In this document: positions 1 through 55,417 of the stretch, one piece after another
How the letters are laid out: each line of letters starts with the position of its first letter
How positions within the stretch are numbered: the stretch's first letter is position 1
Assembly: GCA_025353725.1 (NCBI GenBank)
Contig: JANXOF010000094.1
Span: 1 to 55,417, forward strand
Source of the DNA: Polyangiaceae bacterium
Lineage (GTDB): Bacteria; Myxococcota_A; Polyangia; Polyangiales; Polyangiaceae
DNA length: 55,417 bases
Direction of reading: 5' to 3'
The notes under the pieces: model-generated
The model's input: only the letters and a program-made list of their open reading frames with translations
Told to the model about the DNA's origin: nothing
Database searches by the model: none
Translations under genes and position numbers: made by a program

Positions 1-210
1 TCGTGTCGTGCACGCGTTGCGGGGTGAATCCCGTCGACTATCTTGAAGACGTACTCGACCGTATCGACAAGACCTCCGCGGACGCGATGCGCGATTGGCT
101 ACCCGACCGGTGGAAGCGACCCGCGAAGCCCACGGCGGCTACCGATTTCGTCGAATAGCGATCCGAACCACTGCCAAAAACCCCGTTTATGTCCAAAACC
201 GTACAGTTAC
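1..210 (+). mobile_element. Right end of an IS66-family insertion sequence (partial)
   Basis: The window opens inside an IS66-type element. The transposase C-terminus ends at 156-158. About 50 bp later, 195-210 reads as a 16-bp tract ending in GTTAC, which in reverse complement starts GTAAC, the form expected for an IS66 terminal inverted repeat. The frame that becomes a nuclease starts making sense directly after 210, so 210 is the inferred element edge and 211-218 the candidate 8-bp target duplication. The left end lies outside the window, so the duplication cannot be confirmed. Confidence 0.7.
3..158 (+). CDS. IS66 family transposase, C-terminal fragment (5' end outside window)
   Basis: Reading from base 3 gives 51 codons to a TAG at 156-158. 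The peptide contains NPVDYLEDVLDRI and then LPDRWKRP. This matches the IS66 transposase C-terminal element (IS66_C), usually of the form NPxxYLxDVLxRI...LLPxRW. The remainder of the roughly 500-residue protein must lie upstream of base 1. The transposase would catalyse cut-and-paste movement of the element. Completeness and activity cannot be judged from this fragment. Confidence 0.8.
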   Translation: MSCTRCGVNPVDYLEDVLDRIDKTSADAMRDWLPDRWKRPAKPTAATDFVE

Positions 211-1737
211 GGCGATCTTTCCCGGCGCGCTGCAAGGTTCTTGAACCCGGAAGCCGAGCAATTCGGTGCCGTCGTCCTTAAAAGCCGCTCGCTCGCCGCG
301 GACGTGTTCGAGCGCGAAGCGGCACGGATCCCGGTCACGCCGCGCAGACTGCAAACCACAATGCCCCGACCGTGGGCACCGGACGTCCGGCAAGCTGATC
401 AGGCAGATCGCCCGATCGTTTCCGCGGACGAGCACGATCTCGACGCGACCGTCGTTGACGGTTCGTTTTCGTTCAAGACCTTGGCTCCTCGCTTCGATCG
501 GCTGGGCGTTCATCTCGGACGCGCCGCTTGGGCGAACGTGGTCGAGCTCCACTCGGCGGACATGCCGACGCTCGCGACGGTGTTCCCTACCTCGATCGAC
601 GATGTTGCTCGCGTCGTTGCTCGGTGGCCGGCGACCGAATCAGTGCACGTCTCTTCGGAGGGTCTGACGGTCTTCGACTCAGCGGGCGGTCAGACCCACT
701 GGTGGAACGTGCCGACGGGACTCAAGGTGTTTCGCACGTGGGCGACACCGCGCTTCGACGCGAGTGTCTCCAGCGCGGGCCGAATCACCAAGCGCTTGTT
801 AGACATCCTGGGCGGCCCCGAGCGGTCCCGAACGGCAACCCACCCCGAGATGATCTTGCTCTTCGATGAAGTATCCAAGGCCGCCTCGCGCAGCATTCGC
901 GCCGACCTTCTGTATGGGAAGTTGAAGAAATTTCACCAGAATCACGATGTGCCAACGAAGAACGTCCTGACGTACTGGCTCCAGCGTGGTGTCCTTGCCG
1001 TCGGCCTCCAAGTCTATTGCGACGAGTGCGGCCAGGAGAACTGGTATGCGCTCGACGAACTGAGTGAGCGCCTGCGATGTACGCGGTGCCTCGAACACTT
1101 CACGTTTCCCGGCGTGTCGCCAAACAAGAAGAGTGGCTGGGCATACCGCCCGCTTGGGCCGTTCTCCGTCGAAGGTCACGCTCACGGTGCTTTCACGGTC
1201 GCGGCGACGATTCGGTTGCTCCAGAGCTACGGCTCGGGCCGCACGACCTGGGTACCCAGCGTCGAGCTGCGCTCCCCGGGCGGCATTCACCTCGAGGTCG
1301 ACTTCGCCCTCTTCTGAGCGCGCGAATTTCGACGAGGTCACCCGCCCAATCTCGTCTTGGGAGAATGCAAGACTTTTGGCGCATTCAAGAAGCACGATCT
1401 TGAGAAGATGCGTGCGCTGTCGCAGCACTTCCCCGGCGCAGTATTGGCGTTCGCGTCGATGACCACCAAACTAACCTCCGATAAAGTCGAAGCTCTACGC
1501 GCGCTCGCAACGTGGGGTCGGCGGAGGTGGCAAGCGCCGGTGCTGGTTTTGACTGCGCGTGAACTCGCGAGCGACTTTGGATCGCCCAGCTGCTGGAAGG
1601 CGGGCTCCCCCGTGGAGAAGGCACTCGCCGACAGCTTCCGGGGTCGCTCCAGCTTTTGGATGCTGTGCGACGCGAGCCAGCAGGTTCATCTAGGTTTGCC
1701 GCCGAGCAGCGACTGGCCCCACTACGAGTCGCCATGA
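211..1737 (+). pseudogene. Zn-ribbon PD-(D/E)XK-type nuclease, truncated by IS66 and split by an in-frame TGA
   Basis: One reading frame runs from the IS66 edge at 211 to a stop at 1735-1737, interrupted only by TGA at 1315-1317. The first part has an N-terminal region of unknown family and a zinc ribbon (CDECG...CTRCLEHF). It then reaches EVDFALF just before the TGA. The same frame continues with LVLGECKTFG and an alpha/beta segment ending in ATWGRRRWQAPVLVLT. The Asp of EVD (codon 1300-1302) and the ECK (1363-1371) fit the D...ExK metal-binding core of PD-(D/E)XK nucleases, with the stop between them. The natural N-terminus is missing because the insertion sequence replaces it. An open frame can be read back to 43, but that part is transposase DNA out of frame. 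The likely ancestral role was DNA cleavage, possibly defence, given the AbiE genes downstream; that role is inference. Confidence 0.7.
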
Positions 1738-1879
1738 CGGCCGCCTGCGCGAGGAAGGTCGAGCGGACCCTGCCGGGCGAAGGGGCGGCTCGGTCGCGAT
1801 GAGCTCGCGCGCTCTCGATGCCGAACGCGGAAGCCATCCTCAAGAGCGCGCCCGTCCGCGAAAGCGCTGGGCCGTTGCG

Positions 1880-1893
1880 ATATGTCGGCATAT
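1880..1893. promoter_or_regulatory. Candidate AbiE operator palindrome
   Basis: An inverted repeat ATATG-N4-CATAT stands in an AT-rich patch 14 bp before the preferred abiEi start. AbiEi antitoxins are known to repress their own operon by binding inverted repeats near the promoter. The position and the local fall in GC support an operator/promoter, but no convincing -35/-10 pair was assigned. Confidence 0.35.
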
Positions 1894-1907
1894 ATTCATA
1901 CCTGCCG

Positions 1908-2513
1908 ATGGTTCGTAACGCGATCCCACCTGCTCGTCGTGTGAGCGCGATGCAACGCGGCGTCGTCCGGCCCCGCGACGTCGAAGGCAACGGCTTCTCC
2001 CGGACGCGACTCGAACGGATGACGCGCACCGGTGAGCTCGAGCGAGTCGGGCGCGGTCTTTACGTGCCGAAGGGCGCGGCAATCACGGAGCACCACACCC
2101 TGGTCGAGGCCGCGGCGAGGGTCCCTCACGGGATCGTCTGTCTCCTGACAGCTCTCAGGTTCCATGAGCTCGGAACGCAGAACCCCCACGAGGTCTGGCT
2201 TGCCGTGGATCGGAAGGCGCGAAGGCCCGTGGTCGACTGGCCGCCGATCCGTCTCGTGCGCTTTTCGGGCGAGGCGCTCACCTTCGGCGTGCAAACCCAC
2301 GAACTCGAGGGCGTCCCGGTGCGAATCACCTCGCGCGAGAAGACGGTGGCCGACTGCTTCAAGTACCGGAACAAGATCGGGCTCGACATCGCGCTCGAGG
2401 CGCTTCGTGAGTATCTCCGATCCAAGAGGAGATCGGTCGACGACCTGGCGCGGGCGGCGCGAGTCTGTCGCGTCTCCCGCGTGATGCAGCCCTACCTCGA
2501 ATCCATGGCATGA
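1908..2513 (+). CDS. AbiEi-family antitoxin (type IV toxin-antitoxin)
   Basis: The 201-residue product has an N-terminal winged-helix region (VVRPRDVEGNGFSRTRLERM followed by GELERVGRGLYVP) and a C-terminal antitoxin domain with VPHGIVCLLTALRFHELGTQ and SREKTVADCFKYRNKIG, all typical of AbiEi. It neutralises the AbiEii toxin without forming a stable complex and acts as the operon autorepressor. ATG 1908 was chosen because the helix before the winged helix begins there and the AT-rich palindrome at 1880-1893 lies just upstream. ATG 1818 would place that palindrome inside the gene; ATG 1950 is a shorter alternative. The stop overlaps the next start in an ATGA, so the pair is translationally coupled. 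Confidence 0.9.
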   Translation: MVRNAIPPARRVSAMQRGVVRPRDVEGNGFSRTRLERMTRTGELERVGRGLYVPKGAAITEHHTLVEAAARVPHGIVCLLTALRFHELGTQNPHEVWLAVDRKARRPVVDWPPIRLVRFSGEALTFGVQTHELEGVPVRITSREKTVADCFKYRNKIGLDIALEALREYLRSKRRSVDDLARAARVCRVSRVMQPYLESMA

Positions 2514-3430
2514 AGAAGCCGCCGACGAACATCGCGCACTCGGTCCGCGACCGCCTCCAAAAAGCCGCGAAGGCGAACGGCGAAGAGTTCACTTACGCGC
2601 TCACGCGCTACGGGCTCGAACGACTCCTCGCGCGGCTCGCCGCCTCGTCACACGCCGATGAGTTCGTTCTAAAAGGGGCGATGCTCTTCCGCGTCTGGTC
2701 GCCGACGCTCCACCGCCCGACGAAAGACCTCGATCTTCTCGGAAGCGGCGCGCCCGAGCTCGAGCGGCTCGCGAAGGTCTTCGCCGACGTGTGCGGCGTC
2801 GCCATCGAGGACGACGGAATGGTCTTCGACGCAAAGGCCCTACGCGCGGCGCGCATCAAGGAGGACGCCGACTACGAAGGCGTTCGAGTAACGCTCCGCG
2901 CAATGCTCGGCAGCGCGCGCATCGACCTGCAGGTCGACGTCGGCTTCGGCGACGCGATCAGCCCAGGCGTCGTCGACATCGAGTTTCCGACGATGCTCGC
3001 GATGGTCGCCCCGCGGCTCCGCGCGTACCCGAAGGAAACGGTCGTCGCCGAGAAGCTGCAGGCCATGGTGCACCTCGGCATCGCGAATAGCCGGATGAAG
3101 GACTTCTTCGACGTCTGGTTCCTTGCGCACACCTTCGCATTCGATGGCGTGACGCTCGCCACCGCGATCGCGGCAACGTTCGAGCGCCGCAAGACGCCGC
3201 TGCCGAGGGCGCTTCCGTTCGCCCTCACGTCCGACTTCTACGACAGCGACACCAAGGAGAAACAATGGAAGGCGTTTCGAACGCGCGCCGGCATCCCCGC
3301 CGAGTCACTCGCGACAGTCGCAGTCGCGCTCGTACCCTTCCTCGGTCCGGCGCTTGCCGCCGCCGCTGTGCCGGCGGCATTCCGCGCGGCGTGGCTGCCC
3401 GAGGGGCCGTGGAGGAAGGTCGAAGCGTGA
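2510..3430 (+). CDS. AbiEii-family nucleotidyltransferase toxin
   Basis: This 306-residue protein belongs to the AbiEii (DUF1814) nucleotidyltransferase-like toxins, which act on the translation apparatus and cause growth arrest or abortive infection. The family features visible are KGAMLF near residue 58, RPTKDLDLL with the D-x-D metal ligands near residue 75, the conserved KETVVAEKLQAM near residue 183, and MKDFFDVW near residue 202. The start overlaps the antitoxin stop by 4 bp. The C-terminal about 40 residues are Ala/Pro-rich and look less conserved. The gene appears intact. Its place between a broken nuclease and an integrase remnant fits a defence island. Confidence 0.92.
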   Translation: MKKPPTNIAHSVRDRLQKAAKANGEEFTYALTRYGLERLLARLAASSHADEFVLKGAMLFRVWSPTLHRPTKDLDLLGSGAPELERLAKVFADVCGVAIEDDGMVFDAKALRAARIKEDADYEGVRVTLRAMLGSARIDLQVDVGFGDAISPGVVDIEFPTMLAMVAPRLRAYPKETVVAEKLQAMVHLGIANSRMKDFFDVWFLAHTFAFDGVTLATAIAATFERRKTPLPRALPFALTSDFYDSDTKEKQWKAFRTRAGIPAESLATVAVALVPFLGPALAAAAVPAAFRAAWLPEGPWRKVEA

Positions 3431-3826
3431 TGTCCTCCCGGACGGCCGGCGTCGAACGCCACGAACTCCCCCTTGGCCCGAAACGCGCCGTAGCGAGCGA
3501 AACGTTTAGATCACGGACGTCGCAGCCCTTGACGAAGCGCCGCAGCGGAATCATCGTGAGAGCACAAGCGTCGCAGATCGCGGCGTAGGCGCACCTGGAA
3601 CGGAAGGAACGGATCGGACCAAGAACGAGTCGGCGTGTTGGTACCCGCCGAGAGCAAGACTCGTTTCCCGCTTGAGGCTCACCTGGAAAGCTCCGGTCGT
3701 CTGACCGTGATGCGCTGAGTTCGCGGACCATGTCTGATCCCTACCCAACGACACGGGCCTTGCCCGTGGGCATCTGTCTACCTGTCTCGCGTCTCTGCGC
3801 GCGACGTAGACGGCCGCGAGGTTTCA
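3431..3826. other. Intergenic region, no convincing gene
   Basis: About 400 bp separate the AbiEii gene from the J-domain-like gene. Open frames here are short and their peptides resemble no known family. The only structure seen is an imperfect 41-bp sequence at 3475-3515 that recurs at 4411-4451. A possible ribosome-binding GAGG lies at 3818-3821 just before the next gene. Confidence 0.5.
3475..3515 (+). repeat. Imperfect 41-bp direct repeat, copy 1
   Basis: This copy matches 4411-4451 at 33 of 41 positions, with the differences mainly transitions. Read on the minus strand, both copies encode RDL-x-V-x-L-x-TARFGP, and several of the changes are synonymous in that frame. It may therefore be the remnant of a mobile or coding repeat rather than chance. 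Both copies flank the J-domain-like gene. Confidence 0.5.
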
Positions 3827-4261
3827 ATGAACGCGTACGAGACTCTGGGTGTGCCCGAGACGGCCACCGCCGAAGAGATCAAGAAGGCCGGTCGCCAGCT
3901 CGCCGGAAGGTACCACGCCGACAACAAGGAGACTGGCGATGCCCGTCGCTTCGATGAGGTGATGAAGGCGCGTGCCGCGCTCGAGTCCGCAGACGCTCGT
4001 CAGCGGACGGACGACGAACTCCGGCGAGTGCGCGAAGCGGCCGCCGCACAGAAAGCGGAGGCTGCTATCGTCGCCGCGATCCGCACGGAGCTTGCCGGGT
4101 GGAATGCCATGCCGATTCAAATGGTTCCGAGTCCCGCACCGTCGGCGCTTGGGCCGTTCGCGACAGGCGTTGCGGTCGGCGCCGGCGGGGCGGTGTTCGG
4201 ATGGGCAATTGCGAGGATGCTCGACGGTGGACGCTCGCCGCGCCCGCGTCGGCGCCGGTAG
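3827..4261 (+). CDS. Membrane-tethered J-domain-like protein with altered HPD motif
   Basis: The 144-residue product starts with a J-domain-like stretch, YETLGVPETATAEEIKKAGR (residues 4-23). It continues with RYHAD where a J-domain has HPD; here the central Pro is Ala. A charged helical region with ADARQRTDDELRRVREAAAAQ follows. One predicted membrane helix (about residues 107-130, rich in Gly/Ala, FATGVAVGAGGAVFGWAI) precedes a basic RPRRRR tail. J-domains stimulate Hsp70 ATPase through HPD, and Pro loss usually abolishes this, so the protein may bind Hsp70 without activating it or have another role. GAGG at 3818-3821 supports ATG 3827. It is the last apparently intact island gene before the recombinase remnant. 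Confidence 0.65.
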   Translation: MNAYETLGVPETATAEEIKKAGRQLAGRYHADNKETGDARRFDEVMKARAALESADARQRTDDELRRVREAAAAQKAEAAIVAAIRTELAGWNAMPIQMVPSPAPSALGPFATGVAVGAGGAVFGWAIARMLDGGRSPRPRRRR

Positions 4262-4365
4262 TTCTCGCGACCGAGCGTGATCAAGAAAGACCCACACTCC
4301 TTCGGCGCGTCGGCTTCGTTACGCGCGGCTGGCGCGCCGTCAGAAGGCCTCCTCGACCAATCCGA

Positions 4366-4409
4366 TCCTCCCCACCTGCACGGGAATCCTCCCCACCAAC
4401 CTCCCCACC
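4366..4409 (+). repeat. Triplicated 11-bp arm-site-like repeat (left set)
   Basis: TCCTCCCCACC occurs at 4366-4376 and 4387-4397, with a 10/11 copy at 4399-4409. Reverse-complement copies with one mismatch each stand at 5074-5084 and 5086-5096 on the other side of the recombinase remnant. Short clustered direct repeats about 100 bp from an attachment core are the usual layout of tyrosine-recombinase arm-type binding sites. That role is inferred from position and repetition only. Confidence 0.5.
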
Positions 4410-4410
4410 T

Positions 4411-4451
4411 GGTCCGAAACGCGCCGTAACGAGTGGGACGCTGAGGTCACG
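4411..4451 (+). repeat. Imperfect 41-bp direct repeat, copy 2
   Basis: Second copy of the sequence at 3475-3515 (33 of 41 bases identical), in the same orientation and just right of the arm-site-like repeats. The interval 4262-4512 otherwise contains no supportable gene. Confidence 0.5.
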
Positions 4452-4512
4452 CTTTTCGCGGCCTTTCCCAGCCCTCGTAACCACGCGTAACGCGCTCTCA
4501 CACTTCCCCAGC

Positions 4513-4546
4513 CCTTGCCAAGGTGGACGTCGAGGGTTCGAATCCC
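4513..4546 (+). repeat. 34-bp tRNA-Gly segment copy (candidate attachment core)
   Basis: These 34 bases are identical to 5187-5220 read on the opposite strand, which is the part of tRNA-Gly(GCC) from the anticodon loop through the T-arm. Identity stops abruptly at both ends, so this is not a second tRNA gene. A tRNA 3'-half segment next to an integrase is the classic footprint of site-specific integration. Unusually, the two copies are inverted rather than direct. Confidence 0.75.
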
Positions 4547-4587
4547 AGCAGCTCCGACCGTCCTCGCTCCGGCCACTCCGCCGCCGT

Positions 4588-5136
4588 GGTGAGGAGGCAG
4601 ATGTCGATTGGGAGAACGGGCGCATCCGTGTTCGGCGCTCTCACTCACTGGGCGAGGAGGTGATGCGGACCACGAAGCAAAAACGGAAGTACGCCATCAC
4701 GTTGCCGAAGGAGGCGATCGACGTCCTCCGCTGGCACGTCGAGACGCAGCTAACAACGCCGGAGCAACGAGAGTCCGATCTCTTGTTCCCTGCCGTGAAC
4801 GGCAAGTTCAGGTCGCCCTGCGTCTTGAACAAGCCGCTCGCCGACGTTTCGGAGGAGCTTAAGTTGGGGAAGAAGATCACCCAACGCGCGCTCCGCCGCA
4901 CGTTCAACGATCTCGCGCGGGCCGCCCAGGTCAACGACCTGGTGACCCGACCGATCTCCGGCCACCTCACCGAGAAGATGCAGCACCACTACTCGACGGT
5001 GAACGGCAACGAGCAGCGCGACGGCCTCGCCAAGATCATCAGCATAATGAGCCGCCTCCCCGCAAAGGCGCCCGATGGGGAGGATCGTGGGGAGGAAGCC
5101 TGTGCGAGAGGGGAGGAAAAAGAAAAAGCCGGTTGA
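4588..5136 (+). pseudogene. Tyrosine recombinase/phage integrase, catalytic-domain remnant
   Basis: The frame encodes ADVDWENGRIRVRRSHS, then a Lys-rich TTKQKRKYAITLPKE, RALRRTFNDLARAA (box II Arg region) and SGHLTEKMQHHYS carrying the His and the nucleophilic Tyr. These are C-terminal catalytic-domain features of tyrosine recombinases. The N-terminal SAM-like DNA-binding domain and most of box I are absent; similarity starts about 40 bp after the tRNA-segment copy at 4513-4546. The open frame extends further upstream, but those residues are att and repeat DNA. The His of the usual HxLR is replaced (RALR). The stop sits in a terminator hairpin before tRNA-Gly. It is judged non-functional because of the truncation. 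Confidence 0.75.
5074..5096 (-). repeat. Arm-site-like repeats (right set, inverted)
   Basis: Two copies of GGTGGGGAGGA-type sequence (5074-5084 and 5086-5096, 10/11 matches each) are reverse complements of the three repeats at 4366-4409. They lie inside the 3' coding end of the recombinase remnant, about 90 bp from the tRNA-Gly core. Relative to the direction of the tRNA core they sit on the 3' side, while the left set sits on the 5' side of its own core. This would fit P and P' arms. Confidence 0.45.
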
Positions 5137-5152
5137 GGGAGTTCCTCAACCG
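5130..5152. terminator. Hairpin terminator between integrase remnant and tRNA-Gly
   Basis: A perfect 9-bp stem (5130-5138 with 5144-5152) encloses a 5-nt loop. On the minus strand it is followed by a T-rich tract (complement of 5115-5128, GGAAAAAGAAAAAG), so it should end transcripts leaving tRNA-Gly. On the plus strand it is followed by a short TTGTTTT tract and overlaps the recombinase stop codon. It may act in both directions. Confidence 0.7.
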
Positions 5153-5176
5153 ACTTGTTTTCCAGGCTTTTCCTGG

Positions 5177-5248
5177 AGCGGGAGAAGGGATTCGAACCCT
5201 CGACGTCCACCTTGGCAAGGTGGCACTCTACCACTGAGTTACTCCCGC
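5177..5248 (-). tRNA. tRNA-Gly (anticodon GCC)
   Basis: Read on the minus strand it folds as a normal tRNA: acceptor GCGGGAG/CTCCCGC, D-arm, anticodon stem CCACC/GGTGG around TTGCCAA (anticodon GCC), T-arm with GGTTCGAATCC, and discriminator T at 5177. The CCA end is encoded (complement of 5174-5176). Bases 5187-5220 are repeated in inverted orientation at 4513-4546, marking this gene as the attachment site of the island to its left. Confidence 0.97.
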
Positions 5249-5286
5249 AACGGATACGTTCACCGCGCTTTCGAGCGGTGGCGAAG

Positions 5287-6318
5287 TCATAGCCCGGGCC
5301 ACGCGTTCGGGTCAACGGGGCTTTTCACTTCTTCGCTCGCGGGTCGAAAAAGCGGCCTCCACACTGGGCCCACGCCGAGTGCCATGCGTACGCGGCTCTC
5401 CGCGGGGACCACCGCGATGGAAAGTAGAAAGCCGGTGAACGCGAGGGCGAGGCCCGCGATGACGTCGAGCAGGTAGTGCCAGCGGAGGAACATCGTCGCG
5501 ACGATAATTTGTGACGTGAAGAAGGCCGTGATCGGCCAGACGTAGCGGTAGGGAGAGCGCGCGCGGTTGCGAAACGTGAAGAGCGTCAGGAACGTCGGAC
5601 ACGCCGTGTGGAGACTCGGGAAGATGTCTTTTCGAGCGGCGCCATCGACCGAGGCGACCGCCTGCTGCACCAACGGCCACCACGTGTCGCCGCGTAAGTC
5701 GTGATGAAAGTGATCGGCGAGGTAGGCGTACGGGCCACGACCTGGAACGGCCAGGTAGACACAATGGCCAACGCACACCACGAACAGGAGGCCGGCCGAG
5801 AGCTCGCTCAGCACGCTCGTTCGCCTCTCGAACAGTGCCATCGGCACGAGGTAGACAGAAAGAAGGAAGAAGTAGCTGTAGTAGAAAAACGCGAACCACT
5901 CCGTCGTTCGCGGCGTCACAAATCGCTGCCAAGCCTCCGCAGGCTCAAATCCGAAAAGTGCCATGTCGAGTCGATAAATGTGGGCGTCGAGCACTCGGTC
6001 GCTCGCTGCGGGGAGAATGTACTGGAGCTGCAAAAACGACCCGATAAGCGCCCCAAAAAGCCCCACGCGGTAGAGCACGTCGACCGCAAAGCGCCACTTC
6101 GTTGTCTCGCTCCGTGCCGCGAGCATGCACGCGCCAAAGACCGCAACGTCCGCCAGAAGCCATCCAACAGCCTCGCCACGGCGCGGGCCGCTCCCGAACG
6201 CCACACCTCCGAGGAGCATAAGAAGATACGCGCCTACGAGCCCGTCCTGCACGGCGAACCGTGAGAAGACACTCCTCGTCGCGGTAGTCGCGCCCGTAGA
6301 AAGTGGTTCAACCAGCAT
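5287..6318 (-). CDS. PAP2-superfamily integral membrane phosphatase/phosphotransferase
   Basis: A 343-residue polytopic membrane protein. The PAP2 signature is present in two blocks: FPSLHTA (residues 233-239, catalytic His237) and RWHYLLD (His281, Asp285). The spacing and an N-terminal set of about four membrane helices place it with the PAP2_3 group, which includes inositolphosphorylceramide-synthase-like and lipid phosphate phosphatases. A KxxxxxxRP block was not clearly seen, so the substrate is open; a lipid phosphate or phosphoinositol head group in the inner membrane is likely. It stands alone, reading towards tRNA-Gly, with a hairpin-forming CACCGC...GCGGTG between them. Confidence 0.85.
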   Translation of the reverse strand: MLVEPLSTGATTATRSVFSRFAVQDGLVGAYLLMLLGGVAFGSGPRRGEAVGWLLADVAVFGACMLAARSETTKWRFAVDVLYRVGLFGALIGSFLQLQYILPAASDRVLDAHIYRLDMALFGFEPAEAWQRFVTPRTTEWFAFFYYSYFFLLSVYLVPMALFERRTSVLSELSAGLLFVVCVGHCVYLAVPGRGPYAYLADHFHHDLRGDTWWPLVQQAVASVDGAARKDIFPSLHTACPTFLTLFTFRNRARSPYRYVWPITAFFTSQIIVATMFLRWHYLLDVIAGLALAFTGFLLSIAVVPAESRVRMALGVGPVWRPLFRPASEEVKSPVDPNAWPGL

Positions 6319-6484
6319 ACGAGATTATGACTCAGCAACCTGCGTGCCTCAAGGCTACGACGTAGCTCGACCTTGAAAAGGCGAGAAAAGCTGCGTTAAC
6401 CCCGCCTCCGCCGCGAAACTTAGTGCGCAGACCGCGACATCTTCTACGCGTTCGCGCGCGTCGCGCTTACGCAGGTGCGCGAAC

Positions 6485-7735
6485 TCAGCCGAAAAAACCG
6501 AGAGCGGCGTGGCTCACGATCGAGCCCTCTTCGGCATCGACGGTCTGCTCGTAGTGGCAAAGTCGGCCCTGAGCGCCGCTCGTGAGGACTCGGAGTAGAG
6601 CGTAGATAGGAGCAAGCCCGCAGACGCGTCGCGCGTCGAGATCCGAGGCGACGTGTCTCCAGAAGCCCTCGGCGTCGCCGCGAACCGCGTGGTCCAAGGA
6701 CTCACGATCGGTCTGTTCGAGCGCGTGTCGCTCGCCGTCATCGAAGGCGTGCGGATCGCCAAAGCGTGGGCCCACGTGTGCGAGATCGGCACCCGCAATG
6801 ACGACCGCGCGCGTGCCGTCTATGACGTCGCGCACGGCACCTAGAAAACGTTCGACGCTTCTCGATTGCCGCGGACTCGTACCGCTCGATTGTGCTTCTC
6901 CAAGACCTGCGAGAATAGGAATGATGCGAGCGCGGCGAGTGCCAATTAAATGCTTCAAAAAGACGGCTTGGAACTCGAGTGAGTGCTCCCGTTTGTGGTT
7001 GAACTGATTGGCATACGGGTCGAATTCGCTCGCTGCCGCGAGAGCGTCGATCGATTCCTTATCCGCTTCAAGCACGCCAAGCGGTGTGGCAAACGCTTTG
7101 CGGCACAACGCGAACGGCGCGCTCATCGGCGCGTGCGACGTGCCAAGGAGCACGAACGTATCGACGTCGGGCGGCAGCGCTCTCGCTAACGTTCCGTACG
7201 CTTCGCCGTAGCAGCGTGCGCCGCGCCATGGGTCAATGTGCGGCGCCACAAGTCCGAGCAGCGCGCCGCGAGGCTCCACGGCGTTCTCGCGATGCCTTCC
7301 GCTCGCCTGGCCAAAACACTCGCGTTCGATGTACGCGGTCAGCTGCGAAGCGTCTCCGTGGTACGCGCCGCCCGCGTGCGAAGCCGGACGTACCTCGGCG
7401 TCGGCGAATGCGCGCTCCACGCGTGTGCGTTCAGCTCGGTAGAGAGGCCCCTCGACGAACCAAGCTTGCTCCAGCTCCGTCGCGAGGCGTACGACGTCTC
7501 GAACGTCGACGCATTCTCCGAGGTCGCGCGAGGCTTGCTCCGCGATTTCGGCGCAGGTGTTCGTGCCCGTAAAACGTCCCACGAGCGGCACAAGCCCCAT
7601 TGGCAGCGTCGCGGGCGTGGGCGCTATTCCCTGCGTATCGCGCAGCATCAACATGCGCCCATCAAGCCGCCTAGGGTCGGCCACAACGATCGCCTCGACC
7701 GCACGAAGACGAGGACGCGACGTCACCGAAGCCAC
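6485..7735 (-). CDS. PqqD-like domain fused to Memo (AmmeMemoRadiSam system protein B)
   Basis: Residues about 140-415 form a Memo domain, with LVAPHIDPWRGA, LLGTSHAP, FNHKREHSLEFQAVFLKHL and GADLAHVGPRFG. The histidines in these blocks correspond to the metal-site residues of Memo proteins. Residues 1-110 resemble the small winged PqqD-like domain often fused to myxobacterial Memo proteins (LPLVGRFTGTNTCAEIAEQA type). Memo usually occurs with AMMECR1 and a radical-SAM enzyme; neither gene is nearby. The biochemical role of the bacterial family is not established. It is divergent from the metalloprotease gene at 7903, with about 165 bp between the starts. Confidence 0.85.
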   Translation of the reverse strand: MASVTSRPRLRAVEAIVVADPRRLDGRMLMLRDTQGIAPTPATLPMGLVPLVGRFTGTNTCAEIAEQASRDLGECVDVRDVVRLATELEQAWFVEGPLYRAERTRVERAFADAEVRPASHAGGAYHGDASQLTAYIERECFGQASGRHRENAVEPRGALLGLVAPHIDPWRGARCYGEAYGTLARALPPDVDTFVLLGTSHAPMSAPFALCRKAFATPLGVLEADKESIDALAAASEFDPYANQFNHKREHSLEFQAVFLKHLIGTRRARIIPILAGLGEAQSSGTSPRQSRSVERFLGAVRDVIDGTRAVVIAGADLAHVGPRFGDPHAFDDGERHALEQTDRESLDHAVRGDAEGFWRHVASDLDARRVCGLAPIYALLRVLTSGAQGRLCHYEQTVDAEEGSIVSHAALGFFG

Positions 7736-7902
7736 GCGCCTAGACTATCGCCTTTCCAGCGACCGTAGCGTCGGTGTTCATCGAGCCGCGCCGACGCCTC
7801 GCAACGCGGCACCTCGCGCGCTGCGTAACGCGGAGACGACCTGGCGCTGTCAGGAATGTGCGCTAAAGCTTACCTTTGCCGACTTGAAAAAGGACTTTGC
7901 TA

Positions 7903-9432
7903 ATGAAAAACCGTTGCACTCGCCCCAGCGTACGCCGCGCGGCATGCGGGCTGGCGTTGGTATCGTTCGCGGTTGTGGGGCCAGGGTGTGCGATCTCAGC
8001 AGTTTCGAACGATCGTCTAAGCGTGGGCGACATCCAGGAAGCCTCACGCGCCGTCACGCCCGCGCCGATCGTCGCCCGCGGAGTCTTCGCGGCAGAGGCA
8101 GACCGCGCGCGCTTTGAGACGGACGTCCTCCCGTCGGCCCGTGCCTTTCTTGCCTCGTGGGCGACGGTGGGCCTCACTGTGCCTCACGGCAGTGCACGGA
8201 TTTTCGTCTCACCGCCGCCGGGCAACAAGGCCTCTGAGGTCCTCGCTCCTCTTTACGGTGAAGGCATCTTCGATGAGATGGCGGCGCTCGAAAATGCGGT
8301 CGCCACAGCCGCTTCTAAAAAAGTCGCACTCGAGGCCATCGACGCGTTCACATGCGAGCACCCGCCGCTTGATCGCAAGTTCCTAGAGGATATGGAAAAG
8401 TACCTCGACGATGAGAGCGTCTCCGTCGCTAAGATCGCGCAGGCTCTAAAAAAGAAGCACGAAGACCTTCGTGCGCCGACGGCGAGCTTCACGTTTCGGA
8501 CCGACAACGGCGAGTTCGAGATGCCGCGTCGCCAGAATTGCTCCTACCTCTTACTCGGTCACTCCACGACGACCACGCGAGCGCATCCTTATCTTGAAAA
8601 AGACGTCGTCAATCACGAACTCGGCCACGCGCTTCACTACAGATTTTGGAAAAGCACCGGCGTTGTCGGAGAGCGCCTAAGCGCGAGTTTGAACGAGGCA
8701 TTGGGTGACATTCTCGCTCACGTGTTCGACGGAGACGCGTGCCACGGCAAAGTGCTCGACGCTCAGGGCGCTACGGTCGGGTGCAGGCGAAACATGGTTG
8801 GATACGCGGCGTCGGTGTCGGACGCCGTGTGGGTCGCCGGGCGCGGCACGCATGACACGGGACAAGCGCTCCGCGACTTCGTTTGGACTCTTCGCTCTGA
8901 CCCCGACGTCGCGACCGAGCCCGAAGCCTTGAAACGTGCCATCCGCGAAGGTATGAATCGCGCCATCGTTGCGCTCCGTGCGATCGACCGCGAGCCGCTC
9001 TCGAACGTCCCCGTCTTTGACGATGATATCCTCGCCATTCGGTACCGCTTCGCGCGTGAGTACGACGCGACCTCCGCATTCTTCGACGGCGTGTGCGCAA
9101 CGTTCGAGAATCGTCCTCGCGTGTGCGCCCAGAGGGAGGCGCGGATTGGGAGTGAGCGCTCCGAAGTGCGCGCGCGCTTTATGGCGAATGCTCCGACTTC
9201 GATCGGTGAGGCCGGGCTTGGTCTTAGCGACGGTCGGCGCGTCGCGTTTCGCTTTGAAGGCGCTTCACTCAAAGAGATTCGAGCGACGGCGGTCGATGGC
9301 ACTGTGCACACATTCGCGGCGACACCCTCGATCACTCGTGACCCGATCACCGGCGAGGTGCACTTCGCCTTCGTCGATGGTGCGCGCCAAGCTGCGTGGT
9401 CGTCGCTTGGCGAACTCGACCTGCGCGAGTGA
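7903..9432 (+). CDS. Putative lipoprotein zinc metalloprotease (HELGH type)
   Basis: A 509-residue protein with a basic N-terminus, a hydrophobic segment and a Cys at residue 29 (VVGPGC) that suits a lipoprotein signal, although the residues before Cys are not a textbook lipobox. VVNHELGHALHYRF carries HELGH at residues 238-242. NEALGD at 264-269 supplies a third zinc ligand Glu and a following Asp, as in M4-like gluzincins. The rest matches no family I recognise; several Cys residues suggest disulfides outside the cytoplasm. ATG 7903 is preferred to the in-frame TTG 7897 because AAAAAGGAC lies at a good distance upstream. The substrate is unknown. Confidence 0.75.
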   Translation: MKNRCTRPSVRRAACGLALVSFAVVGPGCAISAVSNDRLSVGDIQEASRAVTPAPIVARGVFAAEADRARFETDVLPSARAFLASWATVGLTVPHGSARIFVSPPPGNKASEVLAPLYGEGIFDEMAALENAVATAASKKVALEAIDAFTCEHPPLDRKFLEDMEKYLDDESVSVAKIAQALKKKHEDLRAPTASFTFRTDNGEFEMPRRQNCSYLLLGHSTTTTRAHPYLEKDVVNHELGHALHYRFWKSTGVVGERLSASLNEALGDILAHVFDGDACHGKVLDAQGATVGCRRNMVGYAASVSDAVWVAGRGTHDTGQALRDFVWTLRSDPDVATEPEALKRAIREGMNRAIVALRAIDREPLSNVPVFDDDILAIRYRFAREYDATSAFFDGVCATFENRPRVCAQREARIGSERSEVRARFMANAPTSIGEAGLGLSDGRRVAFRFEGASLKEIRATAVDGTVHTFAATPSITRDPITGEVHFAFVDGARQAAWSSLGELDLRE

Positions 9433-9544
9433 ACCGGCACGGTACCGGGCACCCATGGAATCGTCTCGCCTCGGAGGGCGAGGATTCGCTCGACCACGAC
9501 GCGAGTCGTTTGATTCTCTCCCCGCGGCATCGTACGACGTCCGC

Positions 9545-10072
9545 ATGCGAGGGCCGCGTGGAGGACATCACTCGGTCGACCCGCGTTCGTCCGGCGCGAC
9601 GCTTGCGCTCGACACGTTGCGTTCGCTCTACGCGGAGGTGGACTCACTGCTCGACGGCTGGTCGTGCGACGCGAGTACAGATTGCTGCCGGTTCGGAGTG
9701 ACGGGGCGTGAGCCATACCCTACGGCCGTAGAACTCGCCGCGCTCGCGCAGGCGGTGCGTGCCCGGGGAGGGCTTCCTAAAAGGCGGTCGCTTCCGGTCG
9801 TGACGGCGCGCGAGGCCAGTGAACGACGCTGCGCCCTCTTGTCCGACGCGGGCAAATGCCTCGTCTATGCCACTCGCCCGTTCGGATGCCGAACTTTCTT
9901 CTGTGAGCGCGCGAGCGGACCCGCAGGCGAGTCCTCCCGCGCCATGCCGAAGAAGGAGATCGCACGGCTTGGTCGGGCTGTCGCGGATCTGTCGGCACGC
10001 TTTGACCCGGTCGACCCGGGGCCTCGTCCGTTGTCGAAGGCTGTGGCCGCGTGGAACCTCCGCGCTCGTTGA
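9545..10072 (+). CDS. YkgJ-family cysteine-cluster protein
   Basis: About 175 residues with the CxxCxxxC-type cysteine set of the YkgJ family (putative Fe-S or Zn cluster): CDASTDCCRFG near the N-terminus and CALLSDAGKCLVYATRPFGC ending in TFFC near the middle. The family is annotated as putative oxidoreductase or metal-binding protein without a fixed role. ATG 9545 follows a long in-frame stretch inside the preceding gene's shadow and begins just before the conserved part. Its end overlaps the sulfatase-like gene that follows, suggesting one operon. A second YkgJ protein is at 42067. Confidence 0.8.
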   Translation: MRGPRGGHHSVDPRSSGATLALDTLRSLYAEVDSLLDGWSCDASTDCCRFGVTGREPYPTAVELAALAQAVRARGGLPKRRSLPVVTAREASERRCALLSDAGKCLVYATRPFGCRTFFCERASGPAGESSRAMPKKEIARLGRAVADLSARFDPVDPGPRPLSKAVAAWNLRAR

Positions 10073-11925
10073 GCGTAAGCCGTAGACGCTTCCTGCAGGT
10101 CCTAACGGCGAGCCCGTTTTTTGCGGGCATCGTCGTCGCGTTAAGCGAAGCGCTGAGGTTGGAGCCGAACGCCGTTCGACTCGCCTCGCTGTGGCGCGCT
10201 CTTGCGACTGGGTTGACCCTTGGGCTCGTCGTCGAAGTGCTTCCCTTCGTAAGACTTGGTCGAGCGAGACGCCGTCGTCGAAGTTCCGCACGCGCGTTCG
10301 TCGACCACGCCTTGGCATGCCTCGCGCTGATGCTTCTCCACACGCTCTGGCGCATGGCCGATAAGCCTTACCCGTTCGCCGCTGCGGCCTACGACAAGGG
10401 CGGCGTCTCGCGGGCCGTCGCCGTGTTCGCGACCGACGCCCTTGGCCCTCGCGGACTTTTTTCTCTTGCCGAGTTGATGTGCAGATTGCACTCACGCCAT
10501 CAACGCCAAGCGCCTCGCGTTGCCGCTTCCGCTCCGCAGCTCGCGCCTTCCACGGAGCGTGTCAATGTTGTGCTGATCGTCGTGAGCTCCCTGCGAGCCG
10601 ATCGGATGGATGCGCGCCGCGCGCCGACGATGAGCCACCTTGCCGCGCGCGGAGCTCGCTTCGAGCGCGCCTACGTATCGATGCCGCAGGAGCTCCCGTC
10701 GTGGGTCACCCTCATGACGGGTCGCCACGCTCATCACCACGGAATTCGTTCGACGTTTCCAACGTGGGACGAGCGTCACGGCGACTTCGACGCCCTCGCG
10801 AACCGCTTCGCGCGCGCCGGGTACGCCACGCGTCTGATCACGGAGTCCGAAGGGGATCTCGCACCGCGATTGAATCTTGGCTTCGCACAAAGAGTCGGCG
10901 AATCCGATCGGCTGGAAGCGAACCGAAGTCCTCAACGCACTACGGAGGAATTTGCGCGCGAGCTCTACGGCGTAAAAGACCAGCCGTTCTTCTTCGCGGT
11001 CTTCTTTTCGGCGCTTCGATTTCCGCACGTCGCGCGCCATGCTTCTTATGCGAAGTACACGGACCTGGCTTACCGTGGCCGCTTCAAGTACCAAACGCCT
11101 GCAGATCCCCAAAGCGCCTCACCCTCCGAACTCGACGTCGCCGATATCGCCCACATTCGCGCGCTCTACGACGGTGCGGTGAGCGACGTTGACGACGCCA
11201 TCGCCGGCGTGATGCGCGCGATCGAGCGCGAAGGCGCGACGAACAGCACCGTTCTTGTGATCACGGCCGACCATGGCGAGGGCCTCTACGAAGATGGTCA
11301 CGGCGCGGGCTTCGGCGGTCATCTTTTCGGCGATGAGAGTACCCACGTGCCTCTCGTCATCTACGACCCGCGCATCGCGAAAGGCTCGCGTAGCGCGGGC
11401 GTGGTTCGGGACGTCGACATCGCGCCAACGCTTTACGACCTCGCAGGCGTTCTCGCGCCCGGTGAACTCGACGGGCAGTCGCTCGCGCCTAGGATGCGCG
11501 GCGAGGAGTCGGACTCCCGCTTCGCCTACGCAGAGACCGCGCTTTGGCCTTCTGCGCGCGTTTCGGGTCTACCTCCCGATCTCAGAATTCCGTACCCTGA
11601 CCTCGAGGCGCTGACCGAGAGGGAGTCGTCTCACGAAGGCGCGCGGATTGTGCGGCGCACGGAGGCTCCTCAAGTCGCGGTGGCTCGGCACCGCATGGTT
11701 CGAGACGACCGCTGGAAGCTTGTTTATGCCCCGACCCGACAAGGTGTGCACTACATACTCTTCGATACCCTGTCCGATCCCGCGGAGACGCACGACGTAG
11801 CGTTAGCGTATCCCGAAGAGCTAAATCGACTCAAACGTGAACTATGGTTATGGATGACTCGTGACAAGCAAATGGAACCTCACGACGGGTTCCTTGTACC
11901 GAACGTCGGAGCATACTACCCGTGA
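10051..11925 (+). CDS. Sulfatase-like (alkaline phosphatase superfamily) membrane protein, catalytic residues altered
   Basis: A 624-residue protein. The N-terminus has a twin-Arg-like SRRRFLQ followed by hydrophobic segments (about residues 15-65 and 85-100). A sulfatase domain starts at VNVVLIVVSSLRADRM (171-186). Family members normally have VDTLR here, so the metal-binding Asp is replaced by Ser. The nucleophile region is ELPSWVTLMTG (215-224) instead of C/S-x-P-S-R, with Glu at the nucleophile position and Trp for Arg. The C-terminal metal motif TADHGEG (405-411) is intact. It may be a pseudoenzyme or use another mechanism. GTG 10051 overlaps the YkgJ gene by 22 bp; TTG 10069 would give a tighter TTGA overlap. 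It ends in a GTGA overlap with the next gene. Confidence 0.8.
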   Translation: MEPPRSLSVSRRRFLQVLTASPFFAGIVVALSEALRLEPNAVRLASLWRALATGLTLGLVVEVLPFVRLGRARRRRRSSARAFVDHALACLALMLLHTLWRMADKPYPFAAAAYDKGGVSRAVAVFATDALGPRGLFSLAELMCRLHSRHQRQAPRVAASAPQLAPSTERVNVVLIVVSSLRADRMDARRAPTMSHLAARGARFERAYVSMPQELPSWVTLMTGRHAHHHGIRSTFPTWDERHGDFDALANRFARAGYATRLITESEGDLAPRLNLGFAQRVGESDRLEANRSPQRTTEEFARELYGVKDQPFFFAVFFSALRFPHVARHASYAKYTDLAYRGRFKYQTPADPQSASPSELDVADIAHIRALYDGAVSDVDDAIAGVMRAIEREGATNSTVLVITADHGEGLYEDGHGAGFGGHLFGDESTHVPLVIYDPRIAKGSRSAGVVRDVDIAPTLYDLAGVLAPGELDGQSLAPRMRGEESDSRFAYAETALWPSARVSGLPPDLRIPYPDLEALTERESSHEGARIVRRTEAPQVAVARHRMVRDDRWKLVYAPTRQGVHYILFDTLSDPAETHDVALAYPEELNRLKRELWLWMTRDKQMEPHDGFLVPNVGAYYP

Positions 11926-13487
11926 GGGCGTTCGCTCGCGGATGGCTCGCCCGCCTTTCGGTCGTGGTCGTCGCGGCCTGCGCTTGGCGTATGGCGTTGC
12001 GCTGCGACGGCAACGACGAACGCGCAGCGAGAGGCGCTTCGCTTGCCGCCCGCGACGTCGACCTCGTGCCGACGGCGTCATCGCCTCGACCGGATGTGCG
12101 GCCCTTGTACAACGTTCTTTGGATTCAGCGCGGAGCCGTTGCTGGGGACGCGGGCGATGCGGCCGACCCTCCCGCGCTGAACGATTTGGCTCTGCTTGGC
12201 GTGCGTTTTACGCAGGCCTATGCCGCAAGGTTTTACGTCTCTGACGTCGCGGAATTCTCTCGCATCGCGCGGCGTCACCGCATGGCTACACGAGCGCTTC
12301 TATCCGCTCGAATGCCAACTCACGGCTTTGACGAGATCGTCGACTACAAGCCTGATTCGACCTCGTCGCCTGCGCAGCTCGTGGAGGCCGCGGCGTGGAT
12401 TGAGCGGATGAAGCGCACGCCGTTCTTCCTCTACGTAAATGCGCGAACGTTGCGACCGTCGAACGCGAGCCCTGCCCTAGACTCGCTTTTCCGGGCCGTC
12501 GTCGAGACGAACCTTCTCGATCGCACGATCGTAGTCATAACATCGGATCACGTGGAGCAGCCATCCGCAAAGCGTATACCGCTCGTCGTCGTCGCCAATG
12601 GGCTGCTTCCGCCCCGAACCGTCGTGACGGCCATGGTCCGCAACACCGACGTGGCGCCGACGTTAACCGAGTTGCTCGGCTTCGAGGCCTCTGCGGCGTT
12701 CGGCGGTGTATCGCTCGTCGCCCTCGCACGAGGACACGCAGAGGCGGATGCCCGTGCAGTCGTGAACGAGGCGCCGAGAGCGCGCTCCTTTCGCTATGGC
12801 AGCGACCGTCTCCGAGTCGCTGATTCTTCCCTGGTCAAAGGTCGCCGGAGCCTTCAGCTTTACGACACGACGGAGGATCCGGACGAGCGCCGCGATCTGT
12901 CGCGCTCGCATCCCGAACGGCTCGCGGAGATGCGTGCGCGCCTCGCCGCTTTTCTCGACAACGAACCCGTCGCGGGGTCGGTCGCCGCCGTTTCGTCTCC
13001 GAGTCCAGAGGAGTGGTCCGTGCTGCCCGTCGTCAAACTGCGCTTCGCGGCGGCCCCAAGGTCCCGGCGCGTGTCGGGAAGCATCATGCTAGGTGAGCCC
13101 TCGTCCCCGCCGCGGGCGTTTACTATCGACCCCGTTGGGTTGGGTCGCGAAGCCATCCATGTGACGAATGAATCGGTCGAATTTGCGTTCTCCACGAGCT
13201 CGACCGTTGCGGTGGGGTTTAATCTCGTCGTTGACCCCCCGACGAGCTCGCTCCGCTGGACGCTCTACGGTGACGACCTGCCATGGCCCAAAGGCGAGTT
13301 CTTTGGTGGGCCGTTCGGCTTGCTCATGCCCGATCTGCGCCTCGGCCTCACAACCGATGACGCCCGCTTGGACGTCGAAGCTCCGTCTTTGCCCGTTCTC
13401 GAGCCGCATCGAGAGAGCGGCCTCTTTGTTGTCCGTGAGCGCCGCGCCGGGTCGCACGCGCGCCATAGCGAAACGCAGCGCGAGTAG
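11922..13487 (+). CDS. Degenerate sulfatase-like protein
   Basis: A 521-residue product starting at GTG 11922, overlapping the previous stop by 4 bp. It has an N-terminal hydrophobic signal/anchor (LSVVVVAACAW) and a sulfatase-type scaffold: YNVLWIQRG where PNVLLIxxDxLR is expected, LDRTIVVITSDHVE in place of TADHGE, and VRNTDVAPTLTELLGFE, the conserved C-terminal sulfatase block. The metal-binding Asp/Asp pair and a nucleophile motif are absent and the fold is shortened between them. The last about 170 residues (VSGSIMLGEPSSPP onward) look like an added beta-rich domain. It probably partners the preceding protein, from coupling and shared fold; function unknown. Confidence 0.7.
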   Translation: MRAFARGWLARLSVVVVAACAWRMALRCDGNDERAARGASLAARDVDLVPTASSPRPDVRPLYNVLWIQRGAVAGDAGDAADPPALNDLALLGVRFTQAYAARFYVSDVAEFSRIARRHRMATRALLSARMPTHGFDEIVDYKPDSTSSPAQLVEAAAWIERMKRTPFFLYVNARTLRPSNASPALDSLFRAVVETNLLDRTIVVITSDHVEQPSAKRIPLVVVANGLLPPRTVVTAMVRNTDVAPTLTELLGFEASAAFGGVSLVALARGHAEADARAVVNEAPRARSFRYGSDRLRVADSSLVKGRRSLQLYDTTEDPDERRDLSRSHPERLAEMRARLAAFLDNEPVAGSVAAVSSPSPEEWSVLPVVKLRFAAAPRSRRVSGSIMLGEPSSPPRAFTIDPVGLGREAIHVTNESVEFAFSTSSTVAVGFNLVVDPPTSSLRWTLYGDDLPWPKGEFFGGPFGLLMPDLRLGLTTDDARLDVEAPSLPVLEPHRESGLFVVRERRAGSHARHSETQRE

Positions 13488-13506
13488 GTAGTGTGCGAGC
13501 GACGTC

Positions 13507-14886
13507 ATGCGGCTCGCCTCGCTCCTCGGTCCGGAACTCAAGCAGATCCTGAAAGAGGATCCTGACCAGGTACGCGCACTTCTCGAGGAGATTCACCCCG
13601 AAGACCTCGCCGATCTCATCGGTGAGCTCGAGCCCGATGAGGCTGCAGAGCTTCTCGCCCGGATGCCGGCTGAAGACGCAGCGCCTATTTTTGAGCGTCT
13701 TGAGGAAGACGAGCAAGAAGAGATCGCCGAGCTGATGCCGCCCGCGAGCGTCGCGCAGATCGCAAGTGAAATGGCGCCCGATGATCGCGCCGATCTGTTC
13801 AGCGTATTGCCCGAGGCCATGGGCGACGCCATTCTGAGGCAGCTCGACCGCGTCGACCCCGAGGCGGCCGACGACGTTCGCCAGATCGAGAAGTGGCCCT
13901 CGACGAGCGCCGGTCACTTGATGACGACCGCGTACGTCTACGTTGGCCCCGAGGTGACCGTCGCGGCGGCGATTGAAGCGGTTCGCGCGCACGCAGAGAA
14001 TCACAAGGAGAACGTTTACAACATTTACGCCATTGACCCGAATGACAAGCTCATAGGCATTGCGTCGCTGCGCGACCTTTTACTCGCGAAAACATACCAG
14101 CCACTCGCGGACATTCTTCGTAGCAACGTCATTAGCGTGAAACCCGACGAGGACCAAGAAGAGGTCGCTCGGAAGATGGCCAAGTACGACCTCAACGTCG
14201 TGCCGGTCGTCGACGAAAATGGGCTTATTCTAGGCGTGATTACGATTGACGATATCGTCGACGTCTTGACCCTCGAGCAGACGGAAGACGTCCAGCGTCT
14301 CGGCGGCATCGAGCCGCTCGACATGCCGTACTTTCGCACGAGCTTTCTCTCGTTCATCAAGAAGCGCGGTGTTTGGCTGTTCGTTCTGTTCTTCGGCGAG
14401 TTTTTCACGCAGACGGCGTTACGGCACTACGACCCCGTTTTTGAGGCGATTAAGGGGTCTGCCTACTACGTGCCGCTTCTCATCTCCGCCGGCGGAAATT
14501 CAGGATCGCAGTCGTCGACGCTCATTATTCGAGGAATGGCGGTCGGTGAGATCAAGCTGAGCGATTGGTGGCGCATACTCGTACGCGAGGCCGCGATGGG
14601 CCTTATCCTTGGCATAGGGCTTGCGATTGTCGGGTTCGGGCGCGTGCTCATGTATCCTGAGCAGCACTCTGACTTTGCAGCGACGGTGGCGCTTACGCTC
14701 ATCGGTATCGTCATGACGGGTTGTACGGTGGGCGCGATGCTCCCGATTCTTTTGAAGCGCGCCGGACTCGATCCGGCGACAAGCTCCACGCCATTCATCG
14801 CGAGCCTTGTCGACGTCCTCGGGATTGTCATTTTTGTGCACATTGCAAAGGTCGTCATGTCGAACGTGCTCGCCGGCGCTCATTGA
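13507..14886 (+). CDS. mgtE: Mg2+ channel/transporter MgtE
   Basis: A 459-residue protein with the three parts of MgtE: an N-terminal alpha-superhelical domain (EEIHPEDLADLIGELEPDEA), paired CBS domains (GHLMTTAYVYVGP... and VVPVVDENGLILGVITIDDIVD), a connecting helix and five membrane helices with the family motif AGGNSGSQSSTLIIRG. The cytosolic domains sense intracellular Mg2+ and close the inner-membrane channel. Length is normal (about 450). The gene begins 20 bp after the sulfatase-like gene and may be cotranscribed with it, though the functions do not obviously connect. Confidence 0.95.
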   Translation: MRLASLLGPELKQILKEDPDQVRALLEEIHPEDLADLIGELEPDEAAELLARMPAEDAAPIFERLEEDEQEEIAELMPPASVAQIASEMAPDDRADLFSVLPEAMGDAILRQLDRVDPEAADDVRQIEKWPSTSAGHLMTTAYVYVGPEVTVAAAIEAVRAHAENHKENVYNIYAIDPNDKLIGIASLRDLLLAKTYQPLADILRSNVISVKPDEDQEEVARKMAKYDLNVVPVVDENGLILGVITIDDIVDVLTLEQTEDVQRLGGIEPLDMPYFRTSFLSFIKKRGVWLFVLFFGEFFTQTALRHYDPVFEAIKGSAYYVPLLISAGGNSGSQSSTLIIRGMAVGEIKLSDWWRILVREAAMGLILGIGLAIVGFGRVLMYPEQHSDFAATVALTLIGIVMTGCTVGAMLPILLKRAGLDPATSSTPFIASLVDVLGIVIFVHIAKVVMSNVLAGAH

Positions 14887-14888
14887 AG

Positions 14889-16049
14889 TTGAAGCAACGC
14901 GCGCTAACTTCGGGGTCGCGCCGTCACGCGAAGGAGACCTCACGGGTCGCCCGCTGGGTAGGCTTCGCCCTCGCTGTTTTCGCGACCGACTCCGCCGTGG
15001 GCTGTAAAAAGCACAAGCCGCCCGCACGCTCGCACCTGTGGCTCGGTCCGACGCACGCTTGTTCGTTGCAAAAAACGGGTGAACTCGAATGTTGGGGGGC
15101 AAATGGCTCAGGGCAACTCGGCGATGGCACGTTGAGAGGGCGTCTCCTTCCAGGTCTTGTCGAGTCACAGCCTAGGCCTGACGAACTTGCTCTCGGCGCC
15201 CGCCACACGTGTGCGCTCAGCGCCGGCACCATCCGCTGCTGTGGCGACGGATCACGCGGTCAGCTGGGTACGGGACTGCTCACATCTCTGCGTTCGGCCT
15301 CGTCCCCCGTCATCGTCGACGGGCAGGCCCTCACGGGAGCGACGACTGTAGCGGCGGGAAGCGAGAGGTCGTGCGCGCTTGTCCCAGGCGGAGTGCGCTG
15401 TTGGGGAGACGGCGTCGTTCAGGCGACGGAGCCTGAAGGCTTTCACGGCCCTGCGACCTTTGTCGCTGTAGGATACACGCACGTCTGCGCCGCGTTTGTT
15501 TCGCCGAAAGCTGTGGTCTGCCGATCGGAGGGTGAGCCGGTAGGGGCGCCCGCCGCAACGACTGGAGTGCTTCAAGGCGCGGCTGTTGCGGGGCTGACGG
15601 CAGGAAACCACCACACGTGCGCCCTCCTCGAAGACGGGGCCATTCAGTGCTGGGGGCGAAACGACGCCGGACAACTCGGCGATGGAACCGTCAACGATTC
15701 GCCGATTCCGGTCTTGGTCCACGGCTTACCGCCGGCGAGGGAAGTCCGTGCGGGGGCGAGCCACACCTGCGCGCGCCTTTGGAACAACACGGTTGCGTGT
15801 TGGGGGGCGAACGCGGAGCACCAACTCGCGAACGGTACGACGCAACCGGGCTTGAGCCCAGCGCCCGTTTCCGGTCTCGTCGGCGCCCAAGAACTTTCCG
15901 TCGCTGGTGATAGCGCCTGCGCCCGCCTCGCTGACGGCAGCGTTCGGTGCTGGGGCTCGAACGCGTGGGGGCAACTCGGCGATGGTACGACCGAGGCGCA
16001 TGACGTTCCCATGCCGATCAAGGCCGCAGCTTCGGCCGTGCGGCCTTAG
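14889..16049 (+). CDS. RCC1-repeat lipoprotein
   Basis: The product has a signal peptide with lipobox-like SAVGC followed by KKHK, then about six to seven RCC1-type beta-propeller repeats (CALLEDGAIQCWGRNDAGQ, NAWGQLGDGT, GANGSGQLGDGT). Nearly every blade carries a pair of Cys, as in secreted bacterial RCC1 proteins, suggesting disulfide-bonded blades outside the inner membrane. No ATG lies near the signal peptide; TTG 14889, 2 bp after mgtE, gives a proper basic n-region (MKQRALTSGSRRHAKE) and was chosen. A longer frame reaching back to 14721 would overlap mgtE and is not credible. Role unknown; such propellers usually bind proteins. Confidence 0.8.
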   Translation: MKQRALTSGSRRHAKETSRVARWVGFALAVFATDSAVGCKKHKPPARSHLWLGPTHACSLQKTGELECWGANGSGQLGDGTLRGRLLPGLVESQPRPDELALGARHTCALSAGTIRCCGDGSRGQLGTGLLTSLRSASSPVIVDGQALTGATTVAAGSERSCALVPGGVRCWGDGVVQATEPEGFHGPATFVAVGYTHVCAAFVSPKAVVCRSEGEPVGAPAATTGVLQGAAVAGLTAGNHHTCALLEDGAIQCWGRNDAGQLGDGTVNDSPIPVLVHGLPPAREVRAGASHTCARLWNNTVACWGANAEHQLANGTTQPGLSPAPVSGLVGAQELSVAGDSACARLADGSVRCWGSNAWGQLGDGTTEAHDVPMPIKAAASAVRP

Positions 16050-16197
16050 ACTTAGAGGGTTCGACGTCCCTTCGGCGAGCACACGTTCTGGAAGGTGCGC
16101 ATCTGCGCGACGTGCTCATCTCTCGCAAGCGAGCTGAGTCCGCGTTCGTGCCGGCCACGTGACTGTATGTCAGCTCGCGCAGTGATAGCGTGAGCGA

Positions 16198-17097
16198 ATG
16201 GCGCGTTGGGATATCGCGAGATTCAGCGCGGCGCTCGCTCTGGCGGCGACGTTCAGCTGTTCGACGCTGACTGGCCTTGACGGGCTGGCTATCTCGTTCG
16301 CTGAACGAACTCCCTCGCTGGCCGACGATGGTGGTGGTTCGGAGACCGTCGCCACGGCTGACTATGCCGCTCGGTCCGATGGGGGAGCGACAGCGCATGC
16401 GGAAGGAGGAAGCGACGTCTCGTTTTGCGCCTCGCTTACGACAGCACCGACGTTTTGCGACGACTTCGACGAGGCGCCCACGGGGTCGGGGTGGAACGGG
16501 ACGACCGATGTTGGGGGGACGCTAGCCTTCGACACGGCAACGGCCACGTCACTCCCACGGTCGCGACGTGTCACGGTGGTGCCTGCGCCGAGCGGCACCC
16601 CATGTCGGTACGTTCAAGATACGCAGTTGCTCGGTAAAGATTACGTAGCCCGTGTCCGCGTAGAACATGACGTCTTCCTAGGGCACGTCGAGGATACGGG
16701 CGCGGTGCCGTTCACGTCCGCGATGAATTCTATGGTCCTCTCTGGGCCCGACGACCGCGGACCGTGCGATATCTATTTTGACACTCAACGTGGGGCGACG
16801 AATCTGGTGTTCGACTCGGCGACGGACCGCAGTCAAGTAAAGAGTTTCCCACTCTCTCAGACCATCGGACCGCGGAAGTGGGTACATCTGGCCGTCGAGG
16901 TTGCGAGCTCCGGTCTTCAAGACGCCACGGTCAGCGTTTGGATGAACGGCGTCGTCGCGCTCGAGTCCGTGGCCATTCCTTCGACGCTGCTTTGCAACTA
17001 CGGACGCATTCAAAGCGTCGAGGTGGGATTCAGGTGCGTAGGGGAGTCAGCCTTCGTCGAAGCCCGCGTCGATAACCTTGTCGTGTGGACGAACTGA
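16198..17097 (+). CDS. Lipoprotein with concanavalin-like/LamG-type domain (hypothetical)
   Basis: A 299-residue protein with signal peptide and lipobox-like TFSC (Cys20-21 region), a low-complexity Asp/Gly/Ser spacer, then CDDFDEAPTGSGWNG, which starts a beta-sandwich-like domain ending in VEARVDNLVVWTN. The layout (CDDFD...W near the start, strands, final xVDNVxV) matches uncharacterised LamG/concanavalin-like surface lipoproteins common in Polyangia. It is convergent with, and structurally similar to, the gene at 17111-18043. Ligand unknown. Confidence 0.65.
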   Translation: MARWDIARFSAALALAATFSCSTLTGLDGLAISFAERTPSLADDGGGSETVATADYAARSDGGATAHAEGGSDVSFCASLTTAPTFCDDFDEAPTGSGWNGTTDVGGTLAFDTATATSLPRSRRVTVVPAPSGTPCRYVQDTQLLGKDYVARVRVEHDVFLGHVEDTGAVPFTSAMNSMVLSGPDDRGPCDIYFDTQRGATNLVFDSATDRSQVKSFPLSQTIGPRKWVHLAVEVASSGLQDATVSVWMNGVVALESVAIPSTLLCNYGRIQSVEVGFRCVGESAFVEARVDNLVVWTN

Positions 17098-17110
17098 GTC
17101 GCGGACGTCG

Positions 17111-18043
17111 TTAGCGACGGACACTTAGCTGCACGTTGTCGAACCGATGCTCCTGCATCACAGAGACGTCGCCTGTAGCCTTCCCCCCGATGTGGAAAGT
17201 GACGCTATAAAAACTCCCCCGGTACCCACGGACGGAAAATGCGTTTACGCCATTGATGACGAGCGTGATTACCCCTTCCATACCTAGAGTCCAAACTAGC
17301 TTCAGGTCGTTCCACGTGGTGAGGTTGAGCGATTTCGAGAGGGTGAGGTTTTGCTCTGTGCCGTCGGCACTTAAGTACTTGAGGTAGGCGACGGGCGGTG
17401 TGCCGACGACTTGCGGAAATGGGGTATTTGCTTTCGCGTTCGCGATTCCGAACGTGATCGACGGTCCCGGAGACTCGACGCGAAGAAGTTCAACGTTGCC
17501 GTCGACGGATGACGAATGACCCTCAACGTATTTCAGGTTGTACTGAAAACTAGCCGAAGCCTCGGAAACGAGAGTGGACTTCTTAGAGGTCCACTTGAGT
17601 GACGCTTCCGTCGGAGACATCATCGTCGACGCGCGCAGTGCGAAAGGCTTCGAGACAAAGATATCGCCGACGACCCCGAGGTTGTCGATGTTCGTCTCTG
17701 CGTTCGGCGCGTCCCAACCTTTTGCGAAGGGCGAAGAATCGAAATCAGCGCACAGGTAATCGTCAACGACCGGCTTTCGAATTCCGTCACAGAAAGTCGG
17801 CGGGCGGTTGACGCCACCGTCGTCGTTCCTCGCGGCGTCTGTTGCATTTGTGCCGCCGGCGTCTTCAATGGTGGCGCCGCCGTTGGCGTCGAAAAAGGAT
17901 GTCGCATCTTCAGCGACCTTTGAGTCGTCGCGGCTAGCAACGACGCGGTAGTTGTCGAGGCACGCGACAAGCGTCGTGACCGTCAGCGCTCCGAGGCTGC
18001 TAAGCGTCAGTCCGCCGAGAGTGCGAATCCGAACTAAAGGCAT
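17111..18043 (-). CDS. Lipoprotein with concanavalin-like/LamG-type domain (hypothetical, related to neighbour)
   Basis: A 310-residue protein with lipobox TLVAC (about residue 28), an Asp/Ala/Gly-rich spacer, then YLCADFDSSPFAKGWD and a beta-rich domain ending EHRFDNVQLSVRR. The order of elements mirrors the convergent neighbour at 16198-17097 (CxDFD...W at the start of the domain, FDNV/VDNL at the end). The two are probably ancient paralogues in tail-to-tail orientation, with only 13 bp between stops. Function unknown, probably surface exposed. Confidence 0.65.
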   Translation of the reverse strand: MPLVRIRTLGGLTLSSLGALTVTTLVACLDNYRVVASRDDSKVAEDATSFFDANGGATIEDAGGTNATDAARNDDGGVNRPPTFCDGIRKPVVDDYLCADFDSSPFAKGWDAPNAETNIDNLGVVGDIFVSKPFALRASTMMSPTEASLKWTSKKSTLVSEASASFQYNLKYVEGHSSSVDGNVELLRVESPGPSITFGIANAKANTPFPQVVGTPPVAYLKYLSADGTEQNLTLSKSLNLTTWNDLKLVWTLGMEGVITLVINGVNAFSVRGYRGSFYSVTFHIGGKATGDVSVMQEHRFDNVQLSVRR

Positions 18044-18338
18044 AACCGAAGCGTATCACGTTCATCATCGCCGCGAACCGCGCAGGCCAATCCGCGCGGT
18101 CGCGTTGACGTACGCACGAGGACTGTCCCACACGCCCCCAGCGCTGTTCATTGGGTTGCGCAAGGAAGGGTCGAAGACGCGAAGTCTGCACCCGTTGAGG
18201 GCCCTCAGAGCCCAACGAGCGTGAAAACAGGCCTTACAGGCATCGTGCGCTGAGGCGTCGATCTCCTCCTCGCGATCGCGGCGACTCCGCGGGTGAAGTG
18301 TTGTCGCGACGGGGAAGGGCGACTATGAGCCGTGACCC

Positions 18339-19394
18339 ATGGCGTCTATTTCGTACCGCGAAGCTGGCGTGGACATCGATGCTGGCGATGACCTTGTCGA
18401 GCGCATCAAGCCCTTCGCGCGGATGACTCGCATCCCCGAAGTCCTCGCTGACGTAGGAGGATTTGCGGGGCTCTGCGCGGTGCCCGCCGGGATCGAGGAC
18501 CCCATCCTTGTGAGCGGGACCGACGGCGTCGGAACGAAGCTCAAGGTCGCCTTTCTCACTGGGGTGCACGACACGATCGGGCAAGACCTCGTCGGCATGT
18601 GTGTCAACGACATCATTACGTGCGGCGCCCGACCTCTTTTTTTCCTCGACTACTTTGGCACCGGGAAGCTTGACGTCGGCGTCGCCGAGACTGTCGTGAG
18701 GGGAATCGCTCACGCGTGCAAGGAGGCAGGCTGCGCCCTCTTGGGCGGTGAGACCGCCGAGCTTCCAGGCATGTATGCGTCGGGGGAGTTTGACCTTGCG
18801 GGCTTCGCGGTTGGCGTCGTCGCGCGCGCGCGCCTCGTCGACGGAAAGAGCGTCGCGGCAGGCGACCGACTTCTTGGTCTTGCGTCGAGTGGTCTCCACT
18901 CCAACGGTTATTCGCTTGCGAGGCGCGTCCTTTTTGATGCGATGGGTCTCCTGCCCGGCGACAGGCCCGCGAAGCTCGGCGGCCAGACCGTGGGCGAGGC
19001 GTTACTCGCGCCCACGCGGCTCTATCCGCGGCATGTTCAGGCCGTGCTCGCGGCCGGAGTCGACGTTCGAGCGATGAGCCACATCACGGGCGGGGGCCTT
19101 CCCGGCAACCTCCCGCGTGTTCTGCCTGAAGGAATGGGAGCGCGCTTGCACGCCGCTGCGAGCGTTGGATGGAGGCGCCCTGGCATCGTCGAGCTTATCG
19201 CCGAGCGTGTCGAGGAAGAGGAGCTCCGGCGTGTCTTCAACCTCGGCATCGGATTTGTGTTCGTCGTGCCCGAGGCGCACGTCACGCGGGCGACCGAAGC
19301 GCTCCGTGCGGTGGGCGAACAAGCGATCGACCTCGGCGTGGTGGTGACCCTGCCCGAGGGCACCGCCTTCGAGGCGCGGGTTCTCTTTTCGTGA
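18339..19394 (+). CDS. purM: Phosphoribosylformylglycinamidine cyclo-ligase (AIR synthetase)
   Basis: A 351-residue PurM, which closes the imidazole ring of AIR from FGAM and ATP in de novo purine synthesis. Family motifs are clear: SGTDGVGTKLK (ATP/phosphate loop, about residues 65-75), IGQDLVGMCVNDI, ARPLFFLDYF, LLGGETAELPGMY and the HITGGGLPGNLPRVLP block. Length is typical (about 345). The stop overlaps purN in a GTGA. The roughly 295 bp upstream has no gene and should hold the operon promoter. Confidence 0.97.
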   Translation: MASISYREAGVDIDAGDDLVERIKPFARMTRIPEVLADVGGFAGLCAVPAGIEDPILVSGTDGVGTKLKVAFLTGVHDTIGQDLVGMCVNDIITCGARPLFFLDYFGTGKLDVGVAETVVRGIAHACKEAGCALLGGETAELPGMYASGEFDLAGFAVGVVARARLVDGKSVAAGDRLLGLASSGLHSNGYSLARRVLFDAMGLLPGDRPAKLGGQTVGEALLAPTRLYPRHVQAVLAAGVDVRAMSHITGGGLPGNLPRVLPEGMGARLHAAASVGWRRPGIVELIAERVEEEELRRVFNLGIGFVFVVPEAHVTRATEALRAVGEQAIDLGVVVTLPEGTAFEARVLFS

Positions 19395-20086
19395 CGGTAA
19401 ACAGTCCGCCGCTCGTCATCGGAGTTCTCGTATCGGGGGCCGGGTCGAACCTTCAGGCGATGATCGACGCGATCGAGCGAGGTACGTTACGGGCTCGCAT
19501 CGGCGTGGTCGTTTCAAACCTCGCGAGCGCGAAGGCCCTCGACCGTGCGCGCGCCGCGCGGCTCCCCGTGGTCGTCGTCGACCACAAGGCTCACGCCACC
19601 CGCGAAGCCTTTGATGCCGCGTTGGTCGAGGTCCTCGAGGCTCATGGCGTACGGTGCGTCGTACTTGCGGGGTTCATGCGGCTCGTGACGCCCGTGCTTC
19701 TTAGGGCGTTCCCGCATCGCGTGGTCAATATCCACCCTGCGCTTTTGCCTGCTTTTCCTGGTCTTCACGCGCAGGCCCAAGCGCTCGCGTACGGGGTTCG
19801 CCTCGCAGGGTGTACAGTGCACTTGGTCGATGCGGGTATGGATAGCGGAGCCATTCTCGCACAGGCCGCCGTGCCGGTTCTCGACGGTGACGACGAAGAG
19901 GCACTCCGCGCTCGCATCCTCGCGAAAGAGCACGAGCTGCTGCCCGAAGTGCTGCAATGGTTCGCTGACGATCGGGTGGAGGTAACCGCGTTGTCCACGG
20001 CATCGTCAACCCCTGGAGGCCGCTCTGAAGGGGAAGACAGCGCTTTAGGCGCACGACTGCGCGTGCGTATCGCCCGCGCTCGATGA
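19391..20086 (+). CDS. purN: Phosphoribosylglycinamide formyltransferase
   Basis: A 231-residue PurN, which transfers a formyl group from 10-formyl-THF to GAR. Motifs: VLVSGAGSNLQAMIDA (phosphate loop at the N-terminus), VVNIHPALLPAFPG with the catalytic Asn/His, and VHLVDAGMDSGAILAQ with the catalytic Asp. GTG 19391 overlaps the purM stop by 4 bp. A much longer open frame upstream is a shadow inside purM. The C-terminal 25 residues extend beyond the usual end. Its stop overlaps the next ATG (ATGA), so three genes are coupled. Confidence 0.95.
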   Translation: MTVNSPPLVIGVLVSGAGSNLQAMIDAIERGTLRARIGVVVSNLASAKALDRARAARLPVVVVDHKAHATREAFDAALVEVLEAHGVRCVVLAGFMRLVTPVLLRAFPHRVVNIHPALLPAFPGLHAQAQALAYGVRLAGCTVHLVDAGMDSGAILAQAAVPVLDGDDEEALRARILAKEHELLPEVLQWFADDRVEVTALSTASSTPGGRSEGEDSALGARLRVRIARAR

Positions 20087-21633
20087 GCACGAAGCACTTC
20101 GACGTCGTCGTGCTTGGCACGAGCCTCGGGGCGCTCACGGCCGCGGCGTTGCTTGCCCGCCGCTCGTGGCGCGTGCTGCTCCTCGGACACGGCGCGCGCA
20201 AGCCGACGTACGCTTACGACAACGTCGTCCTCGCGCGCCGGCCGTTCACCTTTCTATCCGCGTCGTCACCGGCGTGGAACCGCGTGCTCGTCGAGCTTGC
20301 GCAGTCGCAAACCTTTCGTCGGCGACTCGGATCGCTCGACCCCATGCTCCAAGTTCTCGCGCCCGGACTGCGACTCGACGTGCCTCCTGACGCCGACCTT
20401 TTCGCGCGTGAAGTGGAGAGGGAGTTTCCTGCGGTTCCTCGCGCCGTGGAGGCCCTTTATGCGGAGCTCGCGCGCAGCAACGCGCTGGCCGACGCGGCCT
20501 TCGAGTGCGACGCCGTGTGGCCTCCCGGCGGGTTTTGGGAACGGCGTGAAACGTCGAGTGTCGTGTTGACGTTGCCGCACCTCGATCCGGCGCTCGACCT
20601 TCTGTCCGAGTTTCCACGCGAAAGTGCGTTTCGCGCCGTTGTAAAAGCGCCGGCGCGGTTCGCAAGTGATCTCGCCGGTGACGCCCTGCCTCCGTTCGCG
20701 CTCGCGCGGTTGCACGGGGCCTGGACGCGCGGCGTGAGCTACCTCAAGGGCGGAGAGTCTGAGCTCACGGCGTTTCTTGTTGAGCGCCTCCGCGCGCACG
20801 GTGGCGAGGTGCGTCTCGAAGATCGCGCGTCGGGGCTCGTCGTGGCTGGCGGCAAAGTGAAGGGCGTTCAGATCGACGGAGATGAGACGCCAGTCGGGGC
20901 GACGTTCGTGGTGTCCGACCTTCCGACCGCGCCTTTGCTCGCCCTTGCCCGAGGGTTCGTCGCGCCTCAAGGCGACGCACCTGCTTCGGTCACCGTGCGC
21001 GAGAATCGCTTCGTCATGTCGCTTGTCGTTCGGCCCGAGGGCGTTCCTCAGCCCCTCGCGACCGAGTCCTTTCTGCTTCCCGCGAAGGGATCGGTCGTGC
21101 ATCTGCACAAGGCGCCAGGGGCGACGCCGGGCACAGTGTTGCTCGTCGCTGAGGTCCTCGTTGCAGCGCGCGCGTCGCTCGCGTGCGCCCGCGAAGAGGT
21201 GTGGCTCACGCTGACCGAGTTTCTTCCGTTCATCGAAAAACACGCCATCATGTGCGATTCACCGCACGATGGCCGACCGCTTTGGGACTTCCGCACGGCC
21301 TCCGCGCGAGACCCGTCGGTAGGGCCAACGTCGTGGGGGCTTCATGCGCAGAGTATCGATCGCGCTCGCCTTCGTGCGTCAGGTGGCTCGCTCGAGGCGG
21401 AGGCGATGGTCCCTCGGTTTCACGTCACTCCCACACAGTTTCACGGGCTCGCCGGTGAGCCGTTGCGAACCGCGCTTGGCAACGTCTTAGTTGTGGGCCC
21501 GACGGTGCTTCCGGCGCTCGGTCAAGAAGGCGCGCTGCTCGCGGCGTGGGGGGTGGCTCGGATCATCACGCGAACCGATCGGGGCAAAGCGAAAATGCTC
21601 CGCGACATGTGGAGCAAAGTGGAAATCTCGTGA
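20083..21633 (+). CDS. FAD-dependent oxidoreductase (phytoene desaturase-like)
   Basis: A 516-residue protein with an N-terminal dinucleotide-binding fold, FDVVVLGTSLGALTAAALLA (residues 6-25), followed by an amine-oxidase/phytoene-desaturase-type middle. The segment VSYLKGGESELTAFLVERLRAHGGEVRLEDRA is the block by which CrtI-like enzymes build the second FAD contact. A C-terminal GNVLVVGPTVLPALGQEGA substitutes for the family's final FAD-binding stretch. Substrate unknown; carotenoid or other lipophilic compounds are possible. It is tightly coupled to purN by ATGA and to the next lipoprotein by GTGA, an unusual setting for a purine operon. Confidence 0.75.
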   Translation: MSTKHFDVVVLGTSLGALTAAALLARRSWRVLLLGHGARKPTYAYDNVVLARRPFTFLSASSPAWNRVLVELAQSQTFRRRLGSLDPMLQVLAPGLRLDVPPDADLFAREVEREFPAVPRAVEALYAELARSNALADAAFECDAVWPPGGFWERRETSSVVLTLPHLDPALDLLSEFPRESAFRAVVKAPARFASDLAGDALPPFALARLHGAWTRGVSYLKGGESELTAFLVERLRAHGGEVRLEDRASGLVVAGGKVKGVQIDGDETPVGATFVVSDLPTAPLLALARGFVAPQGDAPASVTVRENRFVMSLVVRPEGVPQPLATESFLLPAKGSVVHLHKAPGATPGTVLLVAEVLVAARASLACAREEVWLTLTEFLPFIEKHAIMCDSPHDGRPLWDFRTASARDPSVGPTSWGLHAQSIDRARLRASGGSLEAEAMVPRFHVTPTQFHGLAGEPLRTALGNVLVVGPTVLPALGQEGALLAAWGVARIITRTDRGKAKMLRDMWSKVEIS

Positions 21634-22082
21634 GTCGCTCTTGGGTCACGTCTTGTCGTAGGCCTTGGCCGTTCCTATGGCCTTGCTCTGTCGCGTGTTC
21701 TTCCGCCTGTTCTGGCGGCGCGAGGCAAGAGGCCGCACAAGTCGTCGAGGCCATGGACCGCTTTCGAAAAGCGGAAAGCGGCGCAAAGGACGCAGCCATT
21801 GTTCCGCTACGCGCCGTGCAGTGTTCGACAGCAGACGTTTGCGCGACGCGGAGCGCTTGCCTCGGCTCAGCGGAGGCGACGTTGAAGGCCCTTCAGCTCA
21901 AACATGACGTCGAGCAAGGTCTTCGCGCGCTTGAAAGCGGCTCGCTAGCGCGAGAAGGCGCCACCGCGACCGCGCTGCCGGCGCAGCTTGACCGAGCGCA
22001 GCGGCTTCTCAACGAGGGGTTCCAAGGGCTCGCTACCTGCGATGCTCAGGTCCTGGCGCTCAAGCGAACGTATCGCCTTTAA
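21630..22082 (+). CDS. Small lipoprotein, function unknown
   Basis: A 150-residue protein beginning at GTG 21630 in a 4-bp overlap with the oxidoreductase. Its N-terminus is a signal peptide rich in Trp/Pro/Cys with candidate lipid-attachment Cys in CSSACSGG. The rest is mostly helical with a heptad-like tendency (LKALQLKHDVEQGLRALESG) and three further Cys (VQCSTADVCATRSAC). No family recognised. The longer frame starting at 21546 would overlap the upstream gene for 88 bp and lacks the signal-peptide logic. Confidence 0.6.
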   Translation: MSRSWVTSCRRPWPFLWPCSVACSSACSGGARQEAAQVVEAMDRFRKAESGAKDAAIVPLRAVQCSTADVCATRSACLGSAEATLKALQLKHDVEQGLRALESGSLAREGATATALPAQLDRAQRLLNEGFQGLATCDAQVLALKRTYRL

Positions 22083-22254
22083 GCGCGGCTAACGGCGGCC
22101 GTGCGCGCTGGATCGCCCGACCGGCATCCTGGCGCGCCTCATGCCGAACGGGCCAACAGCGGAAGCACAAATGCGAAGTTTCGCATGCACGGAAACGGGG
22201 CACATCGTTTGCACTGGTAAGTCTAAGGCACACTTGGTGAAAAGGAGAACGGGT

Positions 22255-22914
22255 ATGGCCTATCGAACGTGTTCGTGGCGACTTCTTGCTCTGCCATCGC
22301 TGCTGCTGGCCGGTTGCTCCGTGAACTCCACGGCTGACGACGACCCTGCTCTTGAGGCGTCGAGCGCGCAGCGCGAAAGCGTAAGCCCGAACGCGACCCC
22401 CACGGAGCTCGAGGCGACGTTTAGGCAAGCGGTCGTTTTTGCGACGGCGGCGTATTCGGCGAATCTCTACGGCGCGCCTCGGCAGCTTAGTCTCCAAGAG
22501 TTTCGCGATGTCGCCGTCGGCGGGATCCTCGACTCGGTCTCGATCGATGGGCCAAGTCTTGAAGAAGCGTCGCTCGCTTCGCCCGACGCTCTGCGCGCAC
22601 GGATGAACAAACTCCTCGACGATCGCTTCGGTGACGCCTGGCCTGCCGATTTCGTCAACCGCTATAGCCTCTCAGACTCCGTCGACGTAGCGGGCGCACC
22701 GGCCGGTACCGGCCAACCCAAGCCTCACGACGGCTGGGTTGAACTCGTCAAAAACATCTCAGCGTTCGCGTTGAACTACAAACTCAAAGAAGTGTACGAA
22801 ATCGTCGTTCAACGGCAAATTCGCGTGACGGGTATCTCCCTTGGCCGCGACGTGTCGGCCGACCTTTACCTAAGTACGTCGCAGCCGCGAGTTCAGGTGC
22901 TTTGGCGCTTTTAG
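22255..22914 (+). CDS. Lipoprotein, function unknown
   Basis: A 219-residue protein. AAAAGGAG at 22239-22246 sits correctly before ATG 22255, and the start gives a signal peptide with a clean lipobox LLLAGC. The upstream ATG 22141 lacks such a site. The mature part begins with an Asp/Glu/Ser-rich spacer and continues as a mixed alpha/beta region with no recognised motif. Its stop overlaps the stop of the convergent gene at 22911 by 4 bp. Confidence 0.65.
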   Translation: MAYRTCSWRLLALPSLLLAGCSVNSTADDDPALEASSAQRESVSPNATPTELEATFRQAVVFATAAYSANLYGAPRQLSLQEFRDVAVGGILDSVSIDGPSLEEASLASPDALRARMNKLLDDRFGDAWPADFVNRYSLSDSVDVAGAPAGTGQPKPHDGWVELVKNISAFALNYKLKEVYEIVVQRQIRVTGISLGRDVSADLYLSTSQPRVQVLWRF

Positions 22915-24326
22915 CCGAGGTCGAGTGGCGCGAGGTCGTGTAGGACCTCATCGGTTTCACAACGCTCCGAACGGACGTAGGCAACGCCTAAGCCGCTCGC
23001 GAGGGCCGAAAGTAGCTGTTTTGCCTCGCGTGCGGCCGGAAGGCCCGCGGTCGCGCGTACAGCGAGACTCGGTTCACGCTCGAGTGATGCCCTGAGCTCT
23101 TGGAGTGCGTGGGCTCGCGCCGTGTGGAGCTGCTGCCGTTCGTCCGCCGAAAACCGCGGCTCAAGCCAGGCTGCGACGTCCCAAGCGAGTGACGCATGAA
23201 GCGTCTCGTCGTCAGCGATTCCGCGCATCAACGTGCGAACGGCCTCGCTTTCTGCGGCTTGCGCTTGGTAGTGGGCGACGAGCGCGCCGAAGGTTTCGCG
23301 TATGCACCCCTCCACGGCATTCTCGAGGGCCATCGCGAAGGCTGACCGAGGTGGCATCACGTCGACCGCGAGAGGGCGCGGTGTGCCCCCAGCGCTTCTC
23401 ACCAACGCCTCCAACGCACTGGCGTGAGCGACCTCGTCCTCACGACTTTGAGATGCGCGCTCGATGAGGTCCGCCGGGGCGCCGAGCGCCTCAAGTTCCA
23501 GGGCGAGTCGCTCAAAAGCAACAACGCTTGCAGCCTCGAGGTAGGCAGATTCTTTGAAGTACTCAGTGAGGCTTCCGCGAGCGTCGCACTGCCCTGACTC
23601 TTTCAGCCCTTGGGGCCGGCGCCCGCTTATGCAGGTCGGCGGACGCTGGACGACGTGGTTCTCTTTCTCGCTCGAGACGCCGTCGGCGGAGATGGCGAGA
23701 GTCTTCCATCCGCTCGCTCCGCCATAACAGTCGCCTCTATCGACGTAGGTTTTGGTGATGTTCCAGCCGGTGGGCGTTCTCACCATTTTCCCGCAGCCAG
23801 CGAGGAGCTCAACGTCGTTTGTGGTCTCGACCGGAGCGAGCGCTTGGCGAAGTTCACCGTCCGAGGCGATCACGCGAAACGAATCGCCGAAGTTTGCGAC
23901 GAGGTAGGTCCAGTACGATTGGGGGACCATTCGATTCCCATCTACACGGTGGATAAAACCGATCGTCGAGCGTACGTCGCGTAGCGCGATCTCGCAGCGT
24001 GGCTTGTCGGTCGCCTGCGCGCAGGCGCGACCCGATTTACCCAGGACCTTCGGTGTGGAGTAGACTTCCAGCCCCGCCGTCTCTTCGCGGAGCTCAAGGT
24101 AGTCGGCGCGGCCGAGTGCCGGTGCAAGGGTAATGCCCTCGAGGAGCGCGTCTCCAAATCCGCGACACGTCTCCACCGTAGCTGGCGTCGCTGGCGTCGC
24201 TGGCGACGGGGTGGGCGGAGTTCCGCCATCCGTCGTCCCGCGGTGAGTACGGCACCCCACCGCATGACTTGCGACGAGGGTAGCGATGAAGGGGAGCAGC
24301 GTGTCGAATCGTCGGCGCGACGGCAT
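22911..24326 (-). CDS. Lipoprotein with C-terminal ferritin-like domain
   Basis: A 471-residue protein starting at 24326, which gives a signal peptide with AVGC lipobox followed by a Thr/Pro-rich spacer (PPTPSPATPATPATV). The open frame continues upstream to 25004, but that part is antisense to the Rpn gene. Residues about 50-230 are an unknown domain with several Cys (DKPRCEIAL, LLAGCGKM, DRGDCYGG). Residues about 270-450 are ferritin-like: SAYLEAASVVAFERLALELE, then SREDEVAHASALE and DDETLHASLAWDVAAW, with Glu/His repeats able to bind a di-iron centre. Possibly an extracytoplasmic metal-binding or oxidative-stress protein; inference. Confidence 0.7.
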   Translation of the reverse strand: MPSRRRFDTLLPFIATLVASHAVGCRTHRGTTDGGTPPTPSPATPATPATVETCRGFGDALLEGITLAPALGRADYLELREETAGLEVYSTPKVLGKSGRACAQATDKPRCEIALRDVRSTIGFIHRVDGNRMVPQSYWTYLVANFGDSFRVIASDGELRQALAPVETTNDVELLAGCGKMVRTPTGWNITKTYVDRGDCYGGASGWKTLAISADGVSSEKENHVVQRPPTCISGRRPQGLKESGQCDARGSLTEYFKESAYLEAASVVAFERLALELEALGAPADLIERASQSREDEVAHASALEALVRSAGGTPRPLAVDVMPPRSAFAMALENAVEGCIRETFGALVAHYQAQAAESEAVRTLMRGIADDETLHASLAWDVAAWLEPRFSADERQQLHTARAHALQELRASLEREPSLAVRATAGLPAAREAKQLLSALASGLGVAYVRSERCETDEVLHDLAPLDLG

Positions 24327-24527
24327 GATTCCAAAGTAACGTAGTCGAGCTCTCCAGACACGCAAACCGTTCGAAGGGCCTCCCGCGCTTCGCCGTGTAA
24401 AACCGGGCGACAGCACGCCACGTCCAGCCAGCTCGGCGTCGCCATGCGATGTGCCTGCGATGCCGAGCGTACCCGCGAAACTCGCAGGACGTTGCGCCTT
24501 TGACTCGGCAAGCGTACGTCTTGGAGA

Positions 24528-25457
24528 ATGCAGCCCGTATTCGCCGACCCGAGAACGGACTTCGTATTCAAACGTATTTTCGGTTCGGACGCGCGCAAGC
24601 CATTGCTCATAGCGCTTCTGAATCATCTTCTCGAGCTCACGGGGGATCGCGAAATTCGCGACGTGCAGCATCTGCCGAATGAACAGCATGTCGACGTAGC
24701 TGAGTTGAAGCTTTCCATCGTTGATGTAAAATGCACGGATGCATCGGGTCGGCGTTTTGTCGTAGAGATGCAAGTTTTGAAGGTGGAAGGTTTTGAAAAG
24801 CGTGTTGTCTACAACGCGAGCAAAGCCTACGTGATGCAACTTCGAAACGCTGACGAGTACCCGGCTCTCTGCGACGTTATTGGCGTTACCGTATGCAACT
24901 TCAACCTTTGGCCAGAACGGGACATCCTTGGTCGATTTAAAGTCCCCATGCTGAGCCGTTGGAGCATGCAAGAACAGCACACCGGAGAAACCGGCCTCCC
25001 ACAAGTCCAGTATGCATTCCTCGAGCTCCCCAAGTATGCCGCCGCCGATGCACCGGAGTCGCTGGTCGAAAAGTGGGCGTATTTCTTTCGAGAAGCCGCA
25101 AACTTGAGTCTTGTTCCCTTCACGCTTTCCGAAGGGCCCTTCCGTGACGCACTCGAAGTGGCCCGCGCTACGACGTTTTCACCCGAAGAGTGGGACGCCT
25201 ACGGGCGGGCGAAAATGGCCGAACAAGACGCTCGCGGGGCCCTCACTTTCGCCCACCAGGAGGGTAAAGCGGAAGGAAAAGCCGAGGGTAAAGCGGAAGG
25301 AAAAGCTGAAGCGGTATTGCTCGTTCTTGAAGCACGTGGCGTCTCGATTGACCTGGAACAGCGTCACGTTATTTTGGCATGTACGGATACAGTAACGCTC
25401 GCGCGCTGGGTTCGAAGGGCCGCAGTCGTTCAGCTCGCCGCTGAATTGTTCGCGTAG
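24528..25457 (+). CDS. Rpn-family PD-(D/E)XK nuclease / putative transposase
   Basis: A 309-residue protein of the Rpn (recombination-promoting nuclease, PDDEXK_2) family, related to YhgA-like transposase-derived nucleases. The N-terminus has the hallmark PRTDFVFKRIFGSDARKPLLI. SIVDVKCTDASGRRFVVEMQV supplies the D...ExQ catalytic core in place of ExK, typical of this family. The C-terminal part has EGKAEGKAEGKAEGKAE, encoded by tandem DNA repeats at 25260-25307. Rpn proteins promote RecA-independent recombination and some act in phage defence. The gene stands alone between backbone genes, divergent from the ferritin-like lipoprotein, and seems intact. Confidence 0.9.
   Translation: MQPVFADPRTDFVFKRIFGSDARKPLLIALLNHLLELTGDREIRDVQHLPNEQHVDVAELKLSIVDVKCTDASGRRFVVEMQVLKVEGFEKRVVYNASKAYVMQLRNADEYPALCDVIGVTVCNFNLWPERDILGRFKVPMLSRWSMQEQHTGETGLPQVQYAFLELPKYAAADAPESLVEKWAYFFREAANLSLVPFTLSEGPFRDALEVARATTFSPEEWDAYGRAKMAEQDARGALTFAHQEGKAEGKAEGKAEGKAEAVLLVLEARGVSIDLEQRHVILACTDTVTLARWVRRAAVVQLAAELFA
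25260..25307 (+). repeat. Tandem 24-bp repeat inside the Rpn gene
   Basis: Two 24-bp units (25260-25283 and 25284-25307) differ at one base, and each is two related 12-bp units encoding EGKA. The array keeps frame in 12-bp steps and is a likely site of length variation by slippage. Short EGxA/KxEG arrays at this position are common in Rpn-family proteins. Confidence 0.85.
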
Positions 25458-25571
25458 TGTGGCCTCTACGTCACCCGAGTAGTCCCGGCGCGCGTAGTGC
25501 TTGAGCCACGCGAGGCCAGTCCTTTCCGGCTCGGAGAGACCGTGGTAGGTCAACGGCGAGGGTAAATTCGC

Positions 25572-27236
25572 ATGTTTGACGCGATTACGAAGGGATTTCG
25601 CCAAGCGAAAAACCGTTTGGCGGGCTTGACGGAGCTCACCGAGAGCAACATCGACACGGCGCTCCGCGAAGTGCGTCTTAGTTTGCTGGAGGCCGACGTC
25701 GAGCTAGGCGTCGTCAAGACGTTCCTTGCGCGCGTCAAAGACAAGGCTCTCGGCGAGGTCGTTCGCGTCAAAGCGAAGGGCCAAACGGGCGAGGCCATGC
25801 GAGTGTCGGCCGCCGACCAGTTCGTCAAGATCTGCCATGATCAGCTTATCGCCTTCATGACAGGCGAGGGGCCCGCGCTCGTGTTCGCGGCTGCTTCGGG
25901 CAAAGAGGCGCGCCCGACGGGTATCATGATGGTCGGCCTTCAAGGCTCCGGAAAGACCACAAGCACTGCGAAGCTCGCGCGGTATCTTCAGAAAGAGAAG
26001 CACAAGCCGCTCCTCGTAGCCGCGGACATGCAGCGACCCGCAGCCGTCGAACAGCTCGAGATTCTAGGCAAAAGCGTCAACGTTCCCGTGTTCAGCATCC
26101 CGGGTGAATCGCCGGTTACGATCTGCGAGCGCGCCGAGGCCGAGGCGAAACGGCTCGGGTGCGACGTCATCTTGTACGACACCGCCGGTCGCCTCGCGAT
26201 CGACGAAAAGTTGATGCAGGAACTCAAAGATATCAAAGCGAAGACGTCGCCCGAGAACATCCTCCTCGTTGTCGACGCGATGATCGGCCAAGACGCCGTC
26301 AAGGTCTCCAAAGGGTTCCACGACGCGCTTCGCCTGACGGGCGTAGTCCTCACAAAGCTCGATGGTGACGCGCGCGGCGGTGCGGCACTTAGCGTGAAAG
26401 AGGTGACGGGGGCGGCCGTGCGCTTTGCAGGCGTCGGTGAAGGCACGGACAAGTTCGAAGAGTTTCGGCCCGAGGGAATGGCGAGCCGCGTGCTCGGGAT
26501 GGGCGACGTCGTTGGCCTGATGAAGGACTTCGAAGAGATTGTCGACCAAGAAAAGGCCGCCGAAGACGCGATGAAGATGCTCCAGGGAGACTTCTCCCTG
26601 GATGACTTCCTCGGCCAAATCAAGATGATCCAAAAAATGGGCAGCTTGAAGGATATCGTTGGGAAGCTTCCGGGGATGGACCAGCTGCCCACCGACGTGA
26701 ACCTCGATGACGGTGAACTCGTTAAAATCGAGGCGATGATCTCAAGCTTTACGTCGTTTGAGCGCAAAGATCCGAACGCACTCATTCGCGAGCCGAAGCG
26801 CGTGACGCGCATCTCGAAGGGCTCAGGCACGCCTGAACAAGCCGTCACGGAGCTCGTGCAGCGCTTTCTTTTCATGAAGCAGATGATGGGAAGCATGGGC
26901 GGCATGGGCGGCCTGCTCGGGAGCATCCCCGGCATGAAGCAACTCGGCGCGCTGAAAAACATGCGTAACGCGGCGAAACAAATGCAGGGAATGGGCGGCT
27001 TTCCGGGAATGGGCGGCTTCCCCGGTATGCCTCCCGGCATGGGCGGCATGGGCGGATTCCCCGGTATGCCTGCCGGCATGGGCGGCTTTCCTGGGCTTGC
27101 AGGCTTTCCTGGAATGGGCAGTGGCTCGCCCGCGGAAAGCCTTACAAAAATGAAGGCGCTTTCTGAGAAAGAGAAAAACGCGAAGAAGTCCCAGCGCAAG
27201 CGCGAAAAAGATGCGCGAAAGAAGAACCGCAAGTAA
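25572..27236 (+). CDS. ffh: Signal recognition particle protein (SRP54/Ffh)
   Basis: A 554-residue Ffh, the GTPase that binds signal peptides and 4.5S RNA and delivers ribosomes to FtsY. N domain (residues 1-85), G domain with GLQGSGKTTSTAKLA (G1), DTAGRL (G3), TKLDGDARGG (G4) and GVGEGTDKFEEFRPEGMASR (G5), and an M domain from about residue 330. Usual length is about 450. The last about 110 residues are an extra low-complexity tail of Gly/Met/Phe/Pro repeats (GGFPGMPPGMGGMGG) ending in a Lys/Arg-rich stretch (KSQRKREKDARKKNRK). No 4.5S RNA gene was recognised nearby. Confidence 0.97.
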   Translation: MFDAITKGFRQAKNRLAGLTELTESNIDTALREVRLSLLEADVELGVVKTFLARVKDKALGEVVRVKAKGQTGEAMRVSAADQFVKICHDQLIAFMTGEGPALVFAAASGKEARPTGIMMVGLQGSGKTTSTAKLARYLQKEKHKPLLVAADMQRPAAVEQLEILGKSVNVPVFSIPGESPVTICERAEAEAKRLGCDVILYDTAGRLAIDEKLMQELKDIKAKTSPENILLVVDAMIGQDAVKVSKGFHDALRLTGVVLTKLDGDARGGAALSVKEVTGAAVRFAGVGEGTDKFEEFRPEGMASRVLGMGDVVGLMKDFEEIVDQEKAAEDAMKMLQGDFSLDDFLGQIKMIQKMGSLKDIVGKLPGMDQLPTDVNLDDGELVKIEAMISSFTSFERKDPNALIREPKRVTRISKGSGTPEQAVTELVQRFLFMKQMMGSMGGMGGLLGSIPGMKQLGALKNMRNAAKQMQGMGGFPGMGGFPGMPPGMGGMGGFPGMPAGMGGFPGLAGFPGMGSGSPAESLTKMKALSEKEKNAKKSQRKREKDARKKNRK

Positions 27237-27315
27237 GGCAAGGCTTACGCGTGTAGTGTGCATGGGTTTCCGTGTTGCGCACTCAGTTCCTGAAAGGTTG
27301 CGAGGGAGAGAGAGA

Positions 27316-28755
27316 ATGCTTCGAGAAGTTGCAAGAACGGCTGCGCGAACTGCAGCGACAAGGTCTTTTTCTCGGTCGGTGCTCCTAACCGCTCTCGCTG
27401 TCGTTGGGTCGCTTGCGTGCGTCGGAGGAAAGCGACACGCGACGGCGGAGGAGCGGGAGCGACTCAAAGCGCAGATCCTCGACGTCGTTCCGCCTGACGC
27501 GAAACGCGTTGACATCAATTTCGAGAATAAGATTCGACTCGTGGGTTACAAAGTCGAGCCCGAACTCGCGCCCTCCGGAACGCAGGTAAAGCTCACGTAT
27601 TTTTGGCGCTGCGACGATACCATCGAGGAGGGCTGGCAGCTTTTTACGCACATCCAGCACGAGGGCTATGACAAGCCCGAGAACCTCGATGGCAACGGGC
27701 CGCTCCGCGAGTTGAAAGGGAGTCACCAGGTGATGGGCCCCGATCGCTGGGAGCGCGGGAGAGTCTATGCCGACGAGCAGACCCTCACGATGCCGGCAGA
27801 CCTTCGAGGCCCCGACACGCTGGTGTACGTGGGCATTTGGAAGGGTGACGCGCGCCTTCGTATTCTCAGCGGCCCGAACGATGGCGACAACCGCGCCATC
27901 GTGACAAAGATCAAAACCGGCGTATCGGCCAAGAAAGAGGAGGGAAAGCGCGGCGCGACTGACCTGCCGACGCTGTTTCCGACGAAGCTCGCTGCGGGCG
28001 AGAAGGTCGTGATTGACGGCAAAGGCGACGACGTCGCCTGGGGGGCTGCGGCAAGCACGGGCCCTTTTGTCGAAGTGGGGTCGGGGCGTAGCGCCGCGTC
28101 GTCTCCCATTCGCGGCAGCGCCAAGGTCGCTTGGGACAGCGACACTATGTACGTACTTATCGAAGTTATCGATGCCGATGTACGTGGTTTCTTTACTGAC
28201 AAGGCCGCGCAGCCGAACGATTGGACCGTATCCGGACAGCCGATGACGTGGAACCACGATACGTCGGAAATCATGATCGACCCCGATGGCGATGGCGACA
28301 ACAAAGACTACTACGAGCTCCAGATAGGACCCCTGAACAAGAGCTTCAAGAGCCAGTTCGATGCGTACAACGCGCCGAAGACGGAGCCTCTCGGGCCCTT
28401 CGGGCACGAAGATTGGGATCCGAAGATGAAGTCGGCTGTGAGAGTGCGCGGCACACTCGATAAGTCCGACGATAAGGACGAGGGATATACGGTCGAGGCA
28501 TCGATCCCTTGGGCGGCGTTCGCGAAGGGCGCCCGAAACGTGCCCCCGAAGCCCGGTGACACGTGGCGGATGAACTTCTACGCCATGGAAAACAACGGCG
28601 GCACGGCATGGTCGCCGATTTTGGGGCAAGGCAACTTTCATCGCTCTTCGCGCTTCGGCCGCGTCACGTGGACGACGAAGGAAGGTATCGCCGGAGCTGG
28701 TGGGATCTCCGCAGGCGCCGGGCCCCGCGTGAAGATCGACGGCGGCGCGCCGTAA
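27316..28755 (+). CDS. Lipoprotein with CBM9-like domain
   Basis: A 479-residue protein with signal peptide and lipobox-like SLAC. GAGGGAGAGAG upstream supports ATG 27316 rather than the earlier in-frame starts, which overlap ffh. Residues about 40-190 form an unknown beta-rich domain (VKLTYFWRCDDTIEEGWQLF). Residues about 215-475 match the carbohydrate-binding-module-family-9-like fold: DDVAWGAAASTGPF, AKVAWDSDTMYVLIEV, NHDTSEIMIDPDGDGDNKDYYE and WRMNFYAMENN. Such domains bind sugars or remain as surface binding modules. The Asp-rich loop suggests calcium. Confidence 0.8.
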   Translation: MLREVARTAARTAATRSFSRSVLLTALAVVGSLACVGGKRHATAEERERLKAQILDVVPPDAKRVDINFENKIRLVGYKVEPELAPSGTQVKLTYFWRCDDTIEEGWQLFTHIQHEGYDKPENLDGNGPLRELKGSHQVMGPDRWERGRVYADEQTLTMPADLRGPDTLVYVGIWKGDARLRILSGPNDGDNRAIVTKIKTGVSAKKEEGKRGATDLPTLFPTKLAAGEKVVIDGKGDDVAWGAAASTGPFVEVGSGRSAASSPIRGSAKVAWDSDTMYVLIEVIDADVRGFFTDKAAQPNDWTVSGQPMTWNHDTSEIMIDPDGDGDNKDYYELQIGPLNKSFKSQFDAYNAPKTEPLGPFGHEDWDPKMKSAVRVRGTLDKSDDKDEGYTVEASIPWAAFAKGARNVPPKPGDTWRMNFYAMENNGGTAWSPILGQGNFHRSSRFGRVTWTTKEGIAGAGGISAGAGPRVKIDGGAP

Positions 28756-28814
28756 GCGGAGGCTCCGCTACGCGAATCTTGTTTGCGAGGGCCGCCGTAA
28801 CGTAGCCTCTCAAC

Positions 28815-29969
28815 ATGCGCACGCGCTCGCGTCAGCCAGTTCGGCCTTTTCTCTCGTTGTCGTGTTCGCTTTTGGCTGCGGCCGTGGCCACGGCGCCAAG
28901 TCTAGCTCAAGCGCAAAAAACTGGCTCCGCCTCTCCCGCGGCTGGCGCAGCGTCACGGTCGAGCGCTCAATTCACGCTACGGCGTGACGAGCCCGGCGGC
29001 GCGGCAGGATCGGCAGCCCGAAAGCACGCGCGCGCGGGTCACTGCGCACTCGCGCTCGGATTGTTCGACGCTGCGCTTCGTGTCACGACGGAGCCCACGC
29101 TCCTTCGCGACCGCGGGCTCTGCCACGAAACGGTCGGCTCACCCTTTCCAGCTATCGACGACTACCGCGCCTACCTGTTCGCGCGCCCGAACGCGCCTGA
29201 CGCGGACGTGATTCGCGCGCGCCTTGCAGGGTTGGAGGAGTCAGCTCGTGACGGGAACTTTGCGATGAGCGGAGCTCGCGACGTGCAAGAGCCGCGACCT
29301 ACAGGCGATTCGGCCCCGCTGGAGACCGCTGCGGCGAGCACGGTTCAGCCGGTCGTCGTGTCGCGCGTCGGAGCCAAGGCCGAGCCTGTGACTGCCGCTG
29401 ACGTTTCGTCTGGTGAGTCGCCGCCGGTCGCTTCGAAAACCAGCACGCGACGCGTGGATGACGGAGGAGAGAGCGACCTCGATGCATTCAAGCACGTTTC
29501 GCTGACGCTAAATCCGCTTAGCCTCCTTCTCTCGAGAATCGGTATGAATGCCGAATACGTGATCACGAGACATCACGGACTAAGTTTGAATCCTTTTTAT
29601 CAATCCTTTACCATTTTATATACTGACTTTTCGAACTTTGGCGGTGAGCTCGGTTATCGCTACTACACGGGCAGTCGCGGCGCCAACGGCTTCTTTTTAG
29701 GTCCCTTCATTACGCTCATCGCCGCCCACACGAAGACAGTCCTGGGCGGCATTAGGCCCACCCCCCTGGTCGATGAGTCGACGCTGATCTACGGAGTCGG
29801 GCTCGACCTCGGAGGACAGCACGTCTTCGAGGGCGGGTTCACGATCGGCGGAGGCTTGGGGTTCGAATACCTCACCTCGAAGACGACTTCCGCGACGGAA
29901 AGCTCGTCGACGTTCACGGCCAAGGGCATCGCGCCGCGCTTCCTTTTTACCCTCGGCTGGTCGTTCTAA
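28815..29969 (+). CDS. Outer-membrane beta-barrel candidate with N-terminal helical domain
   Basis: A 384-residue protein with signal peptide cleaved after SLAQA. Residues about 60-150 are a helical, TPR-like region (HARAGHCALALGLFDAALRV, PFPAIDDYRAYLFA). A Ser/Ala/Pro-rich spacer follows, then from about residue 225 alternating strands (NAEYVITRHHGLSLNPF, GGELGYRYYTGS, FTIGGGLGFEYL) ending in LFTLGWSF with terminal Phe, the usual beta-barrel end signal. No specific porin family was recognised. Confidence 0.65.
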   Translation: MRTRSRQPVRPFLSLSCSLLAAAVATAPSLAQAQKTGSASPAAGAASRSSAQFTLRRDEPGGAAGSAARKHARAGHCALALGLFDAALRVTTEPTLLRDRGLCHETVGSPFPAIDDYRAYLFARPNAPDADVIRARLAGLEESARDGNFAMSGARDVQEPRPTGDSAPLETAAASTVQPVVVSRVGAKAEPVTAADVSSGESPPVASKTSTRRVDDGGESDLDAFKHVSLTLNPLSLLLSRIGMNAEYVITRHHGLSLNPFYQSFTILYTDFSNFGGELGYRYYTGSRGANGFFLGPFITLIAAHTKTVLGGIRPTPLVDESTLIYGVGLDLGGQHVFEGGFTIGGGLGFEYLTSKTTSATESSSTFTAKGIAPRFLFTLGWSF

Positions 29970-30226
29970 TCCCAGAGTTCACGCGAATCGACGCGTCCAG
30001 CACAAACGCGCGCATCAGGCGTGTCAGCCCGATGGCGTGGCGTAACGGCTTCGGCGTACGACCTAAAGCACTTCGTTTCGTTACGGGCGCCATAACCACC
30101 CGTCACCGTCACCCGCACGGGGGCAAAGCGCGTGCGAGCGGGCGCCGGGCTGTGGAGACAGGCGTGCGCGGACAATCCACGGCTCGAGGCTTGCGTCGGC
30201 TCGATTTTGTGCTGACATCGGCCCAC

Positions 30227-32449
30227 ATGATCCCTCGCCGCGTTCTTTCGTCGATCTTGGCCGGCCCCGTGTCCGTTCGCGCCCTCGTTGGATTTGCCGT
30301 CAGCCTAACCGCGTGCGTCAGCCCGGTCGATGAGGCTCCGGTGGAACATGAAGCGTACCGCATGGGTGCAGCCGCGAGCGCTCTTGCGTCGTCGGACTTG
30401 GACTGCGACGTTATCGTCGCTGGGGGGTCGACTGCAGCTCTCTCCGCGGCGCTCACGTCGGCGCGAGCCGGTGCTCGCACGTGTCTTCTCGAGCCGACGG
30501 ATTGGCCGGGTGGTCAGCTCACGGCGAGCGGTGTTCCGGCTATCGACTACGCCTGGCACAAAATTGGCAATTACGACGTTGGCACCGTCGCCAAGGACCC
30601 GGTGAATCTTCCCGCGGAATTCGTGGCCTGGATGGCGCCGATCGGCGCGCCTACCGTGCAGTGCAGTGTCTCCAAGGACTGCTACGAGCCAAAAGCCTTG
30701 CTGGCGAACAGCATCTTGCCCGCTCTCGCAGGCGCGTCGAACCTCCGGGTCCTGACCAACACCGTCGTCAAACGCGTCGAGACCGAATCACGCAATGGTC
30801 GAACCTTCATCACGAAGGTTACCGCGATTCGCCGCTCTGCTCGCCCCGAGATCGCGTGGGGAGGTTACGATAAAAGGCTATCGCTCGATATGCCTGATTG
30901 GTACGCCTCTACCGACTCTTCGAGGTACACGAAGGAGGTGCTTACGCTAAAGAGCGTTCGGGCATCTGGCCCGGTCGTGGTGGATGCCACCGAGCTCGGC
31001 GACGTTCTGGTGCTCTCCGGCGCCCCCTATTTGCAGGGCGTCGAAGTGGGAGACGGCAGTGCGACCACCGCCAATGACACCTGCGGGCAAGCGTTTGTAT
31101 ATCCCTTCGTGATGCAGTTTGGGGACGTGAATGGCGGGGCAAGCCTCTCTGCCCCCGTGCCCGACCACCCCGAATTCTACGGATTCGGCGTCTACGATTG
31201 GGAGCGTATCTGGAAATACCGGCGTGTTCGTGGCTCGGGCGATCGCACGAGAGGGCAGCTTAGCGCGCAAAACTGGAATCCAGGCAACGACTACCCATAC
31301 CGCTACCTTCTCACCTCGAAGTCAGCCGCCGCGGCGGAGGTCTCCGACTGGAAGGGCGGCGTCGATTACGTCGCCCTGGAGGCCGCCGAGCGGCACGCTT
31401 ACGGGTGGTTTCGATGGCTTGCCGAACGCGAGCCGAATGGCGAGGGCGCACGCCTCTCGATAGCCCAAACGACGTTCGGAACAGGACACGGATTGTCGAA
31501 GTTTCCTTACGTTCGGGACACGCGGCGGAGCATCGGTGTCGGTGGGTTTATCCTTCGCGGGGCAGATTTGCGCGCCACCGCGGGCGGGCTAACCGGAACG
31601 CGCTTCATCGATCGCGTCGGTGTCGGACTTTATCCTTCCGATATTCATCCGATGAAGTCATGTGCCTACCCGGGCTACGTTTATGACTCTCTCGAGACGC
31701 TACCCTTTTATATTCCGCTACGGGCGCTCACGAATCGAGATATCGCGAACCTGGTCGTGGCGGGGAAGACCATGGCTCAGTCGTTTGTTGCGAATTCTGC
31801 AACGCGACTTCAACCCATCGAGTTCGCGTCGGGCGTAGGTGCGGGGGCAGCCGCGGCGACGATGGTGGCCGAGGGAATCGCTGACACGGCGCAGGTTGTA
31901 CGCCGGTACGCGGCGGTGCAGACGATTGCGAAGCGGTACGCGCCGATCGACTGGACGATCGCGGGCCTTTCGTATCCGAGACCAAACGAGATGTTGGCCC
32001 CACTCCTGAGCGATTCGGTCCTCTTTTGTCCTCCGTCGACGACCCCGGACTTGCGCTTGGGATACTGCGTCGACGACCGGAATGCCTACGGTCCGTTTAC
32101 GCAAAAAATGACCGCGCGCTGCCAATCCGAAGGCGGCGGCCCCGCGTGTGCGTCATCCATGGCGTTCACCATCGACGGCCACGCGGTGACGATTCCTCGC
32201 TGGAGTCGAAGCTTCGCGGAGCTGCTACGCGGCACGGCCACGTGCATGGAGGGCACGCATGCCGACGCCATCTACCCGACCTCTTGCGTTGAAGACGCGA
32301 CCGCCTCGGCCTCTGGCGCCAAAGAGGTTTACGGTCCCTTCGACGCTGGTGTCGTGGCCCTTTGCCGTACCGCAGGCGGTGGTGACGCGTGTTACACGAA
32401 TCGCTGGAACTACGCGTTCTTCGCGTCGCTCCGCGCGCGCAACGAGTGA
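30227..32449 (+). CDS. Secreted FAD-dependent oxidoreductase with C-terminal cysteine repeats
   Basis: A 740-residue protein. ATG 30227 gives a signal peptide ending SLTAC, so a lipoprotein is likely; the frame upstream to 30032 adds no sensible sequence. LDCDVIVAGGSTAALSAALTSARAGARTCLLEPTD is the FAD-binding beta-alpha-beta unit of the FAD_oxidored (PF12831) group. LRATAGGLTGTRFIDRVGVG and PLRALTNRDIANLVVAGKTMA are later family blocks. After about residue 597, two repeats of about 65 residues follow, each with two Cys, CV-x-D, YGPF, C...GGG.AC and RW. Substrate unknown; the domain organisation suggests an extracytoplasmic enzyme with an added binding module. Confidence 0.8.
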   Translation: MIPRRVLSSILAGPVSVRALVGFAVSLTACVSPVDEAPVEHEAYRMGAAASALASSDLDCDVIVAGGSTAALSAALTSARAGARTCLLEPTDWPGGQLTASGVPAIDYAWHKIGNYDVGTVAKDPVNLPAEFVAWMAPIGAPTVQCSVSKDCYEPKALLANSILPALAGASNLRVLTNTVVKRVETESRNGRTFITKVTAIRRSARPEIAWGGYDKRLSLDMPDWYASTDSSRYTKEVLTLKSVRASGPVVVDATELGDVLVLSGAPYLQGVEVGDGSATTANDTCGQAFVYPFVMQFGDVNGGASLSAPVPDHPEFYGFGVYDWERIWKYRRVRGSGDRTRGQLSAQNWNPGNDYPYRYLLTSKSAAAAEVSDWKGGVDYVALEAAERHAYGWFRWLAEREPNGEGARLSIAQTTFGTGHGLSKFPYVRDTRRSIGVGGFILRGADLRATAGGLTGTRFIDRVGVGLYPSDIHPMKSCAYPGYVYDSLETLPFYIPLRALTNRDIANLVVAGKTMAQSFVANSATRLQPIEFASGVGAGAAAATMVAEGIADTAQVVRRYAAVQTIAKRYAPIDWTIAGLSYPRPNEMLAPLLSDSVLFCPPSTTPDLRLGYCVDDRNAYGPFTQKMTARCQSEGGGPACASSMAFTIDGHAVTIPRWSRSFAELLRGTATCMEGTHADAIYPTSCVEDATASASGAKEVYGPFDAGVVALCRTAGGGDACYTNRWNYAFFASLRARNE
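32021..32446 (+). repeat. Two copies of a YGPF/Cys module within the FAD oxidoreductase
   Basis: The end of the gene encodes two successive units (about 32021-32233 and 32234-32446). Shared order: C, about 10-12 residues, C-V-x-D, a short spacer, YGPF, about 8 residues, C, GGG-x-AC, RW, F, LR. The first has an extra loop between AC and RW. Four Cys per unit suggest two disulfides. I do not recognise it as a named domain. Confidence 0.7.
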
Positions 32450-32555
32450 GCGCCTTTGTCGGGCTCACGCTGTCGCGATGTAGGCCGAACGCACACGCGG
32501 CGGCATTGCGGCGAGGCGTCACCGTTCGTGCAGTCGCCTGCTACCTTTAGGAGAG

Positions 32556-33572
32556 ATGCTCCCGGGTTCGATTCTTGGCGTGCTTTTCGTTACGCCGATC
32601 ATTCTTACGTATCTCCTTTTTATTCGTTGGGCGGACAGGTTCGAGCCCGAACCGTGGTGGCTCATCTTGGTCGCTTTCGTGTGGGGCGCTGTCTTCGCGA
32701 CGCTCGGCGGGGGAATCACTTCTTCCATGGCTTCGAGTCTGACGAGTGCATTTTTCCAAACGTCCCCGGATAACGTCGATGTCCTCGGCGCGACGGTCTT
32801 TGCCCCGGTGTTCGAGGAGGGCTTTAAAGGCCTCGGCGTAGCGCTCATCACACTCGTCAGTGTCCTTGGGTTGCGAGAACTTGACGGTCCGCTTGACGGC
32901 GTTATCTACGGCGGCGTGGTCGGACTCGGGTTTACGCTCACTGAAGATATCCTTTACGTCGCGAATCAATTTGCCACGAGCGGCTTTGCCGGATTCGTGG
33001 TGCTTCTTTTTTTGCGCACCATTTTACTGGGGCTTTCGCACTGCACGTTCACTGCCTGCACGGGGCTCGGCTTTGGTCTCGCGACGGAAACGAAGAGCGT
33101 TGCGTTCAGGTTCGCGGCGCCCGTTCTCGGTTTGAGCGCCGCGATGGTGATGCACGGAATACACAACGCACTTCCGACGCTCTTCGGCGGCGGCGGGCTC
33201 GTGGTCATGCTGTTCATCTCGTGGATTATCGATCTGCTCTTCTTTCTGCTCCTGGCGCTGCTCGTCGTTCGTGACCGCACGATTGTCATTCGCGAGCTTG
33301 CGGTCGAGGTGGGCTCGCTCGTACACCCGAGAGAGCTCCCGCTCGTGTCGAGCTACTTCGCGCTTGGCTACAAGAACGTAGGCGTGTTGCTCGCGCACGG
33401 CTGGAAGCCCTTTCGGCTTCGGCGAAGGAAGCAATTGCAGCTCGTCGAGCTCGCGTTCCTGAAGAGTCGTCGTCGACGCGGCGAGTCGGGCGAATCTATC
33501 GATAGGAAAGAGGCTTCGCTGCGCGGCGATATTCTGAGCGCGAACCGCGCCGGCGTCTGGATCGGAAGCTGA
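32556..33572 (+). CDS. PrsW-family intramembrane metalloprotease
   Basis: A 338-residue polytopic membrane protein with the PrsW blocks: FAPVFEEGFKG (EExxK), IYGGVVGLGFTLTEDILY (second Glu), TILLGLSHCTFTACTGLGFG (His) and MHGIHNALP (HxxxN). PrsW cleaves membrane anti-sigma factors in Bacillus and is part of the CPBP-like glutamic/metallo intramembrane protease group. The C-terminal about 90 residues form a soluble basic tail. No anti-sigma or sigma gene is adjacent, so the substrate is open. It converges on the lipoprotein at 33591. Confidence 0.9.
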   Translation: MLPGSILGVLFVTPIILTYLLFIRWADRFEPEPWWLILVAFVWGAVFATLGGGITSSMASSLTSAFFQTSPDNVDVLGATVFAPVFEEGFKGLGVALITLVSVLGLRELDGPLDGVIYGGVVGLGFTLTEDILYVANQFATSGFAGFVVLLFLRTILLGLSHCTFTACTGLGFGLATETKSVAFRFAAPVLGLSAAMVMHGIHNALPTLFGGGGLVVMLFISWIIDLLFFLLLALLVVRDRTIVIRELAVEVGSLVHPRELPLVSSYFALGYKNVGVLLAHGWKPFRLRRRKQLQLVELAFLKSRRRRGESGESIDRKEASLRGDILSANRAGVWIGS

Positions 33573-33590
33573 TTGACGGCGCGACGCGTG

Positions 33591-34184
33591 CTACTCGCGG
33601 CCCCAGGTCGCCTCGATAGCCAACGCAGGGATTCCCGCGCTCGTGGCGGCGGGGAAGGGGCTCGCGCGGAGCGGAGCCACAATGCACTCCAAAGCGTTCG
33701 CAGCGACGGGGCCGCCTGGGGCAATTTTCATGTCGGTGATTTCGCCCATTCCGCGGGAGCCCGTGATGGCGACAAGCTGAATCGCACCGGGGGCGAGCTC
33801 GCGGCGTTGCTCGACGCGGCGCGCGCACGTTTCGAGTTCGTCGGCGATTCGGTCAACGCTTCGCGCCGCAGCCTCCGCGGTCATGAAGTGTGCGCCGACG
33901 AGACCTACCACGCCGTGCGGGCGCCGCGCGATATAGACGTAGTCACGACGATCGACCGCTACCGATGCCGCGGCTCCTTTGGATCGGACGTCACGCGTCA
34001 CCGGCACGAAGTCGCGGCTAGCCGCACCACAGCTTAGTGTCAAAAGCCATACGGCAGGCGCAGCCCACGCCACGACGCGAGGCCGCCGCGCCCGCCCCGG
34101 TTGAACGGGTCGCGCGCCCGAGATCCCGAACAAAAGACGCAGTTGGCGCGCCGGCGGCACTTTAGCCGAGAATCTGTTTGGCAA
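33591..34184 (-). CDS. Small secreted lipoprotein, function unknown
   Basis: A 197-residue frame whose start at 34184 overlaps the preceding acyl-CoA dehydrogenase by 23 bp; a signal peptide follows with VWLLTLSC as lipobox. The mature part has VDRIADELETCARRV and a strand-rich end with GEITDMKIAPGG and ALECIVAPLRASPFP. This arrangement (Cys, conserved V/I strands, Cys, then FP) resembles the C-terminal AgmX/TonB-like module of many myxobacterial proteins. No enzymatic motif. Confidence 0.6.
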   Translation of the reverse strand: MPNRFSAKVPPARQLRLLFGISGARPVQPGRARRPRVVAWAAPAVWLLTLSCGAASRDFVPVTRDVRSKGAAASVAVDRRDYVYIARRPHGVVGLVGAHFMTAEAAARSVDRIADELETCARRVEQRRELAPGAIQLVAITGSRGMGEITDMKIAPGGPVAANALECIVAPLRASPFPAATSAGIPALAIEATWGRE

Positions 34185-35304
34185 TGACGAGTCGTTGTAC
34201 CTGCGCGGTGCCCTCGTAGATCTGAAGGATTTTTGCGTCGCGCATCAACTTCTCGACCGGGTATTCTTTGACGTAACCGTTTCCGCCAAAAATTTGGACG
34301 GCGTCGAGCGCGCTTTGCATCGCGGCGTCGGCGCCGTAAGCCTTTGCGATGCTTGACGTGAGCGGATCGCGGATGCCCTTGTCAAGCGACCATGCCGCTT
34401 TGTGCACGAGGAGGCGCGTCGCGTGAATTCGAATGGCCATTTCCGCGAGCATGGCTTGAACGAGTTGGTGATTGGCTATCGCGGTGCCGAACGTCTTACG
34501 CTCCTTGGCATAAGCGACCGACTCATCGAGGCAGCGGCGCATGACGCCGACGGCGATAGCGCCTATATCCGGGCGCGTTTGGTTGAAGGTCTCCATCGCG
34601 ACTTTGAAGCCGTGACCGGGCGGCGCCAGGACCTGCGCGGCTGGGACGTGCACGCCGTCGAGCATGACCTGTGCCGTGTCGCTGGCGCGTTGTCCGAGCT
34701 TGTCTTCGTGCTTTCCTACCGTGAGACCCGCTGCGTCACGATGCACGATAAACGCGCCGATGCCCTTGTGCCTAAGCTCGGGGTTTTCCGTCGCAAAGAT
34801 AATAAAAAAGCTAGCGAGCGTCGCATTCGTGATCCACGCCTTGGTGCCGGTAAGCACGTAGCTCCCGTCGGACTGCTTGACGGCGCGGCACTGCAACCCG
34901 GCGACGTCGCTCCCGGCGCCTGGCTCCGTGGTCGCGTAGCTCACCTGAATGGGTTCGCTCGTCAGCCAGCCGAAGTACTTTTTCTTCTGCGCCTCGGAGC
35001 CCGCGAGTTTGATAGGCGTGAGACCCAGCGTATTCGCAGTGATGCTCGTGTCGATACCGCTACATCCGTAAGAGAGTTCCTCGGTAATCAGGGCAGAATC
35101 GAGGTCTCCAAGGCCCGGTCCGCCATACTCAGCCGGCAAGGTCGGGTTCGCGAGGCCGATTTCCCACGCCGCCTTGAATACGTCTCTCGGGAACTCCGAC
35201 TTCCGATCGCACTCGGCCGCGATCGGAATAATGCGCTCCTTCGCGAAGCGACGTGCGGTGTCGATGAGGGCTTTCTGCTCCTCGGTAAGCTCGAAGTCGA
35301 TCAT
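34162..35304 (-). CDS. Acyl-CoA dehydrogenase
   Basis: A 380-residue enzyme that oxidises acyl-CoA to 2-enoyl-CoA with FAD, passing electrons to ETF. Motifs: YATTEPGAGSD, GTKAWITNA, RKTFGTAIANHQ and YVKEYPVEKLMRDAK. The catalytic Glu is in IYEGTAQVQRLVIAKQIL at the C-terminus, the position used by short/medium-chain enzymes. Start 35304 (MIDFELTEEQKAL) matches the family N-terminus; the longer frame to 35433 would run into the divergent thioesterase start. Probably fatty-acid or branched-chain catabolism, in line with the adjacent thioesterase. Confidence 0.95.
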   Translation of the reverse strand: MIDFELTEEQKALIDTARRFAKERIIPIAAECDRKSEFPRDVFKAAWEIGLANPTLPAEYGGPGLGDLDSALITEELSYGCSGIDTSITANTLGLTPIKLAGSEAQKKKYFGWLTSEPIQVSYATTEPGAGSDVAGLQCRAVKQSDGSYVLTGTKAWITNATLASFFIIFATENPELRHKGIGAFIVHRDAAGLTVGKHEDKLGQRASDTAQVMLDGVHVPAAQVLAPPGHGFKVAMETFNQTRPDIGAIAVGVMRRCLDESVAYAKERKTFGTAIANHQLVQAMLAEMAIRIHATRLLVHKAAWSLDKGIRDPLTSSIAKAYGADAAMQSALDAVQIFGGNGYVKEYPVEKLMRDAKILQIYEGTAQVQRLVIAKQILG

Positions 35305-35431
35305 GCGACCAGAAATAACACTCTTCGTGCGCGAACGTCTCGAAGACATCGCGAGCCCCGGGCCGTCGTAGAAGTGCCTCACGCAAAAACTGACTGGAAC
35401 TCGCCCGACGGATCGAGCTACGGATGAGTCC

Positions 35432-35914
35432 ATGACGGAAGCCTCACCCCTCTCCCTTCAAGAACGATTTGCGCCGAACGGCCGTTGCTTCGGTTGCGGG
35501 CCCACGAACGAAAGGGGGCTACGGATTCGGAGCTTCGCCACGGAGGACTCGCAAGATGCACGGCTCGTGTGCGACTGGACTCCCGAAAAGCATCACGAGG
35601 CGTTCGAGAATGTCGTGAACGGCGGCATTCTGGGGGCGCTGCTCGATTGCCACATGAACTGGATGACCGTCTTTTACCTCTTGAAGCGTAACGGGCTGGA
35701 CTACGCGCCCTGCTGCGTCACGGCAGACTTTACCGTCGTTCTCAAGCGGCCGACGCCGCTCGGGCCGTTACGCCTTGAAGCTCGCGTCGTCTCCTCGGTC
35801 GCCGATCGCGCGACGATCGAGGCGACCGTCACGGCCGCAGGCAAGGTGACGGCCCTCGGGTCCGGTACGTTTGTCGCCGTCAAAGCTGGCCACCCTGCGT
35901 TTCACCGGTGGTAG
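35432..35914 (+). CDS. Hotdog-fold (PaaI-like) thioesterase
   Basis: A 160-residue protein of the 4HBT/PaaI-type hotdog superfamily, with NGRCFGCGPTNERGL near the start, the helix region NVVNGGILGALLDCHMNW containing the HGG-like active site (Asn-Gly-Gly here), and CVTADFTVVLKRPTPLG. It probably hydrolyses acyl-CoA. It is divergent from the acyl-CoA dehydrogenase with about 127 bp between starts, so a shared promoter region is likely. Confidence 0.85.
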   Translation: MTEASPLSLQERFAPNGRCFGCGPTNERGLRIRSFATEDSQDARLVCDWTPEKHHEAFENVVNGGILGALLDCHMNWMTVFYLLKRNGLDYAPCCVTADFTVVLKRPTPLGPLRLEARVVSSVADRATIEATVTAAGKVTALGSGTFVAVKAGHPAFHRW

Positions 35915-35935
35915 CGATGCCGGGCGTAACGCGCG

Positions 35936-36070
35936 CTACTCTTTCGCGCGCTTTGCTCTCTCGGCCAATTGCTGCCGCGCCGCGTTGCCGCCCATCACCC
36001 ACCCGACGATAATTCCGACCAGCAACACGGCTGGAATAAAGAGAACGTGGGCCGATGTGGGAAGGCCCAT
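35936..36070 (-). CDS. 44-residue single-pass membrane protein downstream of CcmD
   Basis: A small gene too short for most gene finders. ATG at 36070-36068 overlaps the TAA of the CcmD-like gene by one base, and the frame runs to TAG at 35938-35936. The peptide has one clear membrane helix (HVLFIPAVLLVGIIVGWVMG) followed by a basic amphipathic end (NAARQQLAERAKRAK). The tight coupling to ccmC-ccmD and the intact membrane topology argue that it is translated, perhaps as a component of the heme-handling complex. No homologue was recognised. Confidence 0.7.
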   Translation of the reverse strand: MGLPTSAHVLFIPAVLLVGIIVGWVMGGNAARQQLAERAKRAKE

Positions 36071-36342
36071 TACGACGCTCCGGCCGCAGCCGCTTTTGCC
36101 TTCGCATCCGCGGAGGCGGCCGCTCGGTCGAGCGCGCGCTCAAGCTCGTTCAGTCGCGCAGAAAGCCGGCCCTGCTTTCGCCACATCATGAAAAGCCAGG
36201 CCATGAGTATGACCCAAAGGGCGATGTACGCCGTCACCAAAAGTTTCGAGCCGCTGTAGTGCTCGGCGCTGTCGACGGCGACGAACTCCGTCGCACGACT
36301 GTCTGCTGCGGGGGTGGTTTGAAGGCTTAGGTCGCGATTCAT
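36070..36342 (-). CDS. ccmD: CcmD-family cytochrome c biogenesis protein
   Basis: A 90-residue protein with one membrane helix (LLVTAYIALWVILMAWLFMMW) followed by a coiled-coil-like Arg/Glu/Leu tail (GRLSARLNELERAL) and an Ala-rich end. CcmD binds CcmC and helps release heme-loaded CcmE. The start overlaps the ccmC stop in an ATGA (36339-36342). Length and topology fit, but sequence conservation in this family is weak, so the assignment rests largely on context. Confidence 0.8.
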   Translation of the reverse strand: MNRDLSLQTTPAADSRATEFVAVDSAEHYSGSKLLVTAYIALWVILMAWLFMMWRKQGRLSARLNELERALDRAAASADAKAKAAAAGAS

Positions 36343-37172
36343 GTCTCCGTCCGATCATCGAGGCCAAGGTCAATGGCGTCCTCCTCTGCACGTGCAAGAC
36401 GACTCTGCACGCGCTCGAGTCGTATCCGCGCAAGGAGCAGGGTGAGCGCGAAAAAGGTGAATGCGGCCATACTCAAGATAAAAGCGATTCTCATGTCGGG
36501 GTGCTGCAGTCCGCCCCCTTTTCCGGTGACGACCGCAGGGTGCTGACCACCCCATTTTTGAACGCTGTAGTGGATAATCGGAAGATTCGCAGCACCTAAG
36601 ATGCCGAGCGCTGCTGCAAACTTGCGCTCCCCTTCACCGTCGCCCGAAAAACTGCGCAGCACGCCGTAAGCCACGTACACGAGCCAGCTGAGCATCGAGG
36701 TCGTGAGACGCGGATCCCACGTCCACAGAAACCCCCAGGCTTTTGCGGCCCACAGAGGTCCGGTAACGAGGACGATGAGACCCATCACGATGGCGAGCTC
36801 AGCGCCCGCGCGCCCGAGCGCGTCGCGCGCGTCGGTGGGTTTCAGGAGATACATCACCGATCCAATGAAACACGCCGTCGCGCCGATATACATCGCGTAG
36901 GCGCTAGGCACGTGGAAGTAGAAAATCTTTTGCACGATGCCCATCTGAGCTTCGATAGGCGCGACCTCGAAGGTCCAATAGAGACTCGCGACGAGGAGGA
37001 TCGTCGAAAGCGCAAAAAGGGGTACGAAAAACGTATCGCGATCGAAACGAAACGGCCTTTCGTCACGCGCAAGGGCCGAAGCCGTAGTTTTCACGGGCGT
37101 AGCGGCAATGCATGCAATGCGCGCGACGCTCTTCGGCTTGGTTTCCGGCATGGCGGCGTAGGAATCTACCAC
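36339..37172 (-). CDS. ccmC: Heme exporter/cytochrome c biogenesis protein CcmC
   Basis: A 277-residue membrane protein with six predicted helices and the tryptophan-rich heme-handling motif WGFLWTWDPRLTTSMLSW, with HxxS-type FYFHVPSAYAMY and NLPIIHYSV supplying the two heme-ligand His. CcmC loads heme onto CcmE at the periplasmic side. The N-terminal about 45 residues are an extra soluble stretch; ATG 37151 (MPETKPKS) is an alternative start to 37172. The gene follows the J-protein by 9 bp. ccmA, ccmB and ccmE are not in this window. Confidence 0.93.
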   Translation of the reverse strand: MVDSYAAMPETKPKSVARIACIAATPVKTTASALARDERPFRFDRDTFFVPLFALSTILLVASLYWTFEVAPIEAQMGIVQKIFYFHVPSAYAMYIGATACFIGSVMYLLKPTDARDALGRAGAELAIVMGLIVLVTGPLWAAKAWGFLWTWDPRLTTSMLSWLVYVAYGVLRSFSGDGEGERKFAAALGILGAANLPIIHYSVQKWGGQHPAVVTGKGGGLQHPDMRIAFILSMAAFTFFALTLLLARIRLERVQSRLARAEEDAIDLGLDDRTET

Positions 37173-37181
37173 GCGTCGCTG

Positions 37182-37730
37182 TTACTTTTTCGAGGTGTTT
37201 GCCTTGGCCTTGCGGAGCTCATCGAGCTCGCGCGCGAAAGCCTCGAGGCTTGGGTTGTTCGGGTCCCTATGCATGGCCATCACGAGCTGCAGCTTGGCTT
37301 GCTGGGGATCGCCGGCTTTCACGAGTTGTTCGGCGCGCGCGACAAACGGGCGAGCACTTACCACGCGCACGCTGTCGGCCAACCGACCGCTTGGCGCCAT
37401 CGACCGCGACGGTGCTCGGCTTGAATCAAGGTCAACGAGGAGCGATTCAGGCCTAAGGACTCCCTCCATGAGCGCCTCATTGTAGCGAACGCGCCGCAGC
37501 GGGTCGGAGAGGACGCGATAGGCCTCCGTTCCGCGTCGAAAAATATAGCTTATTACGACGAGCTCTTGCGGCGGGCGCCACTGGTGCACGTCGGGATGAA
37601 ACGACTCGGCGAAGGCGTGGAACGCGTTCCGCACCTCGTCCGGGCTCGCGTCCGGCGTGACGCGAAAGAGATCGTAGTACGATAGATAATCGAGTGCATC
37701 GAGCCACTCTCTCAGCGCATCCGCGTCCAT
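37182..37730 (-). CDS. J-domain protein (partner of adjacent Hsp70)
   Basis: A 182-residue protein with a J-domain near residues 16-75: LSYYDLFRVTPDASPDEVRNAF, an intact HPD in ESFHPDVHQW, and the closing helix AYRVLSDPLRRVRYNEAL. After a Ser/Pro/Arg spacer, the C-terminal about 60 residues form TPR-like helices (RAEQLVKAGDPQQAKLQLVMAMHRDPNN). J-domains stimulate Hsp70 ATPase; the gene lies 23 bp after the Hsp70 gene, so they are probably a dedicated pair. It is clearly distinct from the HAD-motif J-like protein at 3827. Confidence 0.9.
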   Translation of the reverse strand: MDADALREWLDALDYLSYYDLFRVTPDASPDEVRNAFHAFAESFHPDVHQWRPPQELVVISYIFRRGTEAYRVLSDPLRRVRYNEALMEGVLRPESLLVDLDSSRAPSRSMAPSGRLADSVRVVSARPFVARAEQLVKAGDPQQAKLQLVMAMHRDPNNPSLEAFARELDELRKAKANTSKK

Positions 37731-37753
37731 GGCTGCCTTAAATCCGAGCGTTG

Positions 37754-40195
37754 CTACAGCGGTTCGCGGCTTTTGGTGGGCTGCTGTGCAAATCGGTTGA
37801 TCATCATGACGACGGACGACTCGTCGGCAATGCCAATGAGCTGGAGCGTCGCGTGAGCCTCTTGGCCCGTACGTAAATCCCGCGCGCTGATTCGAAGCGT
37901 GCCGTCGGCGTCGACTTCGAACGTCACGGCGATGACGACGTCACCTCGCAGTGAGGAACGCAGGCCTTCGAGGGTGACTTCGCCAAGGTAGGTGTTGCGA
38001 GAAAAAACAGGCTCTTCGCCCTGCCCGACACGGACCCGGACCGTCGTTTGGAGGTCACGGCCCGTGGCGAACCTGCGCGTCCGCTCACACGGAATCTTCG
38101 AGTTCCGAGGCAGGAGCGTGTCCGCATAACCACCGGCCGTCTCGACCACGAGACCACGCGGCGTTACGTCGACCAGTATCGGTGCGGCGTAAGCGCCCTC
38201 TGTCGTGGCTAGTTCGTACGGCGCCGGCACCGACATCCGCAAGGGCGGCATCGTCGGCGGCGAAGGCAACGGAATGTTCTCGAACGATGCAGGCAGAGAC
38301 CTTCGCGCCGGGGGCAACGTCGGCGACATCGGCAGAGGAATCGCGGACGGAAGCCCGAGCGGGGGTATCGATGATGGTCGAGGGAGGAGGGGTTGAGGAA
38401 GGATCCCCGGGGTCGACGTGAACGCTGACGGGACAGTGGAGGGACGCATTTTTGGCGGCGCCTCATGCTGGGGAGGAACGGAGCTAAAGGGCGCCCGCGG
38501 ATCAGGCGACCGGTCCATCGGCCCAAACGGTCGCGGCGTTACGGGCCTCGGTGCCGGGGTTGCCATCGTGGGGCCAGCAAAAGGCGAAAGATTGACCTGA
38601 CTCGGCTTCCGAATTTCAGGCCTTTTACCCGGCACCGTGCCGCCCACGGTTCTCGGTGCGTCGTTCGCGGGTCGCAGGTTCGCGGTCCGCAAATCAGTCT
38701 CGCTCTCAAAGCCGCGCAGCGTACTCGCGCTCGGCATCGACGGCCGCGCGGGGGTTTCGTCGAGCGTTCCGAAGCCCGCGCTCGACTGAGGGCGCGCCGT
38801 AAGGGCGTTCAACGCAAGGTCGGTGGCAGTCACCGAAGCCTTTTCGGAAGACGGGGACCACTCGATCGACTTCGCGGGCTTCGGGACAGTCAGGCCCTCG
38901 AGGGATTTTGGTTCGCCTCCCCGCGGGCCCACATGGGGCTGGTCGCTCGCACTCCGCGCGGTCATCGGTGACGTGGCAGGCGCGACGCCCGGGCTCGTGA
39001 GCGTTCGAGGTCTGGACAACGACGGAGGCGGCGCTGGTATGCCTGGCTTACGCGTGCCCTCCGTGAGGGCGGCCGCTTGAATCGCGGCTCCAATGGCCAC
39101 AACCTCGTCTGGGTTTACGCGGTCGAGAAGGGGCACGCGGAAGAATTCCTCGACGCGCCGCCGCACGAGCGGAATGCGTGTGGAGCCGCCCACAAGAATG
39201 ACCTTATCGAACGAGCTCGGTGAGAGTCGCGCGAGCGCGAGCGCCTCCTGCGTGACTTTGAGCGACCGCTCGAGCAGGGGCGTTATCATCTGCTCGAGGT
39301 CCCGTCGCGAAATCGTGAACGCGTACGTCACCGCAGAGCCTTGCGCCCCGTGACCGAACTCGTGAAGTACGGCGGTGTGGGTCTCGGCCGTCGAGAGCGC
39401 CATTTTGACTTCTTCGGCGGTCATCTTGAGCCGCTCGAACATCTGCGGATCTGTGCGCGGGTCGTAACGGTAGGTCGCGAGGTACACGTCGGCCATGCGC
39501 TCGGCAATGAGGTTGTCGATGTCGTCGCCGCCGAGAAACGAGTCGCCTGCAGTTGCTAACACTTCGAAGACATTGCCGTTGAGATCGAGCAGCGTGCAGT
39601 CAAACGTGCCGCCGCCCAGGTCGTAGACAGCGACGCGCTCGTTGCCGGTCCGGCCAAGGCCGTAGGCGAGTGCAGCGGCGGTAGGTTCGTTGAGGATGCG
39701 AAGCACCTCCAATCCCGAGACGCGACCCGCGACTTTCGTCGAGGCGCGCTGGAGCTCGTTAAAATGAGCGGGGACCGTGATGACGGCCCGCTGCACGACC
39801 GCGCCCGTCGCGCTCTCGGCGATCTGTCGGACGCGCTTGAGTACGAACGCGCTTATCTCTGGCAGCGTGTAGTCCTGCCCGCGGGCGCGGATGAGCGGCG
39901 CTTGCCCCGGCCCCTCTCGCAAGTCGAAGGCGAAACGCCCCGCAGCTTGCGCGAGCTCCGGGCTACCCCACGAGCGACCGATGAGCCTCTTGTGGCTGTA
40001 GACCGTATTTTTAGGGTCGATGATGCGCCGCGCCTTTGCGGAGCTACCCACCAAAACGTCGCCGTTCGGGTGAAAGCTAACGACACTCGGAAGTAGCCGC
40101 GCCCCGACTGAATCGCCGAGCACGTGAACTTTCCCTGCGCGCACACACGCGACGACCGTGTTGGTCGTACCGAGATCGATCCCGACGACGCTCAC
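37754..40195 (-). CDS. Hsp70 chaperone with about 285-residue insertion in the interdomain linker
   Basis: An 813-residue Hsp70. The ATPase domain is complete ([65 protein letters not shown]) and ends at residue 383 ([18 protein letters not shown]). The substrate-binding beta domain begins at 673 with [17 protein letters not shown] and includes [11 protein letters not shown] and [17 protein letters not shown]. Between them, where DnaK has about ten residues, are residues 384-670, rich in Pro, Ser and Ala and probably disordered. The alpha-helical lid is missing; the protein ends about 30 residues after the beta domain. It heads the operon with the J-protein and ccm genes. It is unlikely to be the housekeeping DnaK. 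Confidence 0.9.
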
Positions 40196-40277
40196 CCTTA
40201 GAGACGTATCACCAACACGTCGCCCCGCGAGCGGTTTCGAAAGCCCGCATCGCGGTGGCGCGCCGTCAGAGGCGCTC

Positions 40278-41042
40278 CTACCGGCAGTGTTTCAGCAGCT
40301 TCGAGTCGATAGCGAAGTCGCTCTTGATTTTCGTCGCTGTGGTCGTGAGCACCGACCAGTAGCTCCAGTCTTGGATTTTTGAAGGAAAGAGCACAAAACC
40401 GCCGCGCGCGGCAGCCGTTCGCACCTGCTTGGCCAAGATGGCTATCCCGCACGACAAATTGCTTTCGGGATCGACGACGGACTCGGCGTCGCGCACGGAT
40501 TCACATTCGGGATAGCGCTCCCAATCGTCGGTGGAGACAGAGAGCAGTCCTTCGCTGAACTTCTGGTAGACGCTGAACTTCGCGCCCGTTGGAATGACTT
40601 TCAGCGTCGCTTTGCACGACAGCTCCTTCGGTAGATTTTTCGTACACTGGCCGGGCTCAGGGTACTTGTCGTCGGTTTTAAAGGCGGATTCGTAACGAGC
40701 GACTTCGGCCACGACGAGAGCCCATATGGCGATTTTCTGCGCTTCGGAGGCCGTGGCGTACTGCGGACAGAGCTCCTTCATCGCGGCAATAGGCTCGTTG
40801 GGTCCCTGAATCAAATCCTTGCCGTGCGTACGAATCGCGGTTGCAATGAATTCGTTCCATTCCGGTTTCCAAGAATATTCTCCTGTTTTGCCATACGACG
40901 CCGGGCGCACGTTGGCGTAAACGACTCCCTCGTTCAGCGCGTCGTCGACCGCCGCGCCGTTGTCAGCGTCGCCCGCAGACTCGGTGGTACACGCCACCAG
41001 CGCCGCGGCCGAAAGTACGAGCGTCAGAGCTTTGCGAATCAT
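40278..41042 (-). CDS. Lipoprotein with possible lysozyme-like domain
   Basis: A 254-residue protein. AGGAGG (complement of 41051-41056) precedes ATG 41042, which gives signal peptide LVLSAAALVAC. The mature part has EWNEFIATAIRTHGKDLI, then ELCPQYATASEAQKIAIWALVVAEVARYESAF. This layout (helix, CP-x-Y, long helix with VAEVARYES-x-F) recalls lysozyme-like transglycosylases, where a Glu near the end of the helix acts as acid. Six Cys suggest disulfides. The relation is tentative. The frame continuing upstream to 41273 has no suitable start context. Confidence 0.6.
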   Translation of the reverse strand: MIRKALTLVLSAAALVACTTESAGDADNGAAVDDALNEGVVYANVRPASYGKTGEYSWKPEWNEFIATAIRTHGKDLIQGPNEPIAAMKELCPQYATASEAQKIAIWALVVAEVARYESAFKTDDKYPEPGQCTKNLPKELSCKATLKVIPTGAKFSVYQKFSEGLLSVSTDDWERYPECESVRDAESVVDPESNLSCGIAILAKQVRTAAARGGFVLFPSKIQDWSYWSVLTTTATKIKSDFAIDSKLLKHCR

Positions 41043-41301
41043 GGTCGACACCTCCTGTTTCCCATGTCGCATGTTTCGTGCCGCTTCGATTCGGCACGCA
41101 ACGAGGGCAAAATGAGGCTCTCGCGTCGAAGGGGAGGGGTCCCATCTCCCCAGACATGTGGGAACAAAGGCCCACCCGCGCGACCCGCGCGACGCTACGT
41201 TTTTTCCCAGCGCGCGGCGGGCGGCACGGCTGGGCCGACTTCCGCGCGCGTCTGAGCCATGACAAGCCGCCACTTGAGGACGCGTCCTCAGACAGGGGAG
41301 A

Positions 41302-41976
41302 CTAATTTCCGAGGGTCGTAAAGGCCAGATTCATCGCGAGCGATACGATCGTTGTGTTGTACACGAAGGAGAGAAGCGCGTGGCCGAGCGCCGTTCGCCG
41401 AATTCGCGAACACGATACCGCGACGTCGGACACCTGAAAGCACATGCCGATAGTAAACGAAAAATACGCAAAATCGATATCGGCTGGCTTTCGCTGTCCG
41501 GGAAAGCCAAGGCCATCGCCGTCGCCGCGCAGGTAGTAAAGCCGGGCGTAGCGGAAAGAATACAACGTATGCGTGACGAACCAGGAGAGCACAACGGCTA
41601 CAAGAGCAAGTCCCGCCCAAACGTTTCCGATGGTGCCTGGCCAAACGCGTACGTGGCGAAAAACGACAATCGCCGCAAAGAGGCTGAAGAGACTTGCGGC
41701 GATGCTGGCGGCCCAGACGCTGCGTCTACCAGGATCGTCGTCTCCGGCTCGTAGTCGAGTTTCTGCTGCGTTTGAGCTCAAGAGAATTTTCCACGCGAGA
41801 ATGAGAAAGGCCGACGCACCGGTGTCCCATCCGAGCAGCGCTCGAACGCTCCACGAAATCGAAGAAGGCGCGAGCCACGTTGCCGCGACGCCCACCGCCA
41901 AAGCGACGATCGAACGCCCTACGGTTCTCGAAGGGTGCCACGGTGGTGCGCGTCGACTAGCCTTCTTCAGCATCAC
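41302..41976 (-). CDS. DUF1345 family membrane protein
   Basis: A 224-residue polytopic protein with about five membrane helices and the family blocks THTLYSFRYARLYY, DIDFAYFSFTIGMCFQVSDVAV and HALLSFVYNTTIVSLAMNLA. DUF1345 is an uncharacterised inner-membrane family. The first Met at 41976 or the next at 41973 may be used. The gene reads toward the lipoprotein at 41042, with about 260 bp between that contains no gene. Confidence 0.85.
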   Translation of the reverse strand: MMLKKASRRAPPWHPSRTVGRSIVALAVGVAATWLAPSSISWSVRALLGWDTGASAFLILAWKILLSSNAAETRLRAGDDDPGRRSVWAASIAASLFSLFAAIVVFRHVRVWPGTIGNVWAGLALVAVVLSWFVTHTLYSFRYARLYYLRGDGDGLGFPGQRKPADIDFAYFSFTIGMCFQVSDVAVSCSRIRRTALGHALLSFVYNTTIVSLAMNLAFTTLGN

Positions 41977-42066
41977 GCCAGGCTACTCGAAACCGAAGCG
42001 CGGTTTCTCAAGGCTCGCAGGCGGTCGCGCAGGTCTTAGGCTCCCCGCCAATCGCGGTTGGTCGCG

Positions 42067-42462
42067 TTACGCGCGAAGCACCAAAAGCGCACGGCGCGGC
42101 CTCTCGGCTTTCGTCGCGAGCTCACCTTCGCACGCGGGCGAGCCACGCTCGAGATCGCGGCAAACCTGAGGGCGCCGCTCATACACCGAGCACGCGAAGG
42201 TACCTTCGGTGGGATCGATCGACAGCGCGGCGCAACGATGCAGCGGCGGGCCACCCGAGCCGACGCGTTCAAGGCGCATGAACGTCGTATTGCCTATCCA
42301 CGTCACAACGGCCTCCGCCTCGTCACCGAGTCGGGCGTAGTCGTCGCCAGTGACACGCGCGTGACGCGGCGACTCGGAAAAGCAGCACGCGGAGCACCGC
42401 ATGCAGTCGAGAGGCGCGCTCGCATGTGGGGCCTTGTCCATCGTCTCCTGAGGATGTCCCAC
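42067..42462 (-). CDS. YkgJ-family cysteine-cluster protein
   Basis: A 131-residue protein with DCMRCSACCFSES near the N-terminus and CAALSIDPTEGTFACSVYER then RPQVCRDL, the paired-Cys arrangement of the YkgJ family, thought to hold a metal or Fe-S cluster. A second ATG at 42441 is possible. It is divergent from the HtrA gene, with about 90 bp between starts. Confidence 0.85.
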   Translation of the reverse strand: MGHPQETMDKAPHASAPLDCMRCSACCFSESPRHARVTGDDYARLGDEAEAVVTWIGNTTFMRLERVGSGGPPLHRCAALSIDPTEGTFACSVYERRPQVCRDLERGSPACEGELATKAERPRRALLVLRA

Positions 42463-42551
42463 GTCTTCGAGGTGTCTTGCAAGTCGCTTTCCCAGACGTG
42501 CTCTCGCGTCGGCACTTACGCCTCCGCGTGATCGTGTAACGTGGGGCGGAC

Positions 42552-43751
42552 ATGGTGCTCAAATCCATCATCCGCACGCTCACGAGTCGAACGCTTGCAT
42601 GGTCGGCCCTCTTCGTTGTGCTCTTCACGACATGCCGTCCGAAGGCCCAGCCCGCGGGAGACCCGCTTGCGGTGCCAGGAGCTTCAGGATCGGGAACGTC
42701 GGCCAGCGCAGTCGGCCTTCTGGCAAATTCCATAGCGCCGCCGGTACAGCCGCCGTCGCCGGGCGCCCGCATCGAGGACGAGCGGAATACAATCTCTGTC
42801 TTTCGCAACGCGTCGCGTTCCACGGTCTTCGTGACGCAAACGCGTATTGTCGAAGACTACTATGCGGGTACTCTTCAAGAGGTGCCTGCGGGGTCGGGCT
42901 CAGGGTTTGTGTGGGACGACAAGGGCACGATTGTCACCAACTTTCACGTCGTCGACGGCGCGCGCTCACTCACGGTCACCTTCGACGACCAACAAACGTT
43001 CGAGGCCAAGATTATCGGCCTCGAACCTCGAAAAGACATCGCGGTTCTCCGCATCGAGGCGCCCGCCGCGCTGCTCGTGCCGATTCATGTCGCGAAAGGC
43101 GGGCAGCTCGAGGTGGGTCAAAAAACAATCGCGATTGGCAATCCGTTTGGGCTCGATCACACGCTGACGACAGGCGTGATTAGCGCGATAGGCCGTCAGG
43201 TTCAGGGAGCCGGCGGCGTCACGATTCGCGATATGATTCAGACCGACGCGGCCATCAATCCAGGTAATTCTGGGGGCCCGCTGCTCGATTCGTCCGGACA
43301 GCTCATCGGAATGAACACGATGATCTACAGCAAAAGCGGCACGTCTGCGGGAATTGGCTTCGCGGTCCCCGTAAGTACGATAAGCCGCATTGTCCCGCAA
43401 ATCGTGAAGAGTGGGCGCGCGGAGCAAGTCGGCGTTGGCATTGGCGTTGACCCACTACAAAAGCTTGAACGTCGGCTTGGCCTCGAGGGAGTGATCGTGC
43501 TGCACGTTCCCGAAGGCAGCGCTGCGGCCGCGACGGGGCTGCGAGGCCTGACGCGAACGCGGCGAGGGCTTGCCCTTGGCGACGTGATCATCGGCATCGA
43601 CAGCGTGAAGGTCGCCCACTTCGACGACCTCTACACGGCGCTGGACGCTCATAAAGCGGAGGACAGCGTGAAGCTCACGGTCCTGCGCGGCCAGGCCACG
43701 GCAGCGGTGACCATCAAGCTCGCCGTTCTCACGACGCCCGGCCTCATCTAA
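42552..43751 (+). CDS. HtrA/DegP-type serine protease with PDZ domain (lipoprotein)
   Basis: A 399-residue protein with signal peptide and lipobox-like LFTTC, then a Pro/Ser-rich spacer. The S1C protease domain has the complete triad: His in TNFHVVDGA, Asp in RKDIAVLRI, Ser in PGNSGGPLLDS. One C-terminal PDZ domain (about residues 300-399) carries the LGDVIIGIDSVKV and DDLYTALDAHKAEDSV blocks. It is expected to degrade or chaperone misfolded proteins in the periplasm. One PDZ instead of two makes it DegS-like, but the lipid anchor replaces a membrane helix. Confidence 0.9.
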   Translation: MVLKSIIRTLTSRTLAWSALFVVLFTTCRPKAQPAGDPLAVPGASGSGTSASAVGLLANSIAPPVQPPSPGARIEDERNTISVFRNASRSTVFVTQTRIVEDYYAGTLQEVPAGSGSGFVWDDKGTIVTNFHVVDGARSLTVTFDDQQTFEAKIIGLEPRKDIAVLRIEAPAALLVPIHVAKGGQLEVGQKTIAIGNPFGLDHTLTTGVISAIGRQVQGAGGVTIRDMIQTDAAINPGNSGGPLLDSSGQLIGMNTMIYSKSGTSAGIGFAVPVSTISRIVPQIVKSGRAEQVGVGIGVDPLQKLERRLGLEGVIVLHVPEGSAAAATGLRGLTRTRRGLALGDVIIGIDSVKVAHFDDLYTALDAHKAEDSVKLTVLRGQATAAVTIKLAVLTTPGLI

Positions 43752-43760
43752 CAGGCGTCG

Positions 43761-43970
43761 CTACAGGTCGAGCTCTCGTGGCAAGATCGGATCGCACGGT
43801 ACGTCCTCGCCGAGTGCCTCCATGGCGGCGAGGAAAAGATGAGGAAATCCGAGAGGAACCGTCAAACACCCTCGGACGATACGCTTCCCTAGAATGGGAG
43901 AGGTCTTTGCCATTGTAAAGATCTCGCGCCAAACGTCTGGCTCTCCTCTGTCCAAGAGCTGCGCGAGCAT
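43761..43970 (-). CDS. Small hypothetical protein downstream of folD
   Basis: From ATG 43970 the frame encodes 69 residues, MLAQLLDRGEPDVWREI followed by RIVRGCLTVPLGFPHLFLAAM and an acidic end. In the same frame upstream, [15 protein letters not shown] also looks protein-like and reaches back to an ATT that overlaps the folD stop codon by one base. No ATG, GTG or TTG lies between, so a rare ATT start would be needed to include it; otherwise the N-terminus is at 43970. No family recognised; position suggests cotranscription with folD. Confidence 0.5.
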   Translation of the reverse strand: MLAQLLDRGEPDVWREIFTMAKTSPILGKRIVRGCLTVPLGFPHLFLAAMEALGEDVPCDPILPRELDL

Positions 43971-44010
43971 GTAGTCGCTCCCGAGGTCGAAGGCACTTCG
44001 GTTCCCACGC

Positions 44011-44910
44011 TCAATGACCGCGCTTTGGGGTCATCCGGGCGCGCGCGGCGAGGAGCGTGTTCTCGAGAAGGCACGCGATGGTCATTGGCCCGACGCCGCC
44101 GGGGACAGGCGTGATGGCGCTTGCGCGCTCTTTCGCTTCCTCGAAAGCGACATCGCCGACGAGCTTCGTTTTCAGCGTATCGCCCGGGATAGCGCCGGGC
44201 ATGTCGATGCGGTTCATTCCGACGTCGATGACCACGGCGCCGGGCTTGATCCAGTCACCTCGAACGAGTTCGGCCTTACCCACGGCGACGACGAGCACGT
44301 CGGCCTCGCGGCACACCGAGGCGAGGTCGGTCGTCCGAGAGTGCGCCATGGTGACCGTCGCATTCGCCGCGAGAAGCAGCTGCGCCATCGGCTTACCCAC
44401 GATGTTCGACCGGCCGACCACGACGGCGCGTGCCCCGTCCAACGAGCCGCCGGCAAGCGCGATGAGTTTCATACTTCCGCGCGGCGTGCACGGCACGAGC
44501 GAGGGACGACCTGAGGCCAAAAGTCCCGCGTTAACAGGGTGAAAACCGTCGACGTCCTTCGCGGGGTCAATCGCATCGAGCACTCTCTGCTCTCTGATTT
44601 GCTTAGGCAACGGCAACTGCACCAAGATTCCGTCGACGGCGGGATCGGCATTCAGGCGGCCGAGGAGCGCTAGCAGCTCGGTCTCCGTGGTGTCGTCGGC
44701 GAGCACGTGGAGCTTGCCGCGGATGCCGACCTCCTTCGCAGCTTTCTCTTTGTTGCGCGTATAAATCTGGCTCGCGGGATTTTCGCCCACAAGCACCACC
44801 TCGAGCCCCGGCGGGCGTCCGTGCTCTTTGACGAACACATCGACTCCGGTTCGCACCTCGGCACGCACGGATTCTGCCAGCTTCTTCCCGTCGAGGATGG
44901 TCGCGCTCAT
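44011..44910 (-). CDS. folD: Methylenetetrahydrofolate dehydrogenase/cyclohydrolase
   Basis: A 299-residue FolD, which interconverts methylene-THF, methenyl-THF and 10-formyl-THF, the formyl donor used by PurN in this window. Motifs: [14 protein letters not shown] with the catalytic Lys, [31 protein letters not shown] (NADP binding) and [19 protein letters not shown]. Start 44910 ([13 protein letters not shown]) matches the family; the frame upstream to 45054 adds no recognisable sequence. It follows parB by about 50 bp on the same strand. Confidence 0.97.
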
Positions 44911-44962
44911 GGGCTTCTTTATAGCGCGAGTCGCGCGAGACGATCGCGCTTCAAGCCGTGCG

Positions 44963-45919
44963 CTAGTCCAGTTTGAAGACCCGCGCGAGAATGCGGTCGA
45001 GATGGTCAAGATCTTCGTACGGAATGACAAGCTCCCCCTTGTTTCCCTGATCACGGACGACGACTTTGGTCGAGGCTGCCTTGGTCAGCCGATTCTCTAA
45101 ATCGCGGATCGACGTGGACTTTCCGTCGCGACCAGGGATGGCCTTGCCTCCCTTCCCGGTAGTGGCCTTTGCTCTTGCGCCGCGCACCAGCGCTTCCGTC
45201 GCGCGAACGCTGAGCCTCCCGCGCACGCACTTTTCCGCGAGTTCCTCTATCTTCGTCTCCTCAGCTGCGCCGAGAAGGGCGCGCGCGTGGCCTTCCGAAA
45301 GCTCGCCGGAGACGACGCGTCCGCGCACGGACGCCGGGAGTTTGAGGAGGCGAAGCGAGTTCGAGATCGTCGTGCGGTCCTTCCCGAGGCGCTCGGCCAA
45401 CGACTCCTGCGTATACTGGTGCTCCTTGACGAGGCGGTCGAGAGCTTCGGCCAGCTCGACGGCATTCAGGTCCTCGCGCTGCACGTTTTCGATGAGCGCG
45501 AGCTCGAACGCTGTCTTCGGGGAGACGTCTTTGACGACAACGAGGACCTCCCGAAGTCCAGCTTTTTGGCACGCTCGCCACCTTCGCTCGCCCGCAATGA
45601 TCTCGAGGTTGTCCTGACCGGGAACGCGTCGAACGACGATCGGTTCGAGAAGCCCGTGCTCGCGGATGGACGCGGCGAGCTCGTCAATCTTGTCCTTCGC
45701 GAAAAATTGCCGCGGCTGCCCCTTTTGTGGCGAGAGCTTGTCGAGCGGGCAAGAAAACACGCTTTTGTCGCCGTACTGCGAGTGAGCGAAGTCCCGAGCG
45801 GCGGGAAGGAGCGCGTCAAGCCCCCGACCGAGGGCGCGCCTCTTCACATTCACATTCGCATTCGCATTCGCATTCGCATTCGGATCGTTGGCTTTCGGAT
45901 CGTTCGGTGGCGTCGTCAC
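44963..45919 (-). CDS. parB: Chromosome-partitioning protein ParB
   Basis: A 318-residue ParB. After a basic start ([14 protein letters not shown]), the N-terminal CTP-binding/partition region has [19 protein letters not shown] and [18 protein letters not shown]. The helix-turn-helix parS-binding domain follows ([20 protein letters not shown]), with [12 protein letters not shown] and a C-terminal dimerisation end ([19 protein letters not shown]). The N-terminus contains a (NA)n tract encoded by GCATTC-type hexamers at 45845-45881. GTG 45919 overlaps the parA stop by 4 bp. No clear parS site was found nearby. Confidence 0.96.
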
Positions 45920-46737
45920 GCGTCGCCTCCGCTCGCTTTTTTGTTCGTGCGGCTTTCAGAGTCCGGCGCGTGCTTCAGAAGCAATTCGCGCGCGAGCGAT
46001 AAGTACCCCTGCGCACCCTTCGATTGCACGTCGTAGAGAAGCGCGGGTTTGCCGTGGGATGGCGCCTCTGAGAGGCGAACATTGCGGGGTATCACGCTGT
46101 CGAACACGAAAAAGTGGCGACGTACCTCCTCGGCGACCTGGTGCGCGAGGTTGTTGCGCGGGTCGAACATCGTCAGCACGACACCCTCGACCTCGAGCGC
46201 CTCGTTCATTCCGTTCTTGATGCGGTCGATCGTGGCCATGAGGTGCGTCAGGCCTTCGAGTGCATAGTATTCGCACTGGAGGGGCACGAGCACGGCGTCG
46301 GCCGCGGCGAGCGCGTTGACGGTAAGAAGCCCGAGGGACGGCGGGCAGTCGATAAAGACATGGTCGAAGTCGCCGAGCACTGAAGAGAGCGCGTCCTTCA
46401 GCTTGAGCGCACGCCTCGGATCATCGACGAGCTCGATTTCAGCCGCGACGAGGTCTTGCGTCGCCGGCGCGACGACCAGGCGAGGCACGTCGGTCGCGAC
46501 GAAAACTTCACGCATCGTCACTTCGCCGATGAGCACGTCGTAGATCGTTCGCTCGCGGGTGCCCGACCGGATTCCGCATCCTGAACTGGCGTTCCCTTGC
46601 GGGTCCATATCGACGAGGAGCGTCCGCTGCTCAGCGGTGGCGACGCTCGCCGCAAGATTTACCGCTGTGGTCGTCTTGCCGACGCCGCCCTTCTGGTTGA
46701 CTACGCACGTCACGCGCGCACGGTGTGGGACTGGCAT
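45916..46737 (-). CDS. parA: Chromosome-partitioning ATPase ParA
   Basis: A 273-residue ParA/Soj. The deviant Walker A is CVVNQKGGVGKTTTAVNLAA; LLVDMDPQGNASSGCG (A' region) and VFIDCPPSLGLLTVNAL (Walker B) follow. It binds DNA in the ATP form and is released by ParB to move origins. Start 46737 (MPVPHRARVTCVV) places the ATPase at the N-terminus as usual; the frame continuing to 47004 lies in a region that reads poorly and overlaps the promoter of the small genes. Confidence 0.96.
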   Translation of the reverse strand: MPVPHRARVTCVVNQKGGVGKTTTAVNLAASVATAEQRTLLVDMDPQGNASSGCGIRSGTRERTIYDVLIGEVTMREVFVATDVPRLVVAPATQDLVAAEIELVDDPRRALKLKDALSSVLGDFDHVFIDCPPSLGLLTVNALAAADAVLVPLQCEYYALEGLTHLMATIDRIKNGMNEALEVEGVVLTMFDPRNNLAHQVAEEVRRHFFVFDSVIPRNVRLSEAPSHGKPALLYDVQSKGAQGYLSLARELLLKHAPDSESRTNKKASGGDA

Positions 46738-46955
46738 CGCAACCGGGTGTGTAGCCCCGATGAACGCGTCGCCGCAACGGTCGTGCGGCTCCCTGGCCCC
46801 GCAGAGCCAAAAAGAGTCGCGCTTTTTTGACCTCAAACGCCAGTCGCGTATGGTGTGCCCAGATGTAGGCAAACGTGGTTCCGGCGTGACTCTGCGCGAT
46901 CCGAACGGAGCGAGTCGTTCGCGGGAACCACGATCGAAACGCGGGAGGAGGAACG

Positions 46956-47144
46956 ATGGTCGAGGAGAGTCAGATGAAGGAAGCGTTGTCCAACGTTCTC
47001 GCACAACCGCCGTCGAGCCACGACGCGAGTACCGACCGGATTCTGGCGGCCTCGTTCTTTCGAACGCGTCCTTTTCAGGCGGGCGTTAGCGCCGCCATTG
47101 TTTGCCTTGCCGACCACCGCCGAAGCCTGAGCGCTCGGCCATGA
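46956..47144 (+). CDS. Small hypothetical protein
   Basis: GGAGGAGG at 46943-46950 stands 5-6 bp before ATG 46956, a strong translation signal. The 62-residue peptide starts acidic and helical (MVEESQMKEALSNVLA), passes through a Ser/Pro stretch and ends basic (DHRRSLSARP). No family recognised. It lies between the divergent parA promoter region and another small gene. Real translation is supported mainly by the ribosome-binding site. Confidence 0.45.
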   Translation: MVEESQMKEALSNVLAQPPSSHDASTDRILAASFFRTRPFQAGVSAAIVCLADHRRSLSARP

Positions 47145-47187
47145 GCGGCTCTCTTCTTTCTTGTGACGTAGGTGGAGGATGTGCGCG

Positions 47188-47367
47188 ATGAGTGTTCCAA
47201 AGAGCTACCGGACGATGGCGGAGTTCGAGCGAGAGACAATCCGGCCTGACATGAAGTACGGATTTTCCCTCGACGACCTGATGCAGGACACCACGTTTCA
47301 CGCGTCCGAGTTGCTCTTCGACGACACCGTCGACGAGTACGCCGAGCCCGACGAGGACGACGATTGA
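47188..47367 (+). CDS. Small acidic hypothetical protein
   Basis: A 59-residue peptide beginning MSVPKSYRTMAEFERE, with MKYGFSLDDLMQDTTFHASE in the middle and a tail of Asp/Glu (DEYAEPDEDDD). GGAGG at 47174-47178 fits ATG 47188; ATG 47179 would sit on the ribosome-binding site. A small acidic protein of this type, directly before the trigger factor gene and a strong terminator, appears plausible as conserved in the group, but I cannot name a family. It could be a regulator or adaptor; that is inference. Confidence 0.65.
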   Translation: MSVPKSYRTMAEFERETIRPDMKYGFSLDDLMQDTTFHASELLFDDTVDEYAEPDEDDD

Positions 47368-47424
47368 CCCACATTTAGAGCTGTCCCTTCCCGGGGACCT
47401 ACCGAGACAGTGTGCTGCGGTACC

Positions 47425-47466
47425 GCCCGCGAAGGTCGCCTCTCCTTCGCGGGCGTTTTCTTTTTT
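47425..47466 (+). terminator. Rho-independent terminator before trigger factor
   Basis: A perfect 11-bp GC-rich stem (47425-47435 with 47444-47454) with an 8-nt loop is followed by GTTTTCTTTTTT. It closes the transcript of the two small genes and separates them from tig, which must then have its own promoter within about 60 bp or rely on read-through. Confidence 0.9.
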
Positions 47467-47524
47467 AGGGGTGAAAGCGATCGCCGAGCCCGCTCGAGGC
47501 TTGACCGCTCCTGTGAGGAAAGTA

Positions 47525-49054
47525 ATGTCACACCCCCAAATGCAAGTCAGCGAGAAGCGTGTCTCTCCGGTCGTGATGGAGCTGTCGGTCGAGGTCCCCG
47601 CGACCGTCGTAAAGGCCGAGGTCGACAAGGCGTATGTCACCCTCGGGAGGAAGGCTCACATCAAAGGTTTCCGCCCCGGCAAGGCGCCGCGTGACGTCCT
47701 TACACGGATGTTTGCGCCTCAAGTTCAAAACGACGTCGCGAACCAAATCGTCAACGACACTCTTCCAAAGATTCTCAGCGAGAAGAACCTCACCCCGGTG
47801 AATCAACCGCAGGTCGCGGCGAAGACCATCGATCCGAAGACGCCCTTCTCGTTCACCGTGACGTTCGAGGTACAGCCTGAGATCGAGAGCGTGAACTTCG
47901 AGGGGTTCGCGCTTTACCGACCCAAGGTCGACGTCGACGTGAAGCTTGTGGAGGAGCAGCTCGAGGGGCTTCGTCTTAGGCACGCGTCTCTCAAGGCACC
48001 CGATCCCGCACGTGCGGCGCAAACCGGCGACGTGTTGTCGATCGACTTCACGCTTTCGGTGGATGGCAAAGAGGTCAAAGACGGTGGCGGCCAGGGAGTC
48101 CAAATTGAGCTCGGCTCGGGTCAGGCCCTGCCGGAGATCGACGCCGCGCTCGTGGGAAAGCACCAGGGCGAAAAGGCTTCGGCCGAGCACACCTTTCCTG
48201 CCGAGCACCCGCGGGAAGACTTCCGCGGGAAGACGGGGAAGTTCGGCATCACCGTGAGCGATCTCAAGGAGCGGGTTCTCGCCACCATCGACGACGAGTT
48301 CGCGAAGGACATTGGTTTGGAGACGCTCGTAGCGCTGCGTGCCGACATCCATACGAAGCTCGAGAAGGCGGCGAAGGACCGCTCGGAGACAAGCCTCGCC
48401 GAGCAAATCGTCGAAAAACTGAACAGCGAAAACGTGTGCGACGTGCCGCCGTCCCTCGTGGAGCAGCAGTGTCGCATCATGGAGCAGGAGGTGCTGCAGA
48501 GCGCGCGTCGCACCGGCCAGCGCATCACACAGGAGCAGTACAATGCCCTGCACGCCGCGATTCTCGCCGACGCCGAGAAAAAAGTTCGCGCGGGCCTTCT
48601 CATGGCGGCCATTGCGCGAAAGAATGCGTTCAAGATTACGGACGAGGACATTGAGAGCGGGTTGGCAGAGCTCGCGGCCGAGACGGGAAAGAACGTCGCG
48701 AAGCTGCGGGTCGAGTACCGAGAAAAGTCGAAGCGTGACATTCTCATCGGTATGATCCTTGAAGACAAAATCCTGGATTTCATCGAGACTAAGTCGACGA
48801 TTACCGACGGCGATCCGCCGAAGGATGCGCCGGACGCCTCAACTGCAACGGACGCTGTCGCCGAGGAAGGAAAAGCCGGGCCCGCAGCCAAGTCGGATTC
48901 GGAAACGGAGCGCGGAAAAAGCGCGAAGAGTTTGGACAGCGGCAAAAGCGAGTCGAAGAACGAGAGTGAAGACGCGGCATCGAAAGACTCCGTGAAGGCG
49001 ATTCCGGCTCCGGCGCCCAGCAAACCGAAAGCGAAAAAGGCAGGCAAACGATGA
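47525..49054 (+). CDS. tig: Trigger factor (ribosome-associated chaperone)
   Basis: A 509-residue trigger factor. The ribosome-binding signature is [15 protein letters not shown] (about residues 42-56). The FKBP-like PPIase domain follows ([34 protein letters not shown]), then the helical C-terminal chaperone body ([17 protein letters not shown]). ATG 47525 follows GAGGAAAGT. The family is normally about 430 residues; the last about 70 here are a Lys/Ser/Glu/Ala-rich tail ([20 protein letters not shown]) that looks disordered. Its stop overlaps clpP by 4 bp, the usual tig-clpP-clpX order. Confidence 0.96.
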
Positions 49055-49755
49055 TGAAGCGACCCGAGACTCGCGCGCAGGCGATGGCCGTGCTGGAGAG
49101 CGCGAACGCCTCCGGATTCTTAGCGAATGCGTCGGGAGTCCTCATTCCGAACGTGGTCGAAACCACGCACCGCGGCGAGCGCGGCTGGAGCATCTTCGAC
49201 CGACTTCTGAAAGACCGCATCGTGTTTCTCTACGACGAGATTCACGACATGCTGGCCAATGTGATCATTGCTCAGTTCCTCTTTCTCGAGAGCGAGGACC
49301 CGGATAAGGAGATCATGGTTTACATCAACAGCCCCGGCGGCGTGGTGACCAGCGGTCTCGCCATTCACGACACGATGCAGTACGTGCGATGTGACGTCTC
49401 GACGACGTGCCTCGGCATGGCGGCTTCGATGGCCGCAGTGCTTCTGGCCGCGGGAACGAAAGGTCGCCGGAATGCACTACCGAACGCGCGCGTCATGATC
49501 CACCAGCCGATGGGCGGCGCGCGGGGCCAGGCGTCAGATATCGAGATTCAAGCTCGCGAAATTCGTCATCTCAAGGACGTTCTAACGGATATTCTGACCC
49601 ACGCGACGGGCAAAGCGAAGGAGCAGGTCCACAAGGACATTGATCGCGACTTCTACCTAAGCGCGGCGTCTGCGAAAGAGTACGGACTCATCGATAACGT
49701 TATGCTTCCCCCGAAGAAGCGCGGTGACGGCACGAAAGACAAACGCGGGGAGTAG
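49051..49755 (+). CDS. clpP: ATP-dependent Clp protease proteolytic subunit
   Basis: A 234-residue ClpP. The catalytic triad is visible: Ser in [12 protein letters not shown], His in [11 protein letters not shown], Asp in IDRDFYLSA. The N-terminal processing region and handle ([20 protein letters not shown]) are normal; the protein is longer than the usual about 200, with about 20 extra residues at each end. The start overlaps tig in ATGA. It forms the protease barrel fed by ClpX, whose gene follows after about 100 bp. Confidence 0.97.
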
Positions 49756-49857
49756 TCGCGGTTTGCGAGAGCCGCACGCGCGTGCGGCCTCGAAAACGGG
49801 GCAGGGAACTCGAGTCCCGAAAGCCCAAAGCCAGAAGCCCGAAGAAAAGAGGAAGCC

Positions 49858-51114
<1,257 letters not shown>

Positions 51115-51127
51115 GTTAGGCCCAGAG

Positions 51128-51160
51128 CCGGCCTCCGCGAGATGAGGCCGGTTTCGTTCT
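51128..51160 (+). terminator. Terminator after clpX
   Basis: An 8-bp stem CCGGCCTC/GAGGCCGG (51128-51135 with 51144-51151), 8-nt loop, then TTTCGTTCT. It ends the tig-clpP-clpX transcript. The following 150 bp to the DUF2378 gene has no other gene. Confidence 0.75.
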
Positions 51161-51310
51161 TCGCGCGCTCGCTTCATGACGAAACACGGTCGCGTTGAAC
51201 GCTGTCTCATGGTGCTTCGCCGACCTCCGCGAGATTCATCCGACTTCGGTCGGATGCGTATTCCGGTCGCATGCCTTCCATCGCTGCTAGCCTGCCAGAG
51301 CTGAGCCACG

Positions 51311-51910
51311 ATGAGCTGCCGCTTTCTAACTATTGACGACGTTGCGCTCGTAGGCGACCTGGATCTCGCGGCTACGCTTGCCACGATTCCCGCCGACTTT
51401 ACGACGAAGGGCATGTTTTTCACGCGCTACGTGGCTGCTCTCGGGGCTGAGTGGGAGGCGCTTCTGCCCTCGCTTATCGAACCGGCCAAACACGGCCAGT
51501 ACTATGCGTTCGAGAGCTATCCTCTTCGCGACTACGTGCGCGTGTTCGATCGCGTGGCGCGCGCGCGCTTCCCGGGTTCTCCGCGTGAAGCCTTCCGCTT
51601 GCTTGCGCGCGGAGAAGTCGAGGTATTCGCGGAGTCGACACTTGGCAAGGTCACTTTTTCCTTGCTGCGCGACCCGGGTGGCGCACTTCTGCGCTTTCCC
51701 GACATCTTCAAAGTCGTCGCCCGCGCCTCGGATTGCCGCGCCGTGCGCTTAGGGGAGCGCCGCGTCGCGGTCACGTACCCGCGCTATCACGGGTCGATCG
51801 AAGTTGGGCTCGGTCTCGTCGAGGGGCTCGTCCAGACGTTCGACGAGCATCCTCGCGTCGAGGTCACGGTCGCTCACGACCGTCGCGTGGTCTACGACGT
51901 CGCCTGGTAG
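51311..51910 (+). CDS. DUF2378 family protein (TIGR02265)
   Basis: A 199-residue protein of the myxobacterial DUF2378 family. Visible features are TKGMFFTRY near residue 31, YYAFESYPLRDYVRVFD near residue 62, FPGSPREAFRLLARGEVEVFAESTLGK near residue 84, YPRYHGSIEVGLGLVEGLVQTF, and the ending VEVTVAHDRRVVYDVAW. The family is almost confined to Myxococcota and uncharacterised. It lies alone between the clpX terminator and lon. Confidence 0.88.
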   Translation: MSCRFLTIDDVALVGDLDLAATLATIPADFTTKGMFFTRYVAALGAEWEALLPSLIEPAKHGQYYAFESYPLRDYVRVFDRVARARFPGSPREAFRLLARGEVEVFAESTLGKVTFSLLRDPGGALLRFPDIFKVVARASDCRAVRLGERRVAVTYPRYHGSIEVGLGLVEGLVQTFDEHPRVEVTVAHDRRVVYDVAW

Positions 51911-52024
51911 CGCCGTCGTCACGAGGGCGACATCGCGTGGCCTCGGAGGTCGCTAGGTCGGTCCAAACAAATCACCTCGGACGAGGTTGGTAGCCGGGCG
52001 CTTTTCGGGGTAAAAGTCTGCTCA

Positions 52025-54592
52025 ATGTTCTTCAAGAGCGACGACGGTAAGCCGGGACCCAAGAAGCTTCGCGTCCCACTCCTTCCGCTTCGGGACATCA
52101 TTGTGTTCCCTCACATGGTGAGTCAGCTCTTTGTGGGCCGCGAACGCTCGATCAACGCGCTCGATGCGGCGATGGCCGGCGATAAAGAGATATTCCTCGC
52201 CGCTCAAAAGAACGCGAAGACCAACGAGCCGACGCCGGAAGATATTTTTCAGGTGGGCACGCTCGGGACGATCATGCAGCTCCTTCGCTTGCCTGATGGA
52301 ACCGTGAAAGTGTTGGTCGAGGGAAAGCGTCGCGCGAAGATCAAGAAGTTCCCCGAAACGGAGGAGTACTTTCTCGTCGAGGTAGAGGAGGTGGTCGAGC
52401 CGGTGGCGAAGGGCGTCGAGGTCGAGGCCCTGATGCGCAGCGTGCACGCCGCTTTCGAGATGTACGTGAAGTTGAACAAGAAAGTTCAGCCCGAAGTCTT
52501 GATGAGTGCGCAAGCGATCGATGACGCCGCCCGCCTCGCCGACACGATCGTTGCCAATCTCCCCACCATCAAACTCAGTGATCGCCAGGCGCTCCTGGAG
52601 ATGGAGGAGCCCGTCAAGCGGCTCGAAAAGCTTCACGAATTGATGCAGGCCGAAATCGAGATTCTCCAGGTGGAGAAGAAGATTCGGTCGCGCGTCAAGA
52701 AGCAGATGGAGAAGACTCAGAAGGAATATTATCTGAATGAGCAGATGCAGGCGATCCAGAAAGAGCTGGGTGGCGGCGATCGGGACGAGTTCAAAAACGA
52801 GATTCAAGAAGTCGAAGACCAACTCAAGACGAAGCGGATGAGCGCCGAGGCCACGGCGAAGGTCAAAAAAGAGCTCAAGAAGCTCAAGATGATGCATCCG
52901 ACGAGCGCGGAAGCGACGGTCGTGCGGAACTACATCGACTGGATTCTCGGGTTGCCTTGGTACGAGAAATCCGAGGAGAACTACGATCTCACGAAGGCTG
53001 AAGAAATCCTCGAAGAAGACCATTACGGGTTGAAGAAAATTAAAGAGCGTATTCTTGAGTATCTTGCCGTTCAGGCGCTCACGAAGAAGCTAAAGGGCCC
53101 TGTTCTTTGCTTCGTGGGCCCTCCCGGCGTCGGCAAGACCAGTCTCGCGAAAAGCATCGCTCGCGCGACCGGGCGCAAGTTTCAACGGCTCTCGCTCGGT
53201 GGGGTGCGTGACGAGGCCGAGATTCGTGGTCATCGGCGGACGTACATCGGGGCGCTCCCCGGGAAACTTATCCAGTCGTTGAAGAAGGTGGGGACCAATA
53301 ACCCCGTCTTTTTGCTCGATGAAATCGACAAGATGTCGACCGACTTTCGTGGCGACCCCGCGGCGGCACTTCTTGAGGTTCTCGATCCTGAGCAGAATCA
53401 CGCGTTCAACGACCACTATCTCGATCTTGACTACGACTTGTCGGACGTCATGTTCATCACGACGGCAAACACGCTAAGTAGCATTCCGGTTCCACTTCAG
53501 GACCGGATGGAGATTATCCAGCTCAGTGGTTATACCGAATACGAGAAGATGAATATCGCGGTGAAGTACCTGGTGCCGCGCCAGAAAGTCGACAACGGCC
53601 TCTTTGATGTGCCTGTCACGCTCACTGAAAACGCTATCCGAACGATCATTCATCACTACACACGAGAGGCAGGCGTCAGGTCGCTCGAGCGCGAACTCGC
53701 CAGCATCTGCCGCAAGGTGGCGCGCCACGTCGTTTCGGGCGGGGCAGAAGCGAAAACGACACCCCTCGAGGTTATCGCGAAGAACGTCCCCGTGTACTTA
53801 GGGGTGCCAAAGTTCCGCCTCAACAAGATGGAGGAGCGCGACGAGGTCGGCTTGACGAACGGTCTGTCTGTCACGAACAGCGGCGGCGGCGAGTTGCTCG
53901 CGTGCGAAGTCGCGGTCGTGCCCGGCAAGGGAAAGCTTGTCATTACGGGGTTGCTCGAGAAAGGAATGGAGGAGAGCGCGCAGGCGGCGATGAGCTACGT
54001 GCGCTCGCGTGCGCAGATTCTCGGCCTCGAACCCGAATTCTACCAGAAGGTCGATGTGCACGTTCACTTCCCAGAGTTCGTACGAAAAGACGGCCCCTCG
54101 GCGGGCGTGACGATGGCGACCTCTCTCGCGAGCGCGCTTATCAAAGTCCCCGTAAAGCGTGATCTCGCGATGACTGGCGAACTCACGCTGAGAGGCCGCG
54201 TGATGCCCATCGGCGGTCTGAAGGACAAGATGCTGGCGGCGCACCGAGCGGGGATAACCACGGTTGTTGTTCCGCGCGAAAACCGGAAAGACCTTCGGGA
54301 GGTGCCGCGCCGCGTGCTGAAGGCCACGCGCGTCGTTCTTGTCGAGCACATGGACGAAGTCCTGCGAGAAGCGCTCGCCTTGCCCGATCCTGACGCCGTG
54401 TTTGGTCCGCCCCGCGAAAGCTGGGAATACATCGACGGTGAGCTCGTCGTGCGAGGTCAGGGCGTTCCGACGCCATCCCTCCGGTCGCCTTCAGCCCCTG
54501 GCCTGCCTAGCGCGTCAAGCATCCCGATCACCGCGTTGACCGACGCGGTTGGATCGGGGCTCAACGTGCCTGCGACGACAGGCAACGCATAA
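52025..54592 (+). CDS. lon: ATP-dependent protease Lon
   Basis: An 855-residue LonA. The N-terminal substrate domain starts [17 protein letters not shown], followed by a coiled-coil region. The AAA+ module has [37 protein letters not shown] and FIGAL-type translocation residues. The protease domain has [18 protein letters not shown] with the catalytic Ser and [15 protein letters not shown] with the catalytic Lys. The about 40 C-terminal residues form a Pro/Ser/Ala tail beyond the usual end. Lon degrades damaged and regulatory proteins. No heat-shock element was recognised upstream. Confidence 0.97.
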
Positions 54593-54690
54593 AATTACGA
54601 TTCCACGGGGAATTCTCGAGGGCAGCGAAAATAGTGTGGACGAGCCGAGTCATGTTGGGTTACTCCCTCGTTATCAAACCAATGGGTTTG

Positions 54691-54762
54691 GGGCGGGTAG
54701 CTCAGCGGTAGAGCGCTGGCTTTACAAGCCGGACGTCGCAGGTTCAAGCCCTGTCCCGCCTA
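54691..54762 (+). tRNA. tRNA-Val (anticodon TAC)
   Basis: Acceptor GGGCGGG/CCCGCCT with a terminal G-T pair, D-arm GCTC/GAGC, anticodon stem CTGGC/GCCGG around TTTACAA (anticodon TAC), T-arm GCAGG/CCTGT around TTCAAGC, discriminator A. No CCA is encoded. It is about 85 bp upstream of tRNA-Asp and probably cotranscribed with it. Confidence 0.95.
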
Positions 54763-54846
54763 CTGGCTACGACGTTTACTTGTATCTGTGATAGCGACTA
54801 TTTTCTGTTTTGGTTAGAGTGTCTAGTTTCGGTACGTAAGTTATTT

Positions 54847-54921
<75 letters not shown>

Positions 54922-54980
54922 CAGCTTCGTAGACGTTTGCAGTGTAGAGCAGGCGATGTACGGTACGAGATAGAGTGAGG

Positions 54981-55021
54981 AAGCCGATGTCGCCGAGTTC
55001 GTTCGGTTACCGCGGCTTTTC
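54981..55021 (+). terminator. Probable tRNA operon terminator
   Basis: AAGCCG at 54981-54986 pairs with CGGCTT at 55013-55018, with an inner CCGA/TCGG pairing, followed by TTTTCTCG. It lies about 60 bp after tRNA-Asp and would end the Val-Asp tRNA transcript. Confidence 0.5.
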
Positions 55022-55214
55022 TCGTTTCTGCCCATCGGATTGCTGCGAGCAACCAGGCTGCTGAATCGCCTACAAGGGTGCCGCGTAACCCGGTCGAGGA
55101 CTGCTTGAAGGCCTCTGCCCGAGGGTTAGGCCTTAACGTTTCACTTCAGCGCAGACGCTGTCTGCCAACGTGCGGTTGAAGGCCGCGCAGCGTAGCTACC
55201 GTGACGGTGAGGCC

Positions 55215-55383
55215 TTGGCTAGCACTACTCCATCACTTTTATACGGGGATCATTGGGCGCACGAGCGCACGAGCTCGCGGCATCGCGGACACGGACTCGG
55301 AGCGATAAAGCGAATCGCGATGAGCCGTCGTAGCGATGGCAGCGTCGGCTGCGACGAAGACGTCGCACGCCCTAGCTTTTTTC
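55215..55383 (+). ncRNA. Candidate small RNA locus (promoter plus terminator)
   Basis: TTGGCT (55215-55220) and TTATAC (55239-55244) are spaced 18 bp, like a housekeeping promoter. About 110 bp later a 7-bp stem with AAGA loop (55350-55356 and 55361-55367) precedes TTTTTT at 55377-55382. No coding frame lies between. This is an inference from signal spacing only; the T-tract is about 9 nt from the stem, which weakens the terminator reading. Confidence 0.25.
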
Positions 55384-55417
55384 TGCTGCCACGCGTTGGT
55401 GCTGCACGAAGGCAAAA

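Follow-up and report, generated by a model that had tools for sequence, protein, structure and literature searches.

A probable rearranged remnant of a tRNA-Gly-targeted tyrosine-integrase island, with an inverted attachment core, in a Polyangiaceae genome

The tRNA islands defined by Islander carry a restored tRNA gene with the integrase at one end and a displaced 3' fragment of that tRNA at the other, as set out in the excerpts consulted (PMC4383910). The same excerpts list three places of crossover, namely the anticodon loop, the T loop and the T/acceptor junction. The locus described here resembles such islands in having a tRNA with an adjoining integrase at one end and a displaced tRNA fragment at the other. 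It differs from them in that the fragment is inverted and short and the integrase is truncated; the orientation filter, as given in those excerpts, would reject it. A second likeness is to the Myxococcus phage Mx8, for which the portion of the source consulted (PMC6070905) describes an attP inside int. Here also the coding sequence of a myxobacterial tyrosine recombinase overlaps attachment-site DNA, in this case the P' arm. Unlike in Mx8, the core lies outside the frame and only arm sites overlap. The SSV-type suicidal integrases of archaea (PMC8371274, in excerpt) share with our locus a recombinase fragment that abuts a tRNA-derived core. Unlike the SSV-type arrangement, this abutment was seen in a single genome, and the relatives' full-length integrase frames revealed no tRNA-derived core within them. 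We did not find the layout described in the literature consulted, including the excerpts of these three sources, and make no claim that it is absent from print.

The window, i.e., the whole stretch of DNA that was analysed, comprises positions 1–55,417 of one contig in the 98-contig assembly of a Polyangiaceae bacterium, the source genome (G000). Its relevant features are as follows.

1–211, plus strand: C-terminal end of an IS66-type transposase (coding 3–155) at the contig start; Pfam DDE_Tnp_IS66_C, E 1.3e-6, 28.9 bits (cut-off 30)
1818–3430, plus strand: AbiEi (1818–2513) and AbiEii (2510–3430), toxin-antitoxin cargo; Pfam AbiEi_4 1.1e-10, AbiEii 2.1e-47
3459–3515, plus strand: second P-arm-like stretch, degenerate, oriented as the left attR; 80% to 4393–4451 (E 2.6e-5) and 83% over 53 bp to the attR of relative G005
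3827–4261, plus strand: DnaJ-domain gene between the two P-arm copies; Pfam DnaJ 1.9e-11
4365–4512, plus strand: best read as the P arm of a displaced attR, with three CCTCCCC sites spaced 21 and 12 and then 103 bp to the core; match to the attR of G005 and G011
4513–4546, plus strand: left core, a piece of tRNA-Gly(GCC) inverted relative to the tRNA; repeat identity
4547–4551, no strand: junction filler AGCAG, resembling neither the tRNA 3' end nor the relatives' integrase codons; comparisons
4552–5136, plus strand: C-terminal tyrosine recombinase fragment beginning at the Arg box (LRPSS), with no internal stop and without its N-terminal half; Pfam and relatives
5074–5117, minus strand: P' arm, three GGGGAGG sites (5077, 5089, 5110) in a stretch that the recombinase frame overlaps with its 3' end; repeat and motif counts
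5123–5159, plus strand: hairpin around the recombinase stop codon, possibly the recombinase terminator; fold −18.6 kcal/mol, z −2.14, 7/200 shuffles at least as stable
5174–5248, minus strand: tRNA-Gly(GCC), the integration target (attL), containing the right core 5187–5220; ARAGORN

A reading made from the sequence alone had placed a 34-bp tRNA-Gly segment at 4513–4546 and, inverted, within the tRNA at 5187–5220. This was borne out, the plus-strand copy at 4513–4546 and the minus-strand copy at 5187–5220 being identical at 34/34 positions. When the whole genome was searched at the DNA level with positions 4300–4660 as the query, the second copy was recovered with an E value of 3.4e-10, and no third copy of the core appeared. 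The two other tRNA-Gly genes fetched from the genome have the anticodons CCC and TCC. A second tRNA-Gly(GCC) was found neither in the genome search with the core nor among the matches listed in the DNA search of relatives. Since this tRNA-Gly(GCC) is the only one found and the core has no third copy, the left core is most simply derived from the tRNA-Gly at 5174–5248. It spans the region from the anticodon stem-loop to the T stem, and the final 13 bp of the tRNA gene are absent from it.

The positions of motifs and repeats also agree with the claim that triple repeats of the GGTGGGGAGG type flank the left core on its 5' side and the right core on its 3' side. The motif CCTCCCCACC occurs on the plus strand at 4367, 4388 and 4400, and a form with one mismatch occurs on the minus strand at 4588, 5074 and 5086. 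With up to one mismatch allowed, the window holds 10 matches against 2.51 expected (0/100 shuffles reached 10). The CCTCCCC/GGGGAGG cores of the repeats lie at 4367, 4388 and 4400 (spacing 21 and 12) and at 5077, 5089 and 5110 (spacing 12 and 21), and the two arm blocks, 4366–4412 and 5071–5117, are 47-nt inverted repeats with 79% complementarity. Arm-type sites with conserved geometry are present at both ends of the element. Between the core and the closest arm site lie 103 bp in the window and 106 bp in three relatives (G005, G011 and G009); the left P arm is 82% identical over 131 bp to the attR of G005 and 79% identical over 86 bp to that of G011. An integrase 3' end overlapped by arm sites was seen also in loci L046 and L048. 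In G020 and G081, a search around the far core revealed no arm site at up to one mismatch.

The two arms of the window differ from those of the relatives in strand. In G011, the sole relative with both arms on one contig, the repeats of both ends lie on the same strand, and those of G005, whose ends are on two contigs, lie on the same strand relative to the core. In the window, the repeats of the two arms are on opposite strands. This comparison indicates that the P arm and the core were turned as one unit.

The fragment at 4552–5136 matched the Pfam Phage_integrase profile at positions 47–169 with an E value of 1.3e-5 and 25.5 bits. This is just below the cut-off of 27.1, as are the scores of two full-length relatives (25.4 and 26.7 bits). 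It is 76% identical at the amino acid level to the integrase of locus L042 over 165 residues, and retains the Arg box (LRPSS), a GH and the final Y, as judged by eye. None of the 165 codons compared is a stop codon, and the changes with respect to four relatives are mostly at third positions (30, 20 and 75 differences by codon position against L041), as would be expected if the gene had been under selection before it was cut. The fragment adjoins the 3' end of the tRNA, 37 bp separating the two. Its N-terminal half is absent from the window and was not found in the G000 assembly, either by a single-sequence search or with a five-row profile that gave a positive result for 27 genomes in a set of 58 in which G000 was included and negative. 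The genome has four other Phage_integrase matches, all of which were missed by a protein search with the fragment.

The sequence-only reading had proposed that the inverted cores allow inversion rather than excision. With a recombinase supplied in trans, the segment 4546–5187 could then be flipped between the cores, and in favour of such an invertible element both half-sites keep core and arm sites and the cores are identical at all 34 positions. Core-to-core exchange in silico, however, replaced the 3' half of tRNA-Gly(GCC) and gave it a wrong acceptor end, after which ARAGORN found no tRNA. Against a flip supplied in trans stand also the failure to find another tRNA-Gly(GCC) in the genome or the N-terminal half of the integrase in the assembly, and the direct pairs of four relatives described below, and we regard it as hardly credible. 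A switch should have two viable orientations and a recombinase, whereas here the flip breaks tRNA-Gly(GCC) in silico and the integrase lacks an N-terminal half that could be found. The cores are therefore unlikely to serve as a working inversion switch. The recombinase remnant, the tRNA-Gly attachment cores, the arm-type repeats and a rearrangement that truncated the N-terminus stand as first read, while the idea that the cores are placed for inversion and not excision is not supported.

Positions 4300–5260 were used as a DNA query against 58 genomes, among them G000; 57 gave matches, most of those listed being plain tRNA-Gly-like genes. A search of relatives for similar elements had been proposed as a check. 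Related integrases, together with the same arm repeats, occur at tRNA-Gly or tRNA-Val in genomes of the same genus and family, and four of these genomes have direct att pairs. Full-length integrases of about 420–465 aa occur in G005, G011, G040, G050 and JACPFM010000124.1, and G049 has a full-length integrase with an in-frame stop. A scan of a contig collection yielded two loci, in JACPFM010000124.1 and in Myxococcales bacterium 68-20. No relative of the fragment was found in viral contigs or phage records, and no relative of the G005 integrase in plasmids; the latter protein had no match among PDB sequences at E ≤ 0.01.

Orientation was mapped in the window and at 22 loci. A second long copy of the tRNA 3' part lies on the same contig in three of the mapped loci, G020 (tRNA-Gly), G009 and G081 (both tRNA-Val), and in G011 (tRNA-Val) it was seen across two adjoining loci. 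The pair is direct in all four of these relatives with both tRNA copies on one contig. The exact blocks measure 48 bp (G020), 32 bp (G009), 45 bp (G081) and 46 bp (G011), and every one runs as far as the 3' end of the tRNA. Those of G011, G020 and G081 start in the anticodon stem-loop, that of G009 just after it. Blocks of this extent, with identity running between the anticodon region and the 3' end of the tRNA, fit the anticodon-centred class of Islander, as that class appears in the excerpts consulted (PMC4383910). The block of the window starts where those of the relatives do and, after 34 bp, ends in the T stem, so that it falls short of the tRNA end by 13 bp. Two smaller matches, a copy of 19 bp in G010 and one of 14 bp in G030, likewise share the strand of the respective tRNA, but are too short to weigh.

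Two further arrangements were observed among the relatives. At a tRNA-Val in G009 (L067 10005–11861), an element of about 1.8 kb has a P arm and a direct core copy, and no integrase of this family was found in that locus. In G005 (L046 10260–10480), the core beside the integrase is joined to DNA without a detectable tRNA, as after integration at a secondary site.

The displaced tRNA 3' fragment of the window is thus inverted where a direct one is the rule for such islands, and it is cut to 34 bp with 13 bp missing. As both a complete integrase and a direct fragment are lacking, the locus is classed as a rearranged remnant of a tRNA-targeted tyrosine-integrase island. The direct copies in four relatives make the inversion the derived state, and so uphold the alternative that had been offered at the outset, a rearrangement that also removed the N-terminus of the recombinase. 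We consider it probable that the locus is a decayed, rearranged island, that tRNA-Gly and tRNA-Val genes are the targets of its tyrosine-integrase family in these bacteria, and that its attR end was inverted after integration. In the most plausible reading, the left copy is the attR half of such an island, its P arm and core having been turned together and its end shortened by 13 bp.

The order of events that we infer is the following. Integration at the anticodon loop of tRNA-Gly would have produced a direct pair, with the tRNA, the P' arm and the integrase at attL and the P arm and the 3' tRNA fragment at attR. A crossover in the anticodon loop is favoured, since three of the four blocks in the relatives begin in the anticodon stem-loop. 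The attR end would later have been inverted relative to the tRNA. Of the two breakpoints, one would have fallen in the displaced tRNA fragment, roughly 25 bp beyond the anticodon loop, and the second at the Arg box of the integrase gene, the N-terminal half being removed or carried away. We favour a one-off inversion, with or without a deletion, in an island that was decaying. The reverse-oriented N-terminal half predicted at the far end was not found, and the contig ends there in an IS66-like repeat, so that an inversion and an inversion with deletion look alike here. This contig start has a 98% copy at C95:34455–34665, close to the end of contig C95; as the contig starts inside the repeat, the far breakpoint is out of view.

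The junction between core and integrase had been put at about 40 bp from the left core, which proved incorrect. Ten of the integrase-type matches listed (G002, G005, G011, G018, G020, G030, G040, G049, G050 and G055) start at query positions 252–256, i.e., at 4551–4555 of the window, and none of the relatives' matches listed crosses left into the core. The junction is therefore at the edge of the core, and only AGCAG (4547–4551) separates the core from the integrase codons. When 183 genomes of the order were searched with positions 4490–4640 (four first-look candidates scored per genome, among the matches listed), the only one to match at E ≤ 1e-12 was G000 itself. This uniqueness, together with an assembly of 98 contigs and a contig start in a repeat, is what an assembly or library chimaera at 4546/4552 would have in its favour. 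However, the AGCAG–CTCCGACC join is beyond what the 34-bp repeat alone can create and would need reads of its own, and the adjoining integrase frame and arm sites are intact; we hold a chimaera to be very unlikely.

Among 377 genomes of the phylum, only G000 and G298 contained a 21-mer across the junction with up to one mismatch (in G298 within a tRNA-Ala), and a 22-mer matched one tRNA 3' end in viral contig L098, a tRNA-Trp according to ARAGORN. No other site in G000 fitted the junction with 2 mismatches, and a loose T-loop/acceptor pattern revealed no other fitting place in that genome (the backward control gave 4 and 4 matches). A junction formed as a hybrid with another tRNA was considered and rejected, the match being judged a chance one because the T stem would not pair in the window.

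As the main reading, a junction made by the integrase was rejected: some 25 bp separate the break from the anticodon loop, in whose stem-loop three of the four blocks in the relatives begin. The break of the window is, however, close to the T/acceptor junction, a known alternative place of crossover, and for this reason the idea is retained as a remote candidate. Its position outside the anticodon loop favours an illegitimate join, which is most likely. There is only a slim chance that the integrase, or a relative acting in trans, recombined attR with a secondary site at its own Arg box and so left a self-truncated, locked-in element. In that case the cuts in G030 and G020, which lie close to the same codons, would stem from this reaction as well. 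A tRNA-adjacent integrase that lacks its 5' part was seen in other relatives too. On the 436-aa protein of G005, the tblastn alignments start at residue 165 for G002, 205 for G018, 239 for G030, 250 for G020 and 243 for the window. The integrase remnants on the tRNA-Gly side in G030 (L049 9924), in G020 (L048 11929–11950) and at 4552 of the window thus start within about 11 residues of one another, near the Arg box. This clustering of three of the five 5' cut points may be due to chance, since the fragments were selected by their similarity to the C-terminal part. It may be noted that contigs C11 and C51 of G033 (the end of L083 and the start of L071) meet inside the same integrase gene. Their exact overlap of 127 bp has its start at the codon of the Arg box, a picture that a branch of the assembly graph at one end of this stretch would give.

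The second P-arm-like stretch at 3459–3515 has the same orientation as the left attR, which suggests that the piece turned by the proposed inversion was larger than 1 kb. The stretch may also hint at more than one island end. The left attR could then have come from another island or strain, in the opposite direction, and have been fused by deletion to a resident integrase remnant; a second integrase fragment in G020 (L048 243–419) likewise suggests that islands stack at such tRNAs. Against two elements, only one tRNA-Gly(GCC) was found in the genome, and repeated integration at one tRNA leads to direct copies. We consider this origin unlikely. The stretch at 3459–3515 also includes a CCGAAACGCGCCGTA-like sequence common to the attR of G005, G011 and the window, possibly a candidate site for an excisionase or a host factor.

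Besides the missing reverse-oriented half and the small chance of a false join in the 98-contig assembly, further observations count against a post-integration inversion of the attR end as the main reading. AbiE genes are found near att sites also in G011 (L043 5840–7332) and G015 (L065 8780–9567), where they point away from att, whereas those of the window point towards the P arm; simply turning a single ancestral layout round would not account for this difference. The AGCAG filler likewise finds no explanation in the proposed inversion.

On the other side of the tRNA lies a gene (6485–7735) that we take to be MEMO-like. A MEMO-like gene next to the tRNA is common to G010, G008 and G009, and the DNA on the 3' side of the tRNA differs among them, so the left chromosomal flank could not be traced. 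The tRNA-Gly with its MEMO-like neighbour (the window, L037, L032, L024 and L047) seems to be a shared integration hotspot in the genus. In G008 (L032), a C-terminal piece of a different tyrosine recombinase appears to lie at this hotspot, as judged by eye.

Taken as a whole, the locus looks like ordinary mobile-element decay and not a working DNA switch, and the window itself, as a product of decay, is unlikely to have a function. It indicates that an inverted tRNA fragment can arise by rearrangement, in a layout that a standard island finder discards. The full-length relatives and the direct att pairs document, in this bacterial family, a family of integrases and attachment sites with clear arm sites.
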